Shown here piece by piece: positions 1-42,012 of a stretch of 42,012 bases of DNA (position 1 is its first letter; each line of letters opens with the position of its first letter). Location: NCBI GenBank assembly GCA_035541015.1, contig DATLFM010000075.1, positions 1 to 42,012 on the forward strand, written 5' to 3'. Below the pieces are notes generated by a model, which searched no databases, was not told where the DNA came from, and saw only the letters and a program-made list of their open reading frames with translations. Source of the DNA: Candidatus Thermoplasmatota archaeon. GTDB taxonomy: Archaea; Thermoplasmatota; SW-10-69-26; JACQPN01; JAIVGT01. The position numbers and the translations under genes were made by a program.

Positions 1-2
1 GT

Positions 3-83
3 GTGGCTCGTCACACGAACCCGCAGGGCTGGGAGAAGACGATCCGCGGGATCGCGGACAAGTACCTCGTGAAGGAAGTCTGA
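3..83 (+). CDS. C-terminal end of an unidentified protein (partial)
   Basis: An open frame enters from the left edge and ends at TGA, giving 26 residues that finish GIADKYLVKEV. The Gly-Trp-Glu followed by a helix resembles the C-terminal helix of SRPBCC/AHSA1-type proteins, but the fragment is too short to assign. Terminal Lys and Glu residues and a strong hairpin 12 nt past the stop support a real gene end. The function is unknown from this window. Confidence 0.5.
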   Translation: MARHTNPQGWEKTIRGIADKYLVKEV

Positions 84-95
84 GAAAGAAAAAAG

Positions 96-117
96 GGAAG
101 CGGCGAGGGCCGCTTCC
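96..117 (+). terminator. Hairpin after the left-edge gene
   Basis: A perfect 9-bp stem (GGAAGCGGC / GCCGCTTCC) with loop GAGG begins 12 nt after the stop codon at 83 and follows an A-rich stretch. There is no T-tract after it, so it could be a 3'-end stabiliser as easily as a terminator. The rest of 84-191 shows no gene. Confidence 0.5.
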
Positions 118-191
118 GGCGGCTGCGCGCCATTGGAAGAGGCGGGGGCCGGCGCAGAGGTGGCTAAGGAGGCCCCGGCGGCCGCGGCATG

Positions 192-860
192 TTAGGACCC
201 AAGGGGCCCCGGGTTCGGCCGCCGCGCGTGCGCCATGAGCATTGCCAAGTCGTGCCGCAGCTTCTCGTCCGCAGCGCCGATGCGCGGTTCCAGACGTCCG
301 CCGATCAAGAGCACGGCCGTGGGGTCGGGCCACAGGCGGACCCGGCGGCCTTCGGAGCGCTCCTCGACGAGCTTCGCGCTTGCGAGCTTGCGCAGATGCC
401 AACGCACGCTTGGACCCGACGCTTGGGTCCGGCGGCAAAGGTCACCAAAGGAAACGCCCGGCTCGTCAAGGATGGCGGCTAGGACGACCGTCGCCCGCGT
501 CCGAAGCAACGCCAGGAGGGCCCGGTCCTCGGGAAGGAATCCGGAACCGGAGGCGTAGCAGGCCGAAGCGTAGCGCCCCCGCACCAAGACAATGTGACCC
601 TCCCGCTCCAGTCGGCCCAAATGGTAGGCGGCCGTCGCATGGGCGACGCCACAGTTGCGGGCAACGGCGCCCACGGAAAGGCCGGGGCGGCTGCAGACGG
701 TCTCGTAAATGTTGCGCCGCGTCCGCGCCGCCAGGACGCCCGCAACGGGAGCGCGATGGAAAAGCGGGATCATCAGGACAGCCTGCGCCAGGGGCTCGGC
801 AGCGAGAAAGAGCGCAAGGCATGCAGCCAAGCCGAAGAACGGAATCCACCGTTCGTGCAT
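192..860 (-). CDS. Membrane-anchored protein with two winged-helix domains
   Basis: The 222-residue product starts with a hydrophobic helix (about residues 7-33), followed by two tandem winged-helix DNA-binding domains at about 45-100 and 122-178. Each has the ArsR/MarR-like recognition pattern: 'VAHATAAYHLGRLEREG' in the first and 'SVRWHLRKLASAKLVEE' in the second. The ATG at 860 is preferred over an in-frame start at 1046 because the membrane helix begins there and a GGAG sits just upstream. Membrane-tethered wHTH proteins are common in Thermoplasmatota and Halobacteria and are taken to be regulators. No sensor domain is visible. It is divergent from another membrane wHTH gene, with a shared promoter motif between them. 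Target genes are unknown. Confidence 0.75.
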   Translation of the reverse strand: MHERWIPFFGLAACLALFLAAEPLAQAVLMIPLFHRAPVAGVLAARTRRNIYETVCSRPGLSVGAVARNCGVAHATAAYHLGRLEREGHIVLVRGRYASACYASGSGFLPEDRALLALLRTRATVVLAAILDEPGVSFGDLCRRTQASGPSVRWHLRKLASAKLVEERSEGRRVRLWPDPTAVLLIGGRLEPRIGAADEKLRHDLAMLMAHARRPNPGPLGS

Positions 861-895
861 CTCCACGCGCCCGCAGACCCGGCCAGGTCTTGTAT

Positions 896-904
896 GGTTT
901 TTCC
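896..904 (-). promoter_or_regulatory. GGAAAAACC promoter-like element
   Basis: On the minus strand GGAAAAACC lies 36-44 nt upstream of the ATG at 860. The same nonamer appears in the opposite orientation at 1051-1059, at a similar distance from the divergent gene. The purine/A-run composition fits a BRE/TATA region or a shared operator. Confidence 0.4.
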
Positions 905-1050
905 CCGATCCGCAAAACGTTCGAGGAACAAACGGAGACGGCCCGAAGCGCCGGCGCTTTTGGACGCGCGCGGGCGGGTGGCCCATTAGAGTCTTTTCCC
1001 CGTTTTCGAGAACGATCCACCGGGCCGACGCGATCCAGCCATCCAATCAC

Positions 1051-1059
1051 GGAAAAACC
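1051..1059 (+). promoter_or_regulatory. GGAAAAACC promoter-like element
   Basis: The plus-strand GGAAAAACC lies 39-47 nt upstream of the ATG at 1098 and mirrors the minus-strand copy at 896-904. Related GGAAAAAA elements precede the exported-protein genes at 8780 and 21961. Confidence 0.4.
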
Positions 1060-1097
1060 TTTCCCAGGAGCCTGGCTACGTGGCATCGGGAGTGGCA

Positions 1098-1271
1098 ATG
1101 TCCGATCGTGCGTTTTGGGAAGGCGCAGCGCGCATCGCGGTCGTAGCGGCGATGGCCGTAGTCGCTTGGCTTGCGTTGGGAACCCTTGCGTTTGCGTTCG
1201 TGGCAGCCGAGGAGTGCATCCCCACGCCCCTTGGCTGCATGCCGCCGGAATCGTGCCTGCCCTACTGCTGA
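1098..1271 (+). CDS. Small membrane protein with a Cys/Pro-rich tail
   Basis: The predicted 57-residue protein has one hydrophobic helix (about 11-36) and a short tail with four cysteines (ECIPTPLGCMPPESCLPYC). The ATG at 1098 follows GGGAGTGG; an upstream in-frame GTG at 1080 is less likely. It ends 2 nt before the start of the signal-peptide wHTH gene, so the two are probably cotranscribed, and it may act with that sensor. No family is recognised. Its small size means coding status rests on the membrane segment, the context and the ribosome-binding-like site. Confidence 0.5.
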   Translation: MSDRAFWEGAARIAVVAAMAVVAWLALGTLAFAFVAAEECIPTPLGCMPPESCLPYC

Positions 1272-1273
1272 CC

Positions 1274-2671
1274 ATGCGCGCCCTCGCCCTTGTCCTGGCC
1301 GTCCTGCCCCTGCTTCCGGCGGCGTCCGCCCTCGAATGGGAGGCCGGAGACCCCACGGATCCCGGAGACGATCGGGTCCGCCTGGAATACGATACGACCA
1401 CGCGGGTCGAGGCAGGCGCCCAAGCGCCCGTGGGCGCGAAGGTGGCGCCGCACGACCTCGCCTTTGAGCACGACGCCGCGCCGGTGGTCCGCGAGGCCGT
1501 TGGCGCCGTTGATTCGTTGTCCCCTGGCACCTTGCGCCAGCGCGCAAGCGTCGGCGAGCGCGAAGTCCAAGGCGCCCCGGGCGAACGAGGAATCTTCCTG
1601 ACCGTGCGCGCCCGGGAGGTCGATCGGCGCGACCTGGGAGCGGGCTTGTGCTGGAACCTCAACGCGTGCCCGCTGCGATGGCCGGACAACCCCTTGTATG
1701 CAACGGACGACCGAAGCGTTCGGGCCTTCCCGAACGATCTTTGGCTGCGCGCGTGGAACACCGACGATTTTGGCGCGGGGGCATTGTCCTACCCGTGCGC
1801 GCGGCTTGAGGGGCGCCCCTGCCCTTACGATCGACAGGAAGCGGCTGGCACCCTCCACAAGAAGACGCCGCGCATCGAAACGCACGTCCGATGGGGCGGC
1901 CTTGATGTGCGATTTTCTTCCCCTGCGGGCCCGGAGCCCGCGTCGGCCGAAACGCCGCCCGGGCGCTCCTTGCGCGACGCTTTGTCCACGCCCGCGGTCC
2001 TGCCGGTGGAGGGGCCCATCGGGCCGATGGCGGCGACCGCTTTGCCCTCGAAGCCCTCTCCCGCTTTGGGGGCGCCGCCGCGGGCGCCAATCGAAACGAA
2101 GGCTCCCGGCCCCGGGCGGTTGCCGGCCATGACCGGGTCGAGCGCTCCCCTGCTGGCCCTCGGATGTGCGGCGGCGCTCTTGGTCGCGTGGATGTTCTCG
2201 CGCATCGCGCACGGCGATGTCCTGGAGTCGCCGGTCCGGCGTCGAATCCTCGCGCTCGTCCGAGCGCGTCCGGGGATCGCCGCCGAGCAGGCGGCACGCC
2301 TGCTGCAAGTCGATCGAACGACTGCGGAGTACCACCTTTGGCGTCTTGCGCGTGCGGGCTTTGTCCGAAGCGCAGGCGCCCGCAGGCATTGGTACGATGC
2401 GGAGCTGTTCGACCGAGACCGGGCGCGTCAGGCGCACGTGGCGGCAAGCCCCCTTGCGCGCGCGCTCCTGGCTCATCTCAGGCTGCAACCGGGCGCGAGC
2501 ATCTCGGAATCGGCGCGGGCGCTCAACGCCTCGCGCGGTGCTGTGTGCACGCTCGCGTCGCGGCTGGAGGACGTCGGGCTGGTCTTCCGGGTGGTGCAGG
2601 GACGGCGTCACCGGCTGTTTCCGTCGCCCAAGGCGAGCGGGGCTGAGGTTCCGCCGGCCGTGGCAGGCTGA
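1274..2671 (+). CDS. Transmembrane sensor-regulator: signal peptide, ectodomain, TM, two wHTH domains
   Basis: The 465-residue product has a signal peptide (1-19), an ectodomain of about 200 residues with four cysteines (C125, C132, C175, C183), a Pro/Ala-rich stalk (about 218-288), a membrane helix (289-308) and two cytoplasmic winged helices (about 318-376 and 392-450). The first winged helix has the recognition stretch 'VDRTTAEYHLWRLARAGF'. This is the layout of a one-component transmembrane regulator: the outside domain senses and the inside domain binds DNA. The ectodomain matches no family I recognise. It sits 2 nt after the small Cys-rich membrane protein and divergent from another membrane wHTH protein. 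The ligand and regulon are unknown. Confidence 0.75.
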   Translation: MRALALVLAVLPLLPAASALEWEAGDPTDPGDDRVRLEYDTTTRVEAGAQAPVGAKVAPHDLAFEHDAAPVVREAVGAVDSLSPGTLRQRASVGEREVQGAPGERGIFLTVRAREVDRRDLGAGLCWNLNACPLRWPDNPLYATDDRSVRAFPNDLWLRAWNTDDFGAGALSYPCARLEGRPCPYDRQEAAGTLHKKTPRIETHVRWGGLDVRFSSPAGPEPASAETPPGRSLRDALSTPAVLPVEGPIGPMAATALPSKPSPALGAPPRAPIETKAPGPGRLPAMTGSSAPLLALGCAAALLVAWMFSRIAHGDVLESPVRRRILALVRARPGIAAEQAARLLQVDRTTAEYHLWRLARAGFVRSAGARRHWYDAELFDRDRARQAHVAASPLARALLAHLRLQPGASISESARALNASRGAVCTLASRLEDVGLVFRVVQGRRHRLFPSPKASGAEVPPAVAG

Positions 2672-2675
2672 CGGC

Positions 2676-4541
2676 CTACCCTCGCACCGTGCGCTCGAAC
2701 TCGTCCACGGGGACCGCAGCGCCGCCGTCGTCGTACAGGCGCGCGATCACGTCCGCGTAGGCGCGATCCATCTCCTTGCGACGGACCTTGAGGGTGGGCG
2801 TGAGCTCGCCGGCTTCCTGGGTGAGCTCGCGCCGCAGCAGCGTGAAGCTCTTGACCGTCTCGTGCCGCGACAGCCGCGCGTTTGCCTCCTCCACGACGCG
2901 CCGGTAGCGCTCGCCCACGCGCGGGTGGGAGACGAGAATGTCGGCGTCGGCTGGAAGGCCTTCGCCCTTGGCCCACTCGAAGAGGCGCTCGAACGCCGGG
3001 ACAAGGAGCGCCACGAGGTGGTTTCGGCCGTTTCCGACGACGACGCTCTGGGCGATCCAGGGCGAGGCATTGAGGGCGTTCTCGACGCCCTGGGGGGCCA
3101 CGTTCTTGCCGTTTGAAAGGACGATGATGTCCTTCTTGCGATCGGTGATCCGCAGGAATCCGTCGGCATCCAGGGTTCCGACGTCGCCTGTCTTGAGCCA
3201 CCGCTTGCCGTCGTCGTCGACCTCGAAGGCGTCTTCGGTGTCCTCCGGCAGGTTCCAGTAGCCGCGCATCACGTTGGGGCCCGAGACGAGGATCTCGCCG
3301 TCGCGGGCGATGCGGACCTCGACGCCGGGGATCGGCTTCCCGACCGTTCCAAAGCGGTAGTTCTGGAAGGTGTTCACGGAGACGACCGGGCTCGCCTCGG
3401 TGAGACCGTAGCCGCCCAGGATCCAAAGGCCCGCGGCCGCGAAGGTCTTCTCGAGATCTTCCGCGAGGGGCGCGCCGCCGGAGACGAAGTACCGAAGGCG
3501 CCCTCCCGTGCGCGCGCGGGTCGTGCGGAACACGAGCCGATCCCAGAGCGCGTGCTGGAGGCGCAGGCCCGGCGGAATCGGCCGTCCTTGCGACGTCCGC
3601 TCCGCGACGGCCATGCCCACGGACAGCGCCCGGTCGAGCGAGGCCTCCCGCCCACGCGCCCGCGCGGCCGCGCGGATGCGGGCCTCCATCTTCTCGTACA
3701 GCCGCGGAACGGCCACCATGACCGTCGGGCGAACCTCCGGGAGGTTGTCGGCAAGCTTGTCGATCGACTCCGCGTAGGCGATGCAGGCGCCCGCGTAGGC
3801 AAGCGCGAAATGGCCCGCCGTTCGCTCGAAGACGTGCGAGAGGGGAAGGAACGAGAGGGCAAGGTCGTCCTCGGAGAGCGGCACGACGGAGAGCGACGCC
3901 TGCACGTTCGACACGAAATTGCCGTGCGTAAGCTCGACGCCCTTGGGCACGCCCGTCGTGCCGGACGTGTAGACGAGGCTTGCGAGGTCCTCGGGCGCGA
4001 CGGCGCGCCAACGCTCCTCGAACGCGCTTGGCGCCTCCGCATCCGCCGCCCGTCCGCGTCGCAGCGCCGCGTCCCAGTCGAGCACGCCCGTTCCAGAGGC
4101 TTTCGCGGCCGCTTCGGACGTTGGCGGACCCCCCGCGGCGACGATCACCTCAAGCCTCGGCCCCAGCGCGCGCAGCCGCGCGGCGTGCCGGGGGGACAGG
4201 GCGAACGCGGCCCGGACGCCGGCGTCCTCCAGGATGTGGAGAAGCTTCTCGTCCGAGTGCGTGTCGTACAGGGGGACCGTAACGAGGCCCGCGTGGAGGA
4301 TCGCGAAGTCCGCGATGGCCCACTCCGGCCCGTTGCGCCCCAGGATGGCGACCCTCTCCCCGGGCGGCAGCCCTTGGGCGCGAAGGAAGGCGCTTGCGTG
4401 CCGCACGTAGGCGCCGTAGCCTTCCCAGGTGATGGTGCGCCAACCCCCCGCGGTGCGTTCCTTCAGGGCGGGCCGCTCGCCGGCGCGCGCGACCGTGTTC
4501 TGGAACATCGAGCAGAGGGTTCCCACGCCCGGTCGGGACAT
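2676..4541 (-). CDS. Long-chain acyl-CoA synthetase (AMP-forming)
   Basis: The roughly 621-residue protein belongs to the ANL adenylation superfamily and activates fatty acids to acyl-AMP and then acyl-CoA. Visible motifs are the P-loop-like YTSGTTGVPKGVELTHGN, the GGYGLTEASP motif, the hinge/adenylate region KTGDVGTLDADGFLRITDRKKD, and the 'NGKNVAPQGVENAL' block typical of FadD/FACS long-chain enzymes. The ATG at 4541 (MSRPGVGTL) is preferred over one 75 nt upstream because the upstream region overlaps the divergent promoter space. In archaea such enzymes serve fatty-acid scavenging or beta-oxidation. It is convergent with the wHTH gene ending at 2671 and divergent from the SAM hydrolase. 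Chain-length preference cannot be read from the sequence. Confidence 0.93.
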   Translation of the reverse strand: MSRPGVGTLCSMFQNTVARAGERPALKERTAGGWRTITWEGYGAYVRHASAFLRAQGLPPGERVAILGRNGPEWAIADFAILHAGLVTVPLYDTHSDEKLLHILEDAGVRAAFALSPRHAARLRALGPRLEVIVAAGGPPTSEAAAKASGTGVLDWDAALRRGRAADAEAPSAFEERWRAVAPEDLASLVYTSGTTGVPKGVELTHGNFVSNVQASLSVVPLSEDDLALSFLPLSHVFERTAGHFALAYAGACIAYAESIDKLADNLPEVRPTVMVAVPRLYEKMEARIRAAARARGREASLDRALSVGMAVAERTSQGRPIPPGLRLQHALWDRLVFRTTRARTGGRLRYFVSGGAPLAEDLEKTFAAAGLWILGGYGLTEASPVVSVNTFQNYRFGTVGKPIPGVEVRIARDGEILVSGPNVMRGYWNLPEDTEDAFEVDDDGKRWLKTGDVGTLDADGFLRITDRKKDIIVLSNGKNVAPQGVENALNASPWIAQSVVVGNGRNHLVALLVPAFERLFEWAKGEGLPADADILVSHPRVGERYRRVVEEANARLSRHETVKSFTLLRRELTQEAGELTPTLKVRRKEMDRAYADVIARLYDDGGAAVPVDEFERTVRG

Positions 4542-4602
4542 CGAACCGGCACGCGCGGGCCCTGCAAAAAGACTTTGCGCCAAGCCCAAGGTTCCAGGCC
4601 CG

Positions 4603-5391
4603 ATGATCACGCTCACGACGGACTTCGGGCAATCGGCCTACGTGGCGGCCATGAAGGGCGTGATCCTGCGGCTTCGGCCCGACGCGCGGGTCGTGGATCT
4701 CACCCACGAGGTCCGCCGCGGGGACGTCCGGCACGGCGCGTTCCTGCTTGCAGCCACGGTCCCGTGGTACCCCCCCGCCGTGCACGTGGCCGTGGTGGAC
4801 CCGGGCGTTGGCGCGGGACGCCGGACGCTCCTTGCCGAGTGCGAGCGCGGACTTCTGCTTGGGCCCGACAACGGGCTCCTGCTTCCCGCCGCGCGCAGGC
4901 TGGGCCTGCTGCGGGTCCGTGAGTTGTCGAACGCCGAGCTTTGGCTCCCTCAGGTGTCCCGAACGTTCCACGGCCGGGACGTGTTCGCGCCGGTGGCGGC
5001 GCGGCTGGACGGGGGGCTTGATCCTTCGGAGGTAGGGCGCGAGGTGGAGTCCTTCGTCGACCTCGACTTCGGCTCGCCGCGCGTCGAAGGAGGGCGCATC
5101 GAGGCCGTCGTCGTGTCCATCGACACCTTCGGGAACGTCGTGACGAACGTTTCGGAGGAAGTCCTCGCCTCGCGCCTCTCGCTTGGCGATTCCCTGCGGA
5201 TCGCGGGGCCTGGGAAGGCTCCGTCCGTGGAGGCGCCCTGGCTTCCAACGTACGGATTTGCAGCCGCCGGCGATCTCCTCGTTCTCGCCGGCTCGGCCGG
5301 ATTCGTCGAAATCGCCGTCAACCAGGGAAGCGCGGCCGACCGCCTGGATCTGCACGAAGGGGACGCGGTGCGGTTCGAGGTCCCGTCATGA
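4603..5391 (+). CDS. S-adenosyl-L-methionine hydrolase (adenosine-forming), DUF62 family
   Basis: The 262-residue enzyme is of the SAM hydroxide adenosyltransferase (DUF62) family, which splits S-adenosylmethionine into adenosine and methionine and is related to fluorinase/chlorinase. It carries the family landmarks TLTTDFG at the N-terminus, VVDPGVG, LGPDNG, FHGRDVF and DTFGNVVTN. The ATG at 4603 gives the usual MITLTTDFG start. The stop overlaps the next start by 4 nt (ATGA), so it is cotranscribed with the secreted propeller gene, though no functional link is evident. A hydrolase is more likely than a halogenase because hydrolases are the widespread archaeal form. Confidence 0.92.
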   Translation: MITLTTDFGQSAYVAAMKGVILRLRPDARVVDLTHEVRRGDVRHGAFLLAATVPWYPPAVHVAVVDPGVGAGRRTLLAECERGLLLGPDNGLLLPAARRLGLLRVRELSNAELWLPQVSRTFHGRDVFAPVAARLDGGLDPSEVGREVESFVDLDFGSPRVEGGRIEAVVVSIDTFGNVVTNVSEEVLASRLSLGDSLRIAGPGKAPSVEAPWLPTYGFAAAGDLLVLAGSAGFVEIAVNQGSAADRLDLHEGDAVRFEVPS

Positions 5392-6845
5392 GGACCGTGC
5401 TCGCGGCTTGGCCGGTCTTCCTGCTTGCGGTTGCGGGGCCGACCTTGGACGCGCAAGCCGCCGACCACGAGGGCGTTGCGATGCGCCTTCCGCAGGTCAC
5501 CGCCTCCGACCTGCAGGCCGTGTCCTGGGCGCCCGACGGGACGATGGCGTGGATCGTGGGCGGCCGCGAAGACGAGCGTCGGAGCGTGGCGACGGTGCTG
5601 TGGACCGACGGGCGCGACGTTCGCGCGGCGCACGACGGCGAGGTGGCCGGCGCGGTCGATCCGTCTCTGCTGGCCGTCGCCTGGCATCCCTCGGGCGGCC
5701 ACGCCATCGCCGTCGGCGCCTGGAACGCGATCCTGCGTCTGGAGCCCCGCGGGCCGCACGGCGTGCGCATCGAGAACCTGTGGGCGGCAAGCGAGTTTGC
5801 AAGCCAGACGTTCGTGGGGCGGGACGCCGCGTGGCGGCCCCAGGGCGACTACGCGCTTCTCCTCGGGAACGGGCTTCTGAAGTGGGACGGCCGGAACTTC
5901 ACCGTCCTTGACAGCGGAAACCAGGTCCGCTTCAACGCGATCGGCTGGCACCCGTCGGGGCGTTATGCGCTCCTCGACACGATCCGCACCGAGCCCGACG
6001 GGAGCCTCTCGCACGGCCGCATCCTCCGGTTCGAGCACGTGCCGCGGGAGGGTTGCCGGAGCCCCTGCTTCACGTTCGAGGGCAACTTTTCCAACGAGGC
6101 CTCGAGCGCCTTTGCCATTTCGTTCTCGCCCCGCGGCGATCGGGCGGTGCTGGGCGGGTTCAACCACACGCCCGTCACGGACGGTTCGGCCGCCCTTGGT
6201 CGCTTTGTCGCCTACGACGGCCAAAGCCTTTCTCCGCTGCCGTTTGCCGTCGGGCGCGACGTTCGAGGCCTCGCATGGCGTCCGGACGGCTCGGGCTTCC
6301 TTGCCGCCGTGAACGGCCCGCCCACGCTCGTGTTCTCGGACGGCGAGGGCGTCGGGCCGCTGTGGGATCGGGGCCACCGCGCCTTCGGCGTGGCGTGGAG
6401 ACCCCAGGGAGACGTGGCCCTCGCGGTTGGGCGCGACGGCCTTGTGCTTCGGCATGCTCCCGTCGCTTCGCCCACGATCACGATCGACGAGCCGCAGGCC
6501 GGAACCGTGCTCGCAGCCTCGGCCTGGGCGCATGGGCTTGCGACCTCGCCAAGCTTCGTCCATCCCGTGGATCGCGTGCTCGTGCGGCTCGACGGCGGCG
6601 CGTGGCAGGAGGCGGCGCTCGAGTTCATCACGGCGACCCAGAGCGCCGCGCGTTGGCGCTTCCTTCTGGATCCTGCGCGCCTTTCGCCCGGCGAGCATCG
6701 GCTGGAGGCCGTCGTCCACTCGGGGGAAAACGTCTCGGAACCCGCCGCGCGCCTCTTTGCCGTTCCCGACCGCTCCGTGGACGCGCCGGCGGCCGGACTC
6801 ATCCTGGCTGCGATGGCCTCGGCGGCTTGGGCCCGTCGCCGCTAG
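5388..6845 (+). CDS. Secreted seven-bladed beta-propeller protein with C-terminal anchor
   Basis: The 485-residue exported protein has a signal peptide (1-24) and then seven repeats of a W-x-P-x-G core, with the Trp or Phe near residues 47, 99, 149, 187, 246, 297 and 337. Each repeat is followed by a hydrophobic strand such as AIAVG or ALAVG, as expected for a seven-bladed WD40-like propeller. An Ig-like domain follows (about 362-460). The protein ends with a hydrophobic stretch plus ARRR, like archaeal C-terminal sorting/anchor tails, but without a canonical PGF motif. Only the fold can be claimed, not a substrate. Its 3' end overlaps the convergent DNA ligase gene by 47 nt. Confidence 0.8.
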   Translation: MRTVLAAWPVFLLAVAGPTLDAQAADHEGVAMRLPQVTASDLQAVSWAPDGTMAWIVGGREDERRSVATVLWTDGRDVRAAHDGEVAGAVDPSLLAVAWHPSGGHAIAVGAWNAILRLEPRGPHGVRIENLWAASEFASQTFVGRDAAWRPQGDYALLLGNGLLKWDGRNFTVLDSGNQVRFNAIGWHPSGRYALLDTIRTEPDGSLSHGRILRFEHVPREGCRSPCFTFEGNFSNEASSAFAISFSPRGDRAVLGGFNHTPVTDGSAALGRFVAYDGQSLSPLPFAVGRDVRGLAWRPDGSGFLAAVNGPPTLVFSDGEGVGPLWDRGHRAFGVAWRPQGDVALAVGRDGLVLRHAPVASPTITIDEPQAGTVLAASAWAHGLATSPSFVHPVDRVLVRLDGGAWQEAALEFITATQSAARWRFLLDPARLSPGEHRLEAVVHSGENVSEPAARLFAVPDRSVDAPAAGLILAAMASAAWARRR

Positions 6846-8667
6846 GTCCCGCCTCGCGCTGGAGGCGATAGAGCGCGAGGATCTCGCCGGTCGTGGTGGC
6901 CTGGTCTGGAAGCTTGTCCGCGCGCCATCGCCCGGTGAAGCGCGGGAAGCGGACGGCAAGGCCGCTTGCCGCGTCGACGACGCCAAAGGCGCACGTGTGG
7001 GTGGGCGAGAGGGAAAGCTCGGCGCCCACCACCTCCGCCACGACGGCGGGCCGGAACCAGACGTCCGCCTCAAGCGCGCTCTTCACGCGAGGATCGCGCG
7101 CGGGGAGGCGATGGGGAGACAGGCGCTCGGGCAAGGCGGCAAGCGTCGCGTCGTCGAAGCCCGTTCCGAGCTTGCAGACGGTTTCGAAGAGGCCCTCCTC
7201 GGGGTTCCAGCAGGCCATGAGGAGCGCCCCGTGCCACCCCGCCCGCCGTCCGCGGCCGGCAAACGCGCCCACGACGACAAGATCGAGGCTGTCAGCAAGC
7301 TCGCTCCGGTAGTCGCGCTTGTACTTGATCCATTGCCATCCCCGCGCGCCCGCGCGGTAGGCGCTGCCGGGGCCAACGGACTTGGCGAGGATGCCCTCCG
7401 CCCCGCCGGCGATCGCGTCGCGGAAGAAGACCTCGAGCGCCTCGTCTTCGCTGGCGAGGACGGCCTTGCTGAACGTGACGCGCTCGCCCGGCGCAAAGGC
7501 GGATTCGAGCCTCTCGCGCCGACGAGGCAGCGGCTCGCCGGCGACCTCCCGGCCGTCCAGGTACAGAAGGTCGAAGAGCACAAGCTGCACGGGGGCGCTT
7601 TCGATGGCCTCGGTCAACCCGTGCTTGCGGCCGCGCCGGACGGAAACCTCCTGGAAGGGTCGGATGTCGCCCTCGGCGTCCACGGCCACGCACTCGCCTT
7701 CGGCGATCGCGGAGGTCCCCCGGAAGGCCGCCCGCAGGGCCTCCACGACGTCGGGGAACTGGTCCGTCACGCGCTCGAGACGGCGCGAGAAGAGCTCGAC
7801 GGAGCCGGCCTCGAGGTGCGCCTGCAGCCGCAGCCCGTCGTACTTGTACTCGGCCAAGCACTCCCCGCCCATCTTGACGAGGATCTCGGAGGTCGAGGAC
7901 AACCGCTCGGCCAGCATGGGACGAACGGGCACGCCAGGCCGCATGCGGATTTCCTCCATGGCCGCAAGGCCGTCCGTCGCCAGGACGCGGGCCACGTGAC
8001 CGAGATCGGGGTGAACGTTGTAGGCGCGCTCGATGGCGGCGTCAGCCGCCTGGAGCTTGGCACGAAGCTCGGGGCCCAGCTCCTCCACCGGGCGCGGCAC
8101 GCGGTCGGGCAACGCGACCATGGCGGCAAGCGCGTCGATCACCGTCAGGTCCGCCACGCCAAGGCGCGCCTTGCCGGCTACGAAGCGAACGAGGTATCGC
8201 GCCTCCAGGGGCGTCGCGGACAAGAGAAGGTCCACGAGGAGCTTCGTCTTGGCCTCGACGCTTCCGGCACCCCCCCGGCGGGCGATCTTCTCGAAGCTCG
8301 CGAAGACGCGCGCGACCGTGAGCTCCTCCGTGAAGAGCGCTTGCTGGCCTCCCCGCGAGGCGCGGTTGCGCTCCGCGGCCTGCTCGGCGGCGAGGCCAAG
8401 GTCGCCGGTCTTGACGTACGCCTGGTCGATCTCGGCTTCCGGGAGGCCCGTGGCAAACGCGACGGAGCGGACCACGAGGCGGTCGGCGAGCCCAAGCTCG
8501 ACCCCCTCGTGCGGCGCGGCGACCTCGCCGAGCAGGAGGTGCACGACCTTGTCGATCTCCGTCGGGTCGGCCTCGGTGAGAAGCTCGGCCAGGACCCGCG
8601 TGATCTCGAGGCGCTTTGCCGTCGCCTCCAGGCGCGCGTAGAATTCGGCCAGACGCCCGTAGCGCAT
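6799..8667 (-). CDS. lig: ATP-dependent DNA ligase
   Basis: The 622-residue enzyme is an archaeal/eukaryotic-type DNA ligase that seals nicks in replication and repair. The N-terminal DNA-binding domain (about 1-240) is followed by the adenylation motif ECLAEYKYDG with nucleophile Lys275. The OB domain follows, with the archaeal C-terminal signature RFPRFTGRW...ATTTGEIL. The ATG at 8667 (MRYGRLAEFY) matches the usual family start; a longer open frame upstream to 8979 runs through the promoter region of the divergent small gene and is not used. The C-terminus ends in a Pro/Ser-rich tail whose codons overlap the propeller gene. Confidence 0.95.
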   Translation of the reverse strand: MRYGRLAEFYARLEATAKRLEITRVLAELLTEADPTEIDKVVHLLLGEVAAPHEGVELGLADRLVVRSVAFATGLPEAEIDQAYVKTGDLGLAAEQAAERNRASRGGQQALFTEELTVARVFASFEKIARRGGAGSVEAKTKLLVDLLLSATPLEARYLVRFVAGKARLGVADLTVIDALAAMVALPDRVPRPVEELGPELRAKLQAADAAIERAYNVHPDLGHVARVLATDGLAAMEEIRMRPGVPVRPMLAERLSSTSEILVKMGGECLAEYKYDGLRLQAHLEAGSVELFSRRLERVTDQFPDVVEALRAAFRGTSAIAEGECVAVDAEGDIRPFQEVSVRRGRKHGLTEAIESAPVQLVLFDLLYLDGREVAGEPLPRRRERLESAFAPGERVTFSKAVLASEDEALEVFFRDAIAGGAEGILAKSVGPGSAYRAGARGWQWIKYKRDYRSELADSLDLVVVGAFAGRGRRAGWHGALLMACWNPEEGLFETVCKLGTGFDDATLAALPERLSPHRLPARDPRVKSALEADVWFRPAVVAEVVGAELSLSPTHTCAFGVVDAASGLAVRFPRFTGRWRADKLPDQATTTGEILALYRLQREAGPSGDGPKPPRPSQPG

Positions 8668-8735
8668 CCGTGCCGAAACGGGGCTCGCAGCCTTGACATT
8701 GCCGCTTGGGAGGCCCCATCCGTCTAGTATGTGGC

Positions 8736-8746
8736 GGAAAAAATTA
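8736..8746 (+). promoter_or_regulatory. GGAAAAAATTA promoter element
   Basis: GGAAAAAATTA lies 34-44 nt upstream of the ATG at 8780 in otherwise GC-rich sequence. It resembles a BRE plus A/T-rich TATA box and the elements at 1051 and 21924. Confidence 0.5.
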
Positions 8747-8779
8747 AGAACCCCCCAGGCCCAGGCAGGCGGGAGATCC

Positions 8780-9085
8780 ATGCTGCGTACAGTGCTGACC
8801 GTTGGGCTTGCTTCGCTCTTGGCCGCCGTGGCCCTGCCGATGGCCTCCGCGGGCGTGAACTTGGGCGAGAAAATCGAAGATGTTCGGGAAAACGTCTGTT
8901 CCCTGTTTGCGTACGACGTCTGCAGCCCCCCGATCTGTCTCCAGCAGTCCTCCCCGCTTGGCGTGGTCTGCGCGCCCACCTGCGCCGTGCGCAGGGTCGT
9001 CGAAGCCGTCCGCGACTCGGTCGCGCCCCAGCAGTACTGCCCGATCCTGCCCCCGATTTCGGGCGACGATCTGGGCGCCGCCTAA
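8780..9085 (+). CDS. Small secreted Cys-rich protein
   Basis: The 101-residue protein has a clear signal peptide (MLRTVLTVGLASLLAAVALPMASA) and a mature region of about 77 residues with six cysteines (C43, C51, C56, C67, C71 and C90, counted from the start). It probably forms disulfides outside the cell. A GGGAG sits 5 nt before the ATG, and an A/T-rich promoter element lies upstream. No family is recognised. The PLG and CxPP/CAPTC elements loosely recall the tail of the small protein at 1098-1271. It overlaps the convergent RNB exonuclease by 4 nt. Confidence 0.65.
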   Translation: MLRTVLTVGLASLLAAVALPMASAGVNLGEKIEDVRENVCSLFAYDVCSPPICLQQSSPLGVVCAPTCAVRRVVEAVRDSVAPQQYCPILPPISGDDLGAA

Positions 9086-11688
9086 TCCGCGAGCTTGACG
9101 CCCACGCGGCCGGCCACGTAGTCCCGGTGCGCGATCGTAACGCGGAGCCGGTCGCCAAGCTTGGCCCGCACGCGGCGCAGCTCGCCCGTCTGTGGATCGA
9201 GAAGCTCGCGCCAGTTCGAGGCGTCGACCTCGCCCTGGAGGGCCTCCCGCTCGATCTCGCCCGCGTACAGCACGCTTGCGTGCTCGTCCACGGCAAAGGG
9301 CCCGCCGGGAAGGTCGGCCGTCGACAATCGGGCCTCGAGCCCCCCGGGAAGCGCCAGGAAAAGGCCCCCCCGCGTCACGCCGTTCACGACGCCCTCGAGC
9401 GCGCCCGCGTAGCGCGGGTCGCGGCTTGCGAACACCATGGCCGAGTTCACGGTTCCGCGCTCGAGCGCCTCGGCGGCCTGTCCCTGCTCGCTGTCGTGGG
9501 CGCTCATGGCCTCGTGCTCGTCGAGCGTGTGCGGTTCGGCGCCGGGTCGCCCGCGCAGCACCCACCGCAAGGCGCGGTGCACGATGAGGTCCGGGTAACG
9601 ACGGATGGGGCTCGTGAAGTGGCAGTAGCAGTCGCTTCCCAGGCCAAAATGCCCGAGGTTGCGTGGCGTGTAGAAGGCACGCCCCATGGCCGAGAGGAGC
9701 TTCACGTGCACGATCTCCCGCACGCGCGGGTCCGGAAGGGCGGACACGACGGACAGGGCTTCGCGGAACGGGCGAAGGTACACCTCGCGCTCCTCGTCCG
9801 AAAGCTGCGCGACCCCGCGCACGGCCGGCGCCGGCGGCCCGGTTTCCTCCCCGTCCGTCGCCTCCGGCTTGAAGCCGCCGGTCACAAGCTCGAGCTTCCC
9901 CCCTTTCTGGAGGAGGTCGAGCAGGCTTGCGCCCGAACCCGCCTCCGGCTCGGAATCGGCCGGCTCCGGAAGCTCGATCCGCAAGGAAATCCCCAGCGTC
10001 TCCATCTGCGCGTTCCAGGTCTCGACGCTCGCGCGGTCGGGAAGCGGGTGGCATCGGTAGGGCAAGAAGACGCCTTCGCGCGTAAGGCGCCGCGCCACGG
10101 CCTCGTTGGCCGCCACCATGAACGCCTCGATCATGCGCGTGGCCGGCGATCCCTCCTTGATCGTCGGATCGACGATGCCCTCTTCCGTGAGACGGATGCG
10201 CCGCTCGCCCGTGTCGAGCGACAACCCTCGGCGGCGGGACTGCAGCACGCGCGCGAACGCCTCCATGGACGCAAACGGCTCGCGCCCGGCGGCGATGGCC
10301 TCGTCCACCTCCTCGTAGCGGCAGTTGCGCGTCACGCGGATGACGCCCTCGAAGAGCTCCTCCTCGAGCACGCCGCCGTCCGCGTCGTAGCGGGTGCGCA
10401 CGCTCATGGACAGCCGGTCGGAGGCGTCGCGCAGCGAGCAGAGGTCGTCGGAGAGACGGGAGGGAAGCATCGGCAGCACGCGAACGGGCAGGTACACGCT
10501 CGTTCCGCGCGTCCGCGCGGAGAGGTCGATCGCCGAGTTCTTCTCGACGTAATGCGACACGTCGGCGATGTGCACCCACAGCACGTGCGTGCCGTCCGGC
10601 TGGCGCTCGTAGCCGACGGCGTCGTCGAAGTCCCGCGCGTCGGCGGGATCGATCGTGTAGCAGGGGACGCCCCGCAGATCGCGCCGCCCCGACAGCCATG
10701 GGGCCGGAAGGTCGCCAGGGAAGCGGTTGGCGGCCTCCTCGACCTCCGGCGGACTGTTCCAGCCGAAGCCCTCGCGCGCGTGCACCAGCCGGCGCGCGAC
10801 GAGCTCCAGCGCCTGGGCCTCCGTCCGAAGGCCCGCGTCGACGAGGAACTCGACGAAGGTGGAGGAGAGCGACGCCCGCGAGCCCGTCCAGTCGTTGGCA
10901 AGCCAGCGCGCAAAGTCGAACAGCGAGAAGCCGTCGAGCGTGTGGCGATCGGTTCCCGGCACGGTCACGGCGCCCCGGTCGCGGTCGTGCAGGACGAAGT
11001 CCTCCATGACCTTGGCAAGGACGCGCACGCGCTCGGCGTCCGCCGGGGGCAACGCATCCAGCGAGAAGGCAAGGCCGACGTACACGGTGCGCGGCGGCGC
11101 GTTGGGATCGTCCTCAACCTCCTCCTCCGCGATGAGCCGCTTGCGCAGCGCCCGAAACGCGTCCGCCTCGCGGCGGAAGGTCTTGAACGTCTCGACCTCG
11201 ATGGGCTTCCACGTCTCGTCGCGCGCGCCGGCCAAGCGGAAGTAGCCCACGCCCGCGCGGCGGCAGCTCTCGAGGGCGCGCCGCACCGCCTCGCGCTGGT
11301 CGGTCGAGGGCTGCTCGGTTCCAAAGAGCGCGGCCGCCAGGGCGTAGGCGGTGTAGGGCCCCTCGGTTCCGGAGACCTTGCGCCACAGGTCGGCGTCGCG
11401 GACTTCGCCCGGCCGGACCTCGACCTGGGCGGCCTTCTTGGATCGATCCGCCAGGAGCTGCGCGAGGCGGCTTTTGAGGGTCGCCTCGTCGGCCGGAAGG
11501 GTCAGCTGGGAGGCGAGGAGGCGTCCTTTGAGATGCTCCGTCTTCACCTCGAGCCGGCCTTTCGCGGTGTAGAGCACCGCGTAGAAACCCTCCTTCTTCT
11601 TGAGGCGCTCGAGGTAGAGTCCCACGTTGTTGGGCGCCTGGATCCCGAAGAGACCCGCCTTGAACTCGACGAGATCGCCCGGCTTCAC
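9082..11688 (-). CDS. RNB-domain 3'-5' exoribonuclease (RNase II/R family)
   Basis: The 868-residue protein has the RNB catalytic core from about residue 340: CYTIDPADARDFDDAVG supplies the Asp cluster that binds magnesium, and it continues through HIADVSHYV, LPSRLSDDLCSL and FTSPIRRYPDL(I)VHR. A C-terminal S1-like beta-rich region ends the protein. The N-terminus (GDLVEFK, then a roughly 300-residue region) lacks an obvious cold-shock pair and looks more like the cyanobacterial/organellar type than E. coli RNase R. The start is a GTG at 11688. These enzymes degrade RNA processively. RNB proteins are patchy in archaea, which normally rely on the exosome or aRNase J. Confidence 0.9.
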   Translation of the reverse strand: MKPGDLVEFKAGLFGIQAPNNVGLYLERLKKKEGFYAVLYTAKGRLEVKTEHLKGRLLASQLTLPADEATLKSRLAQLLADRSKKAAQVEVRPGEVRDADLWRKVSGTEGPYTAYALAAALFGTEQPSTDQREAVRRALESCRRAGVGYFRLAGARDETWKPIEVETFKTFRREADAFRALRKRLIAEEEVEDDPNAPPRTVYVGLAFSLDALPPADAERVRVLAKVMEDFVLHDRDRGAVTVPGTDRHTLDGFSLFDFARWLANDWTGSRASLSSTFVEFLVDAGLRTEAQALELVARRLVHAREGFGWNSPPEVEEAANRFPGDLPAPWLSGRRDLRGVPCYTIDPADARDFDDAVGYERQPDGTHVLWVHIADVSHYVEKNSAIDLSARTRGTSVYLPVRVLPMLPSRLSDDLCSLRDASDRLSMSVRTRYDADGGVLEEELFEGVIRVTRNCRYEEVDEAIAAGREPFASMEAFARVLQSRRRGLSLDTGERRIRLTEEGIVDPTIKEGSPATRMIEAFMVAANEAVARRLTREGVFLPYRCHPLPDRASVETWNAQMETLGISLRIELPEPADSEPEAGSGASLLDLLQKGGKLELVTGGFKPEATDGEETGPPAPAVRGVAQLSDEEREVYLRPFREALSVVSALPDPRVREIVHVKLLSAMGRAFYTPRNLGHFGLGSDCYCHFTSPIRRYPDLIVHRALRWVLRGRPGAEPHTLDEHEAMSAHDSEQGQAAEALERGTVNSAMVFASRDPRYAGALEGVVNGVTRGGLFLALPGGLEARLSTADLPGGPFAVDEHASVLYAGEIEREALQGEVDASNWRELLDPQTGELRRVRAKLGDRLRVTIAHRDYVAGRVGVKLAD

Positions 11689-11724
11689 GAGGCCCCAAGG
11701 CGGAGCCGTCCGAAAACGGTTCCG

Positions 11725-12567
11725 CTAGGCGGCCGCCACGCGGTCCACGTACAGACGGGAGGCGGCGGGCCAGGCGACGGCGGCAAGGCCGACGAAAAGG
11801 ACGGCCAAGAGCCATGGGGGCTGCCAGCCGGGGACGCCAAGCGCAGCCTGCAAGGCGTCGGCCATGACGTGGAGCGGGCTTGCCTTGACGAACGATTGAA
11901 GGGCCGCGGCAAGCGCGTCCATGGCCGCCGGATCGCGAAGGAACAAGCCCAGCACGCGCCCGAGAAGGTCGATGCCAAGGTAGGTGAACAGGAGCGACAG
12001 GAACGCCACGGCCGCAAGCGGACCTCGAAGCGGCACCTGGGGCAGCGCGCGGACGCCCGTGAGCGCGACGGCCGAGAGGAGCGCCAGAAGAAGGATGCCC
12101 AACGCGCCCGTCCACATGGCGTACGCGGCGCCAAAGCCCGCCAGGATCGGATGCGGCTCGACGACGCCATTTGCGAATGCGGCCGCGGACAAGAGAAGCG
12201 CGGGCCCAAGCATGAGAAGGCCGCCCGTCACGGCCACGGAGAGGAACTTTGCGGCCAGGATGCGGCGGGCCGAAAGGGGGCTTCGCAGCACGGTCGCGAT
12301 GCTTCCCGTGCGCGTCTCGTTCACAAGCAGGCGCTCGAAGCAGGCGGCCAAGAACACGAGCGAGAGGATGGAGGCGATCAGGCGCGCCGGGAAGAGGAAC
12401 GAGACGATCGGCGGGGGCTCGTCGGGTCCAGGCGGGGGCGCTCCCTCCGGGTTGCTCGTGACGACCGTCACCGTCGTGGGCACAAGGAACAGCGCCACGA
12501 CGAGCGCGATCGGAAGGCGACAGGCCGCAAGGTCGCGAGCGACGACGGCCGCGGCGGCTCGCATCAT
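11725..12567 (-). CDS. ABC-2 type transporter permease
   Basis: The 280-residue membrane protein has about six hydrophobic helices. The cytoplasmic stretch ERLLVNETRTGSIATVLRSPLSARRILAAK after the second helix is the conserved E-x-x-x-GT-x-x-x-LL-type coupling region of ABC-2 permeases. Its ATG overlaps the stop of the ATPase gene (ATGA), so the pair forms one exporter operon. The substrate is unknown; drug, lipid, polysaccharide or sodium export are all possible. Confidence 0.85.
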   Translation of the reverse strand: MMRAAAAVVARDLAACRLPIALVVALFLVPTTVTVVTSNPEGAPPPGPDEPPPIVSFLFPARLIASILSLVFLAACFERLLVNETRTGSIATVLRSPLSARRILAAKFLSVAVTGGLLMLGPALLLSAAAFANGVVEPHPILAGFGAAYAMWTGALGILLLALLSAVALTGVRALPQVPLRGPLAAVAFLSLLFTYLGIDLLGRVLGLFLRDPAAMDALAAALQSFVKASPLHVMADALQAALGVPGWQPPWLLAVLFVGLAAVAWPAASRLYVDRVAAA

Positions 12568-13499
12568 GCCGCCACCGCCGGCGTCGTCTCCTGCCGCAGC
12601 TGGTCGAAGAGGTCCTCGATGGAGCCCTGGGGAACGACGGCGGTCACCTCGTGGCCGGCCTCCACGAGCGCGCGCACGATCGAGCCCACGCGCGAGCGCT
12701 CGTCCACGAGCACCTCGATCTCATGGTGGTCCATGCGGGCCTCGCGCACGCCCGCGACCGAGCGCAGCCGCGCGACGGCGTCCTGCGGTCGCGTGACCTC
12801 GAGGCGGAACCGGGCGGCCAGGAACTTCCGCTTGAGGTCGCCGGCAGCGCCCACGGCAGCGAGCCGTCCGGCGCGCAGGAAGCCAAACCGGTCGACGAAC
12901 CGCTCGGCCTCGAGAAGGTGGTGCGAGGTGTACACGATCGTGCGGCCATCGCGGACCATCTCCCGCAGCCGCGCCATGACGACCCGCCGCGTGTCGAGAT
13001 CGAGCGCGTTGAACGGCTCGTCAAGCACAAGAAGCGGCGAGGGATCCAGCAAGATGCGCGCGATCTCGACCTTCTGCCGCTGGCCCATCGACAGGTGCGA
13101 GAGCGGCTTCTCCCGCGGCGGAACGCCCAGCGACGCAAGCGTCTCGCGGCAGGCGGCGCGCGCGCGGCCCGCCGACTCGCCGCGCAGCGCCGCGCAGAAC
13201 CCGAGGTATGCGTCGGGCTTGAGATGGCCGTCGGGCGTGGGGTTCTCGGGAAGGATCGCCACGCGCGAGCGGACGCGGTCGCGCGCCTGCCGCACGTCAA
13301 GTCCGCAGACGACGGCCGTTCCCTCGGAAGGCTCCGTGAGGGCCGTGAGAAGCCGGAGCGTCGTGCTCTTGCCCGCGCCGTTGGGCCCAAAGAGGCCGAA
13401 GATCTCACCGCGGGTCACGCGCAAATCGAGCGCGTCCACGGCGCGGCGGCCGCCATAGAGTTTGGACAGTCCCCGCGATTCGACGACAACGTCGGCCAC
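12564..13499 (-). CDS. ABC transporter ATP-binding protein
   Basis: The roughly 311-residue ATPase has Walker A GPNGAGKST (about 38-46), signature LSMGQRQKVEIAR, Walker B PLLVLDEPFNALD and the switch His in 'YTSHHLLEAERF'. The C-terminal extension of about 90 residues is typical of ABC-2 exporter ATPases (DrrA/CcmA-like). The GTG at 13499 (MADVVVESRGLSKLYGG) fits the family start; an in-frame TTG at 13520 would add seven residues. It is translationally coupled to the permease. The substrate is unknown. Confidence 0.92.
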   Translation of the reverse strand: MADVVVESRGLSKLYGGRRAVDALDLRVTRGEIFGLFGPNGAGKSTTLRLLTALTEPSEGTAVVCGLDVRQARDRVRSRVAILPENPTPDGHLKPDAYLGFCAALRGESAGRARAACRETLASLGVPPREKPLSHLSMGQRQKVEIARILLDPSPLLVLDEPFNALDLDTRRVVMARLREMVRDGRTIVYTSHHLLEAERFVDRFGFLRAGRLAAVGAAGDLKRKFLAARFRLEVTRPQDAVARLRSVAGVREARMDHHEIEVLVDERSRVGSIVRALVEAGHEVTAVVPQGSIEDLFDQLRQETTPAVAA

Positions 13500-13551
13500 C
13501 GCTTTTTCCCCGGCGGCCAAGCGGCGGGGAAACCCATGAACCTGCCGGCGC

Positions 13552-14304
13552 CTAGCCGTACATGCTCGGCGGGTAGTCCTGCCCCTTGCCCTCGGCCGGC
13601 GCCGCCTGCTTCTGCATCATGCGGAGCGTGCGCTCGATGTTCTCCGCCTCCGTGTACAGGGGCTTCACGTCGATCTCGATGTGCTCGAGCAGCGCGTCGA
13701 TGACCTCGATGACCTTCGCCGCCGCGCGCGCGTCCGGATAGTTCGGGTTTGCCTCGGCGAGGATGCTGATCGTGTCGAAACCGTGCTTCTTGCCGAGGTT
13801 GAGGAGGACGCCCGAGACGCCCGTGATGATGCCGTTTCCGAACATGGGCAGCTTGTGCTTGGCAAGAAGCGCCCGCGTGGCGTCCGTGCTGCCAAGCGCG
13901 TAGATGGCGACTTCCTCGGGGTTGTCGCCGGCCTGCTCGAGGACGAGCCCCTCCGGGCTGATGATGGTGGTGCAGCCCTTGCGCTGCGCAAACGCGAGGA
14001 TCGCGTCGGCGATGGGCCGGATGAGCTTGGGCGCGGGCTGGAACTCGCTGATGAAGACGCAGACGCCCTTGCCCGCGTAGATTCGGACGGGGTACATGGG
14101 CGTGGCGTTGCGGACGATCGACACCGTGGGGAAGAAGCGGCTGTCCATGATGCCGATCTGCTGCAATTCGAGGACGTCGATGAGGTAGTTTGCCGTGATC
14201 GTCGAGACAAGGCCCACGCTCGGGAACCCGTCGATCACCGTGGCGCCCGTGAGGTCGACCTGCGCGAACTCGTGGATCGACAGGTCCGGCTCGTCGTCGG
14301 CCAT
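13552..14304 (-). CDS. PAC2 family protein (proteasome assembly chaperone-like)
   Basis: The 250-residue protein shows the archaeal PAC2 pattern: 'VIDGFPSVGLVSTITANYLI' near the N-terminus, then a Rossmann-like alternation with 'ISEFQPAPKLIRPIADAIL' and 'FGNGIITGVSGVLLNLG', and a long C-terminal helix. PAC2 proteins are homologues of proteasome-assembly chaperones; their exact role in archaea is uncertain. The ATG at 14304 is 24-33 nt downstream of a TATA-like box, consistent with a leaderless message. Its neighbour downstream is the ABC exporter pair. Confidence 0.85.
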   Translation of the reverse strand: MADDEPDLSIHEFAQVDLTGATVIDGFPSVGLVSTITANYLIDVLELQQIGIMDSRFFPTVSIVRNATPMYPVRIYAGKGVCVFISEFQPAPKLIRPIADAILAFAQRKGCTTIISPEGLVLEQAGDNPEEVAIYALGSTDATRALLAKHKLPMFGNGIITGVSGVLLNLGKKHGFDTISILAEANPNYPDARAAAKVIEVIDALLEHIEIDVKPLYTEAENIERTLRMMQKQAAPAEGKGQDYPPSMYG

Positions 14305-14327
14305 CACGGACGAGAAGGCGGGCCCCC

Positions 14328-14337
14328 TACGTAAAGG
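14328..14337 (-). promoter_or_regulatory. TATA-like box for the PAC2 gene
   Basis: Minus-strand CTTTACGTAG lies 24-33 nt before the ATG at 14304, the spacing expected for a TATA box of a leaderless or nearly leaderless transcript. Confidence 0.5.
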
Positions 14338-14429
14338 GCGCGGGGCGGTGCCCGATTGCCGCGCGCGCGGTCGCGCGATCGCGCGGCGCTGGCGTGCCGA
14401 GCGAAGGATTGAAGGCAGGTTCGCGCGGT

Positions 14430-14443
14430 GGGCCCGTAGGCCC
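14430..14443 (+). other. Hairpin abutting the 5' end of tRNA-Cys
   Basis: GGGCC-CGTA-GGCCC forms a 5-bp stem that ends exactly one base before the first tRNA nucleotide at 14444. The other three tRNA genes in the window also have upstream hairpins. Confidence 0.45.
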
Positions 14444-14515
14444 GCTGGGATGGCCGAGCGGCTAGGCACCAGACTGCAGATCTGGGTCGCGTGGGTTCGA
14501 ATCCCACTCCCAGCT
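14444..14515 (+). tRNA. tRNA-Cys (GCA)
   Basis: A complete 72-nt cloverleaf: acceptor GCTGGGA/TCCCAGC (7 bp), D arm, anticodon stem CCAGA/TCTGG with loop CTGCAGA giving anticodon GCA, T stem GTGGG/CCCAC with loop TTCGAAT, and discriminator U, which is the identity base for cysteine. There is no encoded CCA and no intron. A short hairpin directly precedes it. Confidence 0.97.
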
Positions 14516-14574
14516 TTCGCGAGGCGCGATCGGGGGTTCTTGACGAACGGACGAGCGGCCGGGGGCGGTGAACA

Positions 14575-15966
14575 TCAGGCCGCGCGCAGAAGCCAAATGC
14601 ACTGCTCGTTCCGGCGCCTGTCGTCCATGCCCGGGGGGCTCTTCTTGCATCCGTCCCCAAGGAGGGGATGGACAAGGAACGCTCGACCCGCCGCGTCAAG
14701 AGAAACCATGGAGAATTCGTAGACCATGTCGCCCTCGGCGTAGTGCGTTGTGCGCGTTTGCACGCGCGAATCTGCCTCGATCGTCGCCACCACGACGTTC
14801 CAAGCGGGGCTTCCCTCGTGCGGCGTTTGGTCCATCCAACCCAACGTCGCGCCGCGGTCGTGGGCGGCAATCCAGGGCCAGAGGAAGCCGCCGGAGGTCC
14901 GGTTGGAGGCGACGACGAGGGGCGGACTCCAAGACGCGCCGTCGCTCGACGCGGCCGCGATCACCCCTCCTTCCGCTCTGCTGCCCTCGGCCCACGTCAG
15001 CCAAAACGTCCCGTCGGGACTCTGCGTTGCCGTTGGCACGGTGAAAAGACCCAGCGACGACGCGTGCGCCTGCTGAAACTCCCAGGCTTGCAGGTCGCGT
15101 GAGGAGAGCAGGCCCACGCGCAGGGCCGGCGGCGAGGGGCCCGCGGACGGCCAGCAAGCGAGCGGGAGATGGACCACCCCGTCGCCGGTGGCAAACGTCC
15201 GCCCGGTGGTGCACGTCTCGGGAATGCCCGAGGGCGCCATGGCGACGCGGTACTCCGCCCACGTTTGCCCCCCGTCGGTCGAACGCGCAACCATGGAGAG
15301 ATGCGCGTTCGCGCAGGAGTACACGCCCAGGGCCTCGATCCGCCGGCAGAAGATGCCGGCCGCGTCGCCGCCGATGTAGGAAAGCAGGAGATCGCCTTCG
15401 CGGGCGACGATCCACGGACGGTCGACGATGCCGCCCACGGGCACCGCGGAGACGTACGTGACCTTCCACGTCTGGCCCCGATCCGTCGAAGCCGCCATCG
15501 TCACGGAGGCGAGGGTCGCGTAGGCCACGTACCAAGTTCCGTCGGGCGCCACCGCGACGTCGCAGTCCCCGCTTGGGGGATGGTTGGGCGCCGGGTGGAC
15601 CTCGCGCCACGTCAATCCCCCGTCGTCCGAGGCCCATAGGGGCGAGGGCTTGGTGAAACCTCCATGGCTGCATACAAGCATGACGCCGTCGGCTCCCGCG
15701 GCAAGCGACGCCTCGGCGTCACCGCCGATCCCGACGAGCGTACGCTCCGCCGACGGTTCAACCGGAGGGCGCGGCGGCTCACCGGGGCCTTCCGGATAGG
15801 ATGGTTCGAGCGGGCCCGGCGGGCTGGGAGCGACCGGGTCCGGGGTGCTGGGACGCTCCGCGGTCTGCAAGCATCCCGACAGGAGCAGCGCCATCGCCAG
15901 GAACGGCGCTGCCACCGCATGCATGGAGTCGCGAGATGCAGTGCCTTCCCTAAGGGTATTCGTCAT
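14575..15966 (-). CDS. Sialidase-like (BNR/Asp-box) lipoprotein
   Basis: The roughly 463-residue exported protein has a lipobox LLLSGC followed by a Pro-rich linker, so it is probably a lipid-anchored surface protein. It has at least three Asp-box repeats (S-x-D-x-G-x-T-W): ASDDGGLTW, STDRGQTW and STDGGQTW, the hallmark of six-bladed sialidase/BNR propellers. The catalytic Arg triad cannot be confirmed by eye, so enzyme activity is uncertain. The start may be the ATG at 15966 (after an AAGGA-like site) or the one at 15924 just before the hydrophobic core. It is divergent from the subtilase gene. Confidence 0.75.
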   Translation of the reverse strand: MTNTLREGTASRDSMHAVAAPFLAMALLLSGCLQTAERPSTPDPVAPSPPGPLEPSYPEGPGEPPRPPVEPSAERTLVGIGGDAEASLAAGADGVMLVCSHGGFTKPSPLWASDDGGLTWREVHPAPNHPPSGDCDVAVAPDGTWYVAYATLASVTMAASTDRGQTWKVTYVSAVPVGGIVDRPWIVAREGDLLLSYIGGDAAGIFCRRIEALGVYSCANAHLSMVARSTDGGQTWAEYRVAMAPSGIPETCTTGRTFATGDGVVHLPLACWPSAGPSPPALRVGLLSSRDLQAWEFQQAHASSLGLFTVPTATQSPDGTFWLTWAEGSRAEGGVIAAASSDGASWSPPLVVASNRTSGGFLWPWIAAHDRGATLGWMDQTPHEGSPAWNVVVATIEADSRVQTRTTHYAEGDMVYEFSMVSLDAAGRAFLVHPLLGDGCKKSPPGMDDRRRNEQCIWLLRAA

Positions 15967-16090
15967 GTCCTTTGCCCGATGCCAGGCGGTCACCTCGACA
16001 CGCAGTCGTCTTTGCCGGCGGATCGCCGCGAAATTCGTGTCCCTCCCTTCGTCCGTTTCCCCCTTCTTCCCGCCTCCCGACAGACGAGCC

Positions 16091-16098
16091 CTTATAAG
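16091..16098 (+). promoter_or_regulatory. Palindromic TATA box CTTATAAG upstream of the subtilase gene
   Basis: CTTATAAG lies 24-31 nt before the ATG at 16122, giving a leaderless transcript. The motif is a palindrome and could also direct the divergent lipoprotein gene with a leader of about 100 nt. Confidence 0.7.
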
Positions 16099-16121
16099 CC
16101 CGTCCGCCCGGCTTTTCCTTG

Positions 16122-17978
16122 ATGCGCCTTCGCGCGACCCTAGCCGCGCTTCTGTTCCTCGCCACGCTTGCCGCGCCTCCCGTGGGCGGCTTCTCGGAGC
16201 AGACGTACGTGGTCACGTTCGCGCAGGAGCCCTCCCCGGTCCAAAGGCTTGAGATCCTCGCCCGCGACCCGGCGGCCGTCTTCTTCACGATCGTCCCGAG
16301 CGCCAAGGCGAGCCTCACCGACGCCCAAGCGCGCGACGTGGCGCGCCTTCCCTTCGTCCTGCGCGTGGACCCCGAGCGTCCCGTGGAGAAGCACCTCGAT
16401 CAGGCCGCGCGCCTCGTGCGGGCGGGAACGGCGATCGAGAGCCTGGGCGCGACGGGCCGCGGCGTCACGGTGGCCGTCGTGGACAGCGGCATCGACACGA
16501 CGCATCCGGACTTCCCGTGCGTGCTTGCGAACGTGAAGTACGCGCACGGAGCCTGGCACGGAAGCCCCAGCGACCTCGACGGGCACGGTACGCACGTGGC
16601 GGGCATCGTGGCCGGGTCCGGCGGCGAGTCAGGCGGCCGGTACCGGGGCGTGGCGCCGGGCGCGTGCCTGGTGGGCCTCGACTTTAGCGTGAGCTTCACC
16701 ACGACGGCGGCGCTCTCGGCCTTCGACTGGATCCTCACGAACAAGGACCGCTACAACATCCGCGTCGTGAGCAACTCCTGGGGCCGCGCGGAGCGCGACG
16801 CGCACTACGACGCCCAGGACCCGCTGCAGCGCGCCATCCAGCGCCTGACGGACGAGGGCATCGTCGTCGTGTTCAGCGCCGGCAACGGGGGCCCGGGCCC
16901 AAGCACGCTCTCGAGCGAGGCGCAGAACCCGCACGCGATCACGGTAGGCGGCACGGACAAGGCGGGCGTGCTCGGCTCGTATTCGGGGCGGGGCCCGGCC
17001 GTGGGCCGCGACCGCTTGGCGCTCGACTTCATCAAGCCCGACCTCGTCGCGCCCGGCTCCTCGGTCGTGAGCGCGCGGTCGGCCAGCGCGACGGGCGATC
17101 CGACCTCGCGAATCGTCCGGGCGCAGCAGGCCGACGCCGTGTCGTCGGCGCGGTATCTTGAACTCTCGGGCACGAGCCAGGCGGCCCCGTTTGTGGCCGG
17201 CATCGTGGCCGCCATGCTGGAGGCGAACCCGAGCCTCACGCCCGCGCGCGTGAAGAACATCCTTCGCGAGGCCGCAATCGACCTTGGGCCGCGAGGGCCC
17301 GATCCCGAATACGGCTTTGGGCTCGTGGACGGCCGGGACGCGGTCCTGCTGGCGCGGAACCTCCCGGAGGACCACGGCAACGTTCTCGTGGCCGGCGGCG
17401 CGGAGGAATGGACGCAGACGGGCACGTTCACGTCCTCGGCGGGCGGCCTTCTTGGCGCCACGCCGGCTTCGGGGGCAGCGCCGTCCACGATCCAGTTCGT
17501 GTTCCCGGTGAAGCAGGGCGCCACGCGGGTCACGTTCGACTTCGCGTGGACGAACCCGCAGGGCGTCTTCCAGGTGTACCTCTCCGACGGCGTGGGCACG
17601 TTTGGGCCGTGGACCGCGGCCAAGGCCGAGGGCGCAAAGAAGGTCATCAGCGGCGTCAAGCAGGAAGGCGTCCGGCCCGGCATGTGGCAGCTTGTCGCCC
17701 GCCCCGTGGGCCCGTTCTCGACCGCCTGGTCGGCGACCTCGACGGTGCTCGTCAAGGAGAACCCCGAGCTTGCGGCAAGCCTCGACCCGCGGTACCGCGA
17801 GGAGGACCGCGCGTATGGCTGGATGGAGCGCCTGTCGAATCAGATCGACAACGAGCTGGCACGCGTCGGCCTCGAGATCGACCGGCTGAAGCGGACGCCG
17901 GCGCCCGAGCCGTTGCTTGTCGCAGGCGGCGTGGTCCTCGTTGCGCTTGCGCTCGGGCGCCGGCGGCAGGACGCGTGA
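16122..17978 (+). CDS. Secreted, membrane-anchored subtilisin-like serine protease (S8)
   Basis: The 618-residue protein has a signal peptide (about 1-23), an I9-like propeptide region (about 27-100) and an S8 catalytic domain with the triad Asp121 (AVVDSGID), His155 (DGHGTHVAG) and Ser352 (LSGTSQAAPF), plus the oxyanion Asn in SAGNGGPG. A beta-rich domain of about 150 residues follows. The protein ends with a coiled segment, one membrane helix (PLLVAGGVVLVALAL) and GRRRQDA, so it is probably anchored facing outward. The ATG at 16122 follows a TATA box at leaderless distance. It likely processes or degrades extracellular proteins. Confidence 0.93.
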   Translation: MRLRATLAALLFLATLAAPPVGGFSEQTYVVTFAQEPSPVQRLEILARDPAAVFFTIVPSAKASLTDAQARDVARLPFVLRVDPERPVEKHLDQAARLVRAGTAIESLGATGRGVTVAVVDSGIDTTHPDFPCVLANVKYAHGAWHGSPSDLDGHGTHVAGIVAGSGGESGGRYRGVAPGACLVGLDFSVSFTTTAALSAFDWILTNKDRYNIRVVSNSWGRAERDAHYDAQDPLQRAIQRLTDEGIVVVFSAGNGGPGPSTLSSEAQNPHAITVGGTDKAGVLGSYSGRGPAVGRDRLALDFIKPDLVAPGSSVVSARSASATGDPTSRIVRAQQADAVSSARYLELSGTSQAAPFVAGIVAAMLEANPSLTPARVKNILREAAIDLGPRGPDPEYGFGLVDGRDAVLLARNLPEDHGNVLVAGGAEEWTQTGTFTSSAGGLLGATPASGAAPSTIQFVFPVKQGATRVTFDFAWTNPQGVFQVYLSDGVGTFGPWTAAKAEGAKKVISGVKQEGVRPGMWQLVARPVGPFSTAWSATSTVLVKENPELAASLDPRYREEDRAYGWMERLSNQIDNELARVGLEIDRLKRTPAPEPLLVAGGVVLVALALGRRRQDA

Positions 17979-17979
17979 C

Positions 17980-19815
17980 TCACATTCCCCAGAACGGCCG
18001 CTCGGCCTTGCGCTTGATGCCGAGGAACTCGTTCAGCGTCTCCTTCTCGTCGTAGGTGAGCTCCATCGCCTGCAGCGCCTTGGCGTCGGATTCGGGGATG
18101 TCCACGTAGAGCACCATCTCGGGGTCGATCTGGCGTCCCACGGTCACGTCGTCGATGGCAAGGGCCACCTCCTGGCCCTGCTTGGCCTCCTTGAGCGTCT
18201 CCTGCCCGCTGCGGATCGATGCGATCTCGCCCACGACGCGCCCGTCCTCTCGAAGGAGGCGCTCGCCGGCGCGCACGCTGCCGGCGAGCACGCGCACGCC
18301 GACGACGGCGGGCTTGGAGACGCGAAACACGTGGTCTGCAAGGAGCAGGACCTTGCCGGGGTACACGACCTCCGTCCGGCTTTGCGCCTCCAGCTGCGCC
18401 TTGCGCTCGTCGCGCCAGGCGACGTAGGCGTCGAGCAGATGGTAGATGACGTTGCCCTCGACGAGCTTCACGTCGCCGGCGGCAAGCTCGGTCTTCGCGT
18501 CGGGCAGCGTCTTCACGTGGAAGGCGAGCACGGCCTGGAAGAGGGGGTCCGCGCGTGCCCGCGCGTTCACGACATCGCGGCGGCTCACGTCTCCCACCTC
18601 GGCCACCTGGATGGGCACGCCTTTGTTCGAAAGCTCGAAAGCGATGGCTTCGAGGCTGCCGAGGCTGTCGGCCTTGACGGTCACTCCCGCCTCGGCCGTC
18701 TCGATGTTGCTCTGCATGGCCTCGCGGACGAGCGCGACCGTCTCGGCAAGCGTGGCGGCCGTGGCCGAGTACAGGGGCGCGCCTGCAAGCGCGCCGTCGA
18801 GTCCCGGAGCCGAGAGCTTCACGCCGCTTGCCGCGCGCACGCTCTTCACGCTCGCGAAGCGCTCGGAGGGGTCGCGGATCTCGTCGAGGGGCCGGGGCTT
18901 CAGGATCGCGCGCAGCTTGGCGGTGATGGGGCCGGCTCGGCCGCCCACGACGATCGTGTCGCCCTGCCGCAGCGTGCCGCCGTACACGATCGCGTCGAGC
19001 GTGGCGCCAAGGCCCCGCTCCTCCTTGACCTCGAGCACGGTGCCCTCCGCTCGGGCGTCCATCGTCGTGGCGAGGCTCTCCTCGAGGAAGCGCTGGGCAA
19101 GCCCGATGAGCACGAGCAGGAGGTCGGGAACGCCCTCGCCCGTGTGCGCGGAGAGGGGAACAAGCGCGATCGACTTGCGGAAGTCGGCGATGCGGTCGTA
19201 CCGGTCGGCGGGCAGATCGATCTCGGAGAACCGGCCGACGATCTCGTAGATCTTCGTGTCGAGCTCTTCCTGGACGCGCGAGAGCTGCCGCTGCAGCGAG
19301 GCGAGGAAGGGGCTCCCCTCCTCGGGCTGCCAGCCGTGGAGCCGGTCGATCTTGGTGAGCGCGACGACAAAGGGCGTCTTGTTCTTGCGAAGGATCGAGA
19401 TGGCCTCCCGCGTCTGGGGCATGAGGCCCTCGTGGACGTCGACGACGAGCACGGCGATGTCGGCAAGCGCTCCGCCGCGGGCGCGCAGCGTCGTGAAGGC
19501 TTGGTGGCCGGGCGTATCGATGAACAGGAGCCCCGGCACGCGGAACTCCTTCCCCTTCATGAGGGGCCCGCACAGCCGGCGGATGGCGGGAAGCGGCACC
19601 TCCGTGGCGCCGATGTGCTGCGTGATGCGGCCCGCCTCGCGCTCGGCCACGGTCGTGCCGCGGATACGATCGAGGAGGCTCGTCTTGCCGTGGTCGACGT
19701 GCCCCAGGACGGACACGATGGGCTGGCGGGTCTCCGTTGCCGGCGCAGGAGGGGTGGGCGCCGGCGCGGGCGCCTCGCCGGCCTTCGCCTCGCCCTCGGC
19801 GGAAGGCTCGCCCAT
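17980..19815 (-). CDS. infB: Translation initiation factor aIF5B (IF2 homologue)
   Basis: The 611-residue GTPase promotes joining of ribosomal subunits and initiator tRNA delivery. It has an Ala/Pro-rich leader of about 30 residues, G1 GHVDHGKTS (about 38-46), G2 region ITQHIGATEVP, G3 DTPGHQAF and G4 TKID. Domains II-IV follow, and the end ('ELTYDEKETLNEFLGIKRKAERPFW') is typical of archaeal aIF5B. Length is normal for archaea. It is the last gene of an rnp4-yhbY-infB operon, 21 nt after yhbY, and converges on the subtilase with 1 nt between stops. Confidence 0.97.
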   Translation of the reverse strand: MGEPSAEGEAKAGEAPAPAPTPPAPATETRQPIVSVLGHVDHGKTSLLDRIRGTTVAEREAGRITQHIGATEVPLPAIRRLCGPLMKGKEFRVPGLLFIDTPGHQAFTTLRARGGALADIAVLVVDVHEGLMPQTREAISILRKNKTPFVVALTKIDRLHGWQPEEGSPFLASLQRQLSRVQEELDTKIYEIVGRFSEIDLPADRYDRIADFRKSIALVPLSAHTGEGVPDLLLVLIGLAQRFLEESLATTMDARAEGTVLEVKEERGLGATLDAIVYGGTLRQGDTIVVGGRAGPITAKLRAILKPRPLDEIRDPSERFASVKSVRAASGVKLSAPGLDGALAGAPLYSATAATLAETVALVREAMQSNIETAEAGVTVKADSLGSLEAIAFELSNKGVPIQVAEVGDVSRRDVVNARARADPLFQAVLAFHVKTLPDAKTELAAGDVKLVEGNVIYHLLDAYVAWRDERKAQLEAQSRTEVVYPGKVLLLADHVFRVSKPAVVGVRVLAGSVRAGERLLREDGRVVGEIASIRSGQETLKEAKQGQEVALAIDDVTVGRQIDPEMVLYVDIPESDAKALQAMELTYDEKETLNEFLGIKRKAERPFWGM

Positions 19816-19836
19816 GGGCCGGACAGCCGGGACGGG

Positions 19837-20133
19837 CTACTTCACGTTTGCGCCGGGACCGCGCTTGGACTTGGCGCGCCAGAGCACGACCGTGTTGCCA
19901 CGCACCTCGACGACCTCGGCGCGGGCGCCCGTCGCCAGGCTATCGGCAAGCTCCTGCCGCTGCGCGCCCTCGCGCGCCGACTTGAGGAACCTCACCTTCA
20001 CGAGCTCCGAGCGGGAAAGGCGCGCCTCGAGCTCCGCCAGGACGCCGGGCGTGACGCCGGACTTGCCGACGGACACGTTCGCCTCGAGCTTCTGCGCAAG
20101 GGCGGCAAGCGCGCGCCGCTCACGCGCGTCCAT
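19837..20133 (-). CDS. YhbY-family CRM-domain RNA-binding protein
   Basis: The 98-residue protein is a single CRM domain: an N-terminal helix pair, the 'VSVGKSGVTPGVLAELE' loop (GxxG type), 'ELVKVRFL' and the final strand 'GNTVVLWRAKSK'. Bacterial YhbY associates with pre-50S particles; archaeal members are presumed RNA-binding ribosome-biogenesis factors. Its start overlaps the end of the RNase P subunit gene by 14 nt, and aIF5B follows, so this is an RNA/translation operon. Confidence 0.9.
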   Translation of the reverse strand: MDARERRALAALAQKLEANVSVGKSGVTPGVLAELEARLSRSELVKVRFLKSAREGAQRQELADSLATGARAEVVEVRGNTVVLWRAKSKRGPGANVK

Positions 20134-20479
20134 GGAAACCCTCCTTGGTGGCGCGGGCGCGGCGCCGCGCGGGGGGACCGACCCCGAACCGGCGGATCGC
20201 GCCGCACGAGGGGCAGGTGGCCACGACGCGCCGGGAGCGGATCCGCACGCGGGCCTGCCCGGGAAGCCAGTACGCGTTGCATTCCTTGCAGTGACGGCGC
20301 GAGAGCTCGCGCGGCAGGCGGACGAGGTATCGCGTGCCAAGCCGCCGGGCCAGCAAGACGTAGCGGCGCGCGCGCTCGGCGTCGCCGGCTCGGGCGCGCG
20401 CCTCGGCCAAGACGAACAGTTCTCCGATGCGGGCCCGCGCGCGCTCGCGCTCGAGCCCCTTGTCCCGGCGTCGGGGCAT
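20120..20479 (-). CDS. rnp4: RNase P protein component 4 (Rpr2/Rpp21)
   Basis: The 119-residue basic protein has the Rpp21 layout: two N-terminal helices (about 10-50), the YLVRLPRELSRRHCKECNAY stretch and a four-cysteine zinc site (C64, C67, C89, C92) ending 'CPSCGAIRRF'. Rpp21 pairs with Rpp29 in archaeal RNase P, which trims tRNA 5' leaders; an Rpp29 gene is also in this window at 39415-39654. The ATG at 20479 follows a TATA-like box by about 24 nt. It is first in the operon with yhbY and infB. Confidence 0.93.
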   Translation of the reverse strand: MPRRRDKGLERERARARIGELFVLAEARARAGDAERARRYVLLARRLGTRYLVRLPRELSRRHCKECNAYWLPGQARVRIRSRRVVATCPSCGAIRRFGVGPPARRRARATKEGFHGRA

Positions 20480-20502
20480 GGCCCCCGCAATGCAGGAGGG
20501 TG

Positions 20503-20513
20503 CCAAAAAGCTA
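20503..20513 (-). promoter_or_regulatory. TATA-like box for the rnp4-yhbY-infB operon
   Basis: Minus-strand TAGCTTTTTGG lies 24-34 nt upstream of the rnp4 ATG. It overlaps the stop codon of the MFS transporter gene upstream. Confidence 0.45.
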
Positions 20514-21773
20514 GGTCTCGAGGTAATCCAGGTCCTTTCCGTGCGTTTCGGGCAGGCTCCGCAAGGCGACGAGCGAAACGAGCAGGCAGGCCGCGCCGAC
20601 GGCCATCGCGCTGCGCCAGAGGCCCAGCAGGGGCGCCAGAGCCGAGAAGGCAAGCGTGATGGGCACCACCGAGCCCCGAATGAAGTTGGGGACGGTCGTG
20701 GCGACCGTTGCGCGGAGGTTCGTCCCGAACTGCTCGGCGGCGATCGTGATGAAGACCGTCCAGTAGCCGGCGGCAAGGCCCATGGCCGCGCACAGGCCGT
20801 AGAAGGCGGCGGGGCTCTGCCCGCGCGCAAGCAGCGTGGCAAATACCGTGGCCGCCGTGAGCCCGAGCGCGACAAACACGGTCCACCAGCGAGAGCGGAG
20901 GCGTTGGCTTGCGGCGCCCAGCCCAAAGCCGCCCACGGCCAGGCCCACGTAGCACCACAGGATCGCGTCCCCCGCGGAAACGGGTCCCGTGACGCGAAGC
21001 TCCGTCGACAGCTCGGGCGAGAAGGTCACCACGACGCCAACGACAAACCAGATGGGAAGCCCCACGAGGACGCACGCCGCGTATCGGGCCAGGCGCTCGG
21101 GATGCCCAAACAGGAGCCGGAGGTCCCCCTTGCGGGCGTCCGAACGCTCGACCGAGCGCCAGAGACCGGATTCGACGAGCTTGAACCGCACCACAAGCAG
21201 CACGAGCCCCATGCCGCCGCCGACGAGATAGGCCACCTGCCAGGCGAACGCGCCTCCCACGATGGCCGCGGCGACCGCTCCCAGGATGCCCACGCCGCCC
21301 ACGACCGCCGTGCCGTAGCCGCGCGCGTTGGCGGGCAGCGTCTCGGCGACAAGCGTGACGGCGGCGCCAAGTTCCCCGGCGAGCCCCACGCCGGCCACGA
21401 AGCGCAGGACGGCGTAGGTCTCCACGTCCGTCACGAAGGCGTTGGCGATGTTGGCGACCGAATACAGCGCGATCGAGCCAAAGAGGACGGAAACCCGGCC
21501 CCGCCGGTCCCCGAGCACGCCCCAGAGGATGCCGCCCAGAAGAAGCCCGATCATCTGCGCGTTGAGGAGGAGCACGCCCACGGGCAGAAGGTCCGCGTCG
21601 GCGACGCCGATGGCGCGCAAGCTCTGGACGCGGACGATGCTGAAAAGGAGCAGGTCGTAGATGTCGACGAAGTACCCGAGCGCACCCACGACGACGGCCC
21701 GGTTGACGACCACGCGCCAGGCGGCCGCAGGCTCCGCAGGCGCCGCTTGGGGCCTTCGCAGGACCGCCTCCAC
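20511..21773 (-). CDS. MFS transporter (metabolite:H+ symporter-like)
   Basis: The roughly 420-residue protein has 12 hydrophobic helices. It shows the MFS loop 2-3 motif GDRRGR and an N-terminal 'YFVDIYDLLLFS' with the acidic residues typical of the metabolite:H+ symporter/sugar-transporter group. It ends in a cytoplasmic 'LPETHGKDLDYLET' tail, as in that group. The GTG at 21773 is chosen because AAGGAG lies 11 nt upstream and the first membrane helix begins about 25 residues later; the open frame extends to 22094 but that part is Pro/Arg-rich and crosses the divergent promoter. The substrate (an organic acid, sugar or phosphate) cannot be told. Confidence 0.88.
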   Translation of the reverse strand: MEAVLRRPQAAPAEPAAAWRVVVNRAVVVGALGYFVDIYDLLLFSIVRVQSLRAIGVADADLLPVGVLLLNAQMIGLLLGGILWGVLGDRRGRVSVLFGSIALYSVANIANAFVTDVETYAVLRFVAGVGLAGELGAAVTLVAETLPANARGYGTAVVGGVGILGAVAAAIVGGAFAWQVAYLVGGGMGLVLLVVRFKLVESGLWRSVERSDARKGDLRLLFGHPERLARYAACVLVGLPIWFVVGVVVTFSPELSTELRVTGPVSAGDAILWCYVGLAVGGFGLGAASQRLRSRWWTVFVALGLTAATVFATLLARGQSPAAFYGLCAAMGLAAGYWTVFITIAAEQFGTNLRATVATTVPNFIRGSVVPITLAFSALAPLLGLWRSAMAVGAACLLVSLVALRSLPETHGKDLDYLET

Positions 21774-21923
21774 GCGGGCGCATGCTCCTTGGAGGATTTG
21801 AGCCCGCGGGCCGGAAGGGGAGACGCCTGGCACCGGAAGCTCACCGCGGCGTCGGCGCGTAGGCCACGGCGGCCGCGTTTCCGCGGACGCGGCCCGATGA
21901 CGACCCGCCGCGCCCCCGGGCGC

Positions 21924-21938
21924 GGAAAAAATAGATAA
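21924..21938 (+). promoter_or_regulatory. A/T-rich promoter GGAAAAAATAGATAA
   Basis: This A/T island in very GC-rich sequence lies 23-37 nt upstream of the ATG at 21961, as expected for BRE/TATA of a leaderless transcript. It shares GGAAAAAA with the promoter at 8736. Confidence 0.6.
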
Positions 21939-21960
21939 TGAGTCAGGGCTACTTCCCCCC

Positions 21961-23418
21961 ATGGCGAGGCTGATTCTCCCGGTTCTAGCGACGGCCGGCC
22001 TGGTCCTGGCGGGCTGTCTTGGCCCCGATTCGGGCGCCTTGCTCGACCCCCAAGTGACCGACGCGTTGCCCTTGGACATCGATCTTGAGGTCACCGACGC
22101 GATGGCCTTCGCCTTGTCGGCGGTGCTTCCTGCCGTGCACTTCGGGCATGGCCTTTACGAGCCCACGATCGACGTTTCGAGCTCGGGCGTGATCTACATC
22201 AGCGCCCACACGACGGGCATCGACACCACCGGCGCGCCCGCGTTCTTCAGCAGCGACGACGGCAAGACGTGGAGACAGCTTCCCTTTGCATCGAGCGCCC
22301 GGGTGCCCGAGCCGTTGCACGGCGGGACCCCTCCGCCCAGCGACGAGATCTTCATCGTCGCGGGCGACGACGGGCAGGCTTGGGGCGTCGACATCACGCT
22401 TGCCACGTTCCCGGTGAACGGCTGGTGCGACGACGGCGCCCGCCACTGCTACCACAATCCCAACGCGTACGACATGGTTCAAGCGCAGACCTCGCGCGCC
22501 GCCGCGCTCACGGGCCAGGATCGCTCGTGCAGCGTCGCGAACCTCAACGACCGGCCATGGGCCGCCTACGCCAACGGGAAGCTCCTCATGGTCAACAACG
22601 CCGGAGGCGGGCCGGTCCAGATCGGCGTGCTCAAGGTTCCGCCGGCTCGGTACGTGGACGTCTGGAACCCGCTCGACGGGCCCGTGTGGAACCTGTGCGC
22701 CGGCGACGGCGGCGGCTTCATCCCCGGGATTCCGGACATGCGCGCGGACCACTTCTTCGCCGCGCCCCAGCGCCAGGGCAAGATGTTCGTGGTCGTGACG
22801 GGCAACGCGGCAAACGTCATGGACGTCCAGCAGCGCCCCGTGTTCGAAAACGCCCACACGTCCATTTCGGAGATCAGCAACTACGGCCTGGTCGCCTTCG
22901 ACGCGGAAGGCACGATGTACGTCGTCGCCATGAGCAACGAAGCCGCCACGCCCGGCCCCGGCTCCGGCGGCATCCAGATCGCCATCAGCAAGGACGACGG
23001 GCATACCTTCGTCGAGCGAACGATCCGATTCGACCGGCCCGTGAGCTCGGTCTACATCGACGGCAACAAGCGCGGCCCAGGCGCCGTCCTCAATTGGGGG
23101 CTCACGGACACGGTGGACGGCCCCACCGACTGGTACCTCGGGCACCTCCTCGCCGGAGCCGACGGAAGCCCGATCGTCCGCGAAGCTTCGCTCGTCCTCA
23201 AGGACGGCCCGGCCGCCTCCCGTCACGTCCAGGGTGCCGCCGTCGGCCCCGACGGGCGCGCCTACATGGTCTTGTCCGCCGTCCACGGCAACGACCTGCA
23301 GGACTCGCTCTCGCGCGTGGGAACGACGCCGCTTGCCGTCGCCGTGCAGCAGGATGGGCCCAGGCTGCCGATCACGATCGAGGCGCTGGCAGGGGCGATA
23401 GGCGCGAGAACTCGGTGA
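21961..23418 (+). CDS. Sialidase-like (BNR/Asp-box) lipoprotein
   Basis: The 485-residue exported protein has a lipobox VLAGC (Cys19) after a hydrophobic signal. It carries Asp-box-type repeats, clearest at FFSSDDGKTWRQLP and AISKDDGHTFVER, so a sialidase/BNR propeller fold is likely. Cysteine pairs in 'WCDDGARHCYHNP' suggest an extracellular disulfide loop. It is related in design to the lipoprotein at 14575-15966, but the two are not close in sequence by eye. Enzymatic activity is not shown. It is divergent from the MFS gene and ends just before the repeat-rich tRNA-Glu region. Confidence 0.78.
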   Translation: MARLILPVLATAGLVLAGCLGPDSGALLDPQVTDALPLDIDLEVTDAMAFALSAVLPAVHFGHGLYEPTIDVSSSGVIYISAHTTGIDTTGAPAFFSSDDGKTWRQLPFASSARVPEPLHGGTPPPSDEIFIVAGDDGQAWGVDITLATFPVNGWCDDGARHCYHNPNAYDMVQAQTSRAAALTGQDRSCSVANLNDRPWAAYANGKLLMVNNAGGGPVQIGVLKVPPARYVDVWNPLDGPVWNLCAGDGGGFIPGIPDMRADHFFAAPQRQGKMFVVVTGNAANVMDVQQRPVFENAHTSISEISNYGLVAFDAEGTMYVVAMSNEAATPGPGSGGIQIAISKDDGHTFVERTIRFDRPVSSVYIDGNKRGPGAVLNWGLTDTVDGPTDWYLGHLLAGADGSPIVREASLVLKDGPAASRHVQGAAVGPDGRAYMVLSAVHGNDLQDSLSRVGTTPLAVAVQQDGPRLPITIEALAGAIGARTR

Positions 23419-23436
23419 CGCGCCCAAGCGTCGAGG

Positions 23437-23454
23437 AGTGCTCCCGCCGGGATT
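23437..23454 (+). repeat. Copy of the tRNA-Glu 3' end (direct repeat)
   Basis: Eighteen bases here (AGTGCTCCCGCCGGGATT) are identical to 23601-23618, which covers the 3' acceptor strand and part of the T arm of the tRNA-Glu gene plus 2 nt beyond its end. The copies are in direct orientation 164 bp apart. A third, inverted 13-base copy (TCAAATCCCGGCG) lies at 23556-23568. This looks like a tRNA-end duplication such as an attachment-site scar. Confidence 0.7.
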
Positions 23455-23462
23455 CGGCTCAC

Positions 23463-23599
23463 GTTGGTGCCCGGCGCCTTCGTCGCCGACCAACGCTCGG
23501 ACTTCGATGACTCCGCTCGTTGCGCCCTTCGGGCGCAACCTCGCTCGTCATCTCGTCAAATCCCGGCGCAGCGATCGCGCGGTCGCTTTGCGACCGCGC
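23463..23599. repeat. Cluster of three inverted repeats between the tRNA-Glu end copies
   Basis: Three stems are visible. The first is 23463-23494 (GTTGGT/ACCAAC with an inner GGCG/CGCC). The second is 23519-23539 (GTTGCGCCC-TTC-GGGCGCAAC), nested in GATGAC/GTCATC arms at 23506-23511 and 23547-23552. The third is 23577-23599 (GCGCGGTCGC-TTT-GCGACCGCGC), which lies 4 nt past the tRNA-Glu 3' end and may be its terminator. No convincing gene is present in 23419-23602. Confidence 0.65.
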
Positions 23600-23602
23600 A
23601 AG

Positions 23603-23677
23603 TGCTCCCGCCGGGATTTGAACCCGAGTCGCAGGCTCGAAAGGCCAGCATGATTGACCGGACTACACTACGGGAGC
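23603..23677 (-). tRNA. tRNA-Glu (TTC)
   Basis: A 75-nt cloverleaf: acceptor GCTCCCG/CGGGAGC (7 bp), anticodon loop CTTTCGA giving anticodon TTC, T loop TTCAAAT and discriminator A. The anticodon stem (CTGGC/GCCTG) carries a U-U mismatch at its second pair, which is unusual. No intron and no encoded CCA. It is followed by a 10-bp hairpin and by duplicated copies of its own 3' end. Confidence 0.94.
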
Positions 23678-23993
23678 ATGGGGTGGGGGGAGTAGAGGGG
23701 GGAGGGCCCGAAAGCCCTCCCCCCTCTTCCCTCCGCGAACGCAATCGGCACCGTCTCGCGCGCGCCTTCGCGGTCCACCGTTCGAACTCGCGCACGACGG
23801 GCGGCCGATTAAGCCTTTTCGTCGGTGGGTCGAGCGGCCGCCGCGCGGGAAGTTAGGCGGCGGGCGCCCGACGCGAGGACCGCCGAAGGCAGGCCGAGCG
23901 AGGGCGGGCATCGCCGCCTTTGGATGACAACCTTTTCAGCGAGGCGGCCGCGAAGCACCCAGGGCGAGCGGCCGCCGAGCGGGAAAGGTTTCA
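23678..23993. other. Gene-free spacer between tRNA-Glu and tRNA-Ser
   Basis: This 316-base stretch holds one clear element, the perfect hairpin at 23694-23727 upstream of tRNA-Glu. The remainder is GC-rich, with scattered short A/T spots (GATTAAGCCTTTTC near 23810, GATGACAACCTTTT near 23925). I see no convincing open frame, repeat or RNA in it. Confidence 0.6.
23694..23727. other. Perfect 14-bp hairpin with CCGAAA loop, 5' of tRNA-Glu
   Basis: AGAGGGGGGAGGGC pairs perfectly with GCCCTCCCCCCTCT around loop CCGAAA (TTTCGG on the transcribed strand). Its near edge lies 17 nt from the 5' end of tRNA-Glu, where the archaeal promoter would be expected. An equivalent element precedes tRNA-Ser. Confidence 0.7.
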
Positions 23994-24079
23994 CGCGCAC
24001 GGCAGGATTTGAACCTGCGCCGGACGTGAGCCCGAGTAGATCTCGAGTCTACCGCCGTGGACCGCTTGGCTACGTGCGC
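23994..24079 (-). tRNA. tRNA-Ser (CGA)
   Basis: An 86-nt class II tRNA with a long variable arm: acceptor GCGCACG/CGTGCGC (7 bp), anticodon stem GTAGA/TCTAC with loop CTCGAGA giving anticodon CGA, T stem GCAGG/CCTGC and discriminator G, as expected for serine. No intron. It reads toward tRNA-Glu, about 316 nt away. Confidence 0.95.
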
Positions 24080-24093
24080 ATGGAAGGGGGAGC

Positions 24094-24125
24094 CCGAGGG
24101 GGAAGGCCGAAACCTTCCCCCTCGG
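24094..24125. other. Perfect 13-bp hairpin with CCGAAA loop, 5' of tRNA-Ser
   Basis: CCGAGGGGGAAGG pairs perfectly with CCTTCCCCCTCGG around loop CCGAAA, identical to the loop of the hairpin at 23694-23727. Its near edge is 15 nt upstream of the tRNA-Ser 5' end, at the position where a promoter should sit. Confidence 0.7.
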
Positions 24126-24175
24126 TTCCTCCAAAGTCGAACCAACCGGGGTACGTTCGTCCCGGGAGCGAAGCC

Positions 24176-24184
24176 GTATTTTGG
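24176..24184 (+). promoter_or_regulatory. TATA-like box for the ubiquitin-like/methyltransferase gene
   Basis: GTATTTTGG lies 22-30 nt upstream of the GTG at 24206, the usual spacing for a leaderless archaeal message. This supports that start codon, which has no Shine-Dalgarno site. Confidence 0.5.
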
Positions 24185-24205
24185 GGGTCCTCCATAACCC
24201 CTTCG

Positions 24206-25225
24206 GTGTCCACGGTCCGGGTGCGATGGAGGAGGCTGGGGCCCGATCGGGGACAAGGGGAGGTCACGCTGCCCGCAGGCGCGCGCGTGGAGGACGTCCT
24301 GCGGGCGGTGGGCGACCATCCCGAGACCGTGCTTGCGGCCCTGGACGGCGTCGTCGTGCCGCACGACACGCCCATGGCCGACGGCGACGAGCTTCAGATC
24401 ACGCGCGTCGTCACGGGCGGATCGGCGGACGTGCGGCGGGCCTTCCACGCGACCCTGGAAGACCTGCCCGCGCTTGTTTCCCGCACGAAGGGGACGCAAA
24501 TGGCCTACCGCCGCCTGGCCGACGAGCTTGCGCTCGATCACGCGGACAACCTCCGCAACCCACACGATTGGGCCATCTACGCATTCCATGCCGGCCTCGT
24601 CGCGCGGCTCGTTCCCGGCCAAGGTCGCGTGCTCGACTGGGGCGGGTACTACGGCCACGTGACCGCCACGTTGCACGCGCTTGGGGTCCGCGGCGCCGCG
24701 AACTATCTGCTGCACGTCCCGCCGCGCTACGAACCCGTCGCGCAGAAGCTTGCCATCCCAACCCTCCTCGGAAGCGATCCAAACCGTCTCTCCGTGCCCG
24801 ACGCAAGCCAGGACGCCTGGATCTCCTCGGGCGTCTTCGAACACGTCTGGGAGGACGGCGTGGGCGACGAGGCGACCATCCTCGCCGACGTCTTCCGCGT
24901 CCTGCGCCCGGGCGGCCTCGCGTTCCTCTGGAACCTGCCCACCACCTTTGCCCCTGGCGACCTTGCGGGCAAGGTGCGCGGGCGCTGGTACCACGAACGG
25001 CGCTTTGGCGCCAGGGAGATACGGTCCTTGCTGCAGGCGGCCGGCTTCTCCGTGCTTGCGCACTGGCGATACGGCGGCACGCCGCTTGGGCTCCTCCTCA
25101 AGCGCCTCGCAGCCGACCCGGCGCGAACGTTCCAGTGGGATCGCGCGGCCGCGAGCCTTCCTCCGCTCGGCTGGGCCGCCAACAACCACGCGCTCGTGGC
25201 GCGGAAGCCATCCACCGCCGATTGA
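24206..25225 (+). CDS. Ubiquitin-like (ThiS/MoaD/SAMP-type) domain fused to a class I methyltransferase
   Basis: The roughly 339-residue product has two parts. Residues 1-72 read as a beta-grasp ubiquitin-like domain: a first strand 'VRVRWRRLG', 'VTLPAGARVEDVLRAVG', then 'DGVVVPHDTPMADGDELQI' and a terminal VVTGG (Gly71-Gly72), the pattern of ThiS, MoaD and archaeal SAMP modifiers. The frame continues without a stop into a SAM-dependent methyltransferase, with motif I VLDWGGYYGH (about 142-151) and 'DAWISSGVFEHVW' and 'DVFRVLRPGGLAFLWNLP' further on. The GTG at 24206 is supported by a TATA-like box; 24221 is an alternative. The methyl acceptor is unknown. Whether the Gly-Gly end is released by cleavage is speculation. 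Confidence 0.8.
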   Translation: MSTVRVRWRRLGPDRGQGEVTLPAGARVEDVLRAVGDHPETVLAALDGVVVPHDTPMADGDELQITRVVTGGSADVRRAFHATLEDLPALVSRTKGTQMAYRRLADELALDHADNLRNPHDWAIYAFHAGLVARLVPGQGRVLDWGGYYGHVTATLHALGVRGAANYLLHVPPRYEPVAQKLAIPTLLGSDPNRLSVPDASQDAWISSGVFEHVWEDGVGDEATILADVFRVLRPGGLAFLWNLPTTFAPGDLAGKVRGRWYHERRFGAREIRSLLQAAGFSVLAHWRYGGTPLGLLLKRLAADPARTFQWDRAAASLPPLGWAANNHALVARKPSTAD

Positions 25226-25275
25226 GCCGCAACCCTAAGGACTCGCGCGCGCCCGTGAACGGCTTCGTGAAGCCC

Positions 25276-25950
25276 ATGGTCGACGACGAGTCTGCGACCC
25301 GCCGCCCGCCGAACCGTCCCGAGGCGACCCGCTCCGACGCAAGCGCGCTCGAGAAAGGCCTCGCCGCCGTCGAAGGCGCGGCGGAAGGCTTCGCCGAGCA
25401 AGCGCGCGAAGGCGACCTTGCCCGTCACACCTCGCGCGCCGCCGACCAGGCGGCCCAGACCGTGCGCCAGGCGCAAGAAGGAATGGGTACCGCAGACGTC
25501 CTTTCCCCCGATGCACTCTCCCGCGCGGGCGACGCCGTGCGCAGCAGCGTTGCGCAGGCGCCCGGGATCGCCGAGGCGGCACGCGAAGCACGCGCAACGC
25601 CGGGCATCGTCGGCGACGAGGTCCGACGCGTCATCGACGACGTTCGCAGGGAGGTTGCCAAGACGGTGGGCGGCATCGTGGCCGCGGCCGTGCTCGCCGT
25701 CTTTGCGCTGGGCTTCCTCGCCCTTGCCATCGCGGCGCACCTCAACGCGCAATGGGGCGTTCCCTGGGGGCACGTTGCGGTGGGTCTCACGTTTGCCATC
25801 CTCGCGGCCATGGCGGGGGCCGTCGCGTACCAAGCGGCCACCTCCATTCGCCGGGAGGCCGACGAGGGCTTCGAGCGCGTGGCCCGCACGACCGGCGAGC
25901 GCGCGCAAGCGATCGCTCGCCCGCTGGCCCGGCCGCGCCGCGAGCCGTAA
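25276..25950 (+). CDS. Two-TM phage-holin-III/DUF1469-like membrane protein with helical N-terminus
   Basis: The 224-residue protein starts with about 110 residues of Ala/Glu/Arg-rich amphipathic helix, including 'VEGAAEGFAEQAREG'. Then come 'EVRRVIDDVRREVAKTVGG', two membrane helices (about 132-156 and 165-187) and a basic tail. The two-helix core resembles the YqjE/Actinobacterial holin-X group, whose cellular role is poorly known. The N-terminal helix shares the 'GxAEGxAEQAR' motif with the next gene, so the two are likely partly paralogous and cotranscribed. The start may instead be the GTG at 25255. Confidence 0.6.
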   Translation: MVDDESATRRPPNRPEATRSDASALEKGLAAVEGAAEGFAEQAREGDLARHTSRAADQAAQTVRQAQEGMGTADVLSPDALSRAGDAVRSSVAQAPGIAEAAREARATPGIVGDEVRRVIDDVRREVAKTVGGIVAAAVLAVFALGFLALAIAAHLNAQWGVPWGHVAVGLTFAILAAMAGAVAYQAATSIRREADEGFERVARTTGERAQAIARPLARPRREP

Positions 25951-25968
25951 ACGAAGAGGAGTGGAACC

Positions 25969-26289
25969 ATGGTGGACACGAGCGATCTGACCGAGAAGGC
26001 CAAGCAGAAGACCACGGACATCGCGAGCACGCTTCGCGACAAGTCGCCCGAGGAGATCCGCGAAGAGGCCAAGCAGGCCGCCGCGAAGACCACGGCCGCC
26101 GTGACGGGCACGGCCGAGGGCTACGCCGAGCAGGCGCGGCCGGAGGTCGCAGGCGAGCTCACCCGCAAGGCGGGCGAGACCGTGCGCGAGGTCGTCGAGC
26201 AGGGCCGGGAACAGATGCAGGGCGAAAAGGGGATCCAAGGACCCGGCGCGGAAGACCGCGCGCGCTCGATGAAACGCGACAACCTCTGA
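25969..26289 (+). CDS. Small charged helical protein (LEA/CsbD-like)
   Basis: The 106-residue soluble protein is rich in Ala, Glu, Lys, Thr and Gln, has no Cys or Trp, and is predicted to be long amphipathic helices with about 11-residue periodicity, as in late-embryogenesis-abundant or CsbD-like stress proteins. It has a strong ribosome-binding site (GAGGAG, 7 nt before the ATG) and sits 18 nt after the two-TM protein gene. Residues around 44-52 ('VTGTAEGYAEQAR') match a segment of that neighbour. A stress or desiccation role is inference only. Confidence 0.7.
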   Translation: MVDTSDLTEKAKQKTTDIASTLRDKSPEEIREEAKQAAAKTTAAVTGTAEGYAEQARPEVAGELTRKAGETVREVVEQGREQMQGEKGIQGPGAEDRARSMKRDNL

Positions 26290-26302
26290 TCCGAAAACCC
26301 CT

Positions 26303-26342
26303 GTATACACACGTATACAAACGTATGCATGCGTATGCGTGC
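26303..26342. repeat. Four 10-bp phased GTATRC repeats
   Basis: Four consecutive decamers begin GTATAC, GTATAC, GTATGC and GTATGC at 26303, 26313, 26323 and 26333, each ending AC or GC-like. The spacing is exactly one helical turn. The tract is A/T-richer than its surroundings and starts 13 nt after the stop of the LEA-like gene, immediately before a long hairpin. Confidence 0.8.
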
Positions 26343-26343
26343 A

Positions 26344-26386
26344 GCCGCCGGCTTGTCGGGCGCAGGCCCGGCAAGCGTCCGGCGGC
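26344..26386. terminator. Long GC-rich hairpin between convergent genes
   Basis: An outer stem GCCGCCGG/CCGGCGGC (8 bp) encloses CTTG/CAAG and GGGC/GCCC stems around a GCAG loop. It lies between the LEA-like gene (plus) and the 3' end of tRNA-Thr (minus), so it may terminate one or both transcripts. Confidence 0.55.
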
Positions 26387-26393
26387 GCCGCGA

Positions 26394-26505
26394 AGCCGCC
26401 TCCGGGGATCGAACCCGGGACCTACTCCTCTCCGGCCTCACCCGCGCAAATCGCGTCGGCGGAGTGGGATACCAAGGAGTCGCTCCACCACTGAGCCAAG
26501 GCGGC
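26394..26505 (-). tRNA. tRNA-Thr (GGT) with intron
   Basis: Acceptor stem GCCGCCT/AGGCGGC (7 bp), T stem CCGGG/CCCGG with loop TTCGATC, and discriminator U, as expected for archaeal threonine tRNA. The anticodon stem ACTCC/GGAGT is interrupted: after TTGGTA (anticodon GGT) there are 40 extra nt before A38. Removing them restores a 7-nt loop TTGGTAA and a 72-nt tRNA. The position 37/38 is the canonical site cut by the archaeal splicing endonuclease. Confidence 0.93.
26430..26469 (-). other. Intron of tRNA-Thr
   Basis: Forty nucleotides between anticodon-loop positions 37 and 38. The intron ends can pair with flanking exon sequence (for example CACTCCGCC with GGCCGGAG) to form a bulge-helix-bulge-like structure. 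Boundaries were chosen to give a normal mature loop and may shift by a base. Confidence 0.8.
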
Positions 26506-26527
26506 AAGCGGCCCGCCGGGCCGCTTG
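26505..26527. other. Perfect 10-bp hairpin abutting the 5' end of tRNA-Thr
   Basis: CAAGCGGCCC-GCC-GGGCCGCTTG; its left edge is the first base of the tRNA. The rest of 26528-26634 shows no gene. Confidence 0.55.
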
Positions 26528-26634
26528 AAGCCGGGCCCCGGGGAATCCAAAGCCGCAGCGAGGATTCCACGAGGGCCAAGGCGGCGGCCTTGGACCGACG
26601 GCCCGCGGTAGGCCCGCTTCGCCTAAAAACCTTG

Positions 26635-27594
26635 CTACCAGGCGCGCGGGTACGTGCCCTTGTCCATGAGCACGCGGTCGACGTTCACGACAAGCCCAGA
26701 CTCGGCCGCAAGCATCTCCTCGGCGCTGGCAAGCGCGGTCCCAAGCGCGACCCCTTCGCCCTTCTGCGTGAACACGGCCATGGCCTGGCCCTTGCGAAGC
26801 CCGCGCTCGACCTCGAGCACGCCCTGGGCCGCAAGGTCGGCGCCGTGGCAGAGCGCGTCGACGGCGCTGTCGCGGACGATCACGCGCGGGAGATGCTCGA
26901 TCATGCGCTCCATGGGTTGGACGACGCGTCGCAGTGCGCTCTCGTCGCCGGTCTCCTTCCACAGCGCCACGGCGTCCGTGAGGTCGTGAAGCGTGGCGAT
27001 CGTGTCCTCGCCAAAGCCCGCCGTGCGCGTTCGGCGCAGGTCGGCCATGTTGGCTCCGGTGCCAAGCACGGTCCCGACGTCCGAGCAAAGCTTGCGGACG
27101 TACGTGCCCGCCTGGCAGCGGACGCGGAACAGGACCTCGCGGCCCTCGTTCTCGAGGAGGTCCAGGGTGTACACGCGACGGACGCGCAGTTGGCGTTTCA
27201 CGGCGCTTTTGAGCGGGGGAACCTGGTACACGTCGCCGACGAACTCGCGCAGCACCGTTTCCAGCCGCTTGGGCGGGGCGTCGGCGTGCAGGCGCAGGAC
27301 GCAGACGTACTCCTTGGGCGCAAGGAGGAGCGCCTTGAGCGCCCGCGTGGCGTCCGTGAGCGCGACGGGCAGCACGCCCGTGACGTTGGGGTCAAGCGTG
27401 CCGCCGTGGCCCGCGCGCGAGATGGCAAGCGCCGCCTTCATCCACGCGACGACCTGGTGGCTCGTGGGTCCGGAAGGCTTGTCGAGGTTGACGATGCCCA
27501 GACGCAGGTGGTCGGCGATGGACCGCTCGTTTGGCGGGCGACCGTGCGGGCCGGTTGGAGCTTTCGCCTTCACGAGGAGCACGCGCTCGGTCAC
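26635..27594 (-). CDS. cbf5: tRNA/rRNA pseudouridine synthase Cbf5 (TruB family)
   Basis: The roughly 319-residue enzyme is the catalytic subunit of archaeal H/ACA RNPs and also makes pseudouridine 55 in tRNA. The catalytic loop is AGHGGTLDPNVTGVLPV with Asp68, preceded by 'NLDKPSGPTSHQVV'. The substrate-binding 'CQAGTYVRKLCSDVG' follows, and a PUA domain occupies about the last 80 residues ('PRVIVRDSAVDALCHGADL' onward). The GTG at 27594 overlaps the cmk stop (GTGA), so translation is coupled. It is the last gene of the superoperon; L14e, often next to it in archaea, is absent. Confidence 0.96.
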   Translation of the reverse strand: MTERVLLVKAKAPTGPHGRPPNERSIADHLRLGIVNLDKPSGPTSHQVVAWMKAALAISRAGHGGTLDPNVTGVLPVALTDATRALKALLLAPKEYVCVLRLHADAPPKRLETVLREFVGDVYQVPPLKSAVKRQLRVRRVYTLDLLENEGREVLFRVRCQAGTYVRKLCSDVGTVLGTGANMADLRRTRTAGFGEDTIATLHDLTDAVALWKETGDESALRRVVQPMERMIEHLPRVIVRDSAVDALCHGADLAAQGVLEVERGLRKGQAMAVFTQKGEGVALGTALASAEEMLAAESGLVVNVDRVLMDKGTYPRAW

Positions 27595-28130
27595 GGTGGC
27601 GATCCCCCGGCGCGGGCGCGTGCCACGACGGCGGCGGCGACCTGCTCGGGCGTGCGGTCGTGCGTGGAGACGCGAAGGTCGTACCAGCGCGGGTCGTCCA
27701 TCGACACGCCGTAGATCGTCCGGTACCGTTCGTCCTCGCTGGCTTCGCGAAGGTCGTTGGCCGCGCGCGCCTGCTCGACTGGGACCCCCTCGCGGGCGGC
27801 GACGCGCGCCGCGCGGACCTCGGGCGGACACTCGAGCCACACGCGGAGGGCCGGGACGCCGTTTGCGGTGACAAGCCAGGCCACGAGGCGGCCCTCGACG
27901 AGCACATCGCCTTGGCGCAGGATCTCGAGCATGCGGGCGTCCAGCGCGCGGTCGATCGACGGGTCCTGCTCGGCCACGCGCGAGAACTCGGCAAGCGACA
28001 GGTTCCGCTTGGCGGCAAGCTCGCGGAAAACGGATCCGGCCGACACGAGCGCAAGGCCAAGCTCGCGCGCGACCAGGCGCGCGGCGGTCGTCTTTCCGCA
28101 GCCGGGGAGCCCGGCCAGGGCCACGCGCAC
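27591..28130 (-). CDS. cmk: Cytidylate kinase (archaeal type)
   Basis: The 179-residue nucleotide kinase has Walker A GLPGCGKTT (about 7-15), 'VSAGSVFRELA' (archaeal CMK substrate loop), 'VLVEGRLVAWL' and 'DRYRTIYG'-like 'DERYRTIYGVSMDDPRWYDL'. It phosphorylates CMP/dCMP. The start is a GTG at 28130, 4 nt after the EMC3-gene stop. Position between the EMC3 homologue and cbf5 is the standard archaeal order, minus L34e and L14e. Confidence 0.93.
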   Translation of the reverse strand: MRVALAGLPGCGKTTAARLVARELGLALVSAGSVFRELAAKRNLSLAEFSRVAEQDPSIDRALDARMLEILRQGDVLVEGRLVAWLVTANGVPALRVWLECPPEVRAARVAAREGVPVEQARAANDLREASEDERYRTIYGVSMDDPRWYDLRVSTHDRTPEQVAAAVVARARAGGSPP

Positions 28131-28134
28131 GTCT

Positions 28135-29313
28135 TCACCCCGCCGCCGGCTGCGCGGCGCGGCCGGCCTTGCCGAGGTCGCGCGCCTTGAGCGCGCGCGC
28201 CAAAAGCTGGCCGCCGGGGAAGGAGAACAGCGAGTAGAGGATGATCCAGCGCGGCAGGAAGATCCACACTCCCGTGAGGTCCCATTCGGGGTTCCAGGGC
28301 ACCGAGGCGCGATGCGGCGTGACGGCCGCGTGCGCGCTTTGGGCGGGCGCGATGGCGTGCGCGGCCGAGAGCGTCCAGTTCGTCCCTCCGGCTGCGACGA
28401 CGATCTCGCCCGACGCCGTCGCCGACGGGGAAAGAACGAAGGCGTAGACGGTCGCGTTGCGCGCAAGCTCGACGAAGGAGACCTGGTCGGTCCGGACGGC
28501 GTGACGGTAACCGTCGGCCGCGAAGAGGAGGACGACGACGCCAGCCGGGCCGGCCGGCGTTTGGAGGGCGCCGCTTGCCGAGAGGTTGTGGAAGCCCCGC
28601 GCAAGCGTGCCGACCTCGTGCGCCGACCGGTCGAGCGCGGATGGAGGACCAAGACGCGCCGTTTGGCCCCCGCCTCGAACCAAGACGGCCGCGTCGGGCG
28701 CAAGCGCCCAGGCCGAAACGTCCGTGCGTTGGACGGCCTGGAACGTCGGCGAAGCGCCGGCGCCAAGGAAATGGACGCCCTCGGTTCCGCCGCGCGTGAC
28801 GAGAAGGGATTCGCCCGTGGCGTCGACGTCGTACGGGATGGCGGCCGTGAAGAACGTGAGGAGCCACGCGAAGAGCGGGATGACGACGATCATCGTCACC
28901 ATCATGGGCTTGAACTGGCCGCCGGAGGCTTCGGCCTGCAGCTTGAAGATGTCGCCCTGCCGCTCGGTGAGCTTCTTGATCTTGTGGTGGTTCTTGTCGA
29001 GGCGCGCCTTCTTGAACTCTTGGTTGAACGCGCGCATGGTCTCCTGGACCTTGGCCATGGCGACCCAGTCGGTGAAGACGTGGCGCAGGTACGTCGTCGC
29101 GACGCCGGTGAGAAGCGCCGCAAGGACGAGGGTGGCCGCCGGCATCTCGCCGCCAAAGCCGATGAGGGGCGCGAGCACCGAGCCGGTGGCGCGCCCGAGC
29201 CCGAGGTAGAGGTCGGGGAAGATGATGATGACCATGAACAGCATCATGAAGAGGAAAAGGTAGAGGAACGAGTTGGCCGGCGGCGCGGGGGGCGGGGCGG
29301 GGGCGTCGGGCAT
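28135..29313 (-). CDS. EMC3/TMCO1-type (DUF106) membrane insertase with large insert
   Basis: The 392-residue member of the Oxa1 superfamily has a TM near residues 15-35 and a second at about 57-80, then a charged coiled coil (85-128), 'GGQFKPMMVTMIVVIPLFAWLL' (about 131-155) and a last TM region (about 345-370, ending 'FSFPGGQLLARAL'). Such archaeal proteins (Ylp1/DUF106) are membrane protein insertases next to SecYEG and are normally about half this length. Between the third TM and 'VPWNPEWDLTG' there is an extra stretch of roughly 177 residues (161-337), Ala/Gly/Val/Thr-rich and apparently beta-structured. The insert does not break the frame, and both flanks are canonical. Confidence 0.85.
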   Translation of the reverse strand: MPDAPAPPPAPPANSFLYLFLFMMLFMVIIIFPDLYLGLGRATGSVLAPLIGFGGEMPAATLVLAALLTGVATTYLRHVFTDWVAMAKVQETMRAFNQEFKKARLDKNHHKIKKLTERQGDIFKLQAEASGGQFKPMMVTMIVVIPLFAWLLTFFTAAIPYDVDATGESLLVTRGGTEGVHFLGAGASPTFQAVQRTDVSAWALAPDAAVLVRGGGQTARLGPPSALDRSAHEVGTLARGFHNLSASGALQTPAGPAGVVVLLFAADGYRHAVRTDQVSFVELARNATVYAFVLSPSATASGEIVVAAGGTNWTLSAAHAIAPAQSAHAAVTPHRASVPWNPEWDLTGVWIFLPRWIILYSLFSFPGGQLLARALKARDLGKAGRAAQPAAG

Positions 29314-29319
29314 GGCGGT

Positions 29320-29868
29320 TCAACCCAGGGCGGAAAGGAGCGCGCGCTTGGTCTCGTCCTGCCTGCCGTCCCGGTTCTGCAGGAACACGAGCGTGGCGCC
29401 CGTCAGGGTGGCCACGGCCATGGCGGCCAGGCGGTTCACGGCTTGGTGCTCCGCGATCGCCAACGTGTCGTCCGCGTCCCGCTTCCGCGTGGCGTCCTTG
29501 GCCCGCCGGCCTGCGATCTCCTCTGGCGCGGCCTCGACGAGGATGATCTGGCTTGGGCGCAGCCGCTCGACCACCCAGGCGGGCAGCCCCGGCAGGTACC
29601 CGTGCGGGGTCTTGATGGTGCAGTGGGTGTCCACGATGACGTCGCCCTTCGCCCGGATGGCGTCGGCGGCGGCCTCCTGGATCTGCCGCTGGAGATCCGG
29701 CGGGAGCCGGCGCATCTCGTCGCGGTCCTTGACGAGCCCGCGCGCCTGCGCCACGGCGAGCATCTCCGTGCCGTAGACGACGACCGGGCGCTTGGTTTCG
29801 GCCGCGGCAAGCTCCAACACCGTGCTCTTGCCCACGCCCGGCACGCCCGTGATGACGATGGCACCCAT
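29320..29868 (-). CDS. adkA: Adenylate kinase (archaeal AdkA type)
   Basis: The 182-residue enzyme interconverts ATP, ADP and AMP. It has Walker A GVPGVGKST (8-16), 'VVYGTEMLAVAQARGLVKDRDEMRRL' and 'VIVDTHCTIKTPHGYLPGLP', which are specific to the short archaeal AdkA family rather than bacterial Adk. It follows secY after 54 nt and has its own TATA box, so it can be transcribed separately from the ribosomal operon. Confidence 0.95.
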   Translation of the reverse strand: MGAIVITGVPGVGKSTVLELAAAETKRPVVVYGTEMLAVAQARGLVKDRDEMRRLPPDLQRQIQEAAADAIRAKGDVIVDTHCTIKTPHGYLPGLPAWVVERLRPSQIILVEAAPEEIAGRRAKDATRKRDADDTLAIAEHQAVNRLAAMAVATLTGATLVFLQNRDGRQDETKRALLSALG

Positions 29869-29895
29869 GGAACCGCGGCGGGGATGGAGGCGGGG

Positions 29896-29903
29896 GTATA
29901 TAG
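29896..29903 (-). promoter_or_regulatory. TATA box for adkA
   Basis: GTATATAG on the plus strand (CTATATAC on the minus strand) lies 28-35 nt upstream of the adkA ATG. It is a clear internal promoter inside the superoperon. Confidence 0.7.
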
Positions 29904-29922
29904 GAATAGGCCCGGGCGCGCG

Positions 29923-31974
29923 CTATCGCTCGCCAAAGAACCCGCGCAATACCGGGTGCATCTCCATGACCTGCTCCTTGGCGATCTGCTCGTACAGACG
30001 CTGCAGGATGCCCACGGCAAGGAGAAGGCCCGTCCCGGACGCTTGGCCAAGCGTGCCAAGCATGTCGGCAAACGCGGCAAGCGCCCCCACGGTGGCCCCA
30101 CCGATCACGGTGACGACCGGGATGTAGCGCTCGAGGATCTTCTCGACGATGCGCGGGTCCCGCCGGAAGCCGGGAATCTGCATGCCGCTCTTCTGGATCT
30201 GCTTGGCCACGGCCTGCGGGCCCATGTTCGTGGTCTCGATCCAGAACTTGGCAAAGAGGATCGAGCCGCCGATCATGGCGACGAGGTACAGGACGACGTG
30301 CAGCATCACCTGCCATCCCTCTCGGTAGGCGAACACCCCGCCGTAGCGCTGCGGGTTCAGGAACGGAAGCAGCCAGTCGCCCACGCCCTGCACGGGCGAG
30401 AGGTAGTACGCCGCGCCGCCCAGCGCCTGGCTTGTCCCCTGGCCTTGGCCCGTGGCGTAGACGCCAAGCCAGCCGGAGAACTCGGGCGCGTTGTGCGCAA
30501 GCCACCGGCCCCCGAACAGGGGCCAATCCGTCATGGGGCCGAAGGTCTCGCCTGTCGGCCCGGCGGGCGAGTAGTGGAACAGGAGCGCAATCAAGTTCAC
30601 GTTGGCAAGCAGCGCGGCCATCAGGATGACGGGGATGTTGCTCGCGTAGATGAGGCGGATGGGGTAGCGGCCGCGCGCGCCGCGGACCTTGCCGTGGGCC
30701 AGAGGCAGCTCGATGCGGCTCGACTCCGCGTACACGACGAAGAAGAAGACGAGCACCGTCGTGACGAGGGCGATGATGGCGTTGGCCGACGACGGATCCT
30801 GCGGGTCGCCAAAGAAGATGTTCTCGAACCCGCCGCCCACGAGCGACCGCATGTCGTACTCGGAGAGGAGGTACACCGTGCGGGGGATGGCCCCGCCGGG
30901 CGGGTTGAACACGGAAAGGTCCGCCGCCTGGGCGGGGAACCAGTTGAACATGCCGGTGAAGAGCGCCTGCGAGACGCCGGCCGCGATGAACAGCGAGATG
31001 CCCGATCCAAGGCCCCACTTCGAGACGACCTCGTCCATGAGGAAGACGAGGTAGCTTCCAAGCGCCAGCTGCACGATGAGGAAGAACCGCGCCCAGTTGT
31101 AGTTGGCCGCCCCCGCGCTTGTGGCAAACGAGGGGGCAAAGGCGAAGGTCGCGGACGTGAGCACGAGCACGGCGCCGATGGCAAGGCCCCCCAACGCGGG
31201 ACCCGCCAGCACGGGCGCATGCCGAATGGGGCTCTCGGCCTTCTCGGAGCGAAGCGTGCCCACGGCAAAGCCCGCAAGCGTGAGCACGGCGCCCAGCGCA
31301 AGCGTGGCCACGACGCCAAGCTCCGCCTCAAGGCCAAGCATGCCTCCAAGCGGCGCCGTGACGAGCCACGTGTACAGAAGCCCGATGGGCAGCCCCGCCA
31401 GCACGCTTGCGAGAACCGTCATGCGCGAGGGCTCGTAGCCCTCGGCCACGCGGGCGAAGATGAAGCCGTACAGGAACATGGCGCCGACGCCAAGGCCCAG
31501 CGCAAGACCGCCCTGGAGGCCCACGTCGAGGCGGTTGGCAAACACCTGGCTTGGCTGGAGGAATCCGAAGACCTGGGGAATGGATTCCACGAAGATCATG
31601 ACGACGACGAGGAGCTTCTGGGTCCCCTGGTACATCGCCTTGTCCTCGGGCTTCGTGAGGTCGAGGTTGATGATCTTTGCGCCCACGAAGAGCTGCATGA
31701 TGATGGAGCCCGTGACGATGGGGCCGATGCCGAGGTGGACGACCGAGCCGCTTGCGCCGGCCAGGATCGCTCGGAACTGCTGGAAGACGTCGATCGTGCC
31801 CTCGCCCAGTCCGAAGATGGCGATGTTGGCGAGGAAGAAGTAGGCGACGAGGCAGACGAGAGACCAGGCGAGCTTCGAGCGGAAGTGGACGTGCCCCTCG
31901 GGCTTCTGCACCGCGGGGAACCGCTTGGCAAGCGGCTCCAGCTTGTACAGCAAGCTCTTCTTCTCTTCCGCCAT
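29923..31974 (-). CDS. secY: Preprotein translocase SecY, enlarged
   Basis: The 683-residue protein is the channel subunit of the Sec translocon. Archaeal landmarks: 'LGIGPIVTGSIIMQLFVGAKII' (plug/TM2), 'FLMDEVVSKWGLGSGISLFIAAGVSQ', 'VVYAESSRIELPLAHGKVRG', 'YASNIPVILMAALLANV', 'FWIETTNMGPQAVAKQI' and the C-terminal 'RLYEQIAKEQVMEMHP'. Archaeal SecY is usually about 430-490 residues. Here about 145 extra residues lie between canonical TM3 (about 118-138) and TM4 (294-314) and contain about four hydrophobic helices (153-175, 185-212, 218-241, 253-282). The TM5-TM6 and TM7-TM8 loops are also longer than usual. The frame is intact and key loops are conserved, so it should be functional. Confidence 0.95.
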   Translation of the reverse strand: MAEEKKSLLYKLEPLAKRFPAVQKPEGHVHFRSKLAWSLVCLVAYFFLANIAIFGLGEGTIDVFQQFRAILAGASGSVVHLGIGPIVTGSIIMQLFVGAKIINLDLTKPEDKAMYQGTQKLLVVVMIFVESIPQVFGFLQPSQVFANRLDVGLQGGLALGLGVGAMFLYGFIFARVAEGYEPSRMTVLASVLAGLPIGLLYTWLVTAPLGGMLGLEAELGVVATLALGAVLTLAGFAVGTLRSEKAESPIRHAPVLAGPALGGLAIGAVLVLTSATFAFAPSFATSAGAANYNWARFFLIVQLALGSYLVFLMDEVVSKWGLGSGISLFIAAGVSQALFTGMFNWFPAQAADLSVFNPPGGAIPRTVYLLSEYDMRSLVGGGFENIFFGDPQDPSSANAIIALVTTVLVFFFVVYAESSRIELPLAHGKVRGARGRYPIRLIYASNIPVILMAALLANVNLIALLFHYSPAGPTGETFGPMTDWPLFGGRWLAHNAPEFSGWLGVYATGQGQGTSQALGGAAYYLSPVQGVGDWLLPFLNPQRYGGVFAYREGWQVMLHVVLYLVAMIGGSILFAKFWIETTNMGPQAVAKQIQKSGMQIPGFRRDPRIVEKILERYIPVVTVIGGATVGALAAFADMLGTLGQASGTGLLLAVGILQRLYEQIAKEQVMEMHPVLRGFFGER

Positions 31975-32002
31975 GACCGCCTCGCCGGGATTCCGCCTGC
32001 CC

Positions 32003-32009
32003 CTTATAA
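32003..32009 (-). promoter_or_regulatory. TATA box for secY
   Basis: GTTATAA on the minus strand (within CGTTATAAGG) lies 29-35 nt upstream of the secY ATG, in the 39-nt gap after rpl15. It offers an internal promoter for the secY-adkA segment. Confidence 0.65.
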
Positions 32010-32013
32010 CGGT

Positions 32014-32583
32014 TTACTTCCTGCCCGCGCCGCGGCCCGCGTCGGCCTTTTCGGATTTTCCGCCGGCCGACGCTCCCGGCTTGGCCGCGCCCTTGCCGGG
32101 CCCTCCCGCAGGAGCCGGCGGCGCCTTGGCCTTCGGAGGCTTGGGAACGGCGGTCACCGTGACCTCGCCGCCGGACTCCTTCACGCGCGTCACGGCGTTT
32201 CCGCTGGCGCGCTCCACCGTGATGCGCCACTTGCGCCGCGGCGTCCCGGTCGAGAGGAGCTTGTTGTAGCCCACGTCCGCGAGGTTCACCGTGTACACGT
32301 CGCCTTCGCGCGTCACGCTGCCGTCGGCGAGGAACCGCTCCGCGCGCTCCTCGAGCTGCCGAAGGTCGATGGCGACCTGCGGCTCGAAGACCTGCTGGGG
32401 CCGGTTGAAGCCCTTGCGGTCGAAGTGCTCGGGGTCGTAGAGCCGGTAGTGGAGGATCCTGTGCCCGAAGCTGCCCGCGTGGCCCTTGCCGCCGCGCAGG
32501 CCCGCGCCGCGGCCCTTCTTCTTGCCGCGGCCGTGCTCGCGCGACCCGCGGTTCTTGTGCGTCTTGTTCGTCTTCTTGGCCAT
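32014..32583 (-). CDS. rpl15: 50S ribosomal protein L15
   Basis: The 189-residue protein has the archaeal L15 (L27a) N-terminus 'KNRGSREHGRGKKKGRGAGLRGGKGHAGSFGH', central 'PQQVFEPQVAIDLRQLEE' and 'VGYNKLLSTGTPRRKWRITVERAS'. The last 40 or so residues are a Pro/Ala/Lys/Gly-rich low-complexity tail beyond the usual end. It follows rpl30 by 4 nt and precedes secY, as in other archaea. Confidence 0.95.
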   Translation of the reverse strand: MAKKTNKTHKNRGSREHGRGKKKGRGAGLRGGKGHAGSFGHRILHYRLYDPEHFDRKGFNRPQQVFEPQVAIDLRQLEERAERFLADGSVTREGDVYTVNLADVGYNKLLSTGTPRRKWRITVERASGNAVTRVKESGGEVTVTAVPKPPKAKAPPAPAGGPGKGAAKPGASAGGKSEKADAGRGAGRK

Positions 32584-32587
32584 GCGG

Positions 32588-33046
32588 TCACACCATCCGC
32601 CGGATCAGGAGTTGGATCTCGCCGCCCCAGTACCCGAGCGCCCCCTCGGGGTAGTGGCGCTTGTTGCCGCCGTAGCCGCCGCGCGGCGGGTTCAGGCGGA
32701 GCACCGGCTTTGCGGCGTCGGCGAGCTTGGCCTCGCCCTTCGAGAGCGCCTGCGCGAAGGCCTTGAGCGAGGGGAAGCCCATCGCCTGCACCGTGTCGTC
32801 GTTGAGCGGCCGGTCACCGGCGAGCCTGCCGCGCGCGCGCAGCACCTGCTCGAGCGTGGAGGCGTCGATCTCGCCGTAGGCGATGTAGTCGCGCGCCTTG
32901 CGGAGCATGCCTTCGGTCGTCTCGTTCTTGGGGACGACGACGGCGTGGTTGGGGCGCGAGAGGCGCAGCTGGTCGAGCGTGAGCGCGATGTCGTGGCGGA
33001 CCATCTGCGTGCCGCGCACGCGGACGGCAAGGTAGGCGCCGCTCAT
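32588..33046 (-). CDS. rpl30: 50S ribosomal protein L30
   Basis: The 152-residue protein is the long archaeal L30 (L7e-like): '[25 protein letters not shown]' and '[29 protein letters not shown]', ending '[26 protein letters not shown]'. The ATG overlaps the S5 stop (ATGA), so translation is coupled. Confidence 0.96.
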
Positions 33047-33813
33047 CCGACCACGCTTCCTTCGGCAAGCGCGAGGACCTCGCGCTGGCTCGCACGGACC
33101 TTGACGCCCGAGGCCCTGCGCAGGGCCTCGAAGGCGGCCTTGGCGCTGTTGATCGTGGTCTTCGTCTGGCCCTCGGCGCGGCCCCAGACGTCGCGCACGC
33201 CGGCGAATTTCAGGATTTGCTTGGCGACGTCGCCCGTCGCAAGCCCGACGCCGCGGGGCGCGGGCTTGAGCGTGATCTCGACGCTTGCGCTCTTGCCCGT
33301 GACGGCCACGGGGACCGTGTGGGCCGTGCGGCAGGCGCACTGCCAGGAGCCGCAGCCGCGGCGGACCTCGATGAGGTTGAGCTTGGCGTTGTCGATCGCG
33401 CGCTGGATCGTGGGGCCGACCTCCTTGCCCTTGGCCATGCCAAGGCCCACGAAGCCGTCGCGGTTGCCGATCACGGACACCACGCGGAACTTCACGCGAC
33501 GCCCGGAGTCGGTCATGCGCTGGACCATGTTCACGTCGATGACCTCGTCCTCGAGGTTGGGCAGCAGGATGTCCACGACCTCGCTCTCGCGAAGCGGCAG
33601 GCCGGAGGAGAGCGCCTGGCTCATGGTCGTGATCTCGCCGGCCTTGACGCGCCGGCCAAGCTCGGTCTTGGGCTGCCAGGCGCCAAGGTCGCGCGCGGGC
33701 GCGTCGAAGCGCCGGCGGGGGCCGCCGCCGCGGCCGCCTCGCTCGCCGCCGAAGCGGCGGGGGGCGGGAGCCTCGGGCGCGGGCGCGGACGGGGGAGACG
33801 TTTCGTTGGTCAT
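33043..33813 (-). CDS. rps5: 30S ribosomal protein S5
   Basis: The 256-residue archaeal S5 (S2e) has an extra Pro/Gly/Arg-rich N-terminus of about 40 residues, then '[19 protein letters not shown]', '[26 protein letters not shown]' (the S5 RNA-binding signature) and '[17 protein letters not shown]'. The ATG at 33813 overlaps the rpl18 stop. Confidence 0.96.
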
Positions 33814-34352
33814 CGGGATGCCCCTCCAGTGGTGGCGGGCTTGGAGTTCGGTTTGCCGGATTCGATCTTGGCCTTCGTGGCCGCAAAGACGCCTTCGGCA
33901 AGGTCGTCGATGTGCTCGCCCTTGACGCGCGCGGCGTCGGGCAGCACGTCGTTGCCGTGCGGAACGTCGATGCCGGCGTCGAGGACGCCTTGCAGGGCCG
34001 CGAAGATGCGCCCGCCCTTGCTCGGGATCTGCCGGCCGATGTCGAGCACGGCCTCCTTCACGCCGGTGGCCGCCGCGCGGCGGCCGGCGAGGTACCCGAC
34101 GAGGTAGGCGGCGGGCGTGTTCTTGGCCGCGCCCGTCCAGCCGAAGCCGGAGAGCTCGCGGGCCTGCGCCTGGGCGAGCACGACGTCGCCTTGCGCGTCG
34201 TAGCCGACGAGCTGGACGATGAGGTTCGCGGTCTTCTTGCGGACGACCAGGCGCGGCTTGCGCGCCTTCAGGAGCGCGAGCCGCCGGCGGTAGTCCGTGC
34301 GGTTCTCGCGCCGTCGGCGCATCGCGACGTGGTAGCGGGGTCCGTCGGCCAT
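33810..34352 (-). CDS. rpl18: 50S ribosomal protein L18
   Basis: The 180-residue archaeal L18 (L5e) binds 5S rRNA. Visible: '[33 protein letters not shown]', '[23 protein letters not shown]' and '[32 protein letters not shown]'. It sits 2 nt after rpl19e and overlaps rps5. Confidence 0.96.
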
Positions 34353-34354
34353 CG

Positions 34355-34831
34355 TCAGGCACCTCCGGCGGGCGGTTCCTTGAGCACGCCTTCCGTGCGG
34401 AGGTGGCTCAAGAGGTGGTTCTTGCTGCGGTAGACGCCGCCCTTGGCGCGCAGGTACTGCGCGCGGTAGTCGCGGGGGCTGATCTTGCCCTCGTCGCGAA
34501 GCTGCGCGAGCACGCGGCGGAGGGGGCGGATCGTCCGCACCCAGCGCGTCTTGCGAGGCGAGCGGGCCTTGCTGCCCTGCGCGCCCTTGCGGGAGCCCTC
34601 GCCCTTGCGGCGTCCGCTCTTCTTCTGGATCGCAAGCGCGCGGGCGCGGCCGCGCGAGACGCCCGTCTCCTGGAGCTTCTCGATCCAGCCGCGCGCGATG
34701 AGCTTGCGGACGTCGGAGCGCGTGACGGCCGCGGCGACCTCCTCGGCGTGGAGGGGGTCGATCCAGATGCGGGAGGCCCCGCAGTCGAGGAGGAGGGCGG
34801 CCATGCGGCGTTGGTTGCGAAGGTCGGTCAT
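34355..34831 (-). CDS. rpl19e: 50S ribosomal protein L19e
   Basis: The 158-residue basic helical protein: '[17 protein letters not shown]', '[25 protein letters not shown]', '[36 protein letters not shown]' and '[19 protein letters not shown]', all L19e landmarks. It overlaps the rpl32e stop (ATGA). It has no bacterial counterpart, which supports the archaeal assignment. Confidence 0.97.
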
Positions 34832-35577
34832 TTCGATCCCCTCCGGGGATTGAGGATGCGGACGCCGCGGGCGGCCGCCTCCTTCTCGATCGTTTCGCGC
34901 GTGCGCGCGCCCACGGAGCCGCCCACGCGGGCGGCCTGGGTGTCCGGGTTCACCTTCGAGAGGTCCGCGGCGTTGTGCACGAGGACCTCCTCGAAGCCCG
35001 AGGGATGCAGCCCGCGGACGGCCGCCGGGCCGCCGTAGCCGGCCTTGGGGACGGCCGGGCGGTAGCGGTACATCTTGAGCTGCTTGTTCGAGATGCCCAT
35101 GGGGCGCCGCCACACGTTGCGGTCGATCTTCTTGTAGCGGAACCATTGGTCGCGCGGGAAGTCGGGCCGTCGGCGCGAAAGCTCGCGGCGAAGCGCGAGC
35201 GCCTTGCGCGTGGCCTCGTCGAGCTTGGGCTTGGCGCGGGTCCGGTAGACCCGCTCGGCCTCTTCGACGATCTCGACCTTCTCCTTCTTGGGCTTGGGGC
35301 GGCCCTTGCGCTCCTCGCGGGCGCTCTCCTCGACGACCTCGATGCGCTGCTCTTCCTCGGCCGCCGGCGGCGCCGAGAGCTCGGCTACGCCCTTCAGGAT
35401 GGCCTCGGCAAGCTTGGGGCCCACGCCCTCGACGGCAAGCAGGTCCTCCTTGGTCGCCCGCTTGAGCTTCTCCATCGACGTGAAGCCGGCGTCGTAGAGG
35501 GCTTCGGCCTTCTTCTCGCCGACGCCCGGGATCTTCGCGAACTCCTTGATCGTGTCCTCTCGCGTCACGTCGCTCAC
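34828..35577 (-). CDS. rpl32e: 50S ribosomal protein L32e with N-terminal helix-hairpin-helix domain
   Basis: The 249-residue protein has the L32e core at the C-terminus ('RRPDFPRDQWFRYKKIDRN', 'WRRPMGISNKQLKMYRYRPA', 'GYGGPAAVRGLHPSGFEEVLVHN'). Before it is an extra domain of about 120 residues: residues 9-66 contain two helix-hairpin-helix motifs ('IPGVGEKKAEALYDAGF' and 'VEGVGPKLAEAIL'), then an acidic/basic linker. HhH extensions on L32e are known in haloarchaea. A closely similar motif ends ribosomal protein S3 in this same operon. Confidence 0.95.
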   Translation of the reverse strand: MSDVTREDTIKEFAKIPGVGEKKAEALYDAGFTSMEKLKRATKEDLLAVEGVGPKLAEAILKGVAELSAPPAAEEEQRIEVVEESAREERKGRPKPKKEKVEIVEEAERVYRTRAKPKLDEATRKALALRRELSRRRPDFPRDQWFRYKKIDRNVWRRPMGISNKQLKMYRYRPAVPKAGYGGPAAVRGLHPSGFEEVLVHNAADLSKVNPDTQAARVGGSVGARTRETIEKEAAARGVRILNPRRGSK

Positions 35578-36110
35578 CTCGGCTTGTGCGTGATGTAGAT
35601 GCCGTCCTGGAAGACGCGCGGGTCAAAGCCGCGGATGCGCGTGGCCTGCTCGATGTTTGCGGCCGTCTGCGCGACGTTCTCGAGGTGGACGCCGGTCACG
35701 CTCACCGCGTCGCCCTCGACCTTCACGGCGACGCCCTCGCGGATGCTGGCCCGCCGCGGCGTCTTCTCGCCCAGGAAGTTCTCGATGACAAACTGCTTGC
35801 CCTGGACCTTCGTCTTGATCGGGAAGTGGCTGAAGACGATCTTCAGCTTGTACTCCCACTCGGCCTGCACGCCGCTTACCATGTTGCGTAGGTGCGAGGC
35901 GTAGGTGCCCACGAGCGCCTTCTGGCGGCGGCGGGGAAGCTCGCACGACACGACGAGCTCGTCGCCTTGCTGGGCGAGGGCCACGGAGGCCTCCGGGAAG
36001 GCGCGGACGAGCTCGCCCTTGGGCCCCTTGACCTTGACGTCGCGGTCCTCGACGGTGACCGTGACGCCCTTGGGGATCGGGATCGTTTCCTTCGCGAGCG
36101 CTTGCACCAT
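35574..36110 (-). CDS. rpl6: 50S ribosomal protein L6
   Basis: The 178-residue archaeal L6 (L9e): 'IPIPKGVTVTVEDRDVKVKGPKGEL', 'RRRQKALVGTYASHLRNMVSGVQAEWEYKLKIVFSHFP' and the C-terminal 'ATRIRGFDPRVFQDGIYIT'. It lies 8 nt after rps8 and overlaps rpl32e by 4 nt. Confidence 0.96.
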   Translation of the reverse strand: MVQALAKETIPIPKGVTVTVEDRDVKVKGPKGELVRAFPEASVALAQQGDELVVSCELPRRRQKALVGTYASHLRNMVSGVQAEWEYKLKIVFSHFPIKTKVQGKQFVIENFLGEKTPRRASIREGVAVKVEGDAVSVTGVHLENVAQTAANIEQATRIRGFDPRVFQDGIYITHKPR

Positions 36111-36118
36111 GGTTTCCC

Positions 36119-36508
36119 TCAGTAGACGTAGGCCAGGAGCTTCCCGCCGGTTCCGAGCTCCTTGGCGGCGGCGTGGCTGATCACGCCCTGGGTGGTCGTC
36201 AGGATGAGCGTGCCGAAGTCGCGCGCGGGAAGGTACCGGCTCTCCCAGCGCTCGAACTCCTGCCGCTTCACGTTGAAGCGCGGCTTCACGACGCCGCACT
36301 CGTTGATGTGGCCGACGAGCTTCACGCGGAAGAACCCGCTCGCGCCGTCGTCCACGAACTCGAAGGGCCCGATGTAGCCCGCGTCGAGCATGACCTTGAG
36401 CACGCGGCCGACGAGCTTGCTCGCGGGCCGGATGTCGCAGGTGAGCTTGCCCACGCGCTCGGCGTTCTTGAGGAGCGTCAAGGCGTCTGCCAGAGGATCG
36501 TTTTGCAT
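36119..36508 (-). CDS. rps8: 30S ribosomal protein S8
   Basis: The 129-residue protein binds 16S rRNA helix 21. It begins '[21 protein letters not shown]' and ends '[31 protein letters not shown]', a typical archaeal S8 (S15a) C-terminus. It follows rps14 by 12 nt. Confidence 0.97.
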
Positions 36509-36520
36509 TCCGTCTCACCT

Positions 36521-36697
36521 TCAGGAGTACTTCTTGAATCCGAGGTCCGGTCCGATCTCGCGGAAGCAGTGGCGGCACACGAAGAGCCGGTACTTCCGGA
36601 TGAGCCCGGTGAACACGCCGCAGCGCTGGCAGCGGTTGGCGCCGCGGCCGAAGCGGGCGTTCGGGGGAAGCTCGGGGGCGTTCGTCGCGTCGGTCAT
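36521..36697 (-). CDS. rps14: 30S ribosomal protein S14 (zinc-binding type)
   Basis: The 58-residue protein carries the four zinc ligands C23, C26, C41 and C44 (NRCQRCG ... VCRHCFRE) and ends 'LGFKKYS', as in archaeal S14 (S29e). The N-terminus carries about 12 extra residues compared with shorter archaeal versions. The ATG overlaps the rpl5 stop. Confidence 0.96.
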   Translation of the reverse strand: MTDATNAPELPPNARFGRGANRCQRCGVFTGLIRKYRLFVCRHCFREIGPDLGFKKYS

Positions 36698-37233
36698 TCC
36701 TCCAGCACCTCCACGGGGAAGTTGGCCTTCACCCAGGCGATGCCCTCCTCGCGGACGATGCGCGAGGCGCGCGGGATGCGCGAGGGCAGCACGCGTCGGC
36801 GCTTCACCCGGTAGCCGGGGCGCGAAAGCGTGGCCGTGACGTTGAGGCCGAAGATGCCGATGTCGGGATCGTACTTCATGCCGGGGAAGTCCGTGTGGTC
36901 GGAGAAGCCGAAGTTGAGGTTGCCCTCCTGGTCGAAGTTCCACGGGTCCAGCTTGTTGTTGCGGACCTCAAGGCACGTCTTCAGGAAGTCTTTGGCCGCC
37001 GCGCCGCGCAGCGTGACCTTGCAGCCGATGGGAAGCCCCACCCGCAGGTTCCAGTCGCGGTTGGCCACCCTCGAGAGCGTGCGGACGGGCTTGCGCTTGG
37101 TGAGCTGCGAGAGCACCTTCTCGGCCTTGATGAGCCTCTCGCCCGCCTCGCCGACGCCGATGTTGATGATGACCTTCTCCAGGCGCGGCGCCTGCATGGG
37201 GTTCGCGTACGCGAAGTCTTGAACGGCGCTCAT
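36694..37233 (-). CDS. rpl5: 50S ribosomal protein L5
   Basis: The 179-residue archaeal L5 (L11e) binds 5S rRNA: 'PRLEKVIINIGVGEAGERL', 'QLTKRKPVRTLSRVANRDWNLRVGLPIGCKVTLRG' and 'FGFSDHTDFPGMKYDPDIGIFGLNVTATL'. The ATG at 37233 overlaps the S4e stop (ATGA). Confidence 0.97.
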   Translation of the reverse strand: MSAVQDFAYANPMQAPRLEKVIINIGVGEAGERLIKAEKVLSQLTKRKPVRTLSRVANRDWNLRVGLPIGCKVTLRGAAAKDFLKTCLEVRNNKLDPWNFDQEGNLNFGFSDHTDFPGMKYDPDIGIFGLNVTATLSRPGYRVKRRRVLPSRIPRASRIVREEGIAWVKANFPVEVLEE

Positions 37234-37949
37234 TGGATCGCCACCTCCGGGATCCGGATCTCCGGCTCGTCCTTGCCGACGACGAACACGTAGGGCTTCA
37301 CGGTGGCAAACGCGCGGTCGCCCGCGCGAAGCTCGACGAGGTTCGCGCGCGGCTCGTGCGTGACCACGATCTTCGTGATCGTGGCAAGCTCGCCCACGTG
37401 CGATCCGCCCGTGATGTACGCGAGCATGCCCTCGGCGAGAGCGTGGTGCCCCGCCACCTTCTGCTCGGGAAGCTTGAGCTTGAGCACGTCGCCCGTGGCG
37501 TACTTGTTCTCCTTGATCTGCAGGTTGCGCCCGTCGTGGAGGTTGAGCTGGAACTGCCCCTCCTTCACGGTCGTCTTGCCCTCCACGCGGCAGAGCTTCC
37601 AGTCGGCCTGGGCCTTTGGGATGTCCACGAGACGCAGCCGTCCGGCCGTGTCCACGAGCGCGCGGTAGTGCCGGTCGACCTTCGGGATCGACAGCACGTC
37701 CATGAGGCCCACGCCGCGCTTGTAGTCGGTGACGACCCGGCCGTCGACGAGGACCTCGCGGGCGCCCAGGATGCGCTGAGCCTCGCGCGAGGTGTCGCAG
37801 AGGTGGAGGTAGTCGCGAAGCACGATGGCCATGGGAACGCTCTCCTCGCCGGCGTGCGGTCCGGCGCGGGGCTTTGTCGCCCACTTGTGGGCCTTGCGGG
37901 GGACCGTCCAGCGGCGCGGAACGGCCAGGCGCTTGAGATGCTTGCTCAC
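37230..37949 (-). CDS. rps4e: 30S ribosomal protein S4e
   Basis: The 239-residue protein has 'KHLKRLAVPRRWTVPRKAHKWATKPRAGPH', an S4-like RNA-binding region ('VLVDGRVVTDYKRGVGLMDVLSIP'), a central beta domain and a C-terminal KOW-like 'TGGSHVGELATITKI'. The GTG at 37949 overlaps the rpl24 stop (GTGA) and gives the conserved SKHLKR start. It is found only in archaea and eukaryotes. Confidence 0.96.
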   Translation of the reverse strand: MSKHLKRLAVPRRWTVPRKAHKWATKPRAGPHAGEESVPMAIVLRDYLHLCDTSREAQRILGAREVLVDGRVVTDYKRGVGLMDVLSIPKVDRHYRALVDTAGRLRLVDIPKAQADWKLCRVEGKTTVKEGQFQLNLHDGRNLQIKENKYATGDVLKLKLPEQKVAGHHALAEGMLAYITGGSHVGELATITKIVVTHEPRANLVELRAGDRAFATVKPYVFVVGKDEPEIRIPEVAIQ

Positions 37950-38512
37950 TTGCGTCCCTCCTCTTCGTCGTCCTCGGCGTGCTCCTCTTCCATCTCGGAG
38001 GGACCGGATCCCGCGGCGGGCTCCTTGTCGGCCTCGTCTTCGTCGGCCTCCGTTTCCTCCGGGGCCTCGGCCTGCTCCTCCTTGGCGCGACGCGCGGCCT
38101 CCTTGGCCTTCTCGCGCTCCTCCTTCTCGCGCTCGAGCGCCTTCACCTCGTCGGCCGACAGCTGCGCGCCCAGGAGGTCGCGCCGCTGGCGGTCCGTGAG
38201 ATCGAGCTTGGTGAGAAGCAGGTTGCTTGCGAACATGGGCTTGGGTTTCTGCGTCCCGTCGGCCTTGGCGGCCGTGACGCCCTCGACCGTCACGGTGCGC
38301 CGGCTCGGGTTCACGGCGAGGATCTTGCCGACCGTGCCGGCGTGGCCGCCGCGAAGGACCTTCACGGTGTCGCCCACGCGGATCGTGGCCGACCGCTTGC
38401 CGTACTTGAGGAACAGCTCCTCCGCGAGGTGGGCGCGCAGCTGGCGCGGGCGCTCGTGGTGGGGAAGGTTGTGGAGACGAAGGCGTTGCTTTCGGGGTTG
38501 GGAGCTTGTCAT
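37946..38512 (-). CDS. rpl24: 50S ribosomal protein L24 with long charged tail
   Basis: The 188-residue protein has an archaeal L24 (L26e) core with the KOW motif 'VRVGDTVKVLRGGHAGTVGKILAV'-type stretch (about 44-67) and 'KPKPMFASNLLLTKLDL'. From about residue 120 onward it is a highly charged helix and then an acidic run (Glu/Asp about half of residues 144-186). Archaeal L24 is usually near 120 residues, so the tail of about 68 residues is extra; acidic tails may reflect salt adaptation or a partner-binding role. Confidence 0.94.
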   Translation of the reverse strand: MTSSQPRKQRLRLHNLPHHERPRQLRAHLAEELFLKYGKRSATIRVGDTVKVLRGGHAGTVGKILAVNPSRRTVTVEGVTAAKADGTQKPKPMFASNLLLTKLDLTDRQRRDLLGAQLSADEVKALEREKEEREKAKEAARRAKEEQAEAPEETEADEDEADKEPAAGSGPSEMEEEHAEDDEEEGRK

Positions 38513-38521
38513 CGTCGCACC

Positions 38522-38920
38522 TCACACGATCATGCTGGCCGTGGCCGCGATGCGGGGCCACCGCTCCGCCGCTTCCCGGGCCACGGGTCCCTTGATGTCC
38601 GATCCCTTCGTGTCGCCGTTCTCGGCCACGATGACCGCGGCGTTGTCCTCGAACTGGACGACCGTGCCGTCGGGCCGGCGGAACGGCCGGCGCTGGCGGA
38701 TGATGACCGCGTTTAGGACCTGTCGGCGCATCTCGGGCGTTCCCTTCTTGACGGAGACGACGAGGTAGTCGCCGACGCCGGCGGCCGGCAGGCGGCGGTG
38801 GTGGGCGCCCGCGCGGGGAACGGCCAGGATCTGGACGACCTTGGCGCCCGTGTTGTCCGCGCACTCGAGGCGCGCGCCCACGGGAAGCCCGCGCGTGATG
38901 GTGGCGGGAACGGCCTTCAT
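38522..38920 (-). CDS. rpl14: 50S ribosomal protein L14
   Basis: The 132-residue protein (L23e in eukaryotes): '[24 protein letters not shown]', '[33 protein letters not shown]', ending '[24 protein letters not shown]'. The ATG overlaps the rps17 stop. Confidence 0.97.
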
Positions 38921-39393
38921 GCGCCTTCGCCTCCGGGGGAGGGGGGCGTCGCGCGCGCCTCGCGCAGGCCCTCCGTGTAGTCCTCGCCCACGACGCGCAT
39001 CTGGCCGCGACGGGCCGCGACGATCGCAAAGCTCTTCGTCTTCGAGAGCGGGCGGCACTCCATGAGGGTCACGTCGTCGCCGGGCTGCGCGGCGATGCAG
39101 GGCGGGTTGTGCGCGGCGTAGCGGCCCGTGCGGCGCTCGTACCGCTCGTACTTGGGCACAAAGCGCAGGTGCTCGCGCTCGACGACGGCCGTCTTGTCCA
39201 TCTTCGAGGACACGACCTTGCCGGCGATGCGGAAGCCGCGGACGCGCAGCGTGCCGTGGAAGGGGCAGTCGCCGTCGTCGCAGGTCCGCTCCGGCGCCGG
39301 CACGTCGATGCCGATGTTGCGGGCGGCCTGCGAAGCGCCGCGCGTGCGGGACCGGGCGGCCGTGCCTTTCTCCGTCGTTGCTTGCTTGGCCAT
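38917..39393 (-). CDS. rps17: 30S ribosomal protein S17
   Basis: The 158-residue archaeal S17 (S11e) has a charged N-terminal extension, '[24 protein letters not shown]', the S17 core '[31 protein letters not shown]' and '[21 protein letters not shown]'. The roughly 20 residues after the core (Pro/Gly/Glu-rich) extend beyond the usual C-terminus. It follows the RNase P Rpp29 gene by 21 nt. Confidence 0.96.
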
Positions 39394-39414
39394 GTCGTCA
39401 CCTTGGTTGAAACG

Positions 39415-39654
39415 TCAGCCTCGGAGGCGATCCTCCGGGCGCTTGGCGATCGTCGATCCTTCCACGACCGCCTCCGAGCCGTCGGGGGCCTTCACGCGGA
39501 ACGTGCTTCCGCGCTTGGGAACGACGCGCTCGCGGTCGTCCGACGCGATGCGGAGGGTCTCCCGGGTCTCGTCCACGACGGTGCCCGCGATGCCCGCGTA
39601 GGGGGCGGGGGCGAGCACCTCCGCGTGGAATCCGATCCAGTCCGTCCGCGTCAC
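39415..39654 (-). CDS. rnp1: RNase P protein component 1 (Rpp29)
   Basis: The 79-residue Sm-like beta-barrel protein: 'IGFHAEVLAPAPYAGIAGTVVDETRETLRI', 'RVVPKRGSTFRVKAPDG' and 'VEGSTIAKRPEDRLRG'. Rpp29 pairs with Rpp21 (gene at 20120-20479) in archaeal RNase P. The start is a GTG at 39654 with a strong ribosome-binding site (AGGAGG, 6 nt upstream). Its place between aIF1 and S17 is the usual archaeal arrangement. Confidence 0.92.
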   Translation of the reverse strand: MTRTDWIGFHAEVLAPAPYAGIAGTVVDETRETLRIASDDRERVVPKRGSTFRVKAPDGSEAVVEGSTIAKRPEDRLRG

Positions 39655-39665
39655 GTCGATCCTCC

Positions 39666-39965
39666 TCACTTCACTTCCGCGTTGAATCCCATGTTCTCGA
39701 GCACCTGCTTCACCTTCTGCCGGTGCTCGCCCTGAAGCTCGATCTTGCCGTCCTTCTGGGTTCCCCCGCAGGCGCAGCGGTTCTTGAGCTCCGTCGTGAG
39801 ATGCCCGATGTCGATGTCCGTGGGGTCGATCCCCTCGACGATCGTCACCATCTTGCCGTAGCGCCGGGCGACCGAGTAGATCTGGATGCGCTGCTGCTCC
39901 CGCGCGATCTCCTCGCAGACGCAGATCTCCGTGGGCAGCCCGCATTTCTGGCACACTTCCGCCAC
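39666..39965 (-). CDS. sui1: Translation initiation factor aIF1 (SUI1 family)
   Basis: The 99-residue factor controls start-codon fidelity. It has an N-terminal cysteine cluster ('[17 protein letters not shown]') typical of archaeal SUI1 and then the SUI1 fold '[44 protein letters not shown]'. The GTG at 39965 overlaps the rpl29 stop by one base, with AGGAGGAG upstream. It sits between rpl29 and rnp1 in the expected order. Confidence 0.95.
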
Positions 39966-40384
39966 TAGGCGCTCTCCTCCTTGGAGGCACGCGTTCGCTT
40001 CGAATCCTTCTTGACCCGCTCCTTGGCCGCGGCCGTCTCCGCCTTCGTGGCGCCGACCTTGGCCGAGGCGGGTTTGGGCTTCGGCGGGGCGGGCCGGGCG
40101 GACGCCCGGCGGCGCGCGGCGGGCGAGGGGGCCGATTCGCCGCGGTGCCGCTCGCCCCGCGCGACGGTGCGCAGGCGGCGGCCCGTGCGGAACTCCTCCT
40201 CGCGGACGAGCGTGAGGATCCGCGCGATCGTGCGTCGGAGGTCCCCGATCCGGCCCGGGTTCTTGACGGCGCCGCCCATCGCGGCGAGGCCCCGCTGGTG
40301 CATGAGCTCGCCGCGCGTCTCGGCGAGGATCTTCAGCTTGTCGTCGTGGCTCATGCCCCGGATCTCGCGGGCCTTCACGCCCAT
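39965..40384 (-). CDS. rpl29: 50S ribosomal protein L29 with basic tail
   Basis: The 139-residue protein has the L29 core ('[36 protein letters not shown]', '[25 protein letters not shown]', about 1-70) and then a Lys/Arg/Ala/Pro-rich tail of about 65 residues. L29 is normally about 65-75 residues, so the tail is an addition. The start overlaps the rps3 stop by one base. Confidence 0.94.
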
Positions 40385-41262
40385 CAGCGCTCACCCCGCA
40401 GGATGTCGCTCTTGATCTTCCGGGCGAGCTTCTCCCCGAGCACGGTCGCAAGGTCCTCCTCGGAGGCCTCGCGCAGGCTCTCGACGTCGGAAAAGCCGGC
40501 CTCCTCGAGGGCCTTGGCCTTGACCTTCCCGATGCCTTCGACGTCCGTGAGCCGGCCGCCACGCTTGCCCGTGGGCGCAGCCGGCATCTCGCCGACCTCG
40601 CCTTCGACGGGCACGGCGGGCGCAGGCGCGGGCGCTGGCGCCTGCGGGACGACTTGCGTGGAGCCCGCCTCGCCGGCGTAGGTCACCTCGTCGGGCAGCT
40701 TCGCGTTGGGGTCCATGATGGCCACGCGCACGCCGATCGTTCCGAGCTTCTTGCGCGCGGTCGCGTAGCCCAAGCGCATCCACTGGAGCGCGGGCTCGCC
40801 GCAGTGCTTGATGTGGCCGGCCGTGAACTTCTCCATGCGCGCGCGGCCGCCGGTGATCTTTCCGCCGATCTTGATCTGGCATCCCTTGGCGCCGGACTCC
40901 ATGATGCGGCGCAGCGTGGAGTGGCCGGCGCGCCGGAAGTGCCAGCCGCGCTCCAGCGCCTCGGCGAGCTTGACGGCCATGATCTGGGCGTTCAGGGAGG
41001 GGTTGCTGTCCTCCTGCACGTCGATCTGGGGGTTGTCGAGCTGGAAGCGGTTCGTGAGGTCGTCCGTGAGCTTCTTGATCGTGGCGCCGCGGCGGCCGAT
41101 GACAAAGCCCGGGCGCTCGGCGACAAGCGTGATGCGCGTGCCCATGGGCGTGCGCTGGATGTCGACGCCGCCGAAACCGGCCTTCTCGGTCTCGCGCTTC
41201 AGGTACTCGCGCACCATCACGCGCCGCATGCGCTCGTTCACGAGCTTGCGCTCGACCGCCAT
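40384..41262 (-). CDS. rps3: 30S ribosomal protein S3 with C-terminal helix-hairpin-helix domain
   Basis: The 292-residue protein has a KH domain ('[23 protein letters not shown]', about 47-70) and the S3 C-terminal domain ('[35 protein letters not shown]', '[11 protein letters not shown]'-like '[16 protein letters not shown]'). A Pro/Ala linker (206-232) follows, and a helix-hairpin-helix domain occupies about 237-289 ('[17 protein letters not shown]'). That domain is strikingly like the N-terminal domain of L32e in the same operon. The overlap with rpl22 is one base. Confidence 0.95.
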
Positions 41263-41741
41263 TACTTCTCCTCCTCCTTCTCGGACTTCTCGGACAGCAC
41301 GATCTCGATGTGGCAGGTGGCCGTGTTCCACGGCGTGGCGCGGCCGTGTGCGCGCTGCATCGTGCCCTGGATGGGCGCGGCGCGCTGGCAGGCGGCGTGC
41401 GAGACGACCATCTTCTCGGGGTCGAGGCCCTTGTACTCGGCGTTGGCCTCGGCGCCCTTCACGACCTCCAGCACCTTGCCGGCGGCCTTGACGGGGAACT
41501 GCCCGGGGCCCACCTTGCCGCGCCGGTGCGCGACCTTGCGCTTGTGGCGCACGAAGGGCACCGCGGTCTCGAGCTCCTGGACCTCCTCGAGGAAGGCCTT
41601 GGCGCGCTCCAGGCTCATGCCCTTGATGGCCTTGCACACGTTGACCACGTGCTTGGGCTTGACCGGCACCTCGCGGGCCGAAGCGATGGCCGTCTTCTCC
41701 GGGTCCGGCTTGACCGAGTATCCGTAGGTGGGCATGGGCAT
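41262..41741 (-). CDS. rpl22: 50S ribosomal protein L22
   Basis: The 159-residue archaeal L22 (L17e): 'YGYSVKPDPEKTAIASAREVPVKPKHVVNVCKAIKG', 'AVPFVRHKRKVAHRRG' and the conserved 'AAPIQGTMQRAHGRATPWNTATCHIEIVL' exit-tunnel hairpin region. It ends in a short Glu/Lys tail. The ATG at 41741 shares bases with the rps19 stop (TGATG); a GTG one codon upstream is possible. Confidence 0.97.
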   Translation of the reverse strand: MPMPTYGYSVKPDPEKTAIASAREVPVKPKHVVNVCKAIKGMSLERAKAFLEEVQELETAVPFVRHKRKVAHRRGKVGPGQFPVKAAGKVLEVVKGAEANAEYKGLDPEKMVVSHAACQRAAPIQGTMQRAHGRATPWNTATCHIEIVLSEKSEKEEEK

Positions 41742-42012
41742 CACTTCAGCGGCATGAACTTCGAGCCGCGCGTCGCGCCGACGCCGGGCCCGGTGTGGCG
41801 GACGCTCTTCCGCGTCAGGACGAACTCGCCGAGGTAGTGGCCGACCATGTCGGGCGCGACCTCGAAGCGGGCGAACTCCTTGCCGTTGTGCACGGCGAAG
41901 CTGCGGCCCACGAAGCTGGGCAGGATGGGCATGTCGCGGAGGTGCGTGCGCAGGGTCACGCCGGGGTCCGTCTTCTGGACGCGCTTCAGGAGGTGCTGGT
42001 GCTCCTCGCTGA
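41741..42012 (-). CDS. rps19: 30S ribosomal protein S19 (partial, runs off the right edge)
   Basis: The C-terminal 89 residues or so of archaeal S19 (S15e): 'DPGVTLRTHLRDMPILPSFVGRSFAVHNGKEF', 'MVGHYLGEFVLTRKSVRHTGPGVGATRGSKFMPLK'. The N-terminus lies beyond the window, where L2 would normally precede it. Confidence 0.97.
   Translation of the reverse strand, partial: SEEHQHLLKRVQKTDPGVTLRTHLRDMPILPSFVGRSFAVHNGKEFARFEVAPDMVGHYLGEFVLTRKSVRHTGPGVGATRGSKFMPLK

Follow-up and report, generated by a model that had tools for sequence, protein, structure and literature searches.

Within the window, by which we mean the whole 42,012-nucleotide stretch of archaeal DNA that we analysed, one gene encodes a SAMP2/ThiS-type sulfur carrier and modifier joined in frame to a class I methyltransferase. 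On the comparisons made here, this is a lineage-specific stop-loss fusion, found in one genome. The best explanation, and in our judgment a probable one, is that the encoded protein is a linear precursor that a JAMM peptidase would cut between Gly72 and Ser73. The initial annotation had described a single uninterrupted frame in which a domain ending in VVTGG at residue 72 precedes a class I methyltransferase, and both translation and Pfam searches bear this out. The locus contains the following features.

23602-23677, minus strand: tRNA-Glu(UUC), on the other side of the modifier gene from its position in two relatives (G002 and G005), where it is downstream and shares the strand of that gene.
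23993-24080, minus strand: tRNA-Ser(CGA), divergent and directly upstream of the fusion ORF, the conserved neighbour that identifies the ortholog.
24206-25225, plus strand: the whole fusion ORF, 339 amino acids and a stop, starting at GTG 24206 or, more probably, at GTG 24215.
24206-24421, plus strand: SAMP2/ThiS-type beta-grasp domain, residues 1-72, with the end V-V-T-G-G, assigned by Pfam, phmmer and the family profile.
24416-24424, plus strand: Gly71-Gly72 and Ser73, the predicted peptidase cut (by comparison with MoaX), with TCG where most orthologs have a stop.
24422-25222, plus strand: divergent class I methyltransferase, residues 73-339, with an N-terminal helical part, a motif I-like VLDWGGYYGHVT and a conserved core at 178-240.
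24431-24502, plus strand: possible internal methyltransferase starts, GTG 24431 (V76) and ATG 24500 (M99), proposed from the sequence alone.

The ORF on the plus strand forms one continuous coding frame without interruption. Its start is probably the second of the two GTG codons, which aligns with the ATG of the ortholog from the same family. Across the linker, G+C at the three codon positions is 0.73/0.54/0.85, and the third-position pattern keeps the same frame from one side of the junction to the other; codon usage through the junction likewise favours the fusion frame. A frameshift or out-of-frame artefact at this point is disfavoured by the continuous codon-position signal. The junction is present once in the 114-contig assembly, with no alternative copy. 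Because stretches of 26 codons are free of stops in 76% of random-frame stretches of this GC-rich DNA, an open linker of 26 codons is common by chance, and the informative point is the stop missing directly after the diglycine. The candidate start at M99 is preceded by AAGGGG. As 267 residues follow the diglycine, the encoded protein lacks the C-terminal diglycine of SAMP2/ThiS carriers, although this end could be regained after cleavage.

The identity of the first domain is well supported at the level of the sequence family. Residues 17-72 match the Pfam models ThiS (32.5 bits, cut-off 22.5) and SAMP2 (28.9, cut-off 27), as the initial annotation had anticipated for a profile search. The NCBIfam SAMP2 equivalog model gave 24.8, far under its cut-off of 70, which places the domain in the SAMP2 family but not among close SAMP2 equivalogs. 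Its best solved relatives are SAMP2 (5lda_B, phmmer E 2e-7) and PF1061, with an alignment that reaches the terminal Gly-Gly. Against a family profile built from 19 sequences, itself among them, the window domain scores 91 bits, near the top of the phylum list. VVTGG occupies residues 68-72 and aligns with the termini of 18 relatives; in the 19 aligned sequences G72 is invariant and G71 is conserved in at least 90%, which answers the question, raised in the initial annotation, of whether Gly-Gly is conserved. The structure prediction that the same annotation had proposed added little: a model from a three-row alignment was poor (pLDDT 44.6), the AF2 model of the 72-residue domain alone was of low confidence (pLDDT 59.2), and a Foldseek search of the PDB with the latter gave no significant match. 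The beta-grasp fold is predicted from the sequence family.

We then compared the gene with its orthologs. With the profile of 19 relatives, the SAMP2-like family was detected in 321 of the 390 phylum genomes, almost always as a single gene, and no second copy of it was found in the genome of the window. The nearest relative, from the same family, is a free-standing protein of 69 amino acids, 61% identical, that ends in VVTGG and a stop. Including this relative, 65 of 70 orthologs have their stop immediately after the diglycine, four extend briefly past it (by 3, 8, 11 and 16 residues), and the window gene alone runs into another domain. The 70 loci are the best matches together with loci that have long open frames rather than a random draw, so that the sampling, if anything, favours finding tails. 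Outside the window gene, tails were concentrated in its class (three of five orthologs, versus 1 of 64 outside; Fisher p 7e-4 without the window gene). One ortholog with an open frame of 305 amino acids (G109) was considered as a second fusion and set aside, its frame being open upstream only and stopping at Gly-Gly.

A divergent tRNA-Ser(CGA) lies directly upstream in 45 of the 70 orthologous loci, window included. This shared neighbour marks the window gene as a syntenic ortholog, and the fused state therefore as derived. The position of tRNA-Glu on the opposite side from that in G002 and G005 suggests a local rearrangement at the window locus. The divergent pair of tRNA-Ser(CGA) and SAMP2-like gene (23993-24421 in the window) is kept across much of the phylum, often with tRNA-Glu on the other side.

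The same fusion, which the initial annotation expected to be sought in related genomes, was absent from all 69 other orthologs, and the phylum searches lead us to reject a conserved fusion. That annotation had also held that a stop between the two domains in other strains would speak against the fusion. Such a stop does lie at the diglycine in 65 of 70 orthologs, but those genomes have no methyltransferase beside the modifier gene, so the objection applies only in part.

The methyltransferase part of the protein is divergent. Residues 178-240 match Methyltransf_11 (28.4 bits, cut-off 21.2), and other Methyltransf models stayed below their cut-offs. The motif I-like stretch is unusual, falls outside the region matched by the profile, and is poorly modelled. 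Searching with the methyltransferase part (METHYLTRANSFERASE), we found no relative at E 1e-8 in the 389 other genomes of the phylum and none among phages and viral contigs. Plasmids gave one partial match, on a Nocardia plasmid (37%), and a scan of genome contigs returned just two matches, at 28% identity, both to general methyltransferases from Salinivirgaceae. The searches thus gave no useful match that would indicate a viral, phage or plasmid origin. Since no close relative exists in the collections searched, the methyltransferase was most likely either acquired from outside or greatly diverged. Together with the diglycine end of most orthologs, this lack of a close relative is what points to a lineage-specific stop-loss fusion.

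Searching the genome itself for the ThiS family revealed four loci, none of which ends at the diglycine: a MoaD-MoaE fusion, a MoaD-MoeB-rhodanese fusion, a MoaD with a 27-residue tail, and the window gene. MoaD-MoaE and MoaD-E1 fusions also occur in relatives from the class. Four genes match Prok-JAB, and the three examined retain an intact E...HSHP...S..D motif; one JAMM gene directly adjoins the MoaD-MoeB fusion gene. The genome also encodes a TtuA/NcsA-like PP-loop enzyme with flanking cysteine pairs.

Several of these loci are of interest in their own right. The MoaD-MoaE protein (L027, contig C97) carries VSGG three times at or after the end of MoaD and before MoaE (PPVSGGAG, EPVSGGAA, RAVSGGAP), possibly as repeated cleavage sites. 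The tail of the MoaD-like protein (L044, contig C40) is SGTGLNFWNRLILRKYYNAGHLNRFDR; in G002, a relative from the same order, the gene stops at Gly-Gly. A eukaryote-like ubiquitin gene cluster (L134, contig C45, 422-3193, minus strand) encodes a RING-like zinc finger protein (below the Pfam cut-off), an E1 (ThiF, 152 bits), an ubiquitin-like protein of 85 amino acids ending in PEGG followed by RRGATE, and an E2 (UQ_con, 51 bits, with an HPN motif and a cysteine); a JAB-like fragment lies at the contig end. E2 (UQ_con) genes were present in 24 of 60 phylum genomes (for example L139-L144), 23 of them over the Pfam cut-off, and in none of 14 control genomes. Ubiquitin-type conjugation may therefore be widespread in this archaeal phylum.

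How would such a protein work? We propose that, in this lineage, loss of the stop codon let the gene for the genome's single SAMP2/ThiS-type carrier and modifier run on in frame into that of a methyltransferase, which had been either acquired or relocated. One of the cell's JAMM/MPN+ peptidases would cut after Gly72 (Gly-Gly/Ser), freeing two proteins. The first would be an ordinary SAMP2-like protein whose diglycine is free; an E1-like MoeB/UbaA homolog would adenylate it, and it would donate sulfur to a tRNA thiolase of the TtuA/NcsA type and possibly also modify proteins. The second would be a separate methyltransferase starting at Ser73. The sequence itself establishes the fusion, the diglycine and the orthology, and that the genome has E1, rhodanese, JAMM and TtuA-like genes; we infer the cleavage, the peptidase responsible, the role in tRNA thiolation and the methyltransferase activity by analogy with published precedents.

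Several such precedents are published. The MoaD-MoaE fusion of Mycobacterium tuberculosis, MoaX, is cut at Gly82/Ser83 and is inactive if uncut (PMC4326299). In vitro, HvJAMM1 cleaves a SAMP1-MoaE fusion exactly behind the Gly, and the fusion depends on this peptidase for its activity in vivo (PMC4443979). DRJAMM cuts the natural Deinococcus MoaD-MoaE fusion (PMC8832034), and CsJAMM cuts tailed SAMP precursors (PMC6043591). Thiolation of tRNA in Haloferax is the joint work of UbaA, SAMP2 and NcsA (PMC4048286). It is the precedents of MoaX, SAMP1-MoaE and CsJAMM that make a precursor cut at Gly72/Ser73 the best explanation. The 65 orthologs that end at Gly-Gly indicate that the normal product has a free diglycine, and since the genome has no second copy of the family, a function that needs this end would require cleavage, unless another carrier substitutes. 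The initial annotation had left three readings side by side (a cleavable precursor, a self-tagging methyltransferase, and a carrier domain presenting a thiocarboxylate or substrate to the enzyme); the JAMM genes with intact motifs and the extension of all four ThiS-family domains past Gly-Gly lead us to favour the first. Against it stand the single fragmented assembly from which the fusion is known, the fact that in the best precedents the fused partner (MoaE, MoeB) acts with the carrier, and a functional link between SAMP2 and methyltransferase that is not apparent. Moreover, sulfur could come from the three other ThiS-family proteins, which leaves the need for cleavage unproven.

The same three proteins also bear on an unlikely but reasonable alternative, in which drift removed the stop, the protein remains uncleaved and keeps the beta-grasp domain as a passive appendage at its N-terminus, and sulfur is transferred by other MoaD/ThiS-like proteins of the genome. 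That the fusion is a singleton among 70 orthologs fits such a stable chimera, and the small tails past Gly-Gly in related genera suggest that the constraint on the terminus is relaxed in the class. Against this reading, VVTGG and the family residues are intact, with a 91-bit score against a profile that includes the window sequence itself, and the genome encodes JAMM peptidases.

Quite improbable, in our estimate, is a sequencing or assembly error, whether a substitution or indel that removed the true stop or a wrong joining of two genes; the genome would then encode an ordinary SAMP2, with the methyltransferase as a protein of its own whose translation perhaps begins at ATG 24500 or GTG 24431. 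The junction comes from one contig of a 114-contig assembly and is seen in one genome only, TCG is one substitution away from TAG, and a stop-free linker is unsurprising in this DNA. Against an error stand a codon-position signal that continues in the same frame on either side of the junction, and a junction present without an alternative copy. The idea that the SAMP2 domain, left uncut, directs the methyltransferase to a target such as tRNA or the E1/TtuA complex, with Gly-Gly acting unreleased, is highly improbable despite the recurrence of ubiquitin-like fusions to partner enzymes (taken up below) and the linkage of archaeal ubiquitin-like genes to tRNA modification, as by established E1 chemistry a glycine inside a chain can be neither adenylated nor thiocarboxylated unless cleavage frees it, the fusion is conserved in none of the 69 other orthologs, and the methyltransferase has no assigned substrate.

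If the precursor is indeed cut, it would be a naturally occurring archaeal case in which a SAMP-type modifier is followed by a complete enzyme unrelated to it, much like the eukaryotic fusions of ubiquitin with ribosomal proteins, and a simple test case for the processing of linear SAMP fusions by JAMM. One could go further and suppose that the fusion is itself functional: a carrier for tRNA thiolation would be made solely as a methyltransferase-tied precursor, and the JAMM cut would equalise carrier and enzyme of the same RNA- or protein-modification step. We consider this decidedly doubtful; if true, the passenger behind this ubiquitin-like precursor would be of a new type, and the genome would be one that makes all its ThiS-family proteins as precursors. 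More generally, the finding that none of the four ThiS-family proteins ends at the diglycine suggests that some archaeal lineages rely on precursor processing for sulfur transfer. We regard the architecture as real and unusual, confined to a single genome and lineage-specific; the main risk, as we see it, is that a single assembly is its basis and that the cut itself is predicted.

How does the window protein compare with known systems? With the SAMP2/PF1061 family (Haloferax SAMP2; PDB 5lda, 1rws) its first domain shares sequence family, length and the V-x-G-G end; known members end at the diglycine, whereas the window protein continues for 267 residues. Fusions of ubiquitin-like (Ubl) proteins to partner enzymes are recurrent (PMC1779556, PMC2948915). 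MoaD-MoeB and Ubl-Cgi121 fusions have been published for archaea, and the archaeal MoaD-MoeB(-rhodanese) and Ubl-Cgi121 proteins are, like ours, natural fusions in which a beta-grasp carrier is joined to an enzyme or to a subunit of a complex; their partners differ, and the accessible parts of these reports contain no methyltransferase fusion (PMC11237513, PMC2948915). Nor did we find a ThiS/SAMP-methyltransferase fusion described in the openly accessible literature, subscription papers lying outside the search.

Precursors of SAMP and ubiquitin in Caldiarchaeum subterraneum also carry residues past Gly-Gly, which CsJAMM or CsRpn11 removes, and the window genome resembles that organism in having both JAMM proteins and an ubiquitin-like gene cluster; the tail of CsUb is nine residues long, while that of the window protein is a whole enzyme (PMC6043591). 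With the SAMP1-MoaE/HvJAMM1 pair of Haloferax it has in common an archaeal SAMP, an internal Gly-Gly and JAMM/MPN+ as the (here predicted) processing enzyme, but SAMP1-MoaE is engineered and of the SAMP1 type, and the window fusion natural and of the SAMP2 type. MoaX likewise has an N-terminal MoaD/ThiS-like domain, an internal Gly-Gly followed by Ser, and an enzyme fused behind. Instead of a methyltransferase it carries MoaE, the enzyme that partners the carrier in catalysis, and its cut after the second Gly is shown where ours is just predicted. Two features of the MoaX type, the internal Gly-Gly between carrier and enzyme and a JAMM/MPN+ peptidase in the genome, are present in the window case, and conservation of the fusion in related genomes is absent. 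The earlier statement that no system of this shape had been described was therefore too strong, as fusions of the form Ubl-Gly-Gly-enzyme that need to be cut after the diglycine have been published (PMC4326299, PMC4443979, PMC8832034). Only the methyltransferase partner was absent from the literature searched; the fusion adds this partner to an arrangement already known and does not amount to a new type of system.
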